DNA of 43,379 nt. Origin: Candidatus Eisenbacteria bacterium. GTDB taxonomy: Bacteria > Eisenbacteria > RBG-16-71-46. The number at the start of each line of letters is the position of its first letter. The stretch's first letter is position 1. Shown in pieces: positions 1-43,379 of the stretch. Both the position numbers and the translations under genes were made by a program. The DNA is taken from assembly GCA_013140805.1 (NCBI GenBank), contig JABFRW010000014.1, positions 1 through 43,379 on the forward strand, in the 5' to 3' direction. The notes under the pieces were generated by a model, which saw only the letters and a list, made by a program, of their open reading frames with translations, had not been told where the DNA came from and did no database searches.

Positions 1-2
1 GC

Positions 3-830
3 GAGTGGAAGGCGGCGCGTGAAGCGCTCGCGGCACTCGCGCCCGCGGCCGGTGCGCCGCGCGCCTGGGCGGCACTCGGAATCGCGCATCAGCGGCTCGG
101 CGAGCACGCCGAGGCCGAAGCGGCTTTCGACCGCGCGCTGCTCGGAACGCCGGCGGAGTCGTCGCTGCGTCTCAATCGCGGCGCGCTGCGCGCCCGCCGG
201 CTCGACTTCGATGGCGCGCGCGCGGACTTCGAACCGGCGGGCGAGCGCCACGAGGCACGCTGGAATCGTGCCGCGCTGCGCGTGCTTGAAACCGTCGCGA
301 CCACGAGCGGCCCGGCACCGCGAGCGGCGATCGAAGCGGCGCGTACCGACGCCGGCGCGCCGTCGTCTTACTGGAGCGACCACACCGTGGGGCGACTGCT
401 GTTCTCGGCGCTGGTCGAACGGTCGCATCGTGAGTACAACGCTTCCGCCGAGGCCGAGCTGCGTGATGCAGAACAGTGGATGGAGTTCGATACGTTCTGG
501 GATCGCGCTCTGATACTCCACGGTTACGCTTCGCTGGCCCTCGCCACGCGGGTCGAAGCCCTGGCGAGTGAAATGGCACACTCTCAGCTCGTGACGCTAC
601 GCGCGGAACCCCCGGTTCGGGGAGCGAGCGGAAGTTGGATCGCGGCCCCGCTCGAAGCCGTGGCCGCGGATCTCGAGCACGGCGAACCGGCCGTGGCCGC
701 GCGACGACTCGCGACGCTCATGGAGCTGCCGGCACTGCGTCACTATCGAGTGCCATGCGTGGCCTGCGGGCGCGGCGCGCTCGGGGTCGAAGCGTGCGAA
801 GAGGAAAGCGAGGAGTTCGAATCGGAGTGA
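3..830 (+). CDS. TPR-repeat protein, 5' end outside window
   Basis: An open frame enters from the left edge and runs 276 codons to TGA. The first ~75 residues read as tetratricopeptide helices, with A-W-A-A-L-G-I-A-H-Q-R-L-G followed by A-E-A-A-F-D-R-A-L, the usual TPR spacing of small and large residues. The rest is Ala/Arg/Glu-rich and helical. The C-terminus holds a lone C-V-A-C pair and a very acidic tail (E-E-E-S-E-E-F-E-S-E). TPR proteins are scaffolds for protein contacts; no enzymatic motif is visible. The true start lies upstream, so length, signal peptide and partner genes are unknown. The next gene on this strand is a decayed unrelated one, so this is probably the last gene of its unit. 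Confidence 0.75.
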   Translation, partial: EWKAAREALAALAPAAGAPRAWAALGIAHQRLGEHAEAEAAFDRALLGTPAESSLRLNRGALRARRLDFDGARADFEPAGERHEARWNRAALRVLETVATTSGPAPRAAIEAARTDAGAPSSYWSDHTVGRLLFSALVERSHREYNASAEAELRDAEQWMEFDTFWDRALILHGYASLALATRVEALASEMAHSQLVTLRAEPPVRGASGSWIAAPLEAVAADLEHGEPAVAARRLATLMELPALRHYRVPCVACGRGALGVEACEEESEEFESE

Positions 831-943
831 GGCGTTCGAGGTAACCGGGACGCAGGCTCGTTCGTGAGGTAGTTGGTCTCGTCCGAGTCAGCGAGCCGCA
901 ACTCGCAGAGGGGCTTGCAAACTTGTTCGTTCGTCACAGTGTG

Positions 944-1385
944 ATGGTCGCCGGCGTGACCTTGCTGCTCTCACTCGTCGTGCGACGGGTTCCGTGCTCG
1001 GGCAGTCGGGCGGAGGGAAAACCGCGCACTGGGAGCGGATGCGATTCTTCGTCGGGGCGTGGACCGGTTCGGGCACCGGCGAGCCAGGAATCTCCACGAT
1101 CGAGCGAGAGTACTCCCTTGCGCTTCGCGATCGCTTCATCGAGGTTTGGAACACCTCGACGTATGCGCCTCAAACGAAGAATCCGAAGGGTGAGAGGCAC
1201 GAGGATCGGGGCTTCATCAACTGGGATCGGGCCCGACATCGATTCGTGCTGCGTCAGTTTCACGTCGAGGGATTCGTGAATCAGTACGTCGCGGACTCGC
1301 TCGGCGTGGCCTCCGATTCGAGATCGCGGAACCCGACCGGCCGTTCTCGCTCTACTCCGAGGCGAGATTCACGCGGAAGCCGTGA
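944..1385 (+). pseudogene. Decayed small exported DUF1579-like protein
   Basis: Three pieces of one protein lie in three frames. A signal-peptide-like start at 944 (M-V-A-G-V-T-L-L-L-S-L-V-V) is in one frame. The body (W-E-R-M-R-F-F-V-G-A-W-T-G-S-G, then R-H-R-F-V-L-R-Q-F-H-V-E-G-F-V-N-Q-Y) is in a second frame from about 990. The ending F-E-I-A-E-P-D-R-P-F-S-L-Y-S-E-A-R-F-T-R-K-P, followed by TGA at 1383, is in a third. The body and end resemble small DUF1579-type beta-barrel proteins. The join near 1303-1316 seems to lack some 20-25 residues, so a frameshifting deletion is likelier than a single-base error. A second shift lies near 980-1000. No function should be assigned. Assembly error is the alternative, but two lesions make it less likely. 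Confidence 0.55.
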
Positions 1386-1443
1386 CCTCACTCGAGTTCG
1401 GTGCCGGCTGCAGTGCGGGAGGACCGAACGCAGTGGTCGGGTG

Positions 1444-2421
1444 CTAGTGGGTCCAGCTCAGCGAAACGATGAGCGGGTACGCGACCTGCTCACCCGTCGA
1501 CCAGGTCTTCAGCGGGATCTGCGCTCGGAGCCCGATCGCTCCCAGGTGCGCGATCGGCCGTGAGACTCCCGCCGTGAGCATCAGATCCGTGCGTCCGAGA
1601 TTCCCCTCGTCCCCGATCCGGCCATCCCACCGTTCGGGACTCTCGCGCTCCAGCGCAAGACCGCCGGTCGCGCCCCACGCGCCCCCGGCCGTGCGACTCG
1701 CGCCGAGCCGCAGGCCATAACGGTTTCCCGCGCGATAGCCGTGCGAGTTTTCATGAAGCGTGAGTTTGAAAGAAGCCGACGCGTGAATGCCGATGGCACC
1801 GAGCGGGCGCGCCGCAGTCACACTCAGCAGCGGATCCCAGGTGCCGGTGCCGAATTGAATGTGCTGGTGGGGAAGCCCGAGTCTTCCGAGCTCGAACGGA
1901 TTGGACTCGGTGCGCCCCACCGGGATCGAAATTCCGAAGCTCGCGGCAAGTGTCCACGCGCTCGCTGCCCGGGTGACGAGGGCGGCGACCTGTGGATCTG
2001 CGATGTGCAACAGCGTCTCGTTGCGATGATGCGTGTCGGGCGCCGGAGGCACGAACGGATTCCCCGCCAGGTCCTCGAAGCGGATGCGGTCGCGAAGACC
2101 TCGCACCGGTACCGCGAAGGCAAGCCCCGGTCCCGGAGCGATCCCGCGCGCCATCGCAATCCCGAGCTCACCGACCAGCAACCGTTGGCGATGCCAGTAG
2201 GGCGTGATGAGCCCCGGGTCCTCGGACTGCACGTGCTCGATGCGAAGCGAGGTCGTGGTGAGTGTCGCTCCGTAGCTCCACGCCCCGGGTTCGGGTGCGA
2301 TCCACGCGGACCCGCCGACCGGCAGGTTGGGATTCGATCAGCCCGCTCAGGTCGCTCCGGCGACCGGCGAGAATCCGAGCGCCACGCCGATCAGGCCGGC
2401 CAAAATGGAACGACGAGTCAT
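1444..2421 (-). CDS. Putative selenoprotein: exported beta-barrel-like protein with UxxU motif (two in-frame UGA)
   Basis: The ATG at 2421 overlaps the stop of the upstream thioredoxin fusion (ATGA). It starts a clear signal peptide, M-T-R-R-S-I-L-A-G-L-I-G-V-A-L-G-F-S-P-V-A-G-A. Codon 25 is TGA (2349-2347) and codon 28 is TGA (2340-2338). The same frame then stays open for 297 codons to TAG. The predicted mature N-terminus is T-U-A-G-U-S-N-P-N-L-P-V-G-G. The remainder is rich in Gly and aromatic residues with alternating strands, ends in S-L-S-W-T-H and looks like an outer-membrane barrel. A hairpin at 2326-2311 could be the SECIS for both codons. Default gene calling would start at GTG 2232 and lose the signal peptide and motif. 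I infer that Cys homologues carry CxxC here. The alternative is a double nonsense pseudogene, which the intact frame and coupling argue against. The function is unknown; a periplasm-facing redox or metal site is the natural guess. Confidence 0.72.
2311..2326 (-). promoter_or_regulatory. Candidate bacterial SECIS hairpin for the two-UGA gene
   Basis: On the transcript the sequence reads CCUGCC-GGUC-GGCGGG: a 6-bp stem (one U.G pair) closed by a GGUC loop. The loop begins 17 nt after the second UGA and 26 nt after the first. Both distances fall in the roughly 16-37 nt window known for bacterial SECIS elements. The well-studied E. coli fdhF element has a GGUCU loop about 18 nt after its UGA, a close match. 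No bulged U is evident in the stem. The identification rests on spacing and loop only. Confidence 0.5.
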
Positions 2422-3107
2422 CGCGAGCGCAGCGCGGAGGCGAGTTGCCGAATGTTCGCACCGACCAGATCCGTGCGCTTGCCGTCGGGTGAAAAGACCA
2501 CCAGGTAGGGCAGCGCCTTGAGCCTGGCACCCAGCTCGCGCGCGAGCGGTGACTTGAAGTCCACCACGTCGAGTTTTCGGATCGCGAGATCCCGGCGTTG
2601 CTCGGTGAGCGTGCGAAGCTCGGCGTCCACGACGCGACACGGACCACACCAGTCGGCATACACGTCGAACACCGTGTACTTGCCCGCGACCCTGAGCCTC
2701 TCGAGCGGACCGACGACGGAGCCGTTCTCTGTCAGGACCACGACATCCGCGCCGGCGGGATACATCCCGAACGGAAGATAAGCACCTTGGCCCGCTCCCA
2801 CCGTGCCACTGAACCCGGCTCCCGAGCTCGCGATCACAATCAGCACGGCTTCATCCGTGACCTGATCGGCCAGCGTCACCGTGAGCTCGGCCTTCTGAAT
2901 GTCGAAAGCGGTTCGCTTCACGCCATCGACTCTCTTGAGTGTCGAGCGGATGACGTTGCCGCAATCGCCGCAGTCCAGGCCCTGGATCGAGTAGACACGA
3001 ATCCGATCGGCGTGGGCGGATGCAGCGACCAGCAGCGCCCCCAGCGTGAGGACCGTGATCCAGCGTCGGGTCGGAAGCGACGCAAGGCCGCGCGAGCGAA
3101 GCACCAT
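2418..3107 (-). CDS. Exported HMA-domain/thioredoxin-domain fusion protein
   Basis: This is a 229-residue protein with a signal peptide (W-I-T-V-L-T-L-G-A-L-L-V-A-A-S-A-H-A). Residues ~35-100 form a heavy-metal-associated ferredoxin-like fold with the metal-binding C46-G-D-C49. Residues ~120-229 form a thioredoxin fold with the redox pair W-C154-G-P-C157 and the cis-Pro region L-P-Y-L-V-V-F. The protein should act in the periplasm and pairs metal capture with thiol-disulfide chemistry. Its stop overlaps the ATG of the putative selenoprotein, so the two are translationally coupled, and the thioredoxin domain is a plausible reductant for the U-A-G-U motif (inference). No Shine-Dalgarno is visible; a TAGCCT element sits 6 nt before the ATG. 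It diverges from the first RND operon. Confidence 0.85.
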   Translation of the reverse strand: MVLRSRGLASLPTRRWITVLTLGALLVAASAHADRIRVYSIQGLDCGDCGNVIRSTLKRVDGVKRTAFDIQKAELTVTLADQVTDEAVLIVIASSGAGFSGTVGAGQGAYLPFGMYPAGADVVVLTENGSVVGPLERLRVAGKYTVFDVYADWCGPCRVVDAELRTLTEQRRDLAIRKLDVVDFKSPLARELGARLKALPYLVVFSPDGKRTDLVGANIRQLASALRSR

Positions 3108-3113
3108 GCGGGA

Positions 3114-3119
3114 AGGCTA
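3114..3119 (-). promoter_or_regulatory. Possible -10 element (TAGCCT) of the HMA-thioredoxin operon
   Basis: TAGCCT on the minus strand lies 6 nt before the ATG at 3107. This would put transcription start at about the start codon and give a leaderless message. No convincing -35 box is present at 17-18 nt. The same TAGNCT-N6/7-start layout occurs before the genes at 19259 (minus) and 36845 (plus). Confidence 0.3.
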
Positions 3120-3154
3120 GCACAGGCTCCCGGGTGCGAGCCTTCGGCCGATGA

Positions 3155-3183
3155 TTGACACCCTTCTGCTTCTGGTCGAGACT
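3155..3183 (+). promoter_or_regulatory. Possible sigma-70-type promoter of RND operon 1
   Basis: A perfect -35 box TTGACA (3155-3160) is followed by 17 nt and GAGACT (3178-3183), a weak -10 with the key A2 and T6. The next start codon is ATG 3193, so the message would have almost no leader. The box lies inside the longer reading frame that begins at 3151, which favours the shorter start. Confidence 0.4.
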
Positions 3184-3192
3184 GCGCGCCTC

Positions 3193-3567
3193 ATGCTCAT
3201 CACGCTCCGCCGACTCGCGATCTTCGTGCTCTTGTTCGCCGCCTTGCTCGCTCAGGCCTCGAACGGATTCGTCCACTTGCACGTTGCTGCGGCCCACGTG
3301 ACGGCGACGGAACACCACCACCATGATTCGCAGCCGGCCGATGCGGAACGGTCGGCTGATCCGGATCCGGATCACTCACACCAGCTGAGTGTTGCGGGCA
3401 GCGCGGTGGTGCGGGTCACGGGCAATGCCAGCCCGATTGAGCCGGCCGCAGAAGCAGTTCAGCGGTTCACGCTCGCGCCTCCGCCGCGCGCTCTGACCTC
3501 GCGGCGCACCGCCTCGCAGTGCACCGCACCCTCTTCCCGAGAACGACACTCCATCTTGCGCCTCTGA
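3193..3567 (+). CDS. Small exported His-rich protein heading RND operon 1
   Basis: This is a 124-residue protein. The N-terminus L-I-T-L-R-R-L-A-I-F-V-L-L-F-A-A-L-L-A-Q-A is a signal peptide or anchor. It is followed by a metal-binding-like stretch, H-L-H-V-A-A-A-H-V-T-A-T-E-H-H-H-H-D, and a second D-P-D-P-D-H-S-H cluster. I recognise no named family. It sits directly upstream of a TolC/adaptor/RND set, the same place filled by Cys-rich exported proteins in the other two pump operons, so a periplasmic metal-binding or sensing role is likely (inference). An in-frame ATG at 3151 is an alternative start, but it lies across a good -35 box. Confidence 0.6.
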   Translation: MLITLRRLAIFVLLFAALLAQASNGFVHLHVAAAHVTATEHHHHDSQPADAERSADPDPDHSHQLSVAGSAVVRVTGNASPIEPAAEAVQRFTLAPPPRALTSRRTASQCTAPSSRERHSILRL

Positions 3568-3634
3568 TCGAACGGGTCGTCGTCGCACCTCGACCGTGCT
3601 CGAGTGTGCCTTTCCCGTTCCGTTCGGAGGATCC

Positions 3635-4843
3635 ATGTGCAGGGGAGTTTTCGTGCTGCTGGCGTGCCTTGCCGCCAGCGAGGTTCGCGCTGCTGCGGAA
3701 GTCTCGGAAGATTCGTTCCTCGACGCGGCCACGCGTGACGTGCGGGTGCGAGCCGTGCTCGACGAGCCGCTCCGGGCCGCACGTGCCGTGCGAGCCCGAG
3801 CGAGCGTCCTGTCGAACCCGGAAGCGGGCTTCGATCGCGAAGCCCTGAGCGGCGAGCCTCGCCAGGACACCTGGAGTGTGTCGTGGACGCCGCCACTCGA
3901 CGGTCGGTACTGGGCGCAGGATCGCGCAGCGCGGGAGGGCCTCCGCGCTGCCGAGAACCAGCGCGAACTCTCCGCACTCGCGTTGCGTTCCGAGTTGCGC
4001 GAAGCGTTCGCCGCATGGGCGGTCGCCCAGGACGGCGCAGTGCTCGTCGAGCGCCTCGCGAACCTCGTGGACCGGCTCGCAAGCCGGACCGAAGCTCAAG
4101 CATCCCGAGGTGAGGCGTCGGTCCTGTCGGCCCTGCGCCTTTCGCTCGCTCGCACCGAGATCAGAAGCGAGGCTGCTCGACTGACTGCCGAACTCGCGCG
4201 CACGCGCGGACGGGTGCGGGCATGGATGCCGGGACTCGCGCCGGAGGCGCTCCCCGTGCATCCACCACTTCCCCCGGTCCCCACCGACACCTCGCTCGGA
4301 GCGACTTCTCCTCGCCTCGCGGTGCTCGAGCACGTACTCCTTCAGGCCGAGGCTTCGGCGAGCGTCGCGACTCGCTTCTGGTCGCTACCTGAGTTCGTCG
4401 TCGGACGTCAGACGGTGCGCGGCAACCTCGTGGATCTTGACGGCGAGACCTACGGAGTCCGCTGGAGGGTGCCGTTGTTCGATCGCCAACGTGGAGAGCG
4501 GATCGAGGCTCGCGGGCGGGTGGATGCAGCCCGCGCTCGCCGCGAACTGGAGACCGTTCGGGTGCGCGAGGGACTCGCGGCTGCGCGATCCGCCTACGCC
4601 ACATTGCGCGGCTCCGCGGCGCTGGCAGCCGGCGCGGAGTCGGCCGCCAGCCGTGTCCTCGAGAGCGCGACGGCGATGTTCGGGGCGGGCGAGAGCAACG
4701 TGACGGATTTGCTGGAAACCCTGCGCGGAGTACTGAGCGGCCAGTTGGCGGCACTCGAGTGCTACGCCGAGGCACTGAGCGCTCACCGTGAACTCGAGGT
4801 CGCGGCCGGGAGGCCGCTGCCGCTGATCGAAGGAGAAAAGTGA
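3635..4843 (+). CDS. TolC-family outer-membrane efflux protein (system 1)
   Basis: This is a 402-residue protein with a signal peptide (C-R-G-V-F-V-L-L-A-C-L-A-A-S-E-V-R-A). It has two long helical halves rich in Ala, Arg and Glu (A-L-R-S-E-L-R-E-A-F-A-A-W, then R-E-G-L-A-A-A-R-S-A-Y) typical of the CusC/CzcC trimeric outer-membrane channel. It would form the exit duct for the adaptor and permease downstream. ATG 3635 is chosen because GGAGGA precedes it and the signal peptide begins there; an earlier in-frame start at 3596 lacks this. It ends in TGATG, overlapping the adaptor start. It is a little shorter than typical TolC proteins (about 420-450 residues). Confidence 0.85.
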   Translation: MCRGVFVLLACLAASEVRAAAEVSEDSFLDAATRDVRVRAVLDEPLRAARAVRARASVLSNPEAGFDREALSGEPRQDTWSVSWTPPLDGRYWAQDRAAREGLRAAENQRELSALALRSELREAFAAWAVAQDGAVLVERLANLVDRLASRTEAQASRGEASVLSALRLSLARTEIRSEAARLTAELARTRGRVRAWMPGLAPEALPVHPPLPPVPTDTSLGATSPRLAVLEHVLLQAEASASVATRFWSLPEFVVGRQTVRGNLVDLDGETYGVRWRVPLFDRQRGERIEARGRVDAARARRELETVRVREGLAAARSAYATLRGSAALAAGAESAASRVLESATAMFGAGESNVTDLLETLRGVLSGQLAALECYAEALSAHRELEVAAGRPLPLIEGEK

Positions 4844-6351
4844 TGCGGCGGACCGGCTGGACGATCACCGCCCTCGCGGCGCTTGCATGGCTCGCGAACG
4901 GCTGCAGCACGAAGGGAGAGGAATCGCACCCGCACGACCACGAGCCGTGGGCGGTGACCTCGTGGGGCAAGCGCTACGAGATCTTCGCCGAGGCCGACCC
5001 CCTGGCGGTCGGTGAGACCGCCAAGTCGCACACGCATGTCACGATCCTCGACGGCTTCGCGGCACTCACGGAGGGAGTCGTCTCCGCCGTGTTGATCGAC
5101 TCGACCGGTGCGAGTTCAGTGTTCACCCAGCCCAAAGCGCTACGGCCCGGCATCTACTCGATCGAGATCAAGCCGAAAACCGAAGGCGTGTTCGCACTCG
5201 TCTTCCGCATCGAGAGCGCGGCCGGCACCGAAGAAATTCCATCAGGCCGGGTTCAGGTCGGCTCGCACGATCGGCCCGGAGGTCTCGTCGAGGCGCCGCC
5301 TCCGCCGGCAGTAACCAGCGCTGCGGCCGCAACGGGCGGTGATCCTGTCGGCTTTCTCAAGGAACAACAGTGGCGCATCCCATTCATGACCGCATGGGCA
5401 GAGCCCGGGTCGTTGCGGGCGTCGGTGAGCGGGCCGGCTCGAATACGTCCCGCCGCCGGCGGAGAGGCAGTGCTCACCGCCCCGCTCGACGGTGTCGTCG
5501 TCCCCTCGCGTCGGCTTCACGTGGGGCTCGCGGTCGCCCGCGGCGGCACAGTCGTCGAGTTGCGCCCGCGTGCGGGCTCGGGTCGCAGCTTCGCGGAGAT
5601 CGAATCCCAGTGGAAGCTGGCGAGCGATCGACTCGCGCGACTCGAGGAGTTGTTCGCGGCCGATGCCGTCAGCCGTGCCGAGCTGGATCGGGCGCGAGCG
5701 CTCGCAGCCACGCTTCGATCGGAGCTCGATGCGGTGAGCGGTACCGGGCGCACGATTCCCGTGCGCGCGCCGTTCGGAGGCCGCATCGCCGAGGTAATGA
5801 TCACCCCGGGTGCGGCGGTCGTGGCCGGTGCGAGCCTCGTGCGGCTGGTTCAGACCGACCCGCTGTGGGTCGAGATCGGACTGCGTCCCGAGATTGCAGG
5901 ATCGCTCGATACCGCACCGGTCGGTCTCGTCATCCAGGGCGGGCCGGAGCAGCCACCCGTGGTGTTCGAATCCCGATCGATGCGTCTGGTCTCGCGTTCC
6001 CCCGAGGTGGATCGAGCGACCGGGCTCGTGCAGGCCATCGTCGAGGTGCGAGGTGCCGGGGAACTTCGCGTCGGAGCCGCGGTTCAGGCCGAGATTCTCC
6101 TGTCCGGAGCGCGAATCGGAATCGTCATTCCGCGGGAGTCCATCGTTGACGACGCGGGAGTCACGGTCGTCTACGTCCAGTCCGAAGGGGAGAGCTTCGT
6201 GCGGCGCGAGGTGCGAATCCTCGGGCGGCAGGGCGATCACGTGATGGTCGAGGGGGTCGGGCCCGCGGACCGCATCGTCACCCGCGGTGCTGCGGCGGTC
6301 CGACGATCCGCACAGATGTCATCGGGAGAGGTCGAAGGTCACGTTCACTAG
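4843..6351 (+). CDS. RND periplasmic adaptor lipoprotein with N-terminal YtkA-like domain (system 1)
   Basis: This is a 502-residue protein with a lipobox L-A-N-G-C21, followed by H-P-H-D-H-E. Residues ~30-125 form an immunoglobulin-like domain of the YtkA/FixH type (S-H-T-H-V-T-I-L-D-G-F), which is uncommon in classical CzcB proteins. From ~residue 180 it has the biotinyl-lipoyl, helical hairpin and beta-barrel order of membrane fusion proteins (V-V-P-S-R-R-L-H-V-G, then V-R-A-P-F-G-G-R-I-A-E-V). It links the inner-membrane permease to the TolC channel and may hand over metal. GTG 4840 is an alternative start; ATG 4843 overlaps the previous stop. The adaptor of system 3 shares the extra N-terminal domain. 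Confidence 0.88.
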   Translation: MRRTGWTITALAALAWLANGCSTKGEESHPHDHEPWAVTSWGKRYEIFAEADPLAVGETAKSHTHVTILDGFAALTEGVVSAVLIDSTGASSVFTQPKALRPGIYSIEIKPKTEGVFALVFRIESAAGTEEIPSGRVQVGSHDRPGGLVEAPPPPAVTSAAAATGGDPVGFLKEQQWRIPFMTAWAEPGSLRASVSGPARIRPAAGGEAVLTAPLDGVVVPSRRLHVGLAVARGGTVVELRPRAGSGRSFAEIESQWKLASDRLARLEELFAADAVSRAELDRARALAATLRSELDAVSGTGRTIPVRAPFGGRIAEVMITPGAAVVAGASLVRLVQTDPLWVEIGLRPEIAGSLDTAPVGLVIQGGPEQPPVVFESRSMRLVSRSPEVDRATGLVQAIVEVRGAGELRVGAAVQAEILLSGARIGIVIPRESIVDDAGVTVVYVQSEGESFVRREVRILGRQGDHVMVEGVGPADRIVTRGAAAVRRSAQMSSGEVEGHVH

Positions 6352-6365
6352 CCGGCGGAGGAACC

Positions 6366-9300
6366 ATGCTCAATTCGATCATCGCCGGCTCGCTCAAGCA
6401 CCGCGTCCTGGTGCTCGCTGCCTCGGCGATCCTGCTCATCATCGGGATGTTCGTCATCCCAGGCATTCCCGTCGACATCTTTCCCGACCTGACTGCTCCG
6501 AGCGTCACGGTGTTGACCGAGACTCGCGGAATGGCGCCGGAAGAAGTCGAGCTGCTGGTGACGTTTCCGCTCGAGTCGGCACTCAACGGCGCGTCCGGTG
6601 TGCGTCGGGTTCGATCAGTCTCGGCCGCTGGCATCTCGGTAATCTGGGTCGAGTTCCAGTGGGGCCAGGATGTCTATCGGGCACGGCAGGTGGTCGCCGA
6701 GCGCGTTCAGGGCGTCGCGCTGCCGGCCACCGTGAGTGCTCCGGAGCTGGGACCGGTCAGCTCGATCATGGGGGAGATCACGTTCATTGCACTCACGTCC
6801 TCCGACCCCCAGCTCGGTTCGCTGGAGTTGAGGCGTATCGCCGAGACCACGGTGCGCCGGTCGCTGCTCTCGGTGCCCGGCATCTCTCAGGTCAAACCGA
6901 TCGGCGGGGACCTGCGCGAATTTCAAGTCGAGGTGGATCCGCAGCGCTTGGCGCAGCTCGGTGTCTCTCTCGATCAGGTTGCCGACGCGCTCAACGATGC
7001 CACTCGCGATCCGGCGGCGGGATTCCATGTCGACCAGGGACAGGAATACCTGGTTCGAGGTCTGGGCCGTGCACGCGGCTCCGAAGATCTCGCCTCCGCC
7101 GTGATCGACTCACGAGGCGGCACTCCGATCACGGTCGGGAGCGTCGCGACGGTTCGGGTCGGTCCCGAGCCCAAGCGCGGCACGGCTTCCTACGGGACCC
7201 GCCCGGCCGTGATCCTGAGTGTGCAGAAGCAACCGGGCGCGAACACGCTTGCGCTCACCCGTGAAATCGACGGCGCGCTCGAACGGCTCGCCCCCACGCT
7301 CCCGGCCGGCGTCACGATCGAGAAGGAGAACTTTCGCCAGGCCGACTTCATCGAGATCGCGATCCACAACGTCACCGCTGCGTTGCGCGACGGTGCCCTC
7401 CTGGTCGTTGCCGTCCTCTTTCTGTTCCTCGGCAACGTTCGCACCACCTTCATCATGGCGCTCGCGATCCCGCTGTCGCTGGTGGCTGGCATTCTCGTGT
7501 TCTCCGCCTTCGGCATCACGATCAACACCATGACGCTGGGCGGGCTCACGATAGGGATCGGTGTGCTCGTGGACGATGCGATCATCGACATCGAAAACGT
7601 CCTGAGGCGATTGCGACTCGAGCACCAGAAGCCCGAAGGGACGCGGCGAAACGCCCTCGAAGTCGTGTACGGCGCCTCATCCGAAGTGCGCGGCGCCATC
7701 TTCTACGCCACGCTGATCATCGCGCTGGTGTTCGTTCCGCTGTTCCTGCTGCCGGGCATGGAGGGCCGCCTGCTGCGCCCGCTGGGTCTCGCCTACATCA
7801 CGGCGCTCGTTGCGTCGTTCCTTGTGTCGCTCACCGTCACTCCGGTCCTCTGCTACCTGATGCTGGCTAACTCGCGCGTGGTCGAGACCGGTGAGCCGTG
7901 GCTGCTGCGAAAGCTCAAGGCCCTGTACGCGCGAAGCCTCGAGAGCGCAATCGCCCATCCGCGCCGCGTCTATGCATTCACGCTCGTGCTGCTCGCCAGC
8001 GCGCTCGCCATCCTGCCGTTTCTCGGCCGCGGCTTTCTGCCCCCATTCAACGAGGGATCGCTCACCGTGTCGGTGGTGAGCGCGCCCGGCATCACGCTGG
8101 ACGAAAGCGATGCGATCGGTCGCGAGGTCGAAAAGGCGCTGCTCGCGTTCCCGGAAGTCGTCTCCACCAGTCGCCGTACCGGCCGCGCCGAGAAGGACGA
8201 ACACGTGCAGGGCGTCAACGCCTCGGAGATGGAGGTGGTGCTCCGCAGCGGGCGACCGAAAGAACGCCTGCTCGAAGAGATGCGGAAGTCGGTCGCCGCT
8301 CTTCCCGGAGCACAGGTGAGTTTTGGCCAACCGATCAGCCACCGGATCGATCACATGATCTCCGGCAGCAAGTCGAGTCTCGCGGTCAAGATCTTCGGGC
8401 CCGATCTGTCGGTGCTGCGCGGACTGGCGTCCGCGGCGCAGCGCGTGCTCGCCGAGGTGCCCGGCATCGTGGACCTCGGCAACCAGGAGCAGGCGAGCAT
8501 CCCGCAACTTCTGATCGAATTCGATCGTGCCGCCATGGCACGACACGGAGTGACCGCCGCCTCGCTCGCTCGAACGGTCGAAGCGTCGTTCCAGGGGACC
8601 GAGGTCGGACAGATCACGGAGGAGGGGGTGATCTCCCGCGTGGTTGCTCGCTTCCCTGCGGGCCTTCGACGAGACCGCGAGCAGATCGCGAGTCTGCCGG
8701 TGACGAAGCCGAACGGAAGCATCATTCCGCTCGGCGAGGTCGCACGCGTTCGCTTCGACCTGGGGCCGAGCCTGATCCGACGCGAGGACGTTCAGCGTGT
8801 CGCGATGCTCACCGCGAATATCGCGGGGGCAGATCTGGCAGGCACCGTAGAAGAGGTCGCGCGACGGATCGACGCCGAGGTGACGTTGCCTACCGGCTAC
8901 CGCCTCGTCTACGGCGGCCAGTTCGAGGAAGCGGCGTCGAGTGTGCGAAACCTGGCACTCATCTCGGTGCTGATTCTGGTCGCCATGTACGGCCTGCTCT
9001 TCATCGCGTTCCGACGCCTCCGACACGCGACGATCGTACTCGTCAACCTGCCGCTCGCGGTGATCGGCGGCGTATTCGCGATCTCACTGGGAGGCAGCGG
9101 GCTCAGCATCGCGGCGCTGGTTGGATTCATCACGCTGTTCGGCATCGCAACGCGTAACGGTGTGCTGCTGGTTTCGCACTATCAGCATCTGATGGGTGAG
9201 GAAGGCCTGCCGGTCGAGGAGGCGGTGCGTCGCGGGTCGATGGAGCGCCTCGCACCGGTGGTGATGACCGCACTGGCAGCGGGGCTCGCGCTCATCCCGC

Positions 9301-9491
9301 TCGTGATCGCGGGCGGCAAGCCCGGTAACGAGATCCAGAGCCCGATGGGGCAGGTCATCCTCGGGGGGCTCGTGACCTCGACGTTCCTCAACATGGTGCT
9401 GGTGCCGGTGCTGTTCCTGCGTCATGGAGAAAGGCGAGTCAGTGATCGTGGCGGTGATGGAGGTCCGGCGCATGCGGATGCGAATGGGTAA
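6366..9491 (+). CDS. HME-RND efflux permease (system 1)
   Basis: This is a 1041-residue protein, full length for CzcA/CusA-type proton-driven pumps of the inner membrane. The N-terminus has the usual helix followed by D-I-F-P-D-L. Two blocks of transmembrane helices flank two periplasmic porter loops. The TM4 proton-relay segment reads G397-I-G-V-L-V-D403-D-A-I-I-D-I-E410-N. The aspartates at 403 and 404 are kept, but the first Asp of the CzcA signature (D-F-G-x3-D-G-A) is Gly. The substrate is therefore not safely Co/Zn/Cd and may be a monovalent or other metal (inference). A GGAGG lies before ATG. The 3' end overlaps the convergent EamA gene by 53 bp. Confidence 0.92.
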   Translation: MLNSIIAGSLKHRVLVLAASAILLIIGMFVIPGIPVDIFPDLTAPSVTVLTETRGMAPEEVELLVTFPLESALNGASGVRRVRSVSAAGISVIWVEFQWGQDVYRARQVVAERVQGVALPATVSAPELGPVSSIMGEITFIALTSSDPQLGSLELRRIAETTVRRSLLSVPGISQVKPIGGDLREFQVEVDPQRLAQLGVSLDQVADALNDATRDPAAGFHVDQGQEYLVRGLGRARGSEDLASAVIDSRGGTPITVGSVATVRVGPEPKRGTASYGTRPAVILSVQKQPGANTLALTREIDGALERLAPTLPAGVTIEKENFRQADFIEIAIHNVTAALRDGALLVVAVLFLFLGNVRTTFIMALAIPLSLVAGILVFSAFGITINTMTLGGLTIGIGVLVDDAIIDIENVLRRLRLEHQKPEGTRRNALEVVYGASSEVRGAIFYATLIIALVFVPLFLLPGMEGRLLRPLGLAYITALVASFLVSLTVTPVLCYLMLANSRVVETGEPWLLRKLKALYARSLESAIAHPRRVYAFTLVLLASALAILPFLGRGFLPPFNEGSLTVSVVSAPGITLDESDAIGREVEKALLAFPEVVSTSRRTGRAEKDEHVQGVNASEMEVVLRSGRPKERLLEEMRKSVAALPGAQVSFGQPISHRIDHMISGSKSSLAVKIFGPDLSVLRGLASAAQRVLAEVPGIVDLGNQEQASIPQLLIEFDRAAMARHGVTAASLARTVEASFQGTEVGQITEEGVISRVVARFPAGLRRDREQIASLPVTKPNGSIIPLGEVARVRFDLGPSLIRREDVQRVAMLTANIAGADLAGTVEEVARRIDAEVTLPTGYRLVYGGQFEEAASSVRNLALISVLILVAMYGLLFIAFRRLRHATIVLVNLPLAVIGGVFAISLGGSGLSIAALVGFITLFGIATRNGVLLVSHYQHLMGEEGLPVEEAVRRGSMERLAPVVMTALAAGLALIPLVIAGGKPGNEIQSPMGQVILGGLVTSTFLNMVLVPVLFLRHGERRVSDRGGDGGPAHADANG

Positions 9492-10494
9492 GGGGATCGT
9501 GCGCGTGCGCGTGCGTGTGTCTCACCCACGCCGGTAGCCCGGGATGAACGTGCAGGTGGTGCCCGTCATCGTGCCGGTGCTCGTGCGTGTGCGACAGGAC
9601 CTCATGAGTGTGCTCGTGTTCGTGGCGCGAAGTCAGCATGAGCGCGATGCCCGCGACCATGAGCCCGGCGGCTCCGAATTGAACGATCGTGGCCGACTCG
9701 CCGAACATGAACCAGGCGAGCAGCATGCCGACGAAGGGCGAGGTCGAGAACAGCAGTTGAGAACGACTCGCCCCGAGCTGTTGCGCGCCCGAGATGTAGA
9801 ACATGATCGAAAATCCATAGCTGAAGGCGCCGACCACCAGGGCGATGAGCGCCGAGGTGAGCGGTGGAACGTGCCCCTCGACCGAGAGCCCGATCGCGAG
9901 GTTGACCGTGCCCGCGCCGATGCCCTTGATCACGGTGGTCTGCGCGGGCGTGTAGCCGCTCACGAGTGCGGTGAGATTGTTGTCGAGGCCCCAGCACACA
10001 CACGCGAGCGCCACCAACGTGCCAGCGCGCCATCCCGCGGCACCTTCCGGGGCAGCCAGCAGCACACCTCCGGCGAGCACCACGGCCGCAGCCAGCACCG
10101 TTCGCCGATCGAGATGCTCGCGGAACAACCCCCACGCGATGATCGCGGTCGCCACCGTTTCGACGTTGAGCCACAGGGCGACCGAGGCCGCCGGGGCGGC
10201 CCGCAGCCCGAACAGCAGGAGCACGGGACCGAGACCCCCGCCGAAGAGCACCGCGAGCGCGAGCATGCGGTGCTGCCGCCGATCGCGTCGCAATTCGGGC
10301 GAGCCGCCGCGGAATGCGAATGGCAGGACGCCGAGCGCTCCGCCCAGGTAGAGAAGCCCGGCAAGCGTGAACGGGCCGACGGAGGTAAGGAGGGCTTTGG
10401 CGATGGGCGTTGAGGCGCCGAACAGGATCGCCGCCAGCAGGCAGACGAGCGCCGGCAACAGCGTGTGAATGCGGGGGGCTGTGCGCTCGATCAT
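9439..10494 (-). CDS. EamA/DMT-family transporter with long His-rich C-terminal tail
   Basis: This is a 351-residue protein with ten predicted membrane helices in two EamA repeats (L-L-A-A-I-L-F-G-A-S-T-P-I-A-K-A, then V-V-G-A-F-S-Y-G-F-S-I-M-F-Y). After the last helix comes a cytoplasmic-type tail of ~60 residues with more than 20 histidines (H-E-H-E-H-T-H-E, H-T-H-A-H-A-H-D, H-H-R-H-D-H at the end). Most EamA proteins move small organic solutes and lack such a tail. The tail suggests divalent metal sensing or transport, which suits the location between a metal RND pump and a metal P-type ATPase. ATG 10494 is chosen because the first helix follows closely; longer in-frame starts exist. It overlaps the RND gene convergently. 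Confidence 0.8.
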   Translation of the reverse strand: MIERTAPRIHTLLPALVCLLAAILFGASTPIAKALLTSVGPFTLAGLLYLGGALGVLPFAFRGGSPELRRDRRQHRMLALAVLFGGGLGPVLLLFGLRAAPAASVALWLNVETVATAIIAWGLFREHLDRRTVLAAAVVLAGGVLLAAPEGAAGWRAGTLVALACVCWGLDNNLTALVSGYTPAQTTVIKGIGAGTVNLAIGLSVEGHVPPLTSALIALVVGAFSYGFSIMFYISGAQQLGASRSQLLFSTSPFVGMLLAWFMFGESATIVQFGAAGLMVAGIALMLTSRHEHEHTHEVLSHTHEHRHDDGHHLHVHPGLPAWVRHTHAHAHDPLTHSHPHAPDLHHRHDH

Positions 10495-10563
10495 GACGGC
10501 ATTGAAGCATGCGACGACGCCCGAGGCCATCGGTTCCATCGCGGCGCCGACGATCTGGGGAGT

Positions 10564-10583
10564 CGAGGCGAAGAGTTGCCTCG
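10564..10583. promoter_or_regulatory. Inverted repeat in the EamA/P-ATPase divergent region
   Basis: CGAGGC-N8-GCCTCG forms a 20-bp interrupted dyad midway in the 210-bp gap between the divergently transcribed EamA transporter and P1B ATPase genes. The location and size suit a dimeric regulator site. No linked MerR, CsoR or ArsR gene is present in the window, and no clear promoter overlaps it, so this is only a candidate operator. Confidence 0.25.
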
Positions 10584-10704
10584 CATCGATTCCCAGGTAC
10601 AGGATGCATGGTCGGCGCTGCAGCATCGGAGCGAAGCCGAGCAAGATTGAGTGAGTGACCGATTCGACTTTCACTACCCAATGAGCCAGCAGCAGGAGTC
10701 ACCG

Positions 10705-13113
<2,409 letters not shown>

Positions 13114-13168
13114 GTCGCCGTGTCCGCCCCGGCCGGGAGTCGTGCGAATGACCGAGGACCACCGGCAT

Positions 13169-13205
13169 CATGAAGGGTTGAACGATCGCTTCGGTCTCCT
13201 TCATG
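13169..13205. terminator. Inverted repeat between convergent genes, possible bidirectional terminator
   Basis: CATGAAGG (13169-13176) and CCTTCATG (13198-13205) are perfect reverse complements separated by 21 nt. They lie between the ends of the P1B ATPase and RND gene 2, and the right arm overlaps the RND stop codon. No T-run follows on either strand, so a terminator role is uncertain. The rest of the 87-bp gap shows nothing. Confidence 0.3.
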
Positions 13206-16200
13206 CCGACTCTCCCGCAGGTGCTGTCGCCTCGTGATCGGTTCCGGCCGCCTTCGCTCGCGAAGCGAGCAGGCGATAGAGGACGGGGATGACGATCAGA
13301 GTGAGCAGGGTGGATGAGATGATCCCGCCGATCACGACGGTCGCGAGCGGTCGCTGCACTTCGGCGCCGGTGCCGTGGGCGAGAGCCATCGGGACGAAGC
13401 CGAGGCTCGCAACGAGGGCGGTCATCAACACGGGCCGGAGTCGGGTCACCGATCCTTCTCGAATCGCCTGATCGAGTGGTACTCCGCGATCGCGCAGTGC
13501 GTTGATGAAACTGACGATCACGAGGCCGTTCAAGACCGCGACCCCCGAGAGCGCGATGAATCCGACGCCGGCCGAAATGGAAAGCGGCAGGCCGCGGATG
13601 GCGAGGGCGATGATTCCTCCGGTGAGTGCGAGCGGCACGCCGGTGAACACGAGCAGAGTCTGCGGAATCGAGCCGAAGGTCATGAACAGCAGCACGAGGA
13701 TCAGAAAGAGTGCCAGCGGCACGACCACGGCGAGCCGGTTCCGGGCGGCCGCCAGATTCTCGAACTGGCCGCCCCACCGAATCCAGTAGCCGGGTGGGAG
13801 TTGCACCTCCTGCTGAACGCGTCGCTGAGCTTCCGCGACGAAAGTGCCGAGGTCGCGGCCGCGCACGTTCGCCTGCACGACAACGCGTCGCTTGCCGTCC
13901 TCGCGGCTCACCTGGTTGGGACCTTCCAGCAGAGAGATCCGGGCGACGGCCCCGAGGGGGACGTGTGCCCGATGGGCCTCCGAGTGACTCGAGGAAGCGA
14001 GCGCGAGTGCCTGGGGCTGCGGCTCGGAGGCTGGAATCGGAACCGGAAGGCTCTCGATCGCGTGCAGGTCACGTCGGATGTGCTCCGGCAGGCGAACCAC
14101 CAGATCGAATCGCTGATCGCCCTCGAGCACCTCGCCGACCGTGCTTCCGCCGGTCGCCGTCGAAACCAGTTCCTGCACGTCTGCGACGCTGAGGCCGTAG
14201 CGCGCAATCGCTTCGCGGTCCACGTCGACGGTCAGCACCGGTAGTCCGGCCGTCTGCTCGACCTTGACGTCAGCGGCGCCCCGAATCGAGGACAGAATTC
14301 GCGAGATGCGATTGGCCGCCACGGTCATGGTCGCGAGATCGTCGCCGAAGACCTTCACCGCCAGATCGCTGCGCACGCCTGCGATGAGTTCGTTGAACCG
14401 TAGCTCGATCGGCTGGCTGATCTCGAAGTTCTGCCCCGCGAGGAGTTTGACCTTCTCTTCGATCGCCTCGGCGAGTTCCTCCTGCGTTCGAGCCTTCTTC
14501 CACTTCGATCGAGGGGTCAGCATCACGTAGGTGTCCGAAACGTTCGGACCCATCGGATCGGTCGCGATTTCGGCCGTCCCGGTACGAGCGAAGATGTCCG
14601 ACACCTCGTCCGGAAACTCGCGCCGAATGAGAGTTTCGACCTGCTTCTGCATGGCGACGCTCGCCCTGAGGCTGATGGAAGGAATGCGCGCGGGCTGAAT
14701 CGCGAGCGCTCCTTCTCCGAGCTTCGGAACGAATTCGCTGCCCATGCGTGAGGCCAGGAATCCGCATGCGACGACGAGTACCGCCGCCGCGCCGAGGATC
14801 AGTCCGCGGCGGCGTAGCGCCCACTCGAGCGCAGGCTCGTAGGCGCGGCGCGCGAATCGAAGCAGGAAGTTCTCGTCCTCGGCGACGCGGCCGCGCAGGA
14901 AGACGGCAACCGCCGCCGGCACGAACGTGAACGTGAGGATCAGCGCTCCGGCGAGCGCCAGGAGCACGACGGACGCCATCGGCTTGAACATTCTGCCTTC
15001 GATTCCCGACAGGGTGAGGATCGGCAAGTAGACGATCATGATGATGGCGACTCCGAACAGCGTCGGCCGGGCGACCTCCCGGGAACTCAGAAACGCTTCC
15101 TCCAGTCGCTCGCGATGGGAGAGGAGTCGGCCCAGGTCGCGCTGTCGATGCGCGAATCGTCGAACGATGTTCTCGACCATGACGACCGCGCCGTCGACGA
15201 TGATGCCGAAGTCGATGGCTCCGAGACTCATGAGGTTGCCACTGATGTTTCTCTGAACCATGCCGGTGATGGCGAACAGCATCGAGAACGGAATCGCCAT
15301 CGCCACGATCAGCGCAGCGCGAAGATTGCCCAGCAGCAGGAACAGCACCACGACGACCAGCAGCGCGCCCTCGAAGAGATTGTTGCGGACCGTCCGGAGC
15401 GTTGCTTCGACCAGATAGGTGCGGTCGTAGAGCGTGCGGGTGCGGAGTCCGTCAGGCAGCGAGCGGTTGACGTCTTCCATCTTCTCGGCGACGCGCTTCG
15501 AGACCGTCCGGCTGTTTTCGCCGATCAGCATGATGGCGGTGCCGAGCACCGCTTCCTCGCCGCGGTCGGTCGCCGCACCGGTACGCAGCTCCTGACCGAT
15601 CTCCACGGTCGCAACGTCACGCACTCGCACAGGTGTTCCATCGGAAGTACGCAACACGACGTTCTCGATGTCCGCAAGCGTCTGAACGAGTCCGGTGGAA
15701 CGAATCAGGTATTGCTCGTCGCCATGCTCGATGTAGCCGGCGCCCGCGTTCGAATTGTTGCGAGCGAGCGCCTCGAATACGTCGCGAAAGGACAGTCCAT
15801 GGGCGAGGAGTTTCGCCGGGTCCGGCGTGACGTGGAACTGCTTCTCGAAGCCACCGATCGAGTTGACCTCGGTCACCCCGGGGACGGTTCTCACCTGCGG
15901 CCGGACGAACCAGTCCTGAATGGTCCGAAGATCGGTCAACGTGTAGCGGCGACCGTCCGGCCTTCTCGCGGATGTCTCGGCCTCGACCGTCCACATGAAG
16001 ATTTCACCGAGGCCACTCGAAATGGGTCCCATCGTAGGCTCGACCCCGCTCGGCAGACTCTCTCTCGCCTCCTGCAGTCGCTGATTCACGAGCTGGCGAG
16101 CGAAGTAGATGTCGGTCCCGTCTTTGAAGATGACCGTGAGCTGCGAGAGCCCGTATCGCGACAGCGACCGCACCTGCTCGACGCCCGGGATTCCGCCCAT

Positions 16201-16413
16201 CGCCCACTCGATCGGGAAGGTGATGCGTTTCTCGACCTCGAGCGGCGACAACGCCTCGACCGGAGTGTTGATCTGCACCTGAACGTTGGTGATGTCCGGC
16301 ACCGCGTCGATGGGCAGGTGGCCGAAACTGTAGAGCCCCAGCGCAGCCATCCCGAGGGTCGCGAGCAGAACGAGCCAGCGCTGTCGAATCGAGAATGAAA
16401 TGATGCGTTCCAT
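13201..16413 (-). CDS. HME-RND efflux permease, divalent-cation (CzcA/CnrA) type (system 2)
   Basis: This is a 1070-residue inner-membrane proton/metal antiporter, full length for CzcA. The TM4 segment reads D401-F-G-I-I-V-D407-G-A-V-V-M-V-E414-N, the exact D/D/E proton-relay spacing of CzcA, known for Co, Zn, Cd and Ni exporters. Periplasmic porter blocks and the second helix bundle (A-G-V-G-F-I-A-L-S-G-V-A-V-L-N-G) are intact. It differs from the other two permeases here, which lack the first Asp, so this pump probably handles divalent cations while the others handle something else. It is the last gene of a minus-strand operon (small Cys-rich protein, TolC, adaptor, permease), 15 bp after the adaptor with a GGAAG upstream. 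Confidence 0.93.
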   Translation of the reverse strand: MERIISFSIRQRWLVLLATLGMAALGLYSFGHLPIDAVPDITNVQVQINTPVEALSPLEVEKRITFPIEWAMGGIPGVEQVRSLSRYGLSQLTVIFKDGTDIYFARQLVNQRLQEARESLPSGVEPTMGPISSGLGEIFMWTVEAETSARRPDGRRYTLTDLRTIQDWFVRPQVRTVPGVTEVNSIGGFEKQFHVTPDPAKLLAHGLSFRDVFEALARNNSNAGAGYIEHGDEQYLIRSTGLVQTLADIENVVLRTSDGTPVRVRDVATVEIGQELRTGAATDRGEEAVLGTAIMLIGENSRTVSKRVAEKMEDVNRSLPDGLRTRTLYDRTYLVEATLRTVRNNLFEGALLVVVVLFLLLGNLRAALIVAMAIPFSMLFAITGMVQRNISGNLMSLGAIDFGIIVDGAVVMVENIVRRFAHRQRDLGRLLSHRERLEEAFLSSREVARPTLFGVAIIMIVYLPILTLSGIEGRMFKPMASVVLLALAGALILTFTFVPAAVAVFLRGRVAEDENFLLRFARRAYEPALEWALRRRGLILGAAAVLVVACGFLASRMGSEFVPKLGEGALAIQPARIPSISLRASVAMQKQVETLIRREFPDEVSDIFARTGTAEIATDPMGPNVSDTYVMLTPRSKWKKARTQEELAEAIEEKVKLLAGQNFEISQPIELRFNELIAGVRSDLAVKVFGDDLATMTVAANRISRILSSIRGAADVKVEQTAGLPVLTVDVDREAIARYGLSVADVQELVSTATGGSTVGEVLEGDQRFDLVVRLPEHIRRDLHAIESLPVPIPASEPQPQALALASSSHSEAHRAHVPLGAVARISLLEGPNQVSREDGKRRVVVQANVRGRDLGTFVAEAQRRVQQEVQLPPGYWIRWGGQFENLAAARNRLAVVVPLALFLILVLLFMTFGSIPQTLLVFTGVPLALTGGIIALAIRGLPLSISAGVGFIALSGVAVLNGLVIVSFINALRDRGVPLDQAIREGSVTRLRPVLMTALVASLGFVPMALAHGTGAEVQRPLATVVIGGIISSTLLTLIVIPVLYRLLASRAKAAGTDHEATAPAGESA

Positions 16414-16428
16414 GCGGTTGGCTTCCTT

Positions 16429-17514
16429 TCAATGCCCGTGGCCGGCTTCGGACTTCTGAAGTTCGGATTTGAGAACGAAGCTCGCGCGCGAGACGTACCG
16501 CTCGCCGGACTTCAGTCCCGACAGGATCTCGATCCACTCTCCGTCGGTGCGTCCCAGCTTGACCGCGCGCGCCTCGAAGCCGTCGGCATCCGCGATGAAG
16601 ACGCAGTCCCGCTCTTCCACCCGCTGCACGGATCCGTCCGGCACCGCCACGGAAACCTCTCGCTCGTTCACCACGACTCGTGCGGTGACGAACATTCCGG
16701 GGCGCCACCTCAGTTCCCGATTGGGAATGGCGACGCGGGCCGTTGCGGCTCGGGTGGCTTCACCGACGACCGCTCCCACGTAGTCGATCACGCCTCGAGT
16801 GGAGGGTCCGACTCCGACGGACTCGACGAACACGGTCTGACCGCGACGGACTTGCGCGACATCGCGGGCATAGACGGCGACGTTGACCCACACGGAGGAC
16901 AGATCGGCGACGACGTAGATGTCCTGATCGTCCCGCACGAACTCGCCGAGCGTCACATGCTTCTCGATCACGGTTCCGGAGATGAGCGAGTTCACGACGT
17001 AGGTCGAAAGGCTCTGGTTGCCTTCGATCACCGCCAGCTCTTCGCCCGCATGAACCTGCTGTCCGAGTCCCTTCTTAACCTCACGGACGATGCCGGGGAA
17101 GCGCGGAACGATGTGCGCCAGTCGATCCGCATTCGGAACGACTTCACCCGGAAGATCGAGCGTGACGCGCAGGCGGCGAGCGCCGGCGACTTGCACCTCG
17201 ATGCCGGAGGCAATCTGTGACTCGCGAGACAGTTTGACGTGTCCTTCCTCGGGCTCCGCCTCGGAGTGCCCTGCCTCGGAGTGCCCTGCCTCGGGGTGCC
17301 CTGCCTCGGAGTGCCCGCCTTCAGAGTGCGCTGCCTCGGAGTGCTCCGGTTCCGTGTGACCGGGATCCTCGGCGTGTTCGTGAGCGTCTCCCTTCTCACT
17401 CGCGGCGCTCTCGGCGCCTTTCGATTCTGGCGCCTGCGATGGCTTGGAGCAGGAAGCAGCGAGGAACACGAGCGCCAGCAGCCCGATGATCCTGATCGTT
17501 GCGGCACGACTCAT
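16429..17514 (-). CDS. RND periplasmic adaptor lipoprotein with His/Glu repeat linker (system 2)
   Basis: This is a 361-residue protein with a lipobox L-A-A-S-C22. It is followed by an acidic His-rich linker (H-E-H-A-E-D-P-G-H-T-E-P-E-H) and tandem S-E-A-G-H units up to about residue 90, likely a metal-binding tether. The rest is a CzcB-like membrane fusion protein: lipoyl-type segment (V-P-R-F-P-G-I-V-R-E-V-K-K-G-L-G), hairpin and barrel domains, and C-terminal membrane-proximal domain (F-V-L-K-S-E-L-Q-K). The ATG overlaps the TolC stop (ATGA). The much longer open frame upstream is the TolC gene region read in another frame, not an extension. The C-terminus G-H-G-H adds two more histidines. 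Confidence 0.9.
   Translation of the reverse strand: MSRAATIRIIGLLALVFLAASCSKPSQAPESKGAESAASEKGDAHEHAEDPGHTEPEHSEAAHSEGGHSEAGHPEAGHSEAGHSEAEPEEGHVKLSRESQIASGIEVQVAGARRLRVTLDLPGEVVPNADRLAHIVPRFPGIVREVKKGLGQQVHAGEELAVIEGNQSLSTYVVNSLISGTVIEKHVTLGEFVRDDQDIYVVADLSSVWVNVAVYARDVAQVRRGQTVFVESVGVGPSTRGVIDYVGAVVGEATRAATARVAIPNRELRWRPGMFVTARVVVNEREVSVAVPDGSVQRVEERDCVFIADADGFEARAVKLGRTDGEWIEILSGLKSGERYVSRASFVLKSELQKSEAGHGH
17258..17348. repeat. 15-bp tandem repeat coding for S-E-A-G-H units
   Basis: About six imperfect copies of a 15-bp unit (plus-strand form GCCTCGGAGTGCCCT) lie within the adaptor gene of system 2. On the coding strand each gives Ser-Glu-Ala-Gly-His or a one-residue variant (E-G-G-H, E-A-A-H, P-E-A-G-H). 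Such a repeat can expand or contract by slippage in steps of five residues, changing the number of His ligands without breaking the frame. Confidence 0.85.
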
Positions 17515-18809
17515 CGGTCGAGTCCTCTTTCTGGATTGGAATTCGCATCGAGTGGGCCACCCAGGAGTCGTTCGAGATCCGCGACCGCCAGATGCGCCAC
17601 GAGAAGTGTCTGAAGTTCTTCGCGCTTTGCCCGGAGCCAGGTGCGTCGAGCGTCGAGCAGGTCGAGATAGGCAAACCGCCCGCGTTCGAATCCGACCCGC
17701 ATCTCCTCGTACGCGCGCTGGGCTTCCGGAAGCACGTCGCGGCGCAGGGTCTCGAGCTTGACCGCCGAACGCCGAAGCGAGGCGTGCCCCTCGGCCAGCG
17801 ACTGCCTCACGTCGAGTCGGGCTTGAGCCTCCGCGCTCGGCGCCTGTGACAGCGCGGCGGAGGCCTGTTCGATCGCTCCACGATTGCGATCGAAGAGCGG
17901 AACGGGAAGCGAGATTCCGGCGACGAAGGTGTGCCCGTCGGACTCGGAGAGTTGTCGAATGCCTGCCTGTGCCGTGAGGTCCGGAATCCGGCGAGAGCGC
18001 TCGAGCTCGAGCCGCATTTGCCGTGCGGCTTGCTCGGCGCGCCAGCGCGCGAGCACCGGGGAGGACTCTGCTCGAAGCGACAGCGAGTCCAGGTTCGGAA
18101 GCGCCGGCAGGCTGCCGAGAGTCCCCGACAGTCGCTCGAAGCGGGGCTGCGGTTCGCCCCACAGCAAGGAGAGTCTCGAGCGCGCGAGCAGGGCGTCGGA
18201 TTGGAGAATCGTCCGATCCAACTTGAGATTCGTCAGCTCGACGTCGGCGCGTCGACGTTCGACCGGGTGGGCCGCACCCGCGGTGACGCGTTGTGCGGTC
18301 GTCGAGGAGGCCTCCTCGGCTGACCGCACCTCCTCCTCGGTGAGTGCCAACGACTGATCGACCGCGAGCGACTCAATGTAGCGCCTCGTCACTTCGCCCA
18401 TCAGGGCGAACCGTTCGCCCCGAACGTCGAGAGCGAGGACCGATTGGTCCGCGCGTGCGACGCCAAGACGGGCCGAGCGCTTTCCGCCGAGTTCGAGCAG
18501 CTGTCCGATCGAAAGTGTCGTCTCGGAATTCGAGAGCCCGGGTTCGGTTCCCCCCGCATTCTCGAGCTCGGCTGAGATCACAGGATTGGGGCGCGCACCG
18601 GCTTGCAAGGCACGCCCCTCGGCGATTCGAACCTCCCAGCCCAGCGCTTGAAGTCTGGGATTCGAAGTGAGCGCGAGTTGCAGTGCGTCACTCAGACTGA
18701 GAACGACTGGAACGACGACACCGGCCGGCGCTCCATCGGCCGCTCGAGCGGGATGTGGGCGCGCAATCGCGAGCAGGCACAGCGTGAAGAGGAAAGCGGA
18801 TCGCTTCAT
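17511..18809 (-). CDS. TolC-family outer-membrane efflux protein (system 2)
   Basis: This is a 432-residue protein with a signal peptide (K-R-S-A-F-L-F-T-L-C-L-L-A-I-A-R-P-H-P-A-R-A). It has the two-fold repeated outer-membrane efflux protein pattern: L-S-D-A-L-Q-L-A-L-T-S-N-P-R-L near the start, then long Arg/Glu/Ala helices, L-P-V-P-L-F-D-R-N-R-G-A-I-E-Q-A at the second repeat, and Y-E-E-M-R-V-G-F-E-R-G-R-F-A-Y-L-D-L-L near the end. It forms the outer-membrane duct for the adaptor and CzcA-type permease downstream. An in-frame GTG at 18887 would add an unsupported basic extension before the signal peptide, so ATG 18809 is preferred. The stop overlaps the adaptor ATG. Confidence 0.9.
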   Translation of the reverse strand: MKRSAFLFTLCLLAIARPHPARAADGAPAGVVVPVVLSLSDALQLALTSNPRLQALGWEVRIAEGRALQAGARPNPVISAELENAGGTEPGLSNSETTLSIGQLLELGGKRSARLGVARADQSVLALDVRGERFALMGEVTRRYIESLAVDQSLALTEEEVRSAEEASSTTAQRVTAGAAHPVERRRADVELTNLKLDRTILQSDALLARSRLSLLWGEPQPRFERLSGTLGSLPALPNLDSLSLRAESSPVLARWRAEQAARQMRLELERSRRIPDLTAQAGIRQLSESDGHTFVAGISLPVPLFDRNRGAIEQASAALSQAPSAEAQARLDVRQSLAEGHASLRRSAVKLETLRRDVLPEAQRAYEEMRVGFERGRFAYLDLLDARRTWLRAKREELQTLLVAHLAVADLERLLGGPLDANSNPERGLDR

Positions 18810-18917
18810 GGCTCGTTCCCGGTGAGTGAATGGGCGCGGTTGCGGCGTGGACCAGCCGTACCTCGCGGGGGATCGGAGTGGCGGCACCTGACGGTGAGTC
18901 GGTGCGGTGGGCCAGCC

Positions 18918-19259
18918 TCAGATCAGGAGCGGGCGTGCTCCGGGGCGCAGACAGGCGGGGACGTCAGGGCGCAGTTCGGACGATTGCGCCCACGACTCCA
19001 TCGGGGCCAGCGTCTGGCAATGCAATTCGGCGGCGAAAGCGACGAGCAGTGCGGGGCTCGCGAGAATCTGCACTGGCGTCACGGCCGAGGTCGCCGACTT
19101 CGCGGTTGAGCAGGGGTCCGACCCGCAGTCGGCTTCGTGCGCGCAGCTGCTGGCATCCCCGCACGAGCAGGCGTGGTCGAGGACCCCCGCCCGGCACAGC
19201 GAAGGAATCGCGAGGATTCCAAGACTCAGAAACGCGATCACCAGGATGCGGCGAAGCAT
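18918..19259 (-). CDS. Small exported Cys-rich protein heading RND operon 2
   Basis: This is a 113-residue protein with a signal peptide (L-R-R-I-L-V-I-A-F-L-S-L-G-I-L-A-I-P-S-L-C-R-A). A dense Cys/His cluster follows (H-A-C-S-C-G-D-A-S-S-C-A-H-E-A-D-C, then G-S-D-P-C). A weakly hydrophobic middle and two more Cys lie near the C-terminus. I know no named family for it. The cluster looks built to bind soft or borderline metals in the periplasm. Its stop is about 110 bp before the TolC gene of system 2, so it is probably the first gene of that operon. It shares no sequence with the His-rich protein of operon 1 but occupies the same position. No Shine-Dalgarno is visible. Confidence 0.62.
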   Translation of the reverse strand: MLRRILVIAFLSLGILAIPSLCRAGVLDHACSCGDASSCAHEADCGSDPCSTAKSATSAVTPVQILASPALLVAFAAELHCQTLAPMESWAQSSELRPDVPACLRPGARPLLI

Positions 19260-19265
19260 GCAACG

Positions 19266-19294
19266 AGCCTACGTTGCGCCACCGTCGATTGCAA
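19266..19294 (-). promoter_or_regulatory. Possible promoter giving a leaderless operon 2 message
   Basis: On the minus strand TTGCAA (19294-19289), a 17-nt spacer and TAGGCT (19271-19266) resemble a sigma-70 promoter. The -10 ends 6 nt before the ATG at 19259, so transcription would begin at or next to the start codon. The gene lacks a ribosome-binding site, which fits. Confidence 0.4.
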
Positions 19295-19360
19295 TCCAAT
19301 GAGTGCTGCGGATCGCCGTGGGTGGTTCCGAAATCGCGCGGCACGGACGCTTGCGGTCCA

Positions 19361-19376
19361 TGAACTGCAAAGTTCA
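19361..19376. promoter_or_regulatory. Palindrome between divergent RND operons 2 and 3
   Basis: TGAACT-GCAA-AGTTCA is a perfect 6-bp dyad with a 4-nt centre. It lies in the 220-bp gap between the divergent small Cys-rich genes that head operons 2 and 3. It is AT-rich against a GC-rich background. It may bind a regulator that controls both operons, or it may be a weak hairpin. No regulator gene is linked. A second short palindrome, GATTGCAATC, lies at 19287-19296 over the -35 region of operon 2. Confidence 0.3.
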
Positions 19377-19479
19377 CGCCCTCGGACGATGCGATGCATG
19401 AATCGATGTGTCACTTCGGCCGATATTCGTCTTGACCCGCTGACGAGTGGATGCGCATGCTCGCTGCCGGCCCACTCTC

Positions 19480-19974
19480 ATGAACTCGACCTTGATGAAT
19501 TCCACGCTGCGCGCGATGTGCCGTCCGACCCTGTCGGTCGCGCTGGTACTGACGCTGGTCTTCGAGCTCTCCCATTGCATATGGATGGGAGTTCCGATGG
19601 CGCGAGCGGACGCGAGCGCCCGGCCGGGGATTTCAACCGGCGCCACGAGCGATGCCGCGATGACGCATGCCTGCTGCCGTGCGCGAGGCAGCGCGAGTGC
19701 GGCACCTGAGGCGCCGAAGTCTGATTCGCGGTCGCCGCGTGGTGCGAACTGTTGCCCATGCATCGACGCACCGCCCGCCGCCCTCTCGCCAGTTGCAGGC
19801 GTGGAATCCGGTTCGATCGCGGGAGTCCTCGGAGTCCTCGGACTCCTCGCGGCCGATGCGGCTTTCGTCCTCGAGCCTGGTCACTCGGGTTGGGTCGAGC
19901 AGTTCTCCGATCCCCCCGCGCGCGAACCGCAGTTCCTCCGCGCTCGCTCGCTTCGCGGCCCGCCGCAGGTCTGA
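19480..19974 (+). CDS. Small exported Cys-rich protein heading RND operon 3
   Basis: This is a 164-residue protein from ATG 19480. In-frame starts at 19447, 19495 and 19516 are also possible, and none has a clear ribosome-binding site. A hydrophobic N-terminal segment (L-S-V-A-L-V-L-T-L-V-F-E-L-S-H-C) serves as signal peptide or anchor. Two metal-type Cys clusters follow, T-H-A-C-C-R and A-N-C-C-P-C-I. The remainder is low-complexity, Ala/Ser/Pro-rich, with one Gly/Val/Leu-rich hydrophobic stretch (I-A-G-V-L-G-V-L-G-L-L-A-A-D). It resembles no family I recognise. Its position before a TolC/adaptor/RND set, and its Cys content, match the two other pump-associated small proteins, so periplasmic metal binding is inferred. 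Confidence 0.5.
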   Translation: MNSTLMNSTLRAMCRPTLSVALVLTLVFELSHCIWMGVPMARADASARPGISTGATSDAAMTHACCRARGSASAAPEAPKSDSRSPRGANCCPCIDAPPAALSPVAGVESGSIAGVLGVLGLLAADAAFVLEPGHSGWVEQFSDPPAREPQFLRARSLRGPPQV

Positions 19975-20070
19975 CCTCTCCGACGCCACCGAATCGCACT
20001 TTCTGATCGAAGTACGGTTCCTGACTGGCTCTGTTCGGAGCGCGATTGCGCTCCGGGAGGTGGACAGCGG

Positions 20071-21462
20071 ATGGCCCCGTGGCCCATCGCTTCATCGGTT
20101 CGAACGAACGACGGCTCGGCCGCACGACTTGCGACTCTAAAGGCCGCGATTGCAGCGTGCGCGCGAGTCATGCTCGTCAGCGCGGTGACAACGTGTGTCT
20201 TCGCCGCATTGGCCTGCAGAGCGCGGGCGGCGACCCCAACCGACACCCTCACGCGTGACCGCGCGATCGCTCTCGCGCTCGAACGGCATCCGGCCATGGT
20301 GCGAGCACGGGCCGCGGTTGCCGGAGCCCGTGCCGCCTGGATCGTGTCGGGACCCGGCGCTCGACCGACGATGCTCGAACTCGAGCACGAGCAGCTCGGC
20401 GGCTCTGCCAGATCGGACGACGCGCGCTCCACGCTCGAGCTGTCGCGCGGGATCCCGCTCGCCAATGTTGCGGACGGACGGCGCGGCGTGGCGCTCGCGC
20501 GCTACGAATCGGCTCGCGCCGAGAGTGCAAGCCTTGCGCGAGCGCTGACGATCGAAGTGCGGGCCACGCTGGAGCGCGTTCGCGTGCTCGAGCGCGGCCG
20601 TCAGGTGTTCGACCGACTGGTGGCGCTCGATGCCGAGGTGACCGCGGCTGCGCGTGCGCGCGTGCGCGACGAACTGATCACGCCGCTCACCGCGCGACTG
20701 GTCGAGCTGGATCAGCTGCGCGTCGAGCGTCGCCGGGCGACCCACGCGATCGCACTCGAGGAAGCCCTCGTCGAACGGATCGGCTGGCTCGGTGCCGATG
20801 CCGGCGCGATCGTGTTGGCCTCCGAAGCCGTCGAGCCCGAGTCGCTCACGATTGCGGAGGACACGATCGCGGCGCGCGGCCGCGAGGACGCCCCTGCGGT
20901 GCTGCAGGCTCGCGCTCGGATCCGCGAGCGCGAAGCGGCCGAGCGACTGCTCGCACGCGAGCAGCACGGGGATGCGCACGTGGCGATCGGCGCGTTTCTC
21001 GAACGCCGGCCGTCCGAGACCGCGACGGCGGACGACGGCGGCACACGTGAGCTGGGATTCCGTGCGCGCGTCGGAGTGCCGTTGCCGTGGGGCACGATCG
21101 ATCGCATGGCCGTCGAGCAGGCGCGCTCCGAGACCGGACTCGCCGTTCAAGATGAGCGGGTCGTGGCGCTCGCGGCGGCGACCGAAGCGCGCCGAGCGCA
21201 TCGGCGGCTGCGACTGGCGTGGTCGCAACACACGCGTGATGCGTCGCGCGCAAGCCAGATCGACGCCGACCTGGTGCGGGTGCGCGAGGCCTATCGCGAT
21301 GGCCGCATCGGTCTCGACGCCTACCTCGCCGAAAAGGACCGTCTCACCGAGTCGCGACTCGAGGGACTCGAATCGGAACTCACTTACTGGGAGGCGCGTG
21401 CCGCACTCGAACGAGCACTCGGGCTCTCATTCGAGGCGATCGCCTCGGGAGCGACGCGATGA
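20071..21462 (+). CDS. TolC-family outer-membrane efflux protein (system 3)
   Basis: This protein has 463 residues from ATG 20071, which has GGGAGG 10 nt upstream. A start at ATG 20170 (430 residues) would place the signal peptide (L-V-S-A-V-T-T-C-V-F-A-A-L-A-C-R-A-R-A) at the very N-terminus and cannot be excluded. The mature part shows the outer-membrane efflux pattern: L-T-R-D-R-A-I-A-L-A-L-E-R-H-P-A-M early, long Arg/Glu/Ala helices, V-G-V-P-L-P-W-G-T-I-D-R at the second repeat, and R-E-A-Y-R-D-G-R-I-G-L-D-A-Y-L-A late. It should form the outer-membrane channel of pump system 3. Its stop overlaps the ATG of the adaptor (ATGA). Confidence 0.85.
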   Translation: MAPWPIASSVRTNDGSAARLATLKAAIAACARVMLVSAVTTCVFAALACRARAATPTDTLTRDRAIALALERHPAMVRARAAVAGARAAWIVSGPGARPTMLELEHEQLGGSARSDDARSTLELSRGIPLANVADGRRGVALARYESARAESASLARALTIEVRATLERVRVLERGRQVFDRLVALDAEVTAAARARVRDELITPLTARLVELDQLRVERRRATHAIALEEALVERIGWLGADAGAIVLASEAVEPESLTIAEDTIAARGREDAPAVLQARARIREREAAERLLAREQHGDAHVAIGAFLERRPSETATADDGGTRELGFRARVGVPLPWGTIDRMAVEQARSETGLAVQDERVVALAAATEARRAHRRLRLAWSQHTRDASRASQIDADLVRVREAYRDGRIGLDAYLAEKDRLTESRLEGLESELTYWEARAALERALGLSFEAIASGATR

Positions 21463-22964
21463 ACCTTGCCTTGATGCGCGCCGTGATCGGCGCCGCGCTG
21501 CTTGCCACGACGCTCGCAACCCCATCCGCTGCCGCCCCCGAGCACGCGCCGGCGCCGGGGACTCCCGTGAACCGTCACACGCTGAACGCGGTCTCGGAGC
21601 AGTTCGAGCTGGTGATCGCGAATGATCCGTTGCGGCCCGGCAAGATCAGCCGACTCGATTTCTACCTGAGCGATTTCGCGACCAACGAACCGTTGCCGGG
21701 CGCGCGACTCGAGGTCGCCTACCGCGCGCGCGGTGGCGATGGGCCGCTGTGGTCGGGGCAGGCCGAGGCCACGCCGAGCCCCGGGACGTATTCGGCGCCA
21801 TGGCCGGCCGCGGACACCGGTGCCTACGTGGTGTTCGTCACGCTCGAGGCGCGCGGCCGGCGGGGCGAGTTCGCGCTCGCGGGTCTCGAGGTCGCCGCTG
21901 CGACAGCCGACCCGGCCGCTGCGTCGGCTTCCACCGAGTCCCGCGCCTCGCGATGGGCATGGTGGCTCGCGGTGATTCCGATCGCGCTGATGGTCGGGTG
22001 GCTCGCGCGCCGCCGATCGGCACCGGCGCTGCTCGCCATCGGGCTGCTCGCGCAACTGCCGCCCGGACCGTGGGCGGCGGGTGAAGCGCACGCGCACGAG
22101 GGTCACGACGATGCGACGACGCTGGCGCCGGGCGCCCCGCTCGGGCCCGGCGCGGTCGTGCAGCTGCCGAAGCCGTCGCAGTTCCTGATCGGCGTTCGCA
22201 CGCGACCGGTGCGTTTCGCGCCGGTGCGGCCGCAGATCTCCGTGCTGGGTCGGGTGGCACCGCGCGGAGGTGCGGCGCTCGAAATGACCGCACCGCAGGG
22301 CGGCCGCGTGCAGTTCGACGGTGGTCGCACACCGGTGATCGGTCAGCGGCTGCGTGCCGGCGAACGCATCGGCGAACTATTGGTGGTCGATGCCCTCCCG
22401 TTGCGTGCCGCGATCGGCGGGGTGGTGACCGAGGTGTTCGTCGTGCACGGGCAGGCCGTTCAGCCGGGGCAGAAGCTGCTCGCACTGCTGGATCCCGCGG
22501 TGGTCTGGGTGCATGCCGACATCTTCCAGGCCGACCTCGCGCACGTCGCGCGTTCGACGCGGGCTCACGTCACCTCGGGATCGGCGCCTGAGCGGGTGTT
22601 CGAGGGCCGGCGCGTTGCGATCGGCGCCACCGAAGGCGAAGTTCCGGGTGCGGTCGAGGCGTGGTTCGAGGTACCGAATCCCGGCGGCGCGCTGCGGGTC
22701 GGGGCGGTTGCCGAGGTGGCGATCGAGTATGGCGAGCCGCAGTCGCTCGCCACGCTGCCGCGCGAGGCGCTTCACGAACGGCAGGGCCGCACCTACGTAT
22801 TCGTGCACACCGCACCCGAACGCTTTGCGGCCCGCGAGGTCTCGGTAGTCTCGCGACTCGGCGACCAGGTCGCGGTGCGAGGCTCCCTGCTTCCGGGCGA
22901 CCGGGTTGCGATCAGCGGCGTCGCCGCGCTGGCGGCTTCGCCGGTCGTGGCGCTGGAGCACTAA
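21459..22964 (+). CDS. RND periplasmic adaptor with YtkA-like domain and internal membrane segments (system 3)
   Basis: This is a 501-residue protein with a signal peptide but no lipobox. Residues ~45-145 form a YtkA/FixH-like beta domain (L-R-P-G-K-I-S-R-L-D-F-Y-L-S-D-F). A membrane helix (W-W-L-A-V-I-P-I-A-L-M-V-G-W-L-A-R-R) at ~165-183 and a second hydrophobic stretch at ~185-205 lead into H-A-H-E-G-H-D-D. The membrane fusion portion follows, with lipoyl-type halves (I-G-G-V-V-T-E-V-F-V-V-H-G-Q-A-V) and barrel domains. It looks like an exported metal-binding domain fused to an adaptor through a membrane anchor, unlike the lipid anchor of systems 1 and 2. It ends 2 bp before the permease start. 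Confidence 0.87.
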   Translation: MNLALMRAVIGAALLATTLATPSAAAPEHAPAPGTPVNRHTLNAVSEQFELVIANDPLRPGKISRLDFYLSDFATNEPLPGARLEVAYRARGGDGPLWSGQAEATPSPGTYSAPWPAADTGAYVVFVTLEARGRRGEFALAGLEVAAATADPAAASASTESRASRWAWWLAVIPIALMVGWLARRRSAPALLAIGLLAQLPPGPWAAGEAHAHEGHDDATTLAPGAPLGPGAVVQLPKPSQFLIGVRTRPVRFAPVRPQISVLGRVAPRGGAALEMTAPQGGRVQFDGGRTPVIGQRLRAGERIGELLVVDALPLRAAIGGVVTEVFVVHGQAVQPGQKLLALLDPAVVWVHADIFQADLAHVARSTRAHVTSGSAPERVFEGRRVAIGATEGEVPGAVEAWFEVPNPGGALRVGAVAEVAIEYGEPQSLATLPREALHERQGRTYVFVHTAPERFAAREVSVVSRLGDQVAVRGSLLPGDRVAISGVAALAASPVVALEH

Positions 22965-22966
22965 GC

Positions 22967-25900
22967 ATGCACTTCTTCGACCGCCTGATTGCAGCGTCGC
23001 TCCGCCATCGCTGGTTCGTGGTGGCGGCGGCCCTCGTGCTGCTCGGCACCGGCATCGCGGCCATTCGTGCGCTGCCGGTCGACGTGTTCCCCGATCTCAA
23101 TCGCCCCACCGTGACGATCCTCACCGAGGCTCCGGGACTCGCGCCCGAGGAGGTCGAGCCGCAGGTCCTGCGACCGCTCGAGACCGCGCTGCTCGGACTC
23201 CCAGGTGTTCGACACGTGCGCTCGACCGCCGGCATCGGTCTCGCGGTCTCGACCGTCGAGTTCGACTGGGGCGCCGACTTGCTGCGCGTCCGCCAGCAAG
23301 TCGCCGAGCGCCTCCAACTCGCACGCGCCGGGTTGCCCGAGGGCGTCATGCCGACGCTCGGCCCCGTCACTTCGATCATGGGCGAGATCATGTTGCTGGG
23401 TGTCGAGGCGGACTCCTCGACTCTCACCCCGGTCGAGTTGCGAACACTCGCCGACTGGGTCATCCGCCCACGCCTGCTCACCATTCCCGGGATCGCTCAG
23501 GTGATCCCGATCGGCGGTGGGGTGCGAAGGATCGAAGTGATCGCCGACCCGTCCCGGCTCGCGGCTCTCGACGTCACGCTCGATCAGGTCGAGGAGGCGG
23601 TCTCGGCGTCCGACGCGGTCAGCAGCGGCGGCTATGCCGAGTCGCAGGGTCGCGAGCTGCTGGTGCGCAACGTGGCGCGGCTCTCGAATCCTGCCGAGCT
23701 GGGCGGCACCGTCGTGGTATTGCGCGAGCGAGTCCCGGTGCGGGTGCGCGACGTCGCGGAAGTGCGCGAGGGGCGACTGGTGCCGCGCGGCGACGCGGGG
23801 GTGAACGGCCGGCCGGCCGTGATCCTGGCGATCCAGAAGCAGCCGGGTGCCAGTACGCTCGAGGTCACGCGTGCGCTGCACCGTGCATTCGACGAACTAC
23901 GTGCCACCCTGCCTGGCGGCGTGGTGTTGACGCCGGTCTTCGAACAGGCGCGCTTCATCGAGGCCGCGATCCACAACGTGGAACACGCGCTGCGCGACGG
24001 AGCGCTGCTCGTGATCGTGGTGTTGTTCCTGTTTCTGTGGAGCGCTCGCACGACCGCCATCACGCTGACCGCGATTCCGCTCTCGCTGGTGGTGGCGGCG
24101 CTGGTGCTGCGGGCGTTCGGCGTCTCGATCAACACCATGACGCTCGGCGGCATCGCGATCGCGATCGGGGAACTGGTCGACGACGCGATCGTCGATGTCG
24201 AGAACGTGCATCGGCGATTGCGCGAGAACGCGCGACTCGCACAGCCGCTTCCGACGCTCCAGGTCGTGTATCGGGCGTCATGCGAGGTGCGAAATTCGAT
24301 CGTCTACGCCACCGCGCTGGTGGTGCTGGTGTTCCTGCCACTCCTGTCGCTCGGTGGAGTCGAGGGACGGCTGTTCCAGCCGCTCGGATTCGCATACATC
24401 GTGGCCATCCTCGCCTCGTTCGTGGTCTCGCTCACGGTCACGCCGGTGCTGTGTTCGTGGTGGCTGCCGGGCTCGATCACTCGCGAGCGCTCCCACGACA
24501 CCTCGATCGTGCGAGTGCTGAAGGGCCTCGATCGACGTGTACTCGGCTGGGCGCTGCCGCGGCCGGGCTGGGTGCTCGGGATCGCGACCGGGCTGGTGCT
24601 CGCAGCCGTTGCGGCGGTGCCGTGGCTGGGTCGCGAATTCCTGCCGCCGTTCAACGAAGGGACCGCGACCCTCAACCTGATCGCGCCGCCCGGAACCTCA
24701 CTGACCGAATCCAGTCGAATCGGCGCGTTGGCGGAGCGGCTGCTGCTCGCCGCCCCCGCAGTCGTTTCGACCGGCCGACGCACCGGACGCGCCGAGACCG
24801 ACGAGCACGCCGAGGGTGTGCACTACACCGAGATCGATGTCGACTTCCGAGCCTCGAAGCGCACCCGTGCCGAGATCTTTGCGGACCTGCGCGCACGGCT
24901 CGCCACGATTCCCGGGGTGCGTGTGAGCATCGGTCAACCGATCGCGCATCGACTCGAGCACCTGCTCTCCGGGGTGCGCGCTCAGGTCGCGGTCAAGCTG
25001 TTCGGCGACGACCTCGATGTGTTGCGAGCGACGGGTGCCCAGATCCAGAGCGTGATGCAGGACGTTCCCGGCGTGGTGGATCTGCAGCTCGAGGCGCAAG
25101 TGGAGATCCCGCAGCTCCGCCTCACGCTCGATCGAGAAGCGATCGGTCGCTACGGCCTGCGTCCTGAACGGGCGACCGAGTGGCTCGAGACGGCACTCCA
25201 CGGGAGAGCGGTCTCGCAGCTCGTCGAGGGCCCGCGTGCGACCGCGGTGTGGGTGAGACTCGAGAATCCGAGCGGCGGAGATCCCGACGCGGTGCGCTCG
25301 ATTCGCGTCGAGACTCCGGACGGCGCACGCGTGCCGCTCGGCGAGCTCGCGCGCATCGAGATCGTGCCGGGGCCGAACCAGATCCTGCACGAGGACGGTC
25401 GCCGCCGAATCGTGATTTCATGCAATGTGGCGGGACGCGATCTGGTCCGCACCGTCGAGCAGATTCAGCGCGAGGTCGGTCGGCGCGTGATTCTGCCGCC
25501 CGCCTACGAACTGGTCTACGCCGGACAGTTCGAGAGCCAGCGCACCGCCGGTCAGCGCATCGCGTGGCTCGGTCTGCTGGCATTCTCGGCCATGCTGGTG
25601 CTGCTCGTCATGCACTTTCGCTCGTGGGTGCTGGCCTCCCAGGTGCTCCTCAACCTGCCTCTCGCGCTGATCGGAGCGGTGGTGGCGGTGTGGAGCAGCG
25701 GCGGCACACTGTCGGTCGCGACCCTGGTCGGCTTCATCACGCTGACCGGCATCGCCGCACGCAACACGATTCTCATGATCACGCACTACCTGCATCTCAT
25801 GACCGAGGAAGGCGAGTCGTTCGGCGTCGAAATGGTGGTGCGCGGCTCGACCGAGCGACTGGTGCCGGTGCTGATGACCGCGCTTGCAGCGGGACTCGCG

Positions 25901-26131
25901 CTGGTGCCGCTGGCGCTCGATGCGCACGCGCCGGGCAAGGAGATCCTGCATCCGGTCGCGGTCGTGATCCTCGGCGGTCTCGTCAGCTCGACGCTGCTTG
26001 ACATGGTGGTCACACCGGTTGCTTTCCTGCGTTTCGGCCGAGCCGCGGCCGTCGCTCACCTCGCACGTCATCGCAAGCTCGGCACCAAGCCGGCCGGCGA
26101 ACGCGCTTTCAAAAAGGGAGACATCGAATGA
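22967..26131 (+). CDS. HME-RND efflux permease (system 3)
   Basis: This is a 1054-residue proton-driven inner-membrane pump with the CzcA/CusA architecture. ATG 22967 is chosen because it sits 2 bp after the adaptor stop and begins the usual first helix (L-R-H-R-W-F-V-V-A-A-A-L-V-L-L). The longer open frame reaching back to 22661 overlaps the adaptor. The TM4 segment reads A399-I-G-E-L-V-D405-D-A-I-V-D-V-E-N. Like system 1 it keeps the second Asp but replaces the first Asp of D-F-G with Ala and adds a Glu. It is closer to system 1 than to system 2 by eye, so systems 1 and 3 may be paralogues with a shared, undetermined substrate class. The stop overlaps the next ATG. Confidence 0.92.
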   Translation: MHFFDRLIAASLRHRWFVVAAALVLLGTGIAAIRALPVDVFPDLNRPTVTILTEAPGLAPEEVEPQVLRPLETALLGLPGVRHVRSTAGIGLAVSTVEFDWGADLLRVRQQVAERLQLARAGLPEGVMPTLGPVTSIMGEIMLLGVEADSSTLTPVELRTLADWVIRPRLLTIPGIAQVIPIGGGVRRIEVIADPSRLAALDVTLDQVEEAVSASDAVSSGGYAESQGRELLVRNVARLSNPAELGGTVVVLRERVPVRVRDVAEVREGRLVPRGDAGVNGRPAVILAIQKQPGASTLEVTRALHRAFDELRATLPGGVVLTPVFEQARFIEAAIHNVEHALRDGALLVIVVLFLFLWSARTTAITLTAIPLSLVVAALVLRAFGVSINTMTLGGIAIAIGELVDDAIVDVENVHRRLRENARLAQPLPTLQVVYRASCEVRNSIVYATALVVLVFLPLLSLGGVEGRLFQPLGFAYIVAILASFVVSLTVTPVLCSWWLPGSITRERSHDTSIVRVLKGLDRRVLGWALPRPGWVLGIATGLVLAAVAAVPWLGREFLPPFNEGTATLNLIAPPGTSLTESSRIGALAERLLLAAPAVVSTGRRTGRAETDEHAEGVHYTEIDVDFRASKRTRAEIFADLRARLATIPGVRVSIGQPIAHRLEHLLSGVRAQVAVKLFGDDLDVLRATGAQIQSVMQDVPGVVDLQLEAQVEIPQLRLTLDREAIGRYGLRPERATEWLETALHGRAVSQLVEGPRATAVWVRLENPSGGDPDAVRSIRVETPDGARVPLGELARIEIVPGPNQILHEDGRRRIVISCNVAGRDLVRTVEQIQREVGRRVILPPAYELVYAGQFESQRTAGQRIAWLGLLAFSAMLVLLVMHFRSWVLASQVLLNLPLALIGAVVAVWSSGGTLSVATLVGFITLTGIAARNTILMITHYLHLMTEEGESFGVEMVVRGSTERLVPVLMTALAAGLALVPLALDAHAPGKEILHPVAVVILGGLVSSTLLDMVVTPVAFLRFGRAAAVAHLARHRKLGTKPAGERAFKKGDIE

Positions 26132-27027
26132 AAGACGGTTCCGCCTTCTTCTCGACCTCGATCGCGGTGTTCGCCTCGATCGTCGCGCTGCTCGCCGCCT
26201 CGTGCGGCGGTGGTTCGAGTCCCAAGTCCACCACGGGTGCGCCGCCTTCGAGCGCCGAGCATCACGCGTCGAGTGGCGGCGATACCGCGACGCCGAGCGC
26301 CGTGACCGCGCGTCCGGAGGGGCACGCGGCGGTCGGGGAGGGCATCGAGCCGGCGACGACCCCCGCGGCGATCCTCGAACAGCTCGGCCAAGTGCGGAAG
26401 ACGCTGGCCTCCGCGATCGAGGCCGGCCGGCTCGACGAAGTGCACCAGCATGCGTTCGACGTGCGCGACCTGGTGGTTGCGCTGCACGAACGCGCACAGG
26501 GACTCGATGCGGCCGCGGCGAAGCGGCTCGACACCATCTCCGAGACGGTGAAGCAGCTCGCGATCCAGCTCGACGTGGCGGGCGACGCGGGCGACCTCGG
26601 CCGCACCCGCACTCACTTTGCGGCATTCGAAGCTGCGCTCGATGGCATCGGCGCGGTGCAGGGCCTTGCGTCCACCACGCTGGCGCCGGCGCGCCCCGAT
26701 GCGCGCACGAAACCGCAGATCGTCTCGATGACGGGCGAACTGATCGATCCGCAGTGCTGGTTCACGCACGGGGGCGAGGGCGAAGCGCACATCGGTTGCG
26801 CCACGATGTGCGCGCGCGGCGGGCAGACGCTGATGTTCCTCGAGAAATCCAGCGGACGGACCTACCCGCTGATCGCGGTGACGCACGGAAAGGACCCCGA
26901 CGACGAGTGGATTCCGTTCATCGGTCGCCCGGTCCAGGTGCAGGGCGTGCTATACGTTCACGGTGCGGACCACGCGCTGGTGGTTCGGAAGGTCACCTTC
27001 AAGGATGCCGATCGGAGGAAGTCATGA
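26128..27027 (+). CDS. Lipoprotein with C-terminal Cys/His domain, RND operon 3
   Basis: This is a 299-residue protein with a lipobox L-A-A-S-C26. A Ser/Thr/Pro-rich linker follows, then a helical region (~75-180; Q-V-R-K-T-L-A-S-A-I-E-A-G-R-L, H-Q-H-A-F-D-V-R-D-L). A compact C-terminal domain (~205-295) has the motif D-P-Q-C-W-F-T-H-G-G-E-G-E, then H-I-G-C-A-T-M-C-A-R-G-G, which looks like a metal site with three Cys and two His. The helical part resembles small periplasmic proteins that count or bind metal ions near pumps. I cannot name the C-terminal family. It overlaps the permease stop by ATGA and the next gene likewise, so it belongs to pump operon 3, probably as a periplasmic metal-binding accessory. 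Confidence 0.6.
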   Translation: MKDGSAFFSTSIAVFASIVALLAASCGGGSSPKSTTGAPPSSAEHHASSGGDTATPSAVTARPEGHAAVGEGIEPATTPAAILEQLGQVRKTLASAIEAGRLDEVHQHAFDVRDLVVALHERAQGLDAAAAKRLDTISETVKQLAIQLDVAGDAGDLGRTRTHFAAFEAALDGIGAVQGLASTTLAPARPDARTKPQIVSMTGELIDPQCWFTHGGEGEAHIGCATMCARGGQTLMFLEKSSGRTYPLIAVTHGKDPDDEWIPFIGRPVQVQGVLYVHGADHALVVRKVTFKDADRRKS

Positions 27028-27425
27028 TGTGTGCGGAGCTTCGGGTGGTGGGACTCGTGACGATGCTGCTGGCCGCCGGATGCGCCTCGCCGTCCTCTCA
27101 GTCGACGGGCGCTTCCACCGAATCGCAGGCGACGACCGCGACCGATGCGACGACCCCCGCGCCGACCGAAGTGACGGTGCTCGCGACCTCGCAGGGCTTC
27201 GAGCCCGCCGAGATCGCAGTGGCGAAGGGGCAGCCGGCGACCATCGTGTTCAAGCGCACCACCAACGAGACCTGCGCGACCGAGGCGGTGTTCGGCGGCG
27301 TGGTCGGAACGCACACGCTGCCGCTCGATCAGGAAGTCCGCGTGGAACTCGCCGCCGATCGAGCGGACTCGGTGCGTTTCGCGTGCGGCATGGACATGTG
27401 GAAGGGCGTCATCGTCAGCCGCTGA
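27024..27425 (+). CDS. Cupredoxin-like lipoprotein, last gene of RND operon 3
   Basis: This is a 133-residue protein with lipobox L-L-A-A-G-C20 and a Ser/Thr/Ala linker to about residue 45. A plastocyanin-like beta domain follows (V-T-V-L-A-T-S-Q-G-F-E-P-A-E-I-A-V-A-K-G, then P-A-T-I-V-F-K-R-T-T-N-E-T-C-A-T-E-A). Possible ligands are Cys in N-E-T-C-A-T-E, His in G-T-H-T-L-P, and C-G-M-D-M-W near the end. The final C-G-M-x-M resembles cupredoxin-type domains linked to copper export. GGAGG stands 5 nt before the ATG, and the start overlaps the previous stop. Periplasmic copper binding is likely, which points to copper or silver as a substrate of pump system 3 (inference). Confidence 0.78.
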   Translation: MMCAELRVVGLVTMLLAAGCASPSSQSTGASTESQATTATDATTPAPTEVTVLATSQGFEPAEIAVAKGQPATIVFKRTTNETCATEAVFGGVVGTHTLPLDQEVRVELAADRADSVRFACGMDMWKGVIVSR

Positions 27426-27430
27426 GCGGC

Positions 27431-28249
27431 CTACGCCAGTCCCCACTCCTCGAGGTCGTCCTCGTCGAGGCCGAGCAGGTGGCCGACCTCGTGCTGCACC
27501 GTCACGCGGATCTCGCGCGCCAGTTCTTCCTCGTCACGACACGAGCGGAGCAGGTTCTTGCGGAATAGATGAATGGTGCCCGGCGTTCCGGGTGGATCCG
27601 CGCCCGATCGATCGAGCAGATGGCGTCCCACAAACAGTCCCAGAATGTCGGGTGCGAGCGTTGGCGACTCGGCGGTGAGGATCTCGCGGCTCGGCAGCGG
27701 CTCCACCAGCACCGGAACGTGGTCGAGCTCGCGTCTCACGCGTTCCGGGAGTTCCTTCACGCACGCCTCGACGAGTTCATCGAAGCGTGCGTCGGCGACT
27801 TCGAGCGGCAGGGGGAACGCCTCGGCATCGAGTGCGGCGGCATTCTCGGCGTACTCGTGCGCTTCGTCGGGATTGCCGACGTGATCGGCGATGCGAGACA
27901 GCAGGTCGTGCGACTCGGCGAGCCCGGGCTGGATCGCGATCGCGCGCAACGCGTCCTCTCTCGCGACTTCGAAGCGCGCCAGTTCGTACGATGCGACGGC
28001 GCGCAGGTGGAAGAACGCGGAGGGGTCGGCGGAGCGTTCGGCGCCGACCAGCGTGCGGAGCGCCCCCTCCGGGTCGCTTTCCTCGATGCGCACCGCCGCG
28101 TCCACCATGCACAGATCGGCGTGACCGGGTCTCGAGAGCAGTAGCGTATCGATTTCGCGTCGCGCGGATTCGACCTCACCCTGATCGAGCAGGTCGTAGA
28201 CCCGTTCGACCGACGACCACTCGTGTTCGCTGAGAGTCTCGAAGTCCAT
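27431..28249 (-). CDS. TPR protein with C-terminal zincin-like metallopeptidase domain
   Basis: This is a 272-residue protein without a signal peptide. Residues ~15-145 are TPR-like helices (L-L-D-Q-G-E-V-E-S-A-R-R-E-I, S-Y-E-L-A-R-F-E-V-A-R-E-D-A-L). Residues ~155-272 form the zincin-like domain formerly called DUF1025, with the Zn motif H253-E-V-G-H257 followed by L-L-G-L-D-E-D-D-L-E-E-W-G-L, a family signature. The catalytic glutamate is intact. The substrate is unknown for the family. It is convergent with, and only 5 bp from, the cupredoxin gene, and is not obviously part of the metal island. Confidence 0.82.
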   Translation of the reverse strand: MDFETLSEHEWSSVERVYDLLDQGEVESARREIDTLLLSRPGHADLCMVDAAVRIEESDPEGALRTLVGAERSADPSAFFHLRAVASYELARFEVAREDALRAIAIQPGLAESHDLLSRIADHVGNPDEAHEYAENAAALDAEAFPLPLEVADARFDELVEACVKELPERVRRELDHVPVLVEPLPSREILTAESPTLAPDILGLFVGRHLLDRSGADPPGTPGTIHLFRKNLLRSCRDEEELAREIRVTVQHEVGHLLGLDEDDLEEWGLA

Positions 28250-28282
28250 GAAAGCGCTCGGGTGGGATTGCGCGACGATCCG

Positions 28283-28311
28283 AAACTAGGGCTGTCGCTC
28301 ACGCCTGTCGA
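28283..28311 (-). promoter_or_regulatory. Possible promoter of the zincin-domain gene
   Basis: On the minus strand TCGACA (28311-28306), 17 nt, then TAGTTT (28288-28283) lie 33 nt before the ATG at 28249. Five of six -35 bases and the T-A-...-T of the -10 match the usual consensus. Confidence 0.45.
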
Positions 28312-28603
28312 GCGGTATCGGTGAGTGTGTGACGAATCGCAACAACCGTTTTTCGCTTCGCCACTGGCTCGATCATTTGCGAGCTGTGACGCGACTCGCG
28401 GCGATCGAGTTCGTCCAACTGCTCCGCCGAACTCAGCGTCTCGACTGATTCGGTCTTCCACGGCCTTGCGGCTTCAGGAAGCCGGGGTAGGTACGCCGAA
28501 TCTCGGCCTGACGGGGCGCCCGGGTGCCGAGCGCCAGCCCGAACACCGATTGGGGCGAAGACGACATGGATGGGTCAAGCCCGAAGGGGGGTGCTGCCGA
28601 TTC
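28312..28603. other. Intergenic stretch with no convincing gene
   Basis: This is most of the 446-bp gap between the divergent zincin gene and the tetrahaem selenoprotein gene. I see only a short hairpin CGGCTT-CAGG-AAGCCG (28469-28484) and short open frames with no codon or protein pattern that looks coding. No RNA gene is recognised. Confidence 0.5.
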
Positions 28604-28633
28604 TTGACGGTGCCGAACCGGACTGCCTAAAAT
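28604..28633 (+). promoter_or_regulatory. Promoter of the Sec/Cys tetrahaem gene pair
   Basis: TTGACG (28604-28609), 18-nt spacer and TAAAAT (28628-28633) form one of the best promoter matches in the window. The expected start near 28640 gives a leader of about 55 nt before ATG 28696. Promoters with the same TTGAC-N18 spacing precede the genes at 31831 and 34734. Confidence 0.65.
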
Positions 28634-28695
28634 CCCCCCGCTCATTCGTTTCCGCCGCTTCCCCTCGCGCTGTTCTCAGGGAGCAAACACCCGAC

Positions 28696-30144
28696 ATGAA
28701 GATTCTCTCCGCGCGCTTTTGGTTCGCCGGTCTGCTCGCCCTCGTCGCGTGTCTCGCGCTGATGGCGGCGAGCACTCCGACGACCTCGATCAAGCAGCCA
28801 GACAAGCTCGTCATCCTCTCGACGACCGACGTCAAGGGGAAGACGAGCCCGTGTGGTTGAAGTACCCCCAAGGGGGGCCTCGCCCGGCGGGCGAGTTTCG
28901 TCGACAGTGTGAAGGCGGAGTACGGCCAGGTGGCGCTGGTCGACAATGGTAATTTCTTTCCCGAGAACGAGCTGGAGCAGGACAAGGCGTGGTTCCTGAT
29001 GGACGCCATCAAGCTGCTCGACGTGAAGGCGGTCGGCACCAGCCCGAACGAGCTGCGTTTCGGTTACGGCTATCTCAAGTATCACGTGGCGCGAACGCGG
29101 CTGCCGCTGACGAGCGCGAACCTGATCGACGTTCGCACCAAGAAGCCCGCGTTCCAGCCGTACATCATCGAAAAGATCGGAAGCGTCAAGGTCGGCTTCT
29201 TCAGCCTCATGAACGAGAAGCAGGACCTGAACAACAACCGGGACTCCTTGCGGATCGACGAAGCCGTCGCGACGGCTCGCCGCGTCGTCCCCGAGTTGCG
29301 CAAGAAGGGCGCGGCGGTGGTGGTGCTGCTGTCGCAGCTCGGCAAGGTCGAGAGTGAAGATCTGGTCACGGCGGTGCCGGGAATCGACGCGGTGATCTGC
29401 GGGCACAACGTGCCGGTCCTGACCAAGGGCCGCATGGTCAAGAGCACCGTCGCGTCCTATGGCGGTGAGCAGGGCCAGTACCTGAGCCGCACCATGCTGA
29501 CACTGGCAGGCGGCAAGGTGATGTCGGGTGAGAACGAATCGTTCATGCTCGGACCGGAAGTCGGCATTCGTGCCGACGTCGAGCGCCTGGTCAAGGCGTT
29601 CGAAGACGGGCAGAACGAGAAGATGCGAAAGGCCGAGAAGGAAAAGGCCGCCGAGAGCACGATCGCACAGGAGAAGAACGCCGATCACTTCGTCGGTGCC
29701 GATCTGTGCGCGCGGTGTCACAAGAACGAGTACGACCAGTGGAAGACCACGTCGCATTCACTGGCGTGGAACACGCTGGTCCACGAGAAGAAGGAAGCCA
29801 CTCCGGAGTGCATCACGTGCCACGTCGTGGGCTACAAACAGAATGGCGGCTTCCAGACCGGCGCCGATGCGCCGCGGCTGGCGAACGTCCAGTGCGAGAA
29901 CTGCCACGGCATGGGGACCAGCCACGAGGCGTTCGCGCAGCCGCCGCACCAGGTGGGCGAAGCGACGTGCGTGAAGTGCCACCACGGCGAGAACGACGCG
30001 ACCTGGAACTACGATTTGAAGCTGCCGATGGTGGTCCACGGCAACACCACCGGCATGACGATCGAGCACAAGAAGGTGAAGGTCGAGGTGATTCCAGACA
30101 CCGCCGCGGCTCCGGCGCACGGTCACGAGGGACACTCGCACTGA
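28696..30144 (+). CDS. Putative selenoprotein: metallophosphatase-like (UshA-like) domain with CGU motif fused to tetrahaem cytochrome
   Basis: The frame encodes 482 residues if TGA at 28858-28860 is read as Sec55. Upstream in frame are a signal peptide (K-I-L-S-A-R-F-W-F-A-G-L-L-A-L-V-A) and L-V-I-L-S-T-T-D-V-K-G-K-T-S-P-C-G. After the TGA come S-T-P-K-G-G-L-A-R-R-A-S-F-V-D and 427 open codons. The next gene is a paralogue with C-G-C at the same place, so U55 replaces Cys. A stem-loop at 28879-28895 fits a SECIS. Residues ~35-280 follow the 5'-nucleotidase/UshA metallophosphatase fold, but the usual ligands are changed (D-V-K-G for DxHG, D-N-G-N for DxGD, P-N-E for NHE), so hydrolysis is doubtful. 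Haem sites C338-A-R-C-H, C372-I-T-C-H, C400-E-N-C-H and C425-V-K-C-H form a c554-like tetrahaem domain. The C-terminus is His-rich (H-G-H-E-G-H-S-H). A periplasmic redox role is inferred; the substrate is unknown. Default calling would start at 28909. Confidence 0.85.
28879..28895 (+). promoter_or_regulatory. Candidate bacterial SECIS hairpin for the CGU protein
   Basis: CUCGCCC-GGC-GGGCGAG is a perfect 7-bp stem with a GGC loop inside the coding sequence. The loop begins 26 nt after the UGA (25 nt between), within the 16-37 nt range of bacterial SECIS elements, and starts with G as most do. The Cys paralogue has no equivalent hairpin after its TGC. GC-rich DNA makes hairpins common, so the stem alone is weak evidence. 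Confidence 0.55.
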
Positions 30145-30188
30145 GCGCGGGCTCGACCCGGCTTCACCCTGATGGTTTCGACTCTCGA

Positions 30189-30219
30189 ACGCGGCGTTCC
30201 GGTCTCCGGGACGCCGCGT
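30189..30219 (+). terminator. Strong hairpin between the Sec and Cys paralogues
   Basis: ACGCGGCGT (30189-30197) pairs perfectly with ACGCCGCGT (30211-30219), and the inner CCGG-TCT-CCGG extends the stem. No T-run follows, only CTGTC. It may attenuate or stabilise the message between the two paralogues, or act as a factor-dependent terminator. The remainder of the 106-bp gap holds only the GAGGAG ribosome-binding site of the next gene. Confidence 0.45.
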
Positions 30220-30250
30220 CTGTCATGAACGCCAACCCGAGGAGCTGAAC

Positions 30251-31690
30251 ATGCACCGACCCCTGTCACGGGGGCTCTCCCTGCTCTCGGCACTCGTCGC
30301 ACTCGGCCTGCTGGCCGGCGCCGATGCGCCCCCGAGCAGCCCGACGAAGCCGTCTGCGAATGCGCTCGTGATCCTTTCGACCACCGACGTCAAGGGTAAG
30401 ACCAGTCCGTGCGGATGCAGCATTCCGAAGGGCGGACTGTCGCGTCGCGCCAGCTTCATCGACAGCGTGCGGATCGAGAGCCCGCTGACTCTCGCGGTCG
30501 ACAACGGTAACTTCGTGCCCGAGGACGAGCTTCATCGGCCGGTCGCGTGGTTCATGATGGACGCCATGAAGATCATGAAGCTCGACGCGGTGGGCGTGAG
30601 CCCGAACGATCTGCGCTTCGGCTACGCGCTGCTCCAGTCCGAAGCGCGGCGCACCGCGCTGCCGCTCACCTCGGCGAACCTGTTCGATCGCCGGTCCCGC
30701 AAGACCGCGTTCGCGCCGTACCTGATCAAGACCGTCGGCAAGGTCAAAGTCGGCTTCTTCAGTCTGATGCCGGCTGCGGCGGAAATCGGCGCGGCGCGTG
30801 ATTCGGTGCGGGTCGAAGATCCGAACGCCATCGCGCTCAAGCTGGTTCCGGAGCTGCGCAAGAAGGGTGCGACCGTCGTGGTGCTGCTGTCGCAGCTCGG
30901 AAAGGTCGAAAGCGAAGACCTGGTGACCTCGGTGCCGGGGATCGACGCGGTGGTGTGCGGACGGAACGTGCCGATGCTCGCCAAGGGGCGCACGGTCAAG
31001 AGCACGGTGGCGTCCTACGGTGGCGAGCAAGGCCAGTATGTGAGTCGCACGATTCTCAACCTCGACGCGGCCGGCAAGGCCACCAGCGGCGACAACGAGA
31101 CCTTCATGCTCGGACCGACGGTCGGCGAGAATCCCGAGATGCAGCGGCTGGTGAAGTCGTTCGAGGACGGTCTCAACGAAGAGCTGCGCAAGAACGAGAA
31201 GGAACGCGCGGCCGCCGTCGAGCTGGACAAGCAGAAGAACGCCGATCACTTCGTGGGTGCCGAGCTGTGCGGGCGTTGCCACCAGCCCGAGTACGAGCAG
31301 TGGCAGACCACCTCGCACTCGGTCGCGTGGTCGACGCTGGTGGCCAAGCAGAAGGACGCGACGCCCGACTGCATTCCGTGTCACGTGGTCGGCTACCAGC
31401 AGCCGGGTGGGTTCCAGACCGGATCGGATGCTGCGCGGCTCTCGAATGTGCAGTGCGAGAACTGCCACGGCATGGGCACCAAGCACGATGCGTTCGCGTC
31501 TGCCGCGCACACGGTGGGCGAGGAGACGTGCGTGAAGTGCCACCAGGGCGACAATGACGCGACCTGGAACTGGGAGAAGAAATTCCCTCTGATCGCGCAC
31601 GGCAACACCACCGGACACACGATTCAGAACAAGAAAGTGAAGGAAGCGATCCCGGCCGGACGCATGGGGACAGCGCACGGCGGCCAGTAG
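30251..31690 (+). CDS. Cys paralogue: metallophosphatase-like (UshA-like) domain with CGC motif fused to tetrahaem cytochrome
   Basis: This is a 479-residue protein with a signal peptide (L-S-R-G-L-S-L-L-S-A-L-V-A-L-G-L-L-A-G-A-D-A). The motif T-S-P-C54-G-C56-S-I-P-K-G-G-L-S-R-R-A-S-F-I-D aligns residue for residue with the upstream protein, Cys56 (TGC) standing where that gene has TGA. The metallophosphatase-like region again has degenerate ligands (D-V-K-G, D-N-G-N, S-P-N-D, C-G-R-N where the upstream copy keeps C-G-H-N). Haem motifs are C340-G-R-C-H, C374-I-P-C-H, C402-E-N-C-H and C427-V-K-C-H. It should be a periplasmic tetrahaem redox protein. GAGGAG lies 5 nt before the ATG. It may be co-transcribed with the Sec copy, giving the cell Se-dependent and Se-independent versions. 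The copies differ at the C-terminus; this one lacks the His tail. Confidence 0.88.
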   Translation: MHRPLSRGLSLLSALVALGLLAGADAPPSSPTKPSANALVILSTTDVKGKTSPCGCSIPKGGLSRRASFIDSVRIESPLTLAVDNGNFVPEDELHRPVAWFMMDAMKIMKLDAVGVSPNDLRFGYALLQSEARRTALPLTSANLFDRRSRKTAFAPYLIKTVGKVKVGFFSLMPAAAEIGAARDSVRVEDPNAIALKLVPELRKKGATVVVLLSQLGKVESEDLVTSVPGIDAVVCGRNVPMLAKGRTVKSTVASYGGEQGQYVSRTILNLDAAGKATSGDNETFMLGPTVGENPEMQRLVKSFEDGLNEELRKNEKERAAAVELDKQKNADHFVGAELCGRCHQPEYEQWQTTSHSVAWSTLVAKQKDATPDCIPCHVVGYQQPGGFQTGSDAARLSNVQCENCHGMGTKHDAFASAAHTVGEETCVKCHQGDNDATWNWEKKFPLIAHGNTTGHTIQNKKVKEAIPAGRMGTAHGGQ

Positions 31691-31717
31691 ATTCGCGGGT
31701 TCCTCGCCGACTCACTC

Positions 31718-31747
31718 TTGACGCCCACCGGGGCGCCTCCCTACCGT
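31718..31747 (+). promoter_or_regulatory. Promoter of the transsulfuration genes
   Basis: TTGACG (31718-31723), 18 nt, then TACCGT (31742-31747). The architecture matches the promoters at 28604 and 34517. Expected transcription start is near 31754, about 77 nt before GTG 31831. Confidence 0.5.
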
Positions 31748-31830
31748 GCGTCCCGGTCTCGCGGGGATCGCGACGACCGGCCGAAGGCCATCGCATTCAC
31801 GCGCCGCGCGCGCGAGGGAGCCGTCCTGCC

Positions 31831-33216
31831 GTGAGCCCCAGACTTGAAGGCGTCCAGTACTTCGAGAGCATTCTCGACACCGTCGGACACACGCCGCTGG
31901 TGCGGTTGCGCCGCGTCAGCGAGGGCATCGCGTGCCCGGTGCTCGCGAAGGTCGAGTCGTTCAATCCCGGCGGCAGCGTCAAGGACCGCATCGGTCTCGC
32001 GATGGTCGAGGCGGCGGTGCGCGACGGCAAGCTCAAGCCCGGCGGCACGATCGTCGAGTGCACCTCGGGCAACACCGGGCTCGGGCTCGCCATGGTGGCG
32101 TGCGTGCAGGGCTATCGCGCCGCGTTCTGCATGCCGGACAAGGTGTCGAGCGAGAAGGTGAACCTGCTGAAGGCATTCGGCGCCGAGGTCCACCTGAGCC
32201 CCACCGCCGTCGCTCCCGAACACCCCGACTCGTACTACTCGGTGGCGAAGCGCATCGCGGCCGAACGGCCGGGCGCATTCCTGATGAACCAGTATCACAA
32301 CCCCGCGAACCCCCAGGCGCACTACCAGTCCACCGGTCCCGAGTTGTGGGAGCAGACCGGCGGACGCATCACACACTTCGTGACCGGAATGGGGACCGGC
32401 GGCACCATCAGCGGGACCGGCAAGTTCCTGAAGGAGAAGAATCCGAAGGTTCAGGTGATCGGGGCGGACCCGGTCGGGTCGATCCTCAAGCACTACAAAG
32501 AGACCGGAGAACTCAGCGAGGCCCACACCTACAAGATCGAGGGCGTCGGCGAAGACTTCATCCCGACCGCCACTGATTTCTCGGTGGTCGATCGCGTGAT
32601 CTCGTGCAATGACCGCGACGGGCTCAACATGGCACGCCGCCTCGCGCGCGAGGATGCGATCTTCGTCGGCGGCTCCGCGGGCATGGCCGCGTGGGTCGCG
32701 CTCGAGGTGGCGAAGGCCGCGGGCCCGAACGACCTGGTGGTGGTGCTGCTCCCGGACACCGGCGAGCGCTATCTCACCAAGGTCCACAACGACGAGTGGA
32801 TGCGCGACAACCACCTGTTCGATCCACGCGCCTCGTCGGCAGGCGACGTGGTCGGCAACAAGGGTCGGAACGCTCAGGCGCTGCTGAGCGTGCAGTCGGG
32901 CGAGCCGTTGCGCGCCGCCCTCGCGCTCATCGAAAAGCACGACATCAGCCAGATCCCGGTCATGAAGGGCCGCGAAGTGGTGGGGACGCTCGAAGAGAGC
33001 GAAGCCTTGAAGGCGGCACTCTCGGATCCGCGCGCGGTCGAGATCCCGGTCGATCGCTGGATGACCGGGCCGCTCTCGGTCGTGACCGCGGACGTGCACG
33101 TCGAGCAGCTCACCCGCCTGCTCGCCAAGGAGCCCGCCGTGCTGGTGCGGCGCGACGGCGAGCTGGTGGGCATTCTCACGCGTTTCGACATGCTGCAGTT
33201 CATCGCCGGAGCCTGA
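31831..33216 (+). CDS. cbs: Cystathionine beta-synthase with C-terminal CBS-domain pair
   Basis: This is a 461-residue PLP enzyme that condenses serine and homocysteine to cystathionine in the cytoplasm. The PLP lysine is in N-P-G-G-S-V-K51-D-R. The phosphate-binding and substrate loops follow (C-T-S-G-N-T-G-L-G-L-A, G-M-G-T-G-G-T-I-S-G-T-G). The ending G-E-R-Y-L-T-K-V-H-N-D-E-W-M is typical of cystathionine beta-synthase rather than O-acetylserine sulfhydrylase. Residues ~340-461 are two CBS motifs (H-D-I-S-Q-I-P-V-M, then L-V-G-I-L-T-R-F-D-M), a regulatory module. No haem-binding N-terminus is seen. It starts at GTG 31831. It forms an operon with the gamma-family enzyme 64 bp downstream, together completing a transsulfuration route. 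Confidence 0.92.
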   Translation: MSPRLEGVQYFESILDTVGHTPLVRLRRVSEGIACPVLAKVESFNPGGSVKDRIGLAMVEAAVRDGKLKPGGTIVECTSGNTGLGLAMVACVQGYRAAFCMPDKVSSEKVNLLKAFGAEVHLSPTAVAPEHPDSYYSVAKRIAAERPGAFLMNQYHNPANPQAHYQSTGPELWEQTGGRITHFVTGMGTGGTISGTGKFLKEKNPKVQVIGADPVGSILKHYKETGELSEAHTYKIEGVGEDFIPTATDFSVVDRVISCNDRDGLNMARRLAREDAIFVGGSAGMAAWVALEVAKAAGPNDLVVVLLPDTGERYLTKVHNDEWMRDNHLFDPRASSAGDVVGNKGRNAQALLSVQSGEPLRAALALIEKHDISQIPVMKGREVVGTLEESEALKAALSDPRAVEIPVDRWMTGPLSVVTADVHVEQLTRLLAKEPAVLVRRDGELVGILTRFDMLQFIAGA

Positions 33217-33280
33217 GCTCCGACGCGAAGCTCTCGATTCATTCGCGCGGGCCGAGTCGCCCGCGCCCCGGAGGACACCC

Positions 33281-34456
33281 ATGGGCGGCGATTCCGCTCT
33301 TCAACCCGGCGCCGGATTCAGCACCCGCGCCATCCATGCCGGCCAGGAGCCGGACCCCACCACCGGCGCGGTCGTCACCCCGATCTATCAGACCTCGACG
33401 TATGCCCAGGAAGCACTCGGGAAGCACAAGGGCTTCGAGTACGCGCGCACCCACAACGCGACCCGGCAGGCGCTGGAGCGCAACCTGGCCGCGCTCGAGG
33501 GCGGGCGCCACGGACTGTGCTTCGCGTCGGGACTCGCGGCCACCACCACGCTGATGCTGACGTTGTCGGCCGGCGACCACGTGATCGCCGGCGACAACCT
33601 GTACGGCGGCAGCTACCGGCTGTTCGTGCGCGTGTTCGAGCGACTCGGACTGCGCTACACCTTCGTGCCGTCGGATCGCACCGAGGCGTTCGAAGCCTCG
33701 TTCACTCCCGCGACCCGGCTGGTGTTCGTCGAGACCCCGACCAATCCCATGATGCAGATCACCGACCTGGCCGCGGTCGCGAAACTGGCGAACGCCCGCG
33801 GTGCGAAGGTCGTGGTCGACAACACGTTCATGACGCCGTTCTTCCAACGTCCGCTCGAACACGGCTGCCACGTGGTGCTGCACTCGGTCACCAAGTACCT
33901 GAACGGTCACAGCGACCTGATCGGTGGCGCGCTGATCACGTCCGACGAGGCGATGGCCGAGTCGTTGCGCTTCCTGCAAAACGCGGCCGGCGGTGTCCCC
34001 GGTCCGATGGATTGCTGGCTCGCGCTGCGCGGCACCAAGACGCTCGCGGTGCGAATGCGGCAGCACGACGCCAACGCGCTCGCGATCGCCCGCTACCTCG
34101 AGGGTCATCGTGCGGTCACGCGAGTGCTCTACCCGGGACTCGAGAGCCACGCGCAGCACGCACTCGCGCGGCGCCAGGCGTCGGGTTTCGGCGGCACCCT
34201 GTCGTTCGTCCCCGGCGACGGCTCGCTCGAGGCCGGGCGCCGGGTATTCGATCGGCTGCGTCTCTTCACGCGAGCGGAGAGCCTCGGGGGAGTCGAAAGT
34301 CTGGCCTGTCACCCGGCTTCCATGACCCATGCCTCGGTTCCCCGGGAGCATCGGCTCAAGATCGGCTTTGCGGACGGATTGATCCGCCTGTCGGTCGGAA
34401 TCGAGGACCTGGCCGATCTCCAGTCCGATCTCGACTACGCGCTCTCGGGCGCGTAA
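33281..34456 (+). CDS. Cystathionine gamma-synthase/gamma-lyase family PLP enzyme
   Basis: This is a 391-residue protein of full family length. It shows the N-terminal F-S-T-R-A-I-H-A-G-Q-E-P-D and the fold-type I PLP lysine in H-S-V-T-K205-Y-L-N-G-H-S-D-L-I-G-G. The P-T-N-P-M-M-Q-I-T-D motif and the closing I-R-L-S-V-G-I-E-D segment are also present. It makes or cleaves cystathionine. Next to a cystathionine beta-synthase, the lyase direction (cystathionine to cysteine, 2-oxobutyrate and ammonia) is likelier, giving reverse transsulfuration, but sequence alone does not separate synthase from lyase. GGAGG precedes ATG. The pathway can also carry selenium compounds, possibly relevant in a Sec-using host (speculative). 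Confidence 0.88.
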   Translation: MGGDSALQPGAGFSTRAIHAGQEPDPTTGAVVTPIYQTSTYAQEALGKHKGFEYARTHNATRQALERNLAALEGGRHGLCFASGLAATTTLMLTLSAGDHVIAGDNLYGGSYRLFVRVFERLGLRYTFVPSDRTEAFEASFTPATRLVFVETPTNPMMQITDLAAVAKLANARGAKVVVDNTFMTPFFQRPLEHGCHVVLHSVTKYLNGHSDLIGGALITSDEAMAESLRFLQNAAGGVPGPMDCWLALRGTKTLAVRMRQHDANALAIARYLEGHRAVTRVLYPGLESHAQHALARRQASGFGGTLSFVPGDGSLEAGRRVFDRLRLFTRAESLGGVESLACHPASMTHASVPREHRLKIGFADGLIRLSVGIEDLADLQSDLDYALSGA

Positions 34457-34516
34457 ATCCGCGGGTTTCAAGCACCTCGGGCATCGTGGCGGGGGCGCGC
34501 CGAGGGTAGTTTCGAG

Positions 34517-34546
34517 TTGACAACCCCGGCCGGCTGTCCCTACCCT
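34517..34546 (+). promoter_or_regulatory. Promoter of the small lipoprotein gene
   Basis: A perfect -35 TTGACA (34517-34522), 18-nt spacer and TACCCT (34541-34546). Transcription should start near 34553, leaving a leader of about 180 nt before the ATG at 34734. Confidence 0.6.
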
Positions 34547-34733
34547 GCCGGCTCGTTTTGCGCGCCGTCTCCGTGGGCAGGGGCGAACGCGTAGGGGCGT
34601 CGTAAGCAAACGCAACGGACGCACGCCAGGGGCCGACACCCGTTCGGTGTCGCTCATTCCCGAGCGATCAGCCCGATTCTGCCGCCGGCCGCAAGGTTGG
34701 CGGTGACTCCATTGAGGGGGTGAAGAACTAAGG
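34547..34733 (+). promoter_or_regulatory. Long structured 5' leader of unknown type
   Basis: About 180 nt lie between the promoter and the small lipoprotein ATG with no open frame of note. It holds a perfect hairpin CGACACC-CGTTC-GGTGTCG near 34633, and CCGCC with GGCGG arms enclosing 12 nt near 34681-34702. The end of the leader contains GAGGGGG, a possible ribosome-binding site. I compared it by eye with cobalamin, c-di-GMP, SAH, fluoride and glutamine RNA motifs and found no match. It may be an unrecognised leader RNA or an ordinary stable untranslated region. Confidence 0.35.
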
Positions 34734-34922
34734 ATGCGTAAGCTTTTCGCTCTATTCCTCGTCGCCATGATGGCGCTCGCGCTGGTTGGATGCAGCCAGA
34801 CGCAGACGACTTCTGAGGCTCCGCCTGCGGAGACCCCGGCCGAGACTCCGGCTGTGGATGCTCCGACCGACACCATGGCAATGCCGGCCGATACCACGGC
34901 CAGCCAGCCTGCGTCGCACTGA
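34734..34922 (+). CDS. Small Ala/Pro/Thr-rich lipoprotein
   Basis: This is a 62-residue protein. M-R-K-L-F-A-L-F-L-V-A-M-M-A-L-A-L-V-G-C-S-Q is a textbook lipoprotein signal with lipobox A-L-V-G-C20. The mature 43 residues are an acidic, Pro/Ala/Thr-rich low-complexity tail (P-A-E-T-P-A-E-T-P-A) with two Met and a C-terminal His. It has no domain and resembles small abundant envelope lipoproteins only in outline. A strong promoter, a long leader and a strong terminator make it a monocistronic, probably highly expressed gene. Confidence 0.75.
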   Translation: MRKLFALFLVAMMALALVGCSQTQTTSEAPPAETPAETPAVDAPTDTMAMPADTTASQPASH

Positions 34923-34927
34923 CGTGA

Positions 34928-34946
34928 ACCCGGTGATGCCGGGTTG
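34928..34946 (+). other. Hairpin just after the small lipoprotein stop
   Basis: AACCCGG-N5-CCGGGTT is a perfect 7-bp stem starting 6 nt after the stop codon. It lies directly before the intrinsic terminator and may protect the transcript's 3' end. Confidence 0.5.
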
Positions 34947-34956
34947 AAGTTCCCGA

Positions 34957-34988
34957 GGGGGGTCCGCAAGGACCCCCCTTCGGTTTTG
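34957..34988 (+). terminator. Intrinsic terminator after the small lipoprotein gene
   Basis: GGGGGGTCC-GCAA-GGACCCCCC is a perfect 9-bp stem with a GNRA-type loop, followed by TTCGGTTTT. It is the clearest rho-independent terminator in the window. Confidence 0.85.
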
Positions 34989-35167
34989 GGGTCGAACACC
35001 CGGTCCAAATGGCCGGGAGTGGCAAGTACCGTGCGCGCCCGCAACCTGAATCGTCACCTTGCCGTAGAGCGCAACGTCAGTCGGGAACGAAGCAGCTCGC
35101 TCCACTCAGGAGCTCGTGGGCCCCGGTCACATCCCACCCGGGGGCGGACGAGGCAAGGAGAGGAATC

Positions 35168-36754
35168 ATGAGAAACGCCGCCCGAGTCACCGCAGCGATC
35201 CTCGCGCTCGGCACCGCACTCGTTCTGGGTCTCGGCGTCGACGCGACGCTCGCGCCCGAGGCTCTGGCGCAGAACCCGCTCCGATTCCGCTCGGTTCCCG
35301 AGGAGAGCTCCAGCGCGTTCCGTCAGCGGCAGCGCGCTCGCATCGTCAAACCCTCCAGCTCCACTTCCAGCTCCAGCTCCGCCCGGGTCGCGCCGGCCGC
35401 CGGCGCGACTCGCGCCGAGCCGGATCCCGAAGCGGTGCTCGCGGAACCCACCATTCCGAGCCCGCCTTCCGAACCCGAAGCGCCCGCCGTGCCGACCACC
35501 GGCGACATGGTGCGCATGGGCTCGGACATCACGATCGAGAAGGGCGAAGTGGTGGACGGCGACGTCCTCACGTTCGGCGGCAACATCAAGGTCTACGGCC
35601 AGGTGCGCGGCAATGTCTCGGCGACCGGCGGTGACGTGTTCCTCGGCAGCTCCGCGCGCATCGACGGCGACGTCCTGTGCATGGGCGGAAAGCTCGAAGA
35701 AGAGAGCGGTGCCTACGTGGGCGGGCAGCGTGTGACCGGGCTGCAGAGCCGTCACAGTCGCAGCGAGCGCGCGAAACGCGTTCGCATCGACCGCGACTGG
35801 GACGGCGACCGCGATCGGGACTCCGAGCACGGAGCCACCACCACGATCGTGCGCCGGCTCACCTACCTGCTGTTCTGGTTGCTGGTGGCATGGGTCGCCA
35901 CCCGCTTTGCGCCCCGCCGCACCCGCGGCGCGATCGAGAGTCTCCGGCGCGAGCCGGGCATGTCGTTCGGCCTCGGCTTCGGAATGGCGCTGCTGCTCGC
36001 TCCGTCGCTGATCGCGCTCGCAATCGCCATGGTGATCCTGGTGGTCACGATCATCGGCATCCCGGTCGCGATCGGTGCGTTCTTCACCTACATCGCACTC
36101 ATCATCCTGGTCGCCGGCTGGGGCTACGTGGTGGGAGCGGCCGCACTCGGCGAGCGCGTTGCCGCCAACCGGGGGCAGGCGGCACCGACGCTGCTGCGAA
36201 GCGCGATCACCGGCATCGTGATCATTCAGGGCGCCATGCTGGTGAGCGAGATGCTCCATCACATGCCGCTCCTCGGCTGGATCGGCGGCATCCTGTGGGT
36301 GCTCGCGATGGTCGCCTACAGCGGTGTCGCACTGCTCGGAATCGGCGCGATCGTGCGCTCCAAGTTCGGTCAGGGTGAGGGCGGTCAGTGGTGGCCGCCG
36401 GCACGCCTGTTCGGTTCGCTGTCACCCGCCGGCCCGAGCTACGGTGGACCGGTGCCGCCGCCACCGTCCGGCGCACCCGCAGCTCCGTCCGCTCCGATCG
36501 CACCCGCGGCACCGAGCGCCCCATTCGATCCGACTGCGGCACCTGGCAGCGCGCGTACCAGTCCCGGCTACAGCGAACAGGCAGCGCCCCAGGCTCCGGC
36601 GGTTGCCCCACCGCCGGTCGCACCGCCTCCGCCTGCGCCTCCGAGTTCCTACATGCCACCAAGTCCGGGTCCGCAGGAATATCCGGCACCGCCGCTTCCG
36701 CCGGCTCCGCCTGTTCCGCCGGTACCGCCCGCGCCACCGCCGCCGATCGGCTAG
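35168..36754 (+). CDS. Exported bactofilin-like repeat plus multi-helix membrane protein with Pro-rich tail
   Basis: This is a 528-residue protein starting at ATG 35168 after AGGAGAGGA. A signal peptide and a Ser-rich linker lead to residues ~115-190, a right-handed beta-helix-like repeat of the polymer-forming (bactofilin) kind: V-V-D-G-D-V-L-T-F-G-G-N-I-K-V, Q-V-R-G-N-V-S-A-T-G-G-D-V-F, R-I-D-G-D-V-L-C-M-G-G. A basic/acidic segment (R-D-W-D-G-D-R-D-R-D) follows. Five or six membrane helices come next at ~225-400 (L-L-F-W-L-L-V-A-W-V-A, L-A-I-A-M-V-I-L-V-V-T-I-I-G-I-P-V-A). The last ~110 residues are Pro/Ala-rich and disordered. The bactofilin part would be outside the cytoplasm if the signal is cleaved, unlike cytoplasmic bactofilins. 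An envelope-organising role is possible; function unproven. Confidence 0.75.
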   Translation: MRNAARVTAAILALGTALVLGLGVDATLAPEALAQNPLRFRSVPEESSSAFRQRQRARIVKPSSSTSSSSSARVAPAAGATRAEPDPEAVLAEPTIPSPPSEPEAPAVPTTGDMVRMGSDITIEKGEVVDGDVLTFGGNIKVYGQVRGNVSATGGDVFLGSSARIDGDVLCMGGKLEEESGAYVGGQRVTGLQSRHSRSERAKRVRIDRDWDGDRDRDSEHGATTTIVRRLTYLLFWLLVAWVATRFAPRRTRGAIESLRREPGMSFGLGFGMALLLAPSLIALAIAMVILVVTIIGIPVAIGAFFTYIALIILVAGWGYVVGAAALGERVAANRGQAAPTLLRSAITGIVIIQGAMLVSEMLHHMPLLGWIGGILWVLAMVAYSGVALLGIGAIVRSKFGQGEGGQWWPPARLFGSLSPAGPSYGGPVPPPPSGAPAAPSAPIAPAAPSAPFDPTAAPGSARTSPGYSEQAAPQAPAVAPPPVAPPPPAPPSSYMPPSPGPQEYPAPPLPPAPPVPPVPPAPPPPIG

Positions 36755-36793
36755 GGCGCCGAAGGCGAGCCACTTCGCCGGCTCATCGTACGC

Positions 36794-36821
36794 AGGGCCC
36801 GCGCAATCGCGCGGGCCCTTT
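36794..36821 (+). terminator. Hairpin terminator after the bactofilin-like gene
   Basis: AGGGCCCGCGC-AATC-GCGCGGGCCCT is a perfect 11-bp stem followed by a short TT. The T-run is short, but the stem is very stable. It separates this gene from the DedA-like gene, whose TAGACT element begins 10 nt further on. Confidence 0.7.
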
Positions 36822-36844
36822 CGCGTTCCGCTAGACTGCGCGGC

Positions 36845-37381
36845 GTGTCGGCCGACTCGCTCGTGGTGCTCTGCCTGTTGCTGTTCCTCGATGGCGCGAC
36901 GTTCGCGTTCTTCACCACTCCGTTGCTGCTGCACTACGGCCGGCTGCAGGAGCCGTGGCAGCTCGCGGTGCTGGGAGGGGCGGCGAGTGCGCTGGGAAGC
37001 ATGGTGCAGCTCGCACTGCTGCGGTTCGGGCTGCATTCCGATCGCCCGTGGATGAAGCGCTTCCTGCCGGCGCGCGAGCGAGTCACCGAAGCCCTCGCGC
37101 GCTTTCCGTCGGCCTCGTTCGTCGCGATCCTGGTGGCGCGTGCCACGCCGCTGCCCGATGCCCCGCTCAAGATCGTGGCTGCAGTCGCCGGCTATCCGCT
37201 CGCGCTCTACGGTCTGGCCATCTACCTCGGAGCGCTGCCCTACTACTTCGTGCTCGCGCTGGTGGGTCGCAAGTTCGAGATCCCGACCTGGATCCTGGTC
37301 GCCGCCGGAGTCGCGATCGTGCTCGGCGCGCTGATCGATCGGCTGCGTCGCTCACGGCCCTCGCCGGGTGCGTCGCGATGA
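36845..37381 (+). CDS. DedA/VTT-domain-like membrane protein
   Basis: This is a 178-residue protein from GTG 36845. It has four or five hydrophobic helices (L-V-V-L-C-L-L-L-F-L-D-G-A-T-F-A-F-F, F-V-A-I-L-V-A-R-A, A-L-Y-G-L-A-I-Y-L-G-A-L-P-Y-Y-F-V). The segment A-T-P-L-P-D-A-P-L-K-I-V-A-A-V-A-G-Y-P resembles the re-entrant loop of SNARE-associated (VTT/DedA) proteins, which move lipids or their carriers across the membrane. It is a little short for the family and lacks the canonical acidic N-terminal motif, so the assignment is moderate. TAGACT (36832-36837) lies 7 nt before GTG with no ribosome-binding site, suggesting a leaderless message. Its stop overlaps the hydantoinase A start. Confidence 0.6.
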   Translation: MSADSLVVLCLLLFLDGATFAFFTTPLLLHYGRLQEPWQLAVLGGAASALGSMVQLALLRFGLHSDRPWMKRFLPARERVTEALARFPSASFVAILVARATPLPDAPLKIVAAVAGYPLALYGLAIYLGALPYYFVLALVGRKFEIPTWILVAAGVAIVLGALIDRLRRSRPSPGASR

Positions 37382-39399
37382 GCCCCGCGACGAGCCGCGC
37401 TCCTCGCGTGGTCGGCATCGACACCGGTGGCACCTTTACGGATGTCGTGGCGCTGGTCGGCCGTCGCCTCGTCACGTTCAAGCTGCCGTCCGATCCCGCG
37501 CATCCCGCGCGCCCGGTACTCGAGGGGCTGACGCGACTCGCGGTGGCTCCGTCGACTCGCGTGCGTCACGGCTCGACGGTCGCGACCAACGCGCTACTCG
37601 AGCGACGTGGCGCCCGGGTGGTGCTCGTCACCACCGAGGGCTTCGAGGATGTGCTCGAAATCGGCCGCCAGCAGCGTCCGTCTCTCTATGCCCTCGGCCC
37701 GCACCGCGAGCCGCCGCTGGTGCCGCGCGAGCGCCGCCTGGGTGCCCGCGAGCGCAGTGGCCCTGCGGGCGAGACCTGGCGGCGACTCGATCGCGCCGCA
37801 CTCGCAACACTGGTGCGGCGCGTGCGTGCCGCGCGCCCCGAGGCGATCGCGATCGGGCTGCTGCATTCCTACGCGAATCCCGCGCACGAGCGCTCGATCG
37901 CGCGTGCACTCGCTCGGCTCGGCGTCAGCGTGACCGCGTCGTCCGAGCTGTGCCCCGAGTACCGCGAATACGAGCGACTCGCGACCGCGGTCACGAACGC
38001 CTATCTGGTGCCGCGCGTCGGCGCCTATCTCGAGGAACTGGGGCGCGCCTCGCGGGTTCGCATCGAAGTGGTGCTCTCGCACGGCGGCACCGCTCCGCTC
38101 GCCGAGGCGGTCCGCGAACCGGTGCGACAGTTGCTCTCGGGACCGGCCGGCGGGCTCGCGGCCGCGCGCGAACTCGGGCGTCGCTGCGGCTTCGAGCGAG
38201 CGCTCACGCTGGACGTGGGCGGCACCTCGACCGACGTCGCGTTTCTCGACGGCGGGCTGCCGCGCACGCGCGGACGCGAGATCGGCGGATTCCCGGTGCT
38301 GCTGCCGCTGCTCGACGTCCACTCGGTCGGTGCCGGCGGCGGCTCGATCGCCCGCGCCGGCCACGGCGGTCTGCTGCGGGTGGGGCCTGAAAGCGCCGGT
38401 GCAGCCCCCGGGCCTGCTGCCTACGGCGCGGGCGGACCCGCGACCGTGACGGATGCGCTCGTGGTGATGGGGCGCATTGCGACCGCGTCGCTGGCCGGCG
38501 GCGCTCGCCCGCTCGACCGTGAAGCGTCGCAGCGTGCGCTCTCGAAGCTCGCGCGCTCGATCGCGGCGCGCTCGGCGCGCGAAGCGGCGGCCGGCGTGGT
38601 GCGGGTCGCCGAGGCGCACATCGAGGCCGCCCTGCGCACCGTTTCGCTCGAACGGGGACACGATCCGCGTGGTGCGGCGCTGGTGGCGTTCGGAGGCGCG
38701 GGCGGTCTGCATGCTGCCCCGGTCGCGGAAGCGCTCGGCTGCGACGTGGTGCTGTGGTCGGGATTCGCGGGCGTGTTGTCGGCGCTCGGTGCGCTGGTGA
38801 CGGGAGACCGGCGCGAGACGTCGCGCACCGTGCTGCTCGACGCGCGAGACGGAGTGGCTCTGGGGCGGGCGTTCGCCGAACGTGAACGGGCGACGCTGCG
38901 GCGCTTCGGCCGCGCGGAGCGGCCGCGCGTGCAGCTCGAGCGCTGGGCCCAGATGCGCTATCGCGGTCAGTCGCACGAACTCGAGCTGCCGGCGCGCGGT
39001 GACCTGGTGAAGCAATTTCATGCCGAGCATCGGCGGCGCTTCGGCTTCTCCGAATCCCCGCGCGCGATCGAAGTGGTCACGGTGGAGGTGCGCGGCGAAG
39101 TGCCGGGCCTCGCGTGGCCGGTGCAGGCCTCGGCGATTCAGCCGCTGCGAGGCGCCACCCGCGGTGCTCGGCCGCCGCACGAGCCACCGCGCCGCACGCC
39201 GGTGTGGGATCGGGGGGGCGTGATTCGCGCGACCCGTGTCTCGTTCGACGGGTTGCGGGCGGGCGCCGCGGTGCGCGGCCCCGCGATCGTCGAAGCCACG
39301 GGCGCCACGCTGTGGGTACCCCGCGAATGGAATGGTCGCCTGCACGCGAGCGGCACGCTGGTGGTGACGCGCGCGCGCGGCCGCAAGGAGCGCGCATGA
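37378..39399 (+). CDS. hyuA: Hydantoinase/oxoprolinase family subunit A
   Basis: This is a 673-residue protein of the ASKHA-type ATP-dependent hydantoinase A/5-oxoprolinase family. N-terminal phosphate loop G-I-D-T-G-G-T-F-T-D-V-V, H-G-S-T-V-A-T-N-A-L-L-E-R. The second phosphate site is L-D-V-G-G-T-S-T-D-V-A-F-L-D. H-S-V-G-A-G-G-G-S-I-A-R and A-F-G-G-A-G-G-L-H-A complete the family pattern. With subunit B it hydrolyses a cyclic amide or carboxylates a related substrate with ATP. The exact substrate (5-oxoproline, hydantoin, N-methylhydantoin) cannot be read from the sequence. ATG overlaps the previous stop, and its own stop overlaps subunit B. Confidence 0.9.
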   Translation: MSPATSRAPRVVGIDTGGTFTDVVALVGRRLVTFKLPSDPAHPARPVLEGLTRLAVAPSTRVRHGSTVATNALLERRGARVVLVTTEGFEDVLEIGRQQRPSLYALGPHREPPLVPRERRLGARERSGPAGETWRRLDRAALATLVRRVRAARPEAIAIGLLHSYANPAHERSIARALARLGVSVTASSELCPEYREYERLATAVTNAYLVPRVGAYLEELGRASRVRIEVVLSHGGTAPLAEAVREPVRQLLSGPAGGLAAARELGRRCGFERALTLDVGGTSTDVAFLDGGLPRTRGREIGGFPVLLPLLDVHSVGAGGGSIARAGHGGLLRVGPESAGAAPGPAAYGAGGPATVTDALVVMGRIATASLAGGARPLDREASQRALSKLARSIAARSAREAAAGVVRVAEAHIEAALRTVSLERGHDPRGAALVAFGGAGGLHAAPVAEALGCDVVLWSGFAGVLSALGALVTGDRRETSRTVLLDARDGVALGRAFAERERATLRRFGRAERPRVQLERWAQMRYRGQSHELELPARGDLVKQFHAEHRRRFGFSESPRAIEVVTVEVRGEVPGLAWPVQASAIQPLRGATRGARPPHEPPRRTPVWDRGGVIRATRVSFDGLRAGAAVRGPAIVEATGATLWVPREWNGRLHASGTLVVTRARGRKERA

Positions 39400-41024
39400 A
39401 CCCGCGTCTCGATCGAGTCGAGCTCGCGGTGCTCGAGAGTCTGCTCTCCTCGTGCGCCGAGGAGATGGGCGTGGTGCTCATGCGCACCGCTCACTCGCCG
39501 AACATCAAGGAGCGCCTCGACCACTCGTGCGCAGTATTCGACCGCGAGGGGCGGCTGGTCGCCCAGGCCGCGCACATTCCGGTGCATCTCGGCAGCCTGC
39601 CGCGTGCGGTCGAGATCGCACGCGAACAGGTTGCGATCGGACCCGGCGACGTGGTGCTGCTCAACGATCCGTTTGCGGGCGGCACCCATCTGCCCGACCT
39701 CACCACGGTGTCGGGCGTGTTCATCGGACGTTCGAGCCGGGCGGACTTCTATCTGGCGAGTCGCGCGCATCACGCCGATGTCGGCGGGGCCGCACCCGGT
39801 TCGATGCCGCTGGCGCGCGAGGTCTACGAAGAGGGATTGCGGATCCCTCCGCTGCGCATCGTGCATGCCGGTCGCGTGGTGGAGGACGTGATGCGCCTGG
39901 TGCTGGCCAACGTGCGGACGCCGGACGAGCGCCGCGCCGATCTGGCCGCGCAGCTCGGAGCGCAGGCGACCGGCGAGCGAAGGCTGCGCGAACTGGCCGC
40001 GCGCTGTGGCGCCGCGCGGCTTGCGCGTGCCTCGGCGGCGCTGATCACGATCGGCGCGCAACGCATGCGCGCCGCGTTGCGCGTGATCCCGCGCGGCACG
40101 TGGCGCTTCGAGGACGTGCTCGACGACGACGGGCTGGGTGCGGGGCCGATCCCGATCCGGGTCGCGATCGCGCGGCGCGCCGGCGGACTGCGCGTGGATT
40201 TCGGCGGCACCGCGCTTCAGACCGCGGGACCTGTGAACGCCGTCGAGGCGGTGACGCGCGCAGCGGTCGCCTACGCGGTGCGGTGCGTGGTGGGCGACGT
40301 GCCCATCAATCACGGCATGTTCCAACCGCTCGACGTGATCGCTCCGCTCGGCAGCGTGGTCAACCCGCGCCCGCCGGCCGCCGTGGCGGCGGGCAACGTC
40401 GAGACCTCGCAGCGCATCGTCGACGTGGTGCTGGGGGCACTCGCGCGTGCCCTGCCGGGGCGCGTACCGGCGGCGAGCAGCGGCACGATGAACAACCTGC
40501 TGATCGGCGGACGCGATCCGCGCACCGGCCTGCCGTTCGCTTACTACGAAACGCTCGCGGGCGGACACGGCGCGGGGCCGGGCTGGAATGGCGAGCACGC
40601 CATGCAGGCGCACATGACGAACACCCGCAACACACCGGTCGAAGCGCTCGAGCATGCCTATCCGCTGCGCGTGGTCGCGACCCGCATTCGACGCCGCAGT
40701 GGTGGGCGCGGTCGGTGGGTGGGTGGTGACGGCATCGAACGCTCACTCGAGATGCTGGCGCCCGCGCGCGTAACGGTGATCTCGGAGCGGCGCACCCGTG
40801 GGCCCTACGGCCTCGCCGGCGGCGAGGCGGGTTCGACGGGATCGAACGAAGTGATCTGGCCACGCGCCGCGCGGCTCGAACGCGGGTCGGTGCGCGGGGG
40901 CAAGGGGTCGGAACCGTTGCCGGGCAAGTTCGTGGTTGACTTTCCGAAAGGCGCGGTGCTAACCGTCGCGAGCTCGGGCGGCGGCGGCCATGGTCGCGCC
41001 GCCCGTCGTCGTGTCCCGCGCTGA
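39396..41024 (+). CDS. hyuB: Hydantoinase/oxoprolinase family subunit B
   Basis: This is a 542-residue partner of the preceding subunit. Family landmarks are [40 protein letters not shown], and [14 protein letters not shown]. These contain the conserved His and Asp residues thought to form the metal/active site. The C-terminus (S-S-G-G-G-G-H-G) is normal for the family. ATGA overlap with subunit A implies coupled translation and equal amounts. TTGACT-N18-TAACCG at 40936-40965, inside its 3' end, may be a promoter for the downstream barrel gene. Confidence 0.9.
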
Positions 41025-41100
41025 CGGCGCTCACGCCGTCCTGCGCGCCGTGTGCCGAGCCGTCGATCTGTTTCGAGTCTCATTTCTCCCGGAGGTCTGC

Positions 41101-42288
41101 ATGCGTCCGCTGTTGCGCATCGTTCCCGTCGCGCTGGTGGTCGCATGTGTGGCTTCGCTGCTGGCTCCGCGCGGAGGCGAGACGGTGCCGCTCTATGCCG
41201 CGCGCACCGGCCTGATGTGCCAGAACTGCCACTTCGATCCGAACGGCGGCGGGCCCCGCAAGGAGTTCGGCTTCGCGTACGCCAAAAACCGCCACGAGAT
41301 CGAGCCCGAGGATTCGTCGAGCAAGTGGTCGAGTCTCGAACTGGTGAACCGGGTCGGCGACGCGATGCCGCTCTACTTCGGTATCAATCAGCGCGTGCTG
41401 TTGCTCGCGAACTCGACCCGCAGCTCGGACTCGCTCGATCGCGTCGGCTTCTTCGACATGGAGAACGCGCTCCACATTGCGTTCCAGCCCCACGACCAGC
41501 TCACGCTGGTCTACACGCGTACCGGCTCCGCGTCACGCGACGCCTACGGCATGTTCGCCGGGCTGCCGTGGGACGGCTACCTGAAGGCGGGTCGAGTGCG
41601 CACCGCGTTCGGCCTGCGGATGGACGATCACACGGTCGCCACCCGCAACAGCTTTCTCGACTTCCAGACCCAGCAGACGTTTCTTCCCTACGACCCGCGT
41701 CTCACCGACGTTGGACTCGAGTACGGCATGGCTTCGGGGCCGTGGTTCGGCCGCGCGCAGTGGCTGAACGGGGAGTCGTTCGTCTTCAACGGCGAGTACG
41801 CCGGCGCGACGGTCGCCAAGCTCGGCTACAGCGCGCCCTGGTACCAGGGCGCGGTCTCGGTTTACGACGACTTCCGCAAGCAGACCTTCGGACCGACCCG
41901 TCGTGCGACGCGCTGGGGCTACTACGGCATGACGCACTGGCAGCGCTTCGCACTGCTCGGCGAAGTCGCGGCCGGGACCGACGAGGCGGTGACGGGCGAG
42001 AAGCGCAACTCGCTCGCTTACTTCGCTGAACTCGACTACGTGCCGTCGCGCTGGGCCACGTTCCGGGTGCGCTACGACCGGCTGATGCTGGATCGCGGTG
42101 CTTCCGACGCGGTGAGTCTCTTGAACGACTACAACCGCTATGCGATCGAGGGCGAGTTCCAGCCGGTGCCGTTCGGTCAGGTCCGCTGGACGTTCCGGCT
42201 CATCGATCCGCGCGCTGAAGACGACGGCTTCGGCACCGAGATTCCGAACGAGAAGCAGGCCTACGTCCAGTTCCACTTCTCGTACTAG
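41101..42288 (+). CDS. Outer-membrane barrel protein with one N-terminal haem c site
   Basis: This is a 395-residue protein. GGAGG precedes ATG. The signal peptide (I-V-P-V-A-L-V-V-A-C-V-A-S-L-L-A) is followed closely by a haem c motif M-C40-Q-N-C-H44 in R-T-G-L-M-C-Q-N-C-H-F-D-P-N-G-G-G. The rest is a chain of amphipathic strands rich in Tyr, Trp, Phe and Gly (D-G-Y-L-K-A-G-R-V-R-T-A-F-G, F-R-V-R-Y-D-R-L-M-L), ending in V-Q-F-H-F-S-Y with terminal aromatic as in outer-membrane porins. This combines an electron-carrying plug with a barrel in one chain. It could conduct electrons to or from the outside, or serve as a haem-tagged porin; both are inference. It ends overlapping the convergent nagZ by 4 bp. 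Confidence 0.72.
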   Translation: MRPLLRIVPVALVVACVASLLAPRGGETVPLYAARTGLMCQNCHFDPNGGGPRKEFGFAYAKNRHEIEPEDSSSKWSSLELVNRVGDAMPLYFGINQRVLLLANSTRSSDSLDRVGFFDMENALHIAFQPHDQLTLVYTRTGSASRDAYGMFAGLPWDGYLKAGRVRTAFGLRMDDHTVATRNSFLDFQTQQTFLPYDPRLTDVGLEYGMASGPWFGRAQWLNGESFVFNGEYAGATVAKLGYSAPWYQGAVSVYDDFRKQTFGPTRRATRWGYYGMTHWQRFALLGEVAAGTDEAVTGEKRNSLAYFAELDYVPSRWATFRVRYDRLMLDRGASDAVSLLNDYNRYAIEGEFQPVPFGQVRWTFRLIDPRAEDDGFGTEIPNEKQAYVQFHFSY

Positions 42289-43379
42289 GCGCGACCGCCG
42301 CGTTCGCTCAGCAGCCGCGCCACCACCCGCTCGCGCGTCAGGTCGGTGGCGTCCGAGGCCGCGATGCGCAGAGCGGCCTCGGGGACCTGATCGAGGACCG
42401 CGTCGCTCTGCAGGCTCACGAGCACCAGCGGCTGAGCGGCGGCGAGAGATCGCAGGCGCGCCACTTCTTCGGCGGGCACCGGCACGCGCGTCATCACGGC
42501 GACGAGCCGCACCGTGGCGCGCGCGGGCTCGTCGGTGAGAGGCATTCCGGCATTGCGCAGCCGCGCGAGCAGCGACTCGCAGCGCGGGTACTCGGGCTCA
42601 CTCACGTGCAGTGCGGCATCGCCCGCGAGCGATGGCCACGCACCGCGCACTGCGAGCCCTCGGTCGATGATCGCCCGCAGTCGAGGCACCCAGTCGGCGG
42701 GTGTCAGGTTTTCGAGCGGGCGCTCCAGCTCGAGTCCGCTCGGCTCGAGGTGGTCGCGATCGAACTCGGCCAGACGCGGCCGGCCGGCATCGAAGCTCGG
42801 GCGGTCGAGCCCGCCGTCGATCACGGCGTTCGCGAGCATCAGGCGCGCGCGCCGAATGGCTTCGTCGTGGAACGCGAACAGCAGCAGGTCGCAACCGGCC
42901 TCGATCGCAAGTCGGCCGCGTTCGGCCGCATCGAGATCGCGCGCCGCGCCCTTCATCTCGAGCGCGTCGGTGATTGCGACGCCGCCGAAGCCCAGGGTGT
43001 CGCGCAGCAGCGTGCGTCCGATCGCGGGCGAGTAGGTGGCGGGCCGCTCGGCGTCGAACGCCGGATAGACGACGTGCGCGGTCATGATCGAAGCGGCCGC
43101 CGACAGGTGATCACGAAACGGGCGCAGTTCGCGCGCCTCGAGCGTGGCGCGATCGGCGTCGCAGCGGGGCAGTTCCAGGTGCGAATCGAGCACGGTGTCG
43201 CCGTGACCGGGAAAGTGCTTAAGGCACGCGGCGAGCCCCTCGGCCCGAAACCCGCGCAGCCACGCGCCGACCATCGCCGAGACGGCCGCCGGATCGTGGC
43301 CGAACGCGCGGGGACCGATCACCGGATTGAGCGGTTCCGAGTGCACGTCGGCGACCGGCGCGAAGTCCCATTCGAAGCC
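42285..43379 (-). CDS. nagZ: Beta-N-acetylhexosaminidase (GH3, NagZ type), 5' end outside window
   Basis: The frame enters from the right edge (F-E-W-D-F-A-P-V-A-D-V) and runs to TAG. The GH3 catalytic region is clear: N-P-V-I-G-P-R-A-F-G, C-L-K-H-F-P-G-H-G-D-T with the NagZ His/Asp loop, D-S-H-L-E-L-P, I-M-T-A-H-V-V-Y-P, and the nucleophile Asp in A-I-T-D-A-L-E-M-K-G-A. NagZ removes N-acetylglucosamine from cell-wall anhydromuropeptides in recycling. A C-terminal extension of ~150 residues (from about V-P-R-L-R-A-I-I-D) goes beyond the single-domain NagZ of proteobacteria. It resembles the partial second domain seen in longer GH3 enzymes, so a broader substrate is possible. Confidence 0.88.
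   Translation of the reverse strand, partial: GFEWDFAPVADVHSEPLNPVIGPRAFGHDPAAVSAMVGAWLRGFRAEGLAACLKHFPGHGDTVLDSHLELPRCDADRATLEARELRPFRDHLSAAASIMTAHVVYPAFDAERPATYSPAIGRTLLRDTLGFGGVAITDALEMKGAARDLDAAERGRLAIEAGCDLLLFAFHDEAIRRARLMLANAVIDGGLDRPSFDAGRPRLAEFDRDHLEPSGLELERPLENLTPADWVPRLRAIIDRGLAVRGAWPSLAGDAALHVSEPEYPRCESLLARLRNAGMPLTDEPARATVRLVAVMTRVPVPAEEVARLRSLAAAQPLVLVSLQSDAVLDQVPEAALRIAASDATDLTRERVVARLLSERGGRA

Follow-up and report, generated by a model that had tools for sequence, protein, structure and literature searches.

Outer-membrane channels of the COG4313 group (PF13557 Phenol_MetA_deg; 4rl8, Pput2725) and the protein FapF (5o65/5o67) have a 12-stranded barrel, and the same number of strands was obtained in the model of the protein described here. 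COG4313 channels also share with this protein a short segment preceding the first strand. In Pput2725, whose structure is solved, a stretch of ~14 N-terminal residues is tucked inside the barrel, where it blocks the lumen towards the periplasm (PMC4493636). What separates the family studied here from COG4313 channels and FapF is a UxxU/CxxC motif (U, selenocysteine), an SNPxxP block, a set of histidines and a thioredoxin partner; a hydrocarbon or amyloid gene context was not seen around its members. A second resemblance exists to PcoB/CopB: the barrel has 12 strands, the N-terminal tail is linked to metal, and the gene shows a 4-base overlap with that of a periplasmic partner, as is the case here (PMC12509749). 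However, the tail of PcoB is long, disordered and rich in His and Met, while the tail in question is short and contains a Sec/Cys pair without His/Met runs. UxxU motifs have been described in other folds. SelL-type proteins carry a UxxU motif able to form a diselenide (PMC2398784), but they are peroxiredoxin-like with a thioredoxin-type fold, whereas here the motif lies in the N-terminal tail of a barrel. NF041115 has a UxxU metal motif and NF049945, a TonB-dependent receptor (FCYXU selenoprotein), is an outer-membrane barrel with CxxU, yet both differ from the present protein in fold or size (PMC13188914).

The window, i.e. the whole stretch of 43,379 nucleotides of Candidatus Eisenbacteria DNA that was analysed, contains the putative UxxU barrel gene at positions 1444..2421. 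The initial annotation had recognised this frame correctly but had missed its strand; the gene runs on the minus strand from 2421 to 1444. There, the order that had been proposed (signal peptide, UGA-Ala-Gly-UGA and 297 open codons in a single frame) was recovered. If UGA is translated as Sec, as the homologues indicate, the frame encodes 325 aa beginning with MTRRSILAGLIGVALGFSPVAGAT-U-AG-U-SNPNLPVGG... and ends with a TAG stop (1446-1444). The signal peptide predicted from the sequence comprises residues 1-23 (2353..2421, minus strand), and its hydrophobic leader has an equivalent position in all near homologues. The first putative Sec codon (U25; 2349-2347, minus strand) is UGA in the second copy of the gene, in genome G028 and in 60 poribacterial UGAU loci, and TGC or TGT in homologues of the CPAU and CAGU types. 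The second one (U28; 2340-2338, minus strand) is UGA in all near homologues that were read, except for two CAGC members. Since cleavage of the signal peptide is likely to occur after A-G-A, U25 would be approximately the second residue of the mature protein, which agrees with the suggested position of U-A-G-U at the mature N-terminus. A standard ORF call covers the segment from 2232 to 1444 only (262 aa) and misses the motif, as had been anticipated. Also in line with the initial annotation, the barrel ATG overlaps the TGA stop of a gene for an HMA-thioredoxin fusion by the sequence ATGA (2418..2421, minus strand), suggesting translational coupling. The same overlap with an upstream thioredoxin gene exists at loci L153 and L155, and the second copy exhibits TGATG.

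This second copy was identified in the same genome (contig C172, positions 16307-17272). Its product is 64% identical to the barrel protein of the window, both UGAs are present within UAGUSNPNLPVGG as in the window, and the same partner gene lies upstream. Within the class, a second family also has near homologues; outside it, they were detected in Candidatus Poribacteria and the phylum of genome G222. In these proteins, the motif directly follows the signal peptide and reads UxxU, CxxU or CxxC ahead of S/T-N-P. The phylum of G222 alone covers a series of variants, namely CAGC (L152, L154), CAGU (L153, L155, L157-L159, L161-L163), UAGU (L164-L166), USGU (L156) and UTAU (L160), which precede SNPNLPVG, SNPTLPVG or TNPNLP. 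The homologues of genomes G085 and G028 were first listed as stop-free because the match ended short of the N-terminus. Reading upstream of the match revealed both UGAs in the two paralogues of G085 (...QES-U-GA-U-SNPAIP) as well as in G028 (...FAG-U-PA-U-SNPSLP).

The protein part after the motif was used as query for a scan of 84,980 species genomes, which yielded 149 matches. The best 80 of these matches belonged without exception to Candidatus Poribacteria and showed the motif directly after the signal peptide, as U-G-A-U in 60 and as C-P-A-U in 20 of the 80 loci, the Cys codon of the latter being TGT or TGC. Within this phylum, to which G085 belongs, the barrel gene was found in 67 of 85 genomes. 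A scan of genome contigs with the motif written with Cys gave no match, because TGY patterns cannot match TGA, and no barrel relative was detected in the plasmid and viral collections. Distant relatives often have CxxC at the motif site (CSEC, CSQC, CSIC, CASC, CATC, CDYC, CAHC, CGKC); others show CGxExCP-type pairs, and a few lack Cys. Homologues beginning after the second TGA, or a lack of Cys at both positions, would have refuted the reading of the frame as a selenoprotein. Neither was the case, since every near homologue has the signal peptide and the motif ahead of S/T-N-P and Cys occurs in the poribacterial CPAU loci, in the CAGU and CAGC members and in the distant CxxC relatives. In a tree of 53 members, calculated by a quick method and with long branches flagged by the program, the distribution of UU, CU and CC requires a minimum of three changes, the first position having changed three times and the second once. 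The simplest reading of these sequences is that UU was the ancestral state.

Some observations on single loci may be added. Poribacterial genomes often contain at least two paralogues, one of them CPAU, some of which lie in metal-type neighbourhoods (L078-L097). Poribacterial copies in G594 (C20), G603 (C2:632587-633145) and G621 (C1:1198170-1198780) match piecewise, which suggests frameshifts or decay. At L139 (2190-3491), a gene of the DUF3179 family, which includes known Sec members, adjoins a CSCGG-type Cys relative of the barrel.

The partner gene of the window (2418..3107, minus strand) is predicted to encode an exported protein with a leader, an HMA domain (CGDCG) and a thioredoxin domain (WCGPC), and ends with TGA. 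Its thioredoxin domain shares 45% identity over 88 residues (E 1e-25) with the thioredoxin encoded directly upstream of the CAGU/CAGC genes. The latter is fused to a lipoprotein-like Cys/His-rich stretch (CEHRVPxETCTRCNPxL...DWCGEHxVPESQCxxCHPDL), a metal-type domain differing from the HMA domain of the window; the respective gene is located at L155:785-1477 and has equivalents in L153, L157-L159 and L161-L163. At two further loci of another phylum (L174:4276-5616 and L176:5381-6703, both plus strand), the thioredoxin (WCEPC / WCEAC) is fused in frame to the C-terminus of a UAGU barrel. Both ends of a barrel of this kind point into the periplasm, so that in the fusion protein the thioredoxin and UxxU come to lie on the same side. 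Two distant Cys relatives (L104, L105) have a TlpA-like thioredoxin gene downstream. In Poribacteria, no partner of the HMA-thioredoxin type was found within about 5 kb of the barrel genes, and a tblastn search for the partner thioredoxin at the barrel genes of G028, G554 and G573 was negative. The comparison of these loci demonstrates, at the level of sequence, that both UGAs are decoded, that the motif is a redox-type pair of the series CxxC, CxxU and UxxU, and that its partner is a periplasmic thioredoxin, either coupled or fused.

Divergently to these two genes, a metal-efflux run begins on the plus strand. It starts with a small His-containing protein (3151..3567) without Pfam match and continues with an outer-membrane efflux protein (OEP; 3596..4843), an HlyD/CusB-like adaptor (4840..6351) and an RND pump (ACR_tran, CusA-like; 6366..9491). 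A metal P-type ATPase with YHS and HMBD domains is encoded at 10651..13113 on the same strand. In the poribacterial CPAU group, the barrel gene has neighbours coding for YHS, OEP or Cys-rich small proteins, e.g. a YHS protein and OEPs at L085, while obvious metal neighbours were absent from the second copy and from the poribacterial UGAU genes.

To describe the barrel, an AlphaFold2 model (m564bacd80afb) based on an alignment of 44 members was used. The model has 12 strands (pLDDT 75, pTM 0.74), with low confidence for residues 12-30, and Foldseek matched it to FapF (E 9e-11) and to the COG4313 channel 4rl8 (E 3.7e-10, TM 0.73 by target), as would be expected for the exported barrel protein that had been postulated. 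A profile sequence search of the PDB gave no meaningful match. Likewise, Pfam revealed no family for the protein, including PF13557 and the copper-resistance barrel families. Some relatives came close to the cut-off of PF13557 (22 bits) or exceeded it, a CPAU member reaching 20.1 bits and the Cys relatives L101 and L104 reaching 27.2 and 31.1 bits. The protein would function in the manner of the COG4313 channels and is probably a divergent relative of them, but since it remains below the Pfam cut-off, it was not filed as a COG4313/PF13557 member. The UxxU motif is located ~18 residues ahead of the first strand, in a segment that by analogy would be equivalent to the pore-plugging N-terminus of the COG4313 channel. 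Due to the low confidence for residues 12-30, the plug position of the motif rests on this analogy alone, and its placement in the pore is inferred. Five histidines (H77, H131, H132, H185 and H187) are invariant among the 44 members, and these and other barrel residues are as conserved as the motif. H131-H132-R133 and H185-x-H187 lie in long loops which are extracellular by strand order; H77 starts strand 2 beside loop 1. According to the modelled strand order, the conserved His residues would be away from the periplasmic N-terminus unless the N-terminus threads the lumen.

The best reading of these data is a selenoprotein channel with a UxxU plug under the control of a thioredoxin and with a probable role in the handling of soft metals. 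This reading is favoured with reasonable but limited confidence, and for its mechanistic part (plug, thioredoxin and metal), which is inferred, the chances are about even or slightly better. Counting against it are the thioredoxin gene missing within about 5 kb of the poribacterial barrel genes and the lack of an obvious metal locus around the second copy. By analogy with the solved COG4313 channel, the N-terminal UxxU segment would enter the barrel from the periplasm, and the two Sec residues might alternate between an oxidised state, in which they form a diselenide, and a reduced one that binds metal. The reduced UxxU would be maintained or reset by the partner thioredoxin, the HMA (or Cys/His-rich) domain of the partner could deliver or remove a soft metal ion, and the plug may then act as a gate or a loading site that is controlled by redox state and metal, in a channel working beside the Cus-type efflux system. 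A bolder version, a selenium latch on the pore, remains tentative, namely that a plug diselenide is opened by the coupled or fused periplasmic thioredoxin and thereby links the redox or soft-metal state of the envelope to the permeability of the outer membrane.

That the motif is related to a CxxC-like redox or metal site, as the initial annotation had it, is supported by the CxxC/CxxU/UxxU pairs of the homologues; both a redox and a metal site remain possible. It is conceivable, albeit doubtful, that the Sec pair serves solely to bind metal, forming an N-terminal soft-metal site that passes ions to or through the channel, the thioredoxin merely repairing oxidised Sec. The Cus-like pump and the metal ATPase within the window would fit this assumption, as would the HMA or Cys/His-rich domain of the partner, the conserved His residues of the barrel, the existence of the UxxU metal-binding family NF041115 and the example of PcoB with its metal-binding N-terminal tail, 12-strand barrel and 4-base gene overlap (PMC12509749). 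On the other hand, metal genes are missing around the second copy and around the poribacterial UGAU genes, and the fusion to thioredoxin points to a main function that includes a redox step. Such a step would also be central if the protein, held in the outer membrane by a barrel that is mainly an anchor, acted as a redox enzyme or a device for electron transfer, with UxxU reducing a substrate (peroxide, disulfide or metalloid) in the periplasm or outside the cell. Sec is mostly used in redox catalysis (PMC13188914), a UxxU diselenide protein is known as a precedent (cited in PMC2398784), and the motif occurs here with a thioredoxin partner or fusion. Nevertheless, this explanation is rather improbable because barrel residues and His are conserved as strongly as the motif, UxxU is not surrounded by a thioredoxin fold (models of the thioredoxin family from Pfam and NCBIfam did not match the barrel) and the N-terminal tail is too short to build the active site of an enzyme alone.

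The objection that the frame arose by chance or artefact, with two in-frame stops and a true start at 2232, or that it represents a pseudogene or an assembly error, had to be considered as well. The window is very GC-rich and contains 180 ORFs of at least 100 aa, and a UGA-N6-UGA pair preceded by at least 20 and followed by at least 290 open codons is expected 0.18 times per window by chance (order-2 Markov control). Such frames are thus not rare in GC-rich DNA; the frame alone is weak evidence and the comparison decides. Another UGA-N6-UGA pair with a long open frame exists at 34925 (plus strand), upstream of an ATG at 35009. It is probably fortuitous. For the barrel gene, the UGA pair is repeated in the second copy with its 64% identity and in several other lineages, Cys replaces Sec in some of them, and the signal peptide and the SNP block upstream of 2232 are conserved. 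Furthermore, the codons following the UGAs are frozen. A block of 15 codons (45 nt; residues 24-38; 2308..2352, minus strand) is identical at the DNA level in both copies of the genome, synonymous codons included; after the first UGA, 12 of 12 comparable codons are the same, compared to 52% elsewhere (~4e-4 by chance). In 44 poribacterial genes, the normalised codon entropy is 0.43 near the UGAs and 0.76 elsewhere. Judged from the compared sequences, this conservation puts the barrel frame far beyond chance, and an artefact can practically be ruled out.

A candidate SECIS hairpin, (A)CCUGCC-GGUC-GGCGGG(U), was identified at 2310..2327 (minus strand), its loop being located ~18-21 nt downstream of the second UGA. 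Both copies have such a GGUC-loop hairpin at this site, and the loop closely resembles that of E. coli fdhF. The stability of the window hairpin did not differ from that of shuffled sequences at this GC content (z -0.19), a value near 0 that is compatible with an artefact, while some homologues reached z -2.2, -2.5 and -3.9; an Rfam search of the window gave no match. A SECIS element after the UGAs is likely, not proven, and since the thermodynamic evidence was weaker than expected, it was not counted as proof. At poribacterial loci (e.g. L018, L035, L063), a small hairpin (AGTCAG-TTT-GACT / AGTTAG-TTT-AACT) lies ~35-50 nt after the second UGA. It shows a compensatory change from C-G to U-A in 7 of 26 sequences and is possibly a second part of the SECIS.

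Absence of Sec genes would also have spoken against the proposal. However, the genome contains tRNA-Sec (67 bits, above the cut-off) adjoining selD, SelB (349.6 bits) and SelA (390.8 bits), the selA gene being split over two contig ends (end of C105 and start of C185). SelB scored above the cut-off in G002, G005, G008, G028 and G085, too. Among 12 further genomes, 11 passed as well and G339 did not. Hardly more tenable than an artefact is a change of the genetic code with UGA as an ordinary sense codon, which could account for two in-frame UGAs within one gene, but UGA still terminates genes (the partner gene directly upstream and roughly twelve poribacterial barrel genes among the best 80 of the 149 matches) and hence is not reassigned, the exchange partner is Cys and not Trp or Gly, and the full Sec machinery is in the genome. 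It is thus nearly certain, although inferred from sequences and without any protein-level, selenium or phenotype data, that the window gene encodes a real selenoprotein with two Sec residues.

None of the 119 prokaryotic selenoprotein families listed in a review of 2026 (PMC13188914) and none of the nine new deep-Sep families (PMC12013277) corresponds to the barrel protein, and NCBIfam, including NF041115 and NF049945, did not match it. A paper naming both selenoproteins and Poribacteria was not found; subscription papers and preprints were outside this search, so that an earlier mention is possible. Hence, the protein represents a selenoprotein family new to Pfam, NCBIfam and the list of 119 families, which occurs in most of the sampled Candidatus Poribacteria, in several lineages of another phylum and in the genome studied here. 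Gene callers that are blind to UGA decoding shorten these barrel proteins by the part containing the functional motif, and the family has been overlooked by standard gene finding. Its two Sec residues would be placed on an outer-membrane channel and not on an enzyme with thioredoxin fold. Because nature provides the series CxxC, CxxU and UxxU in one scaffold, the value of one versus two selenium atoms is directly testable. If the inferred mechanism is true, the family would represent a so far unlisted type of channel, with a selenium-dependent gate or a role in metal handling.
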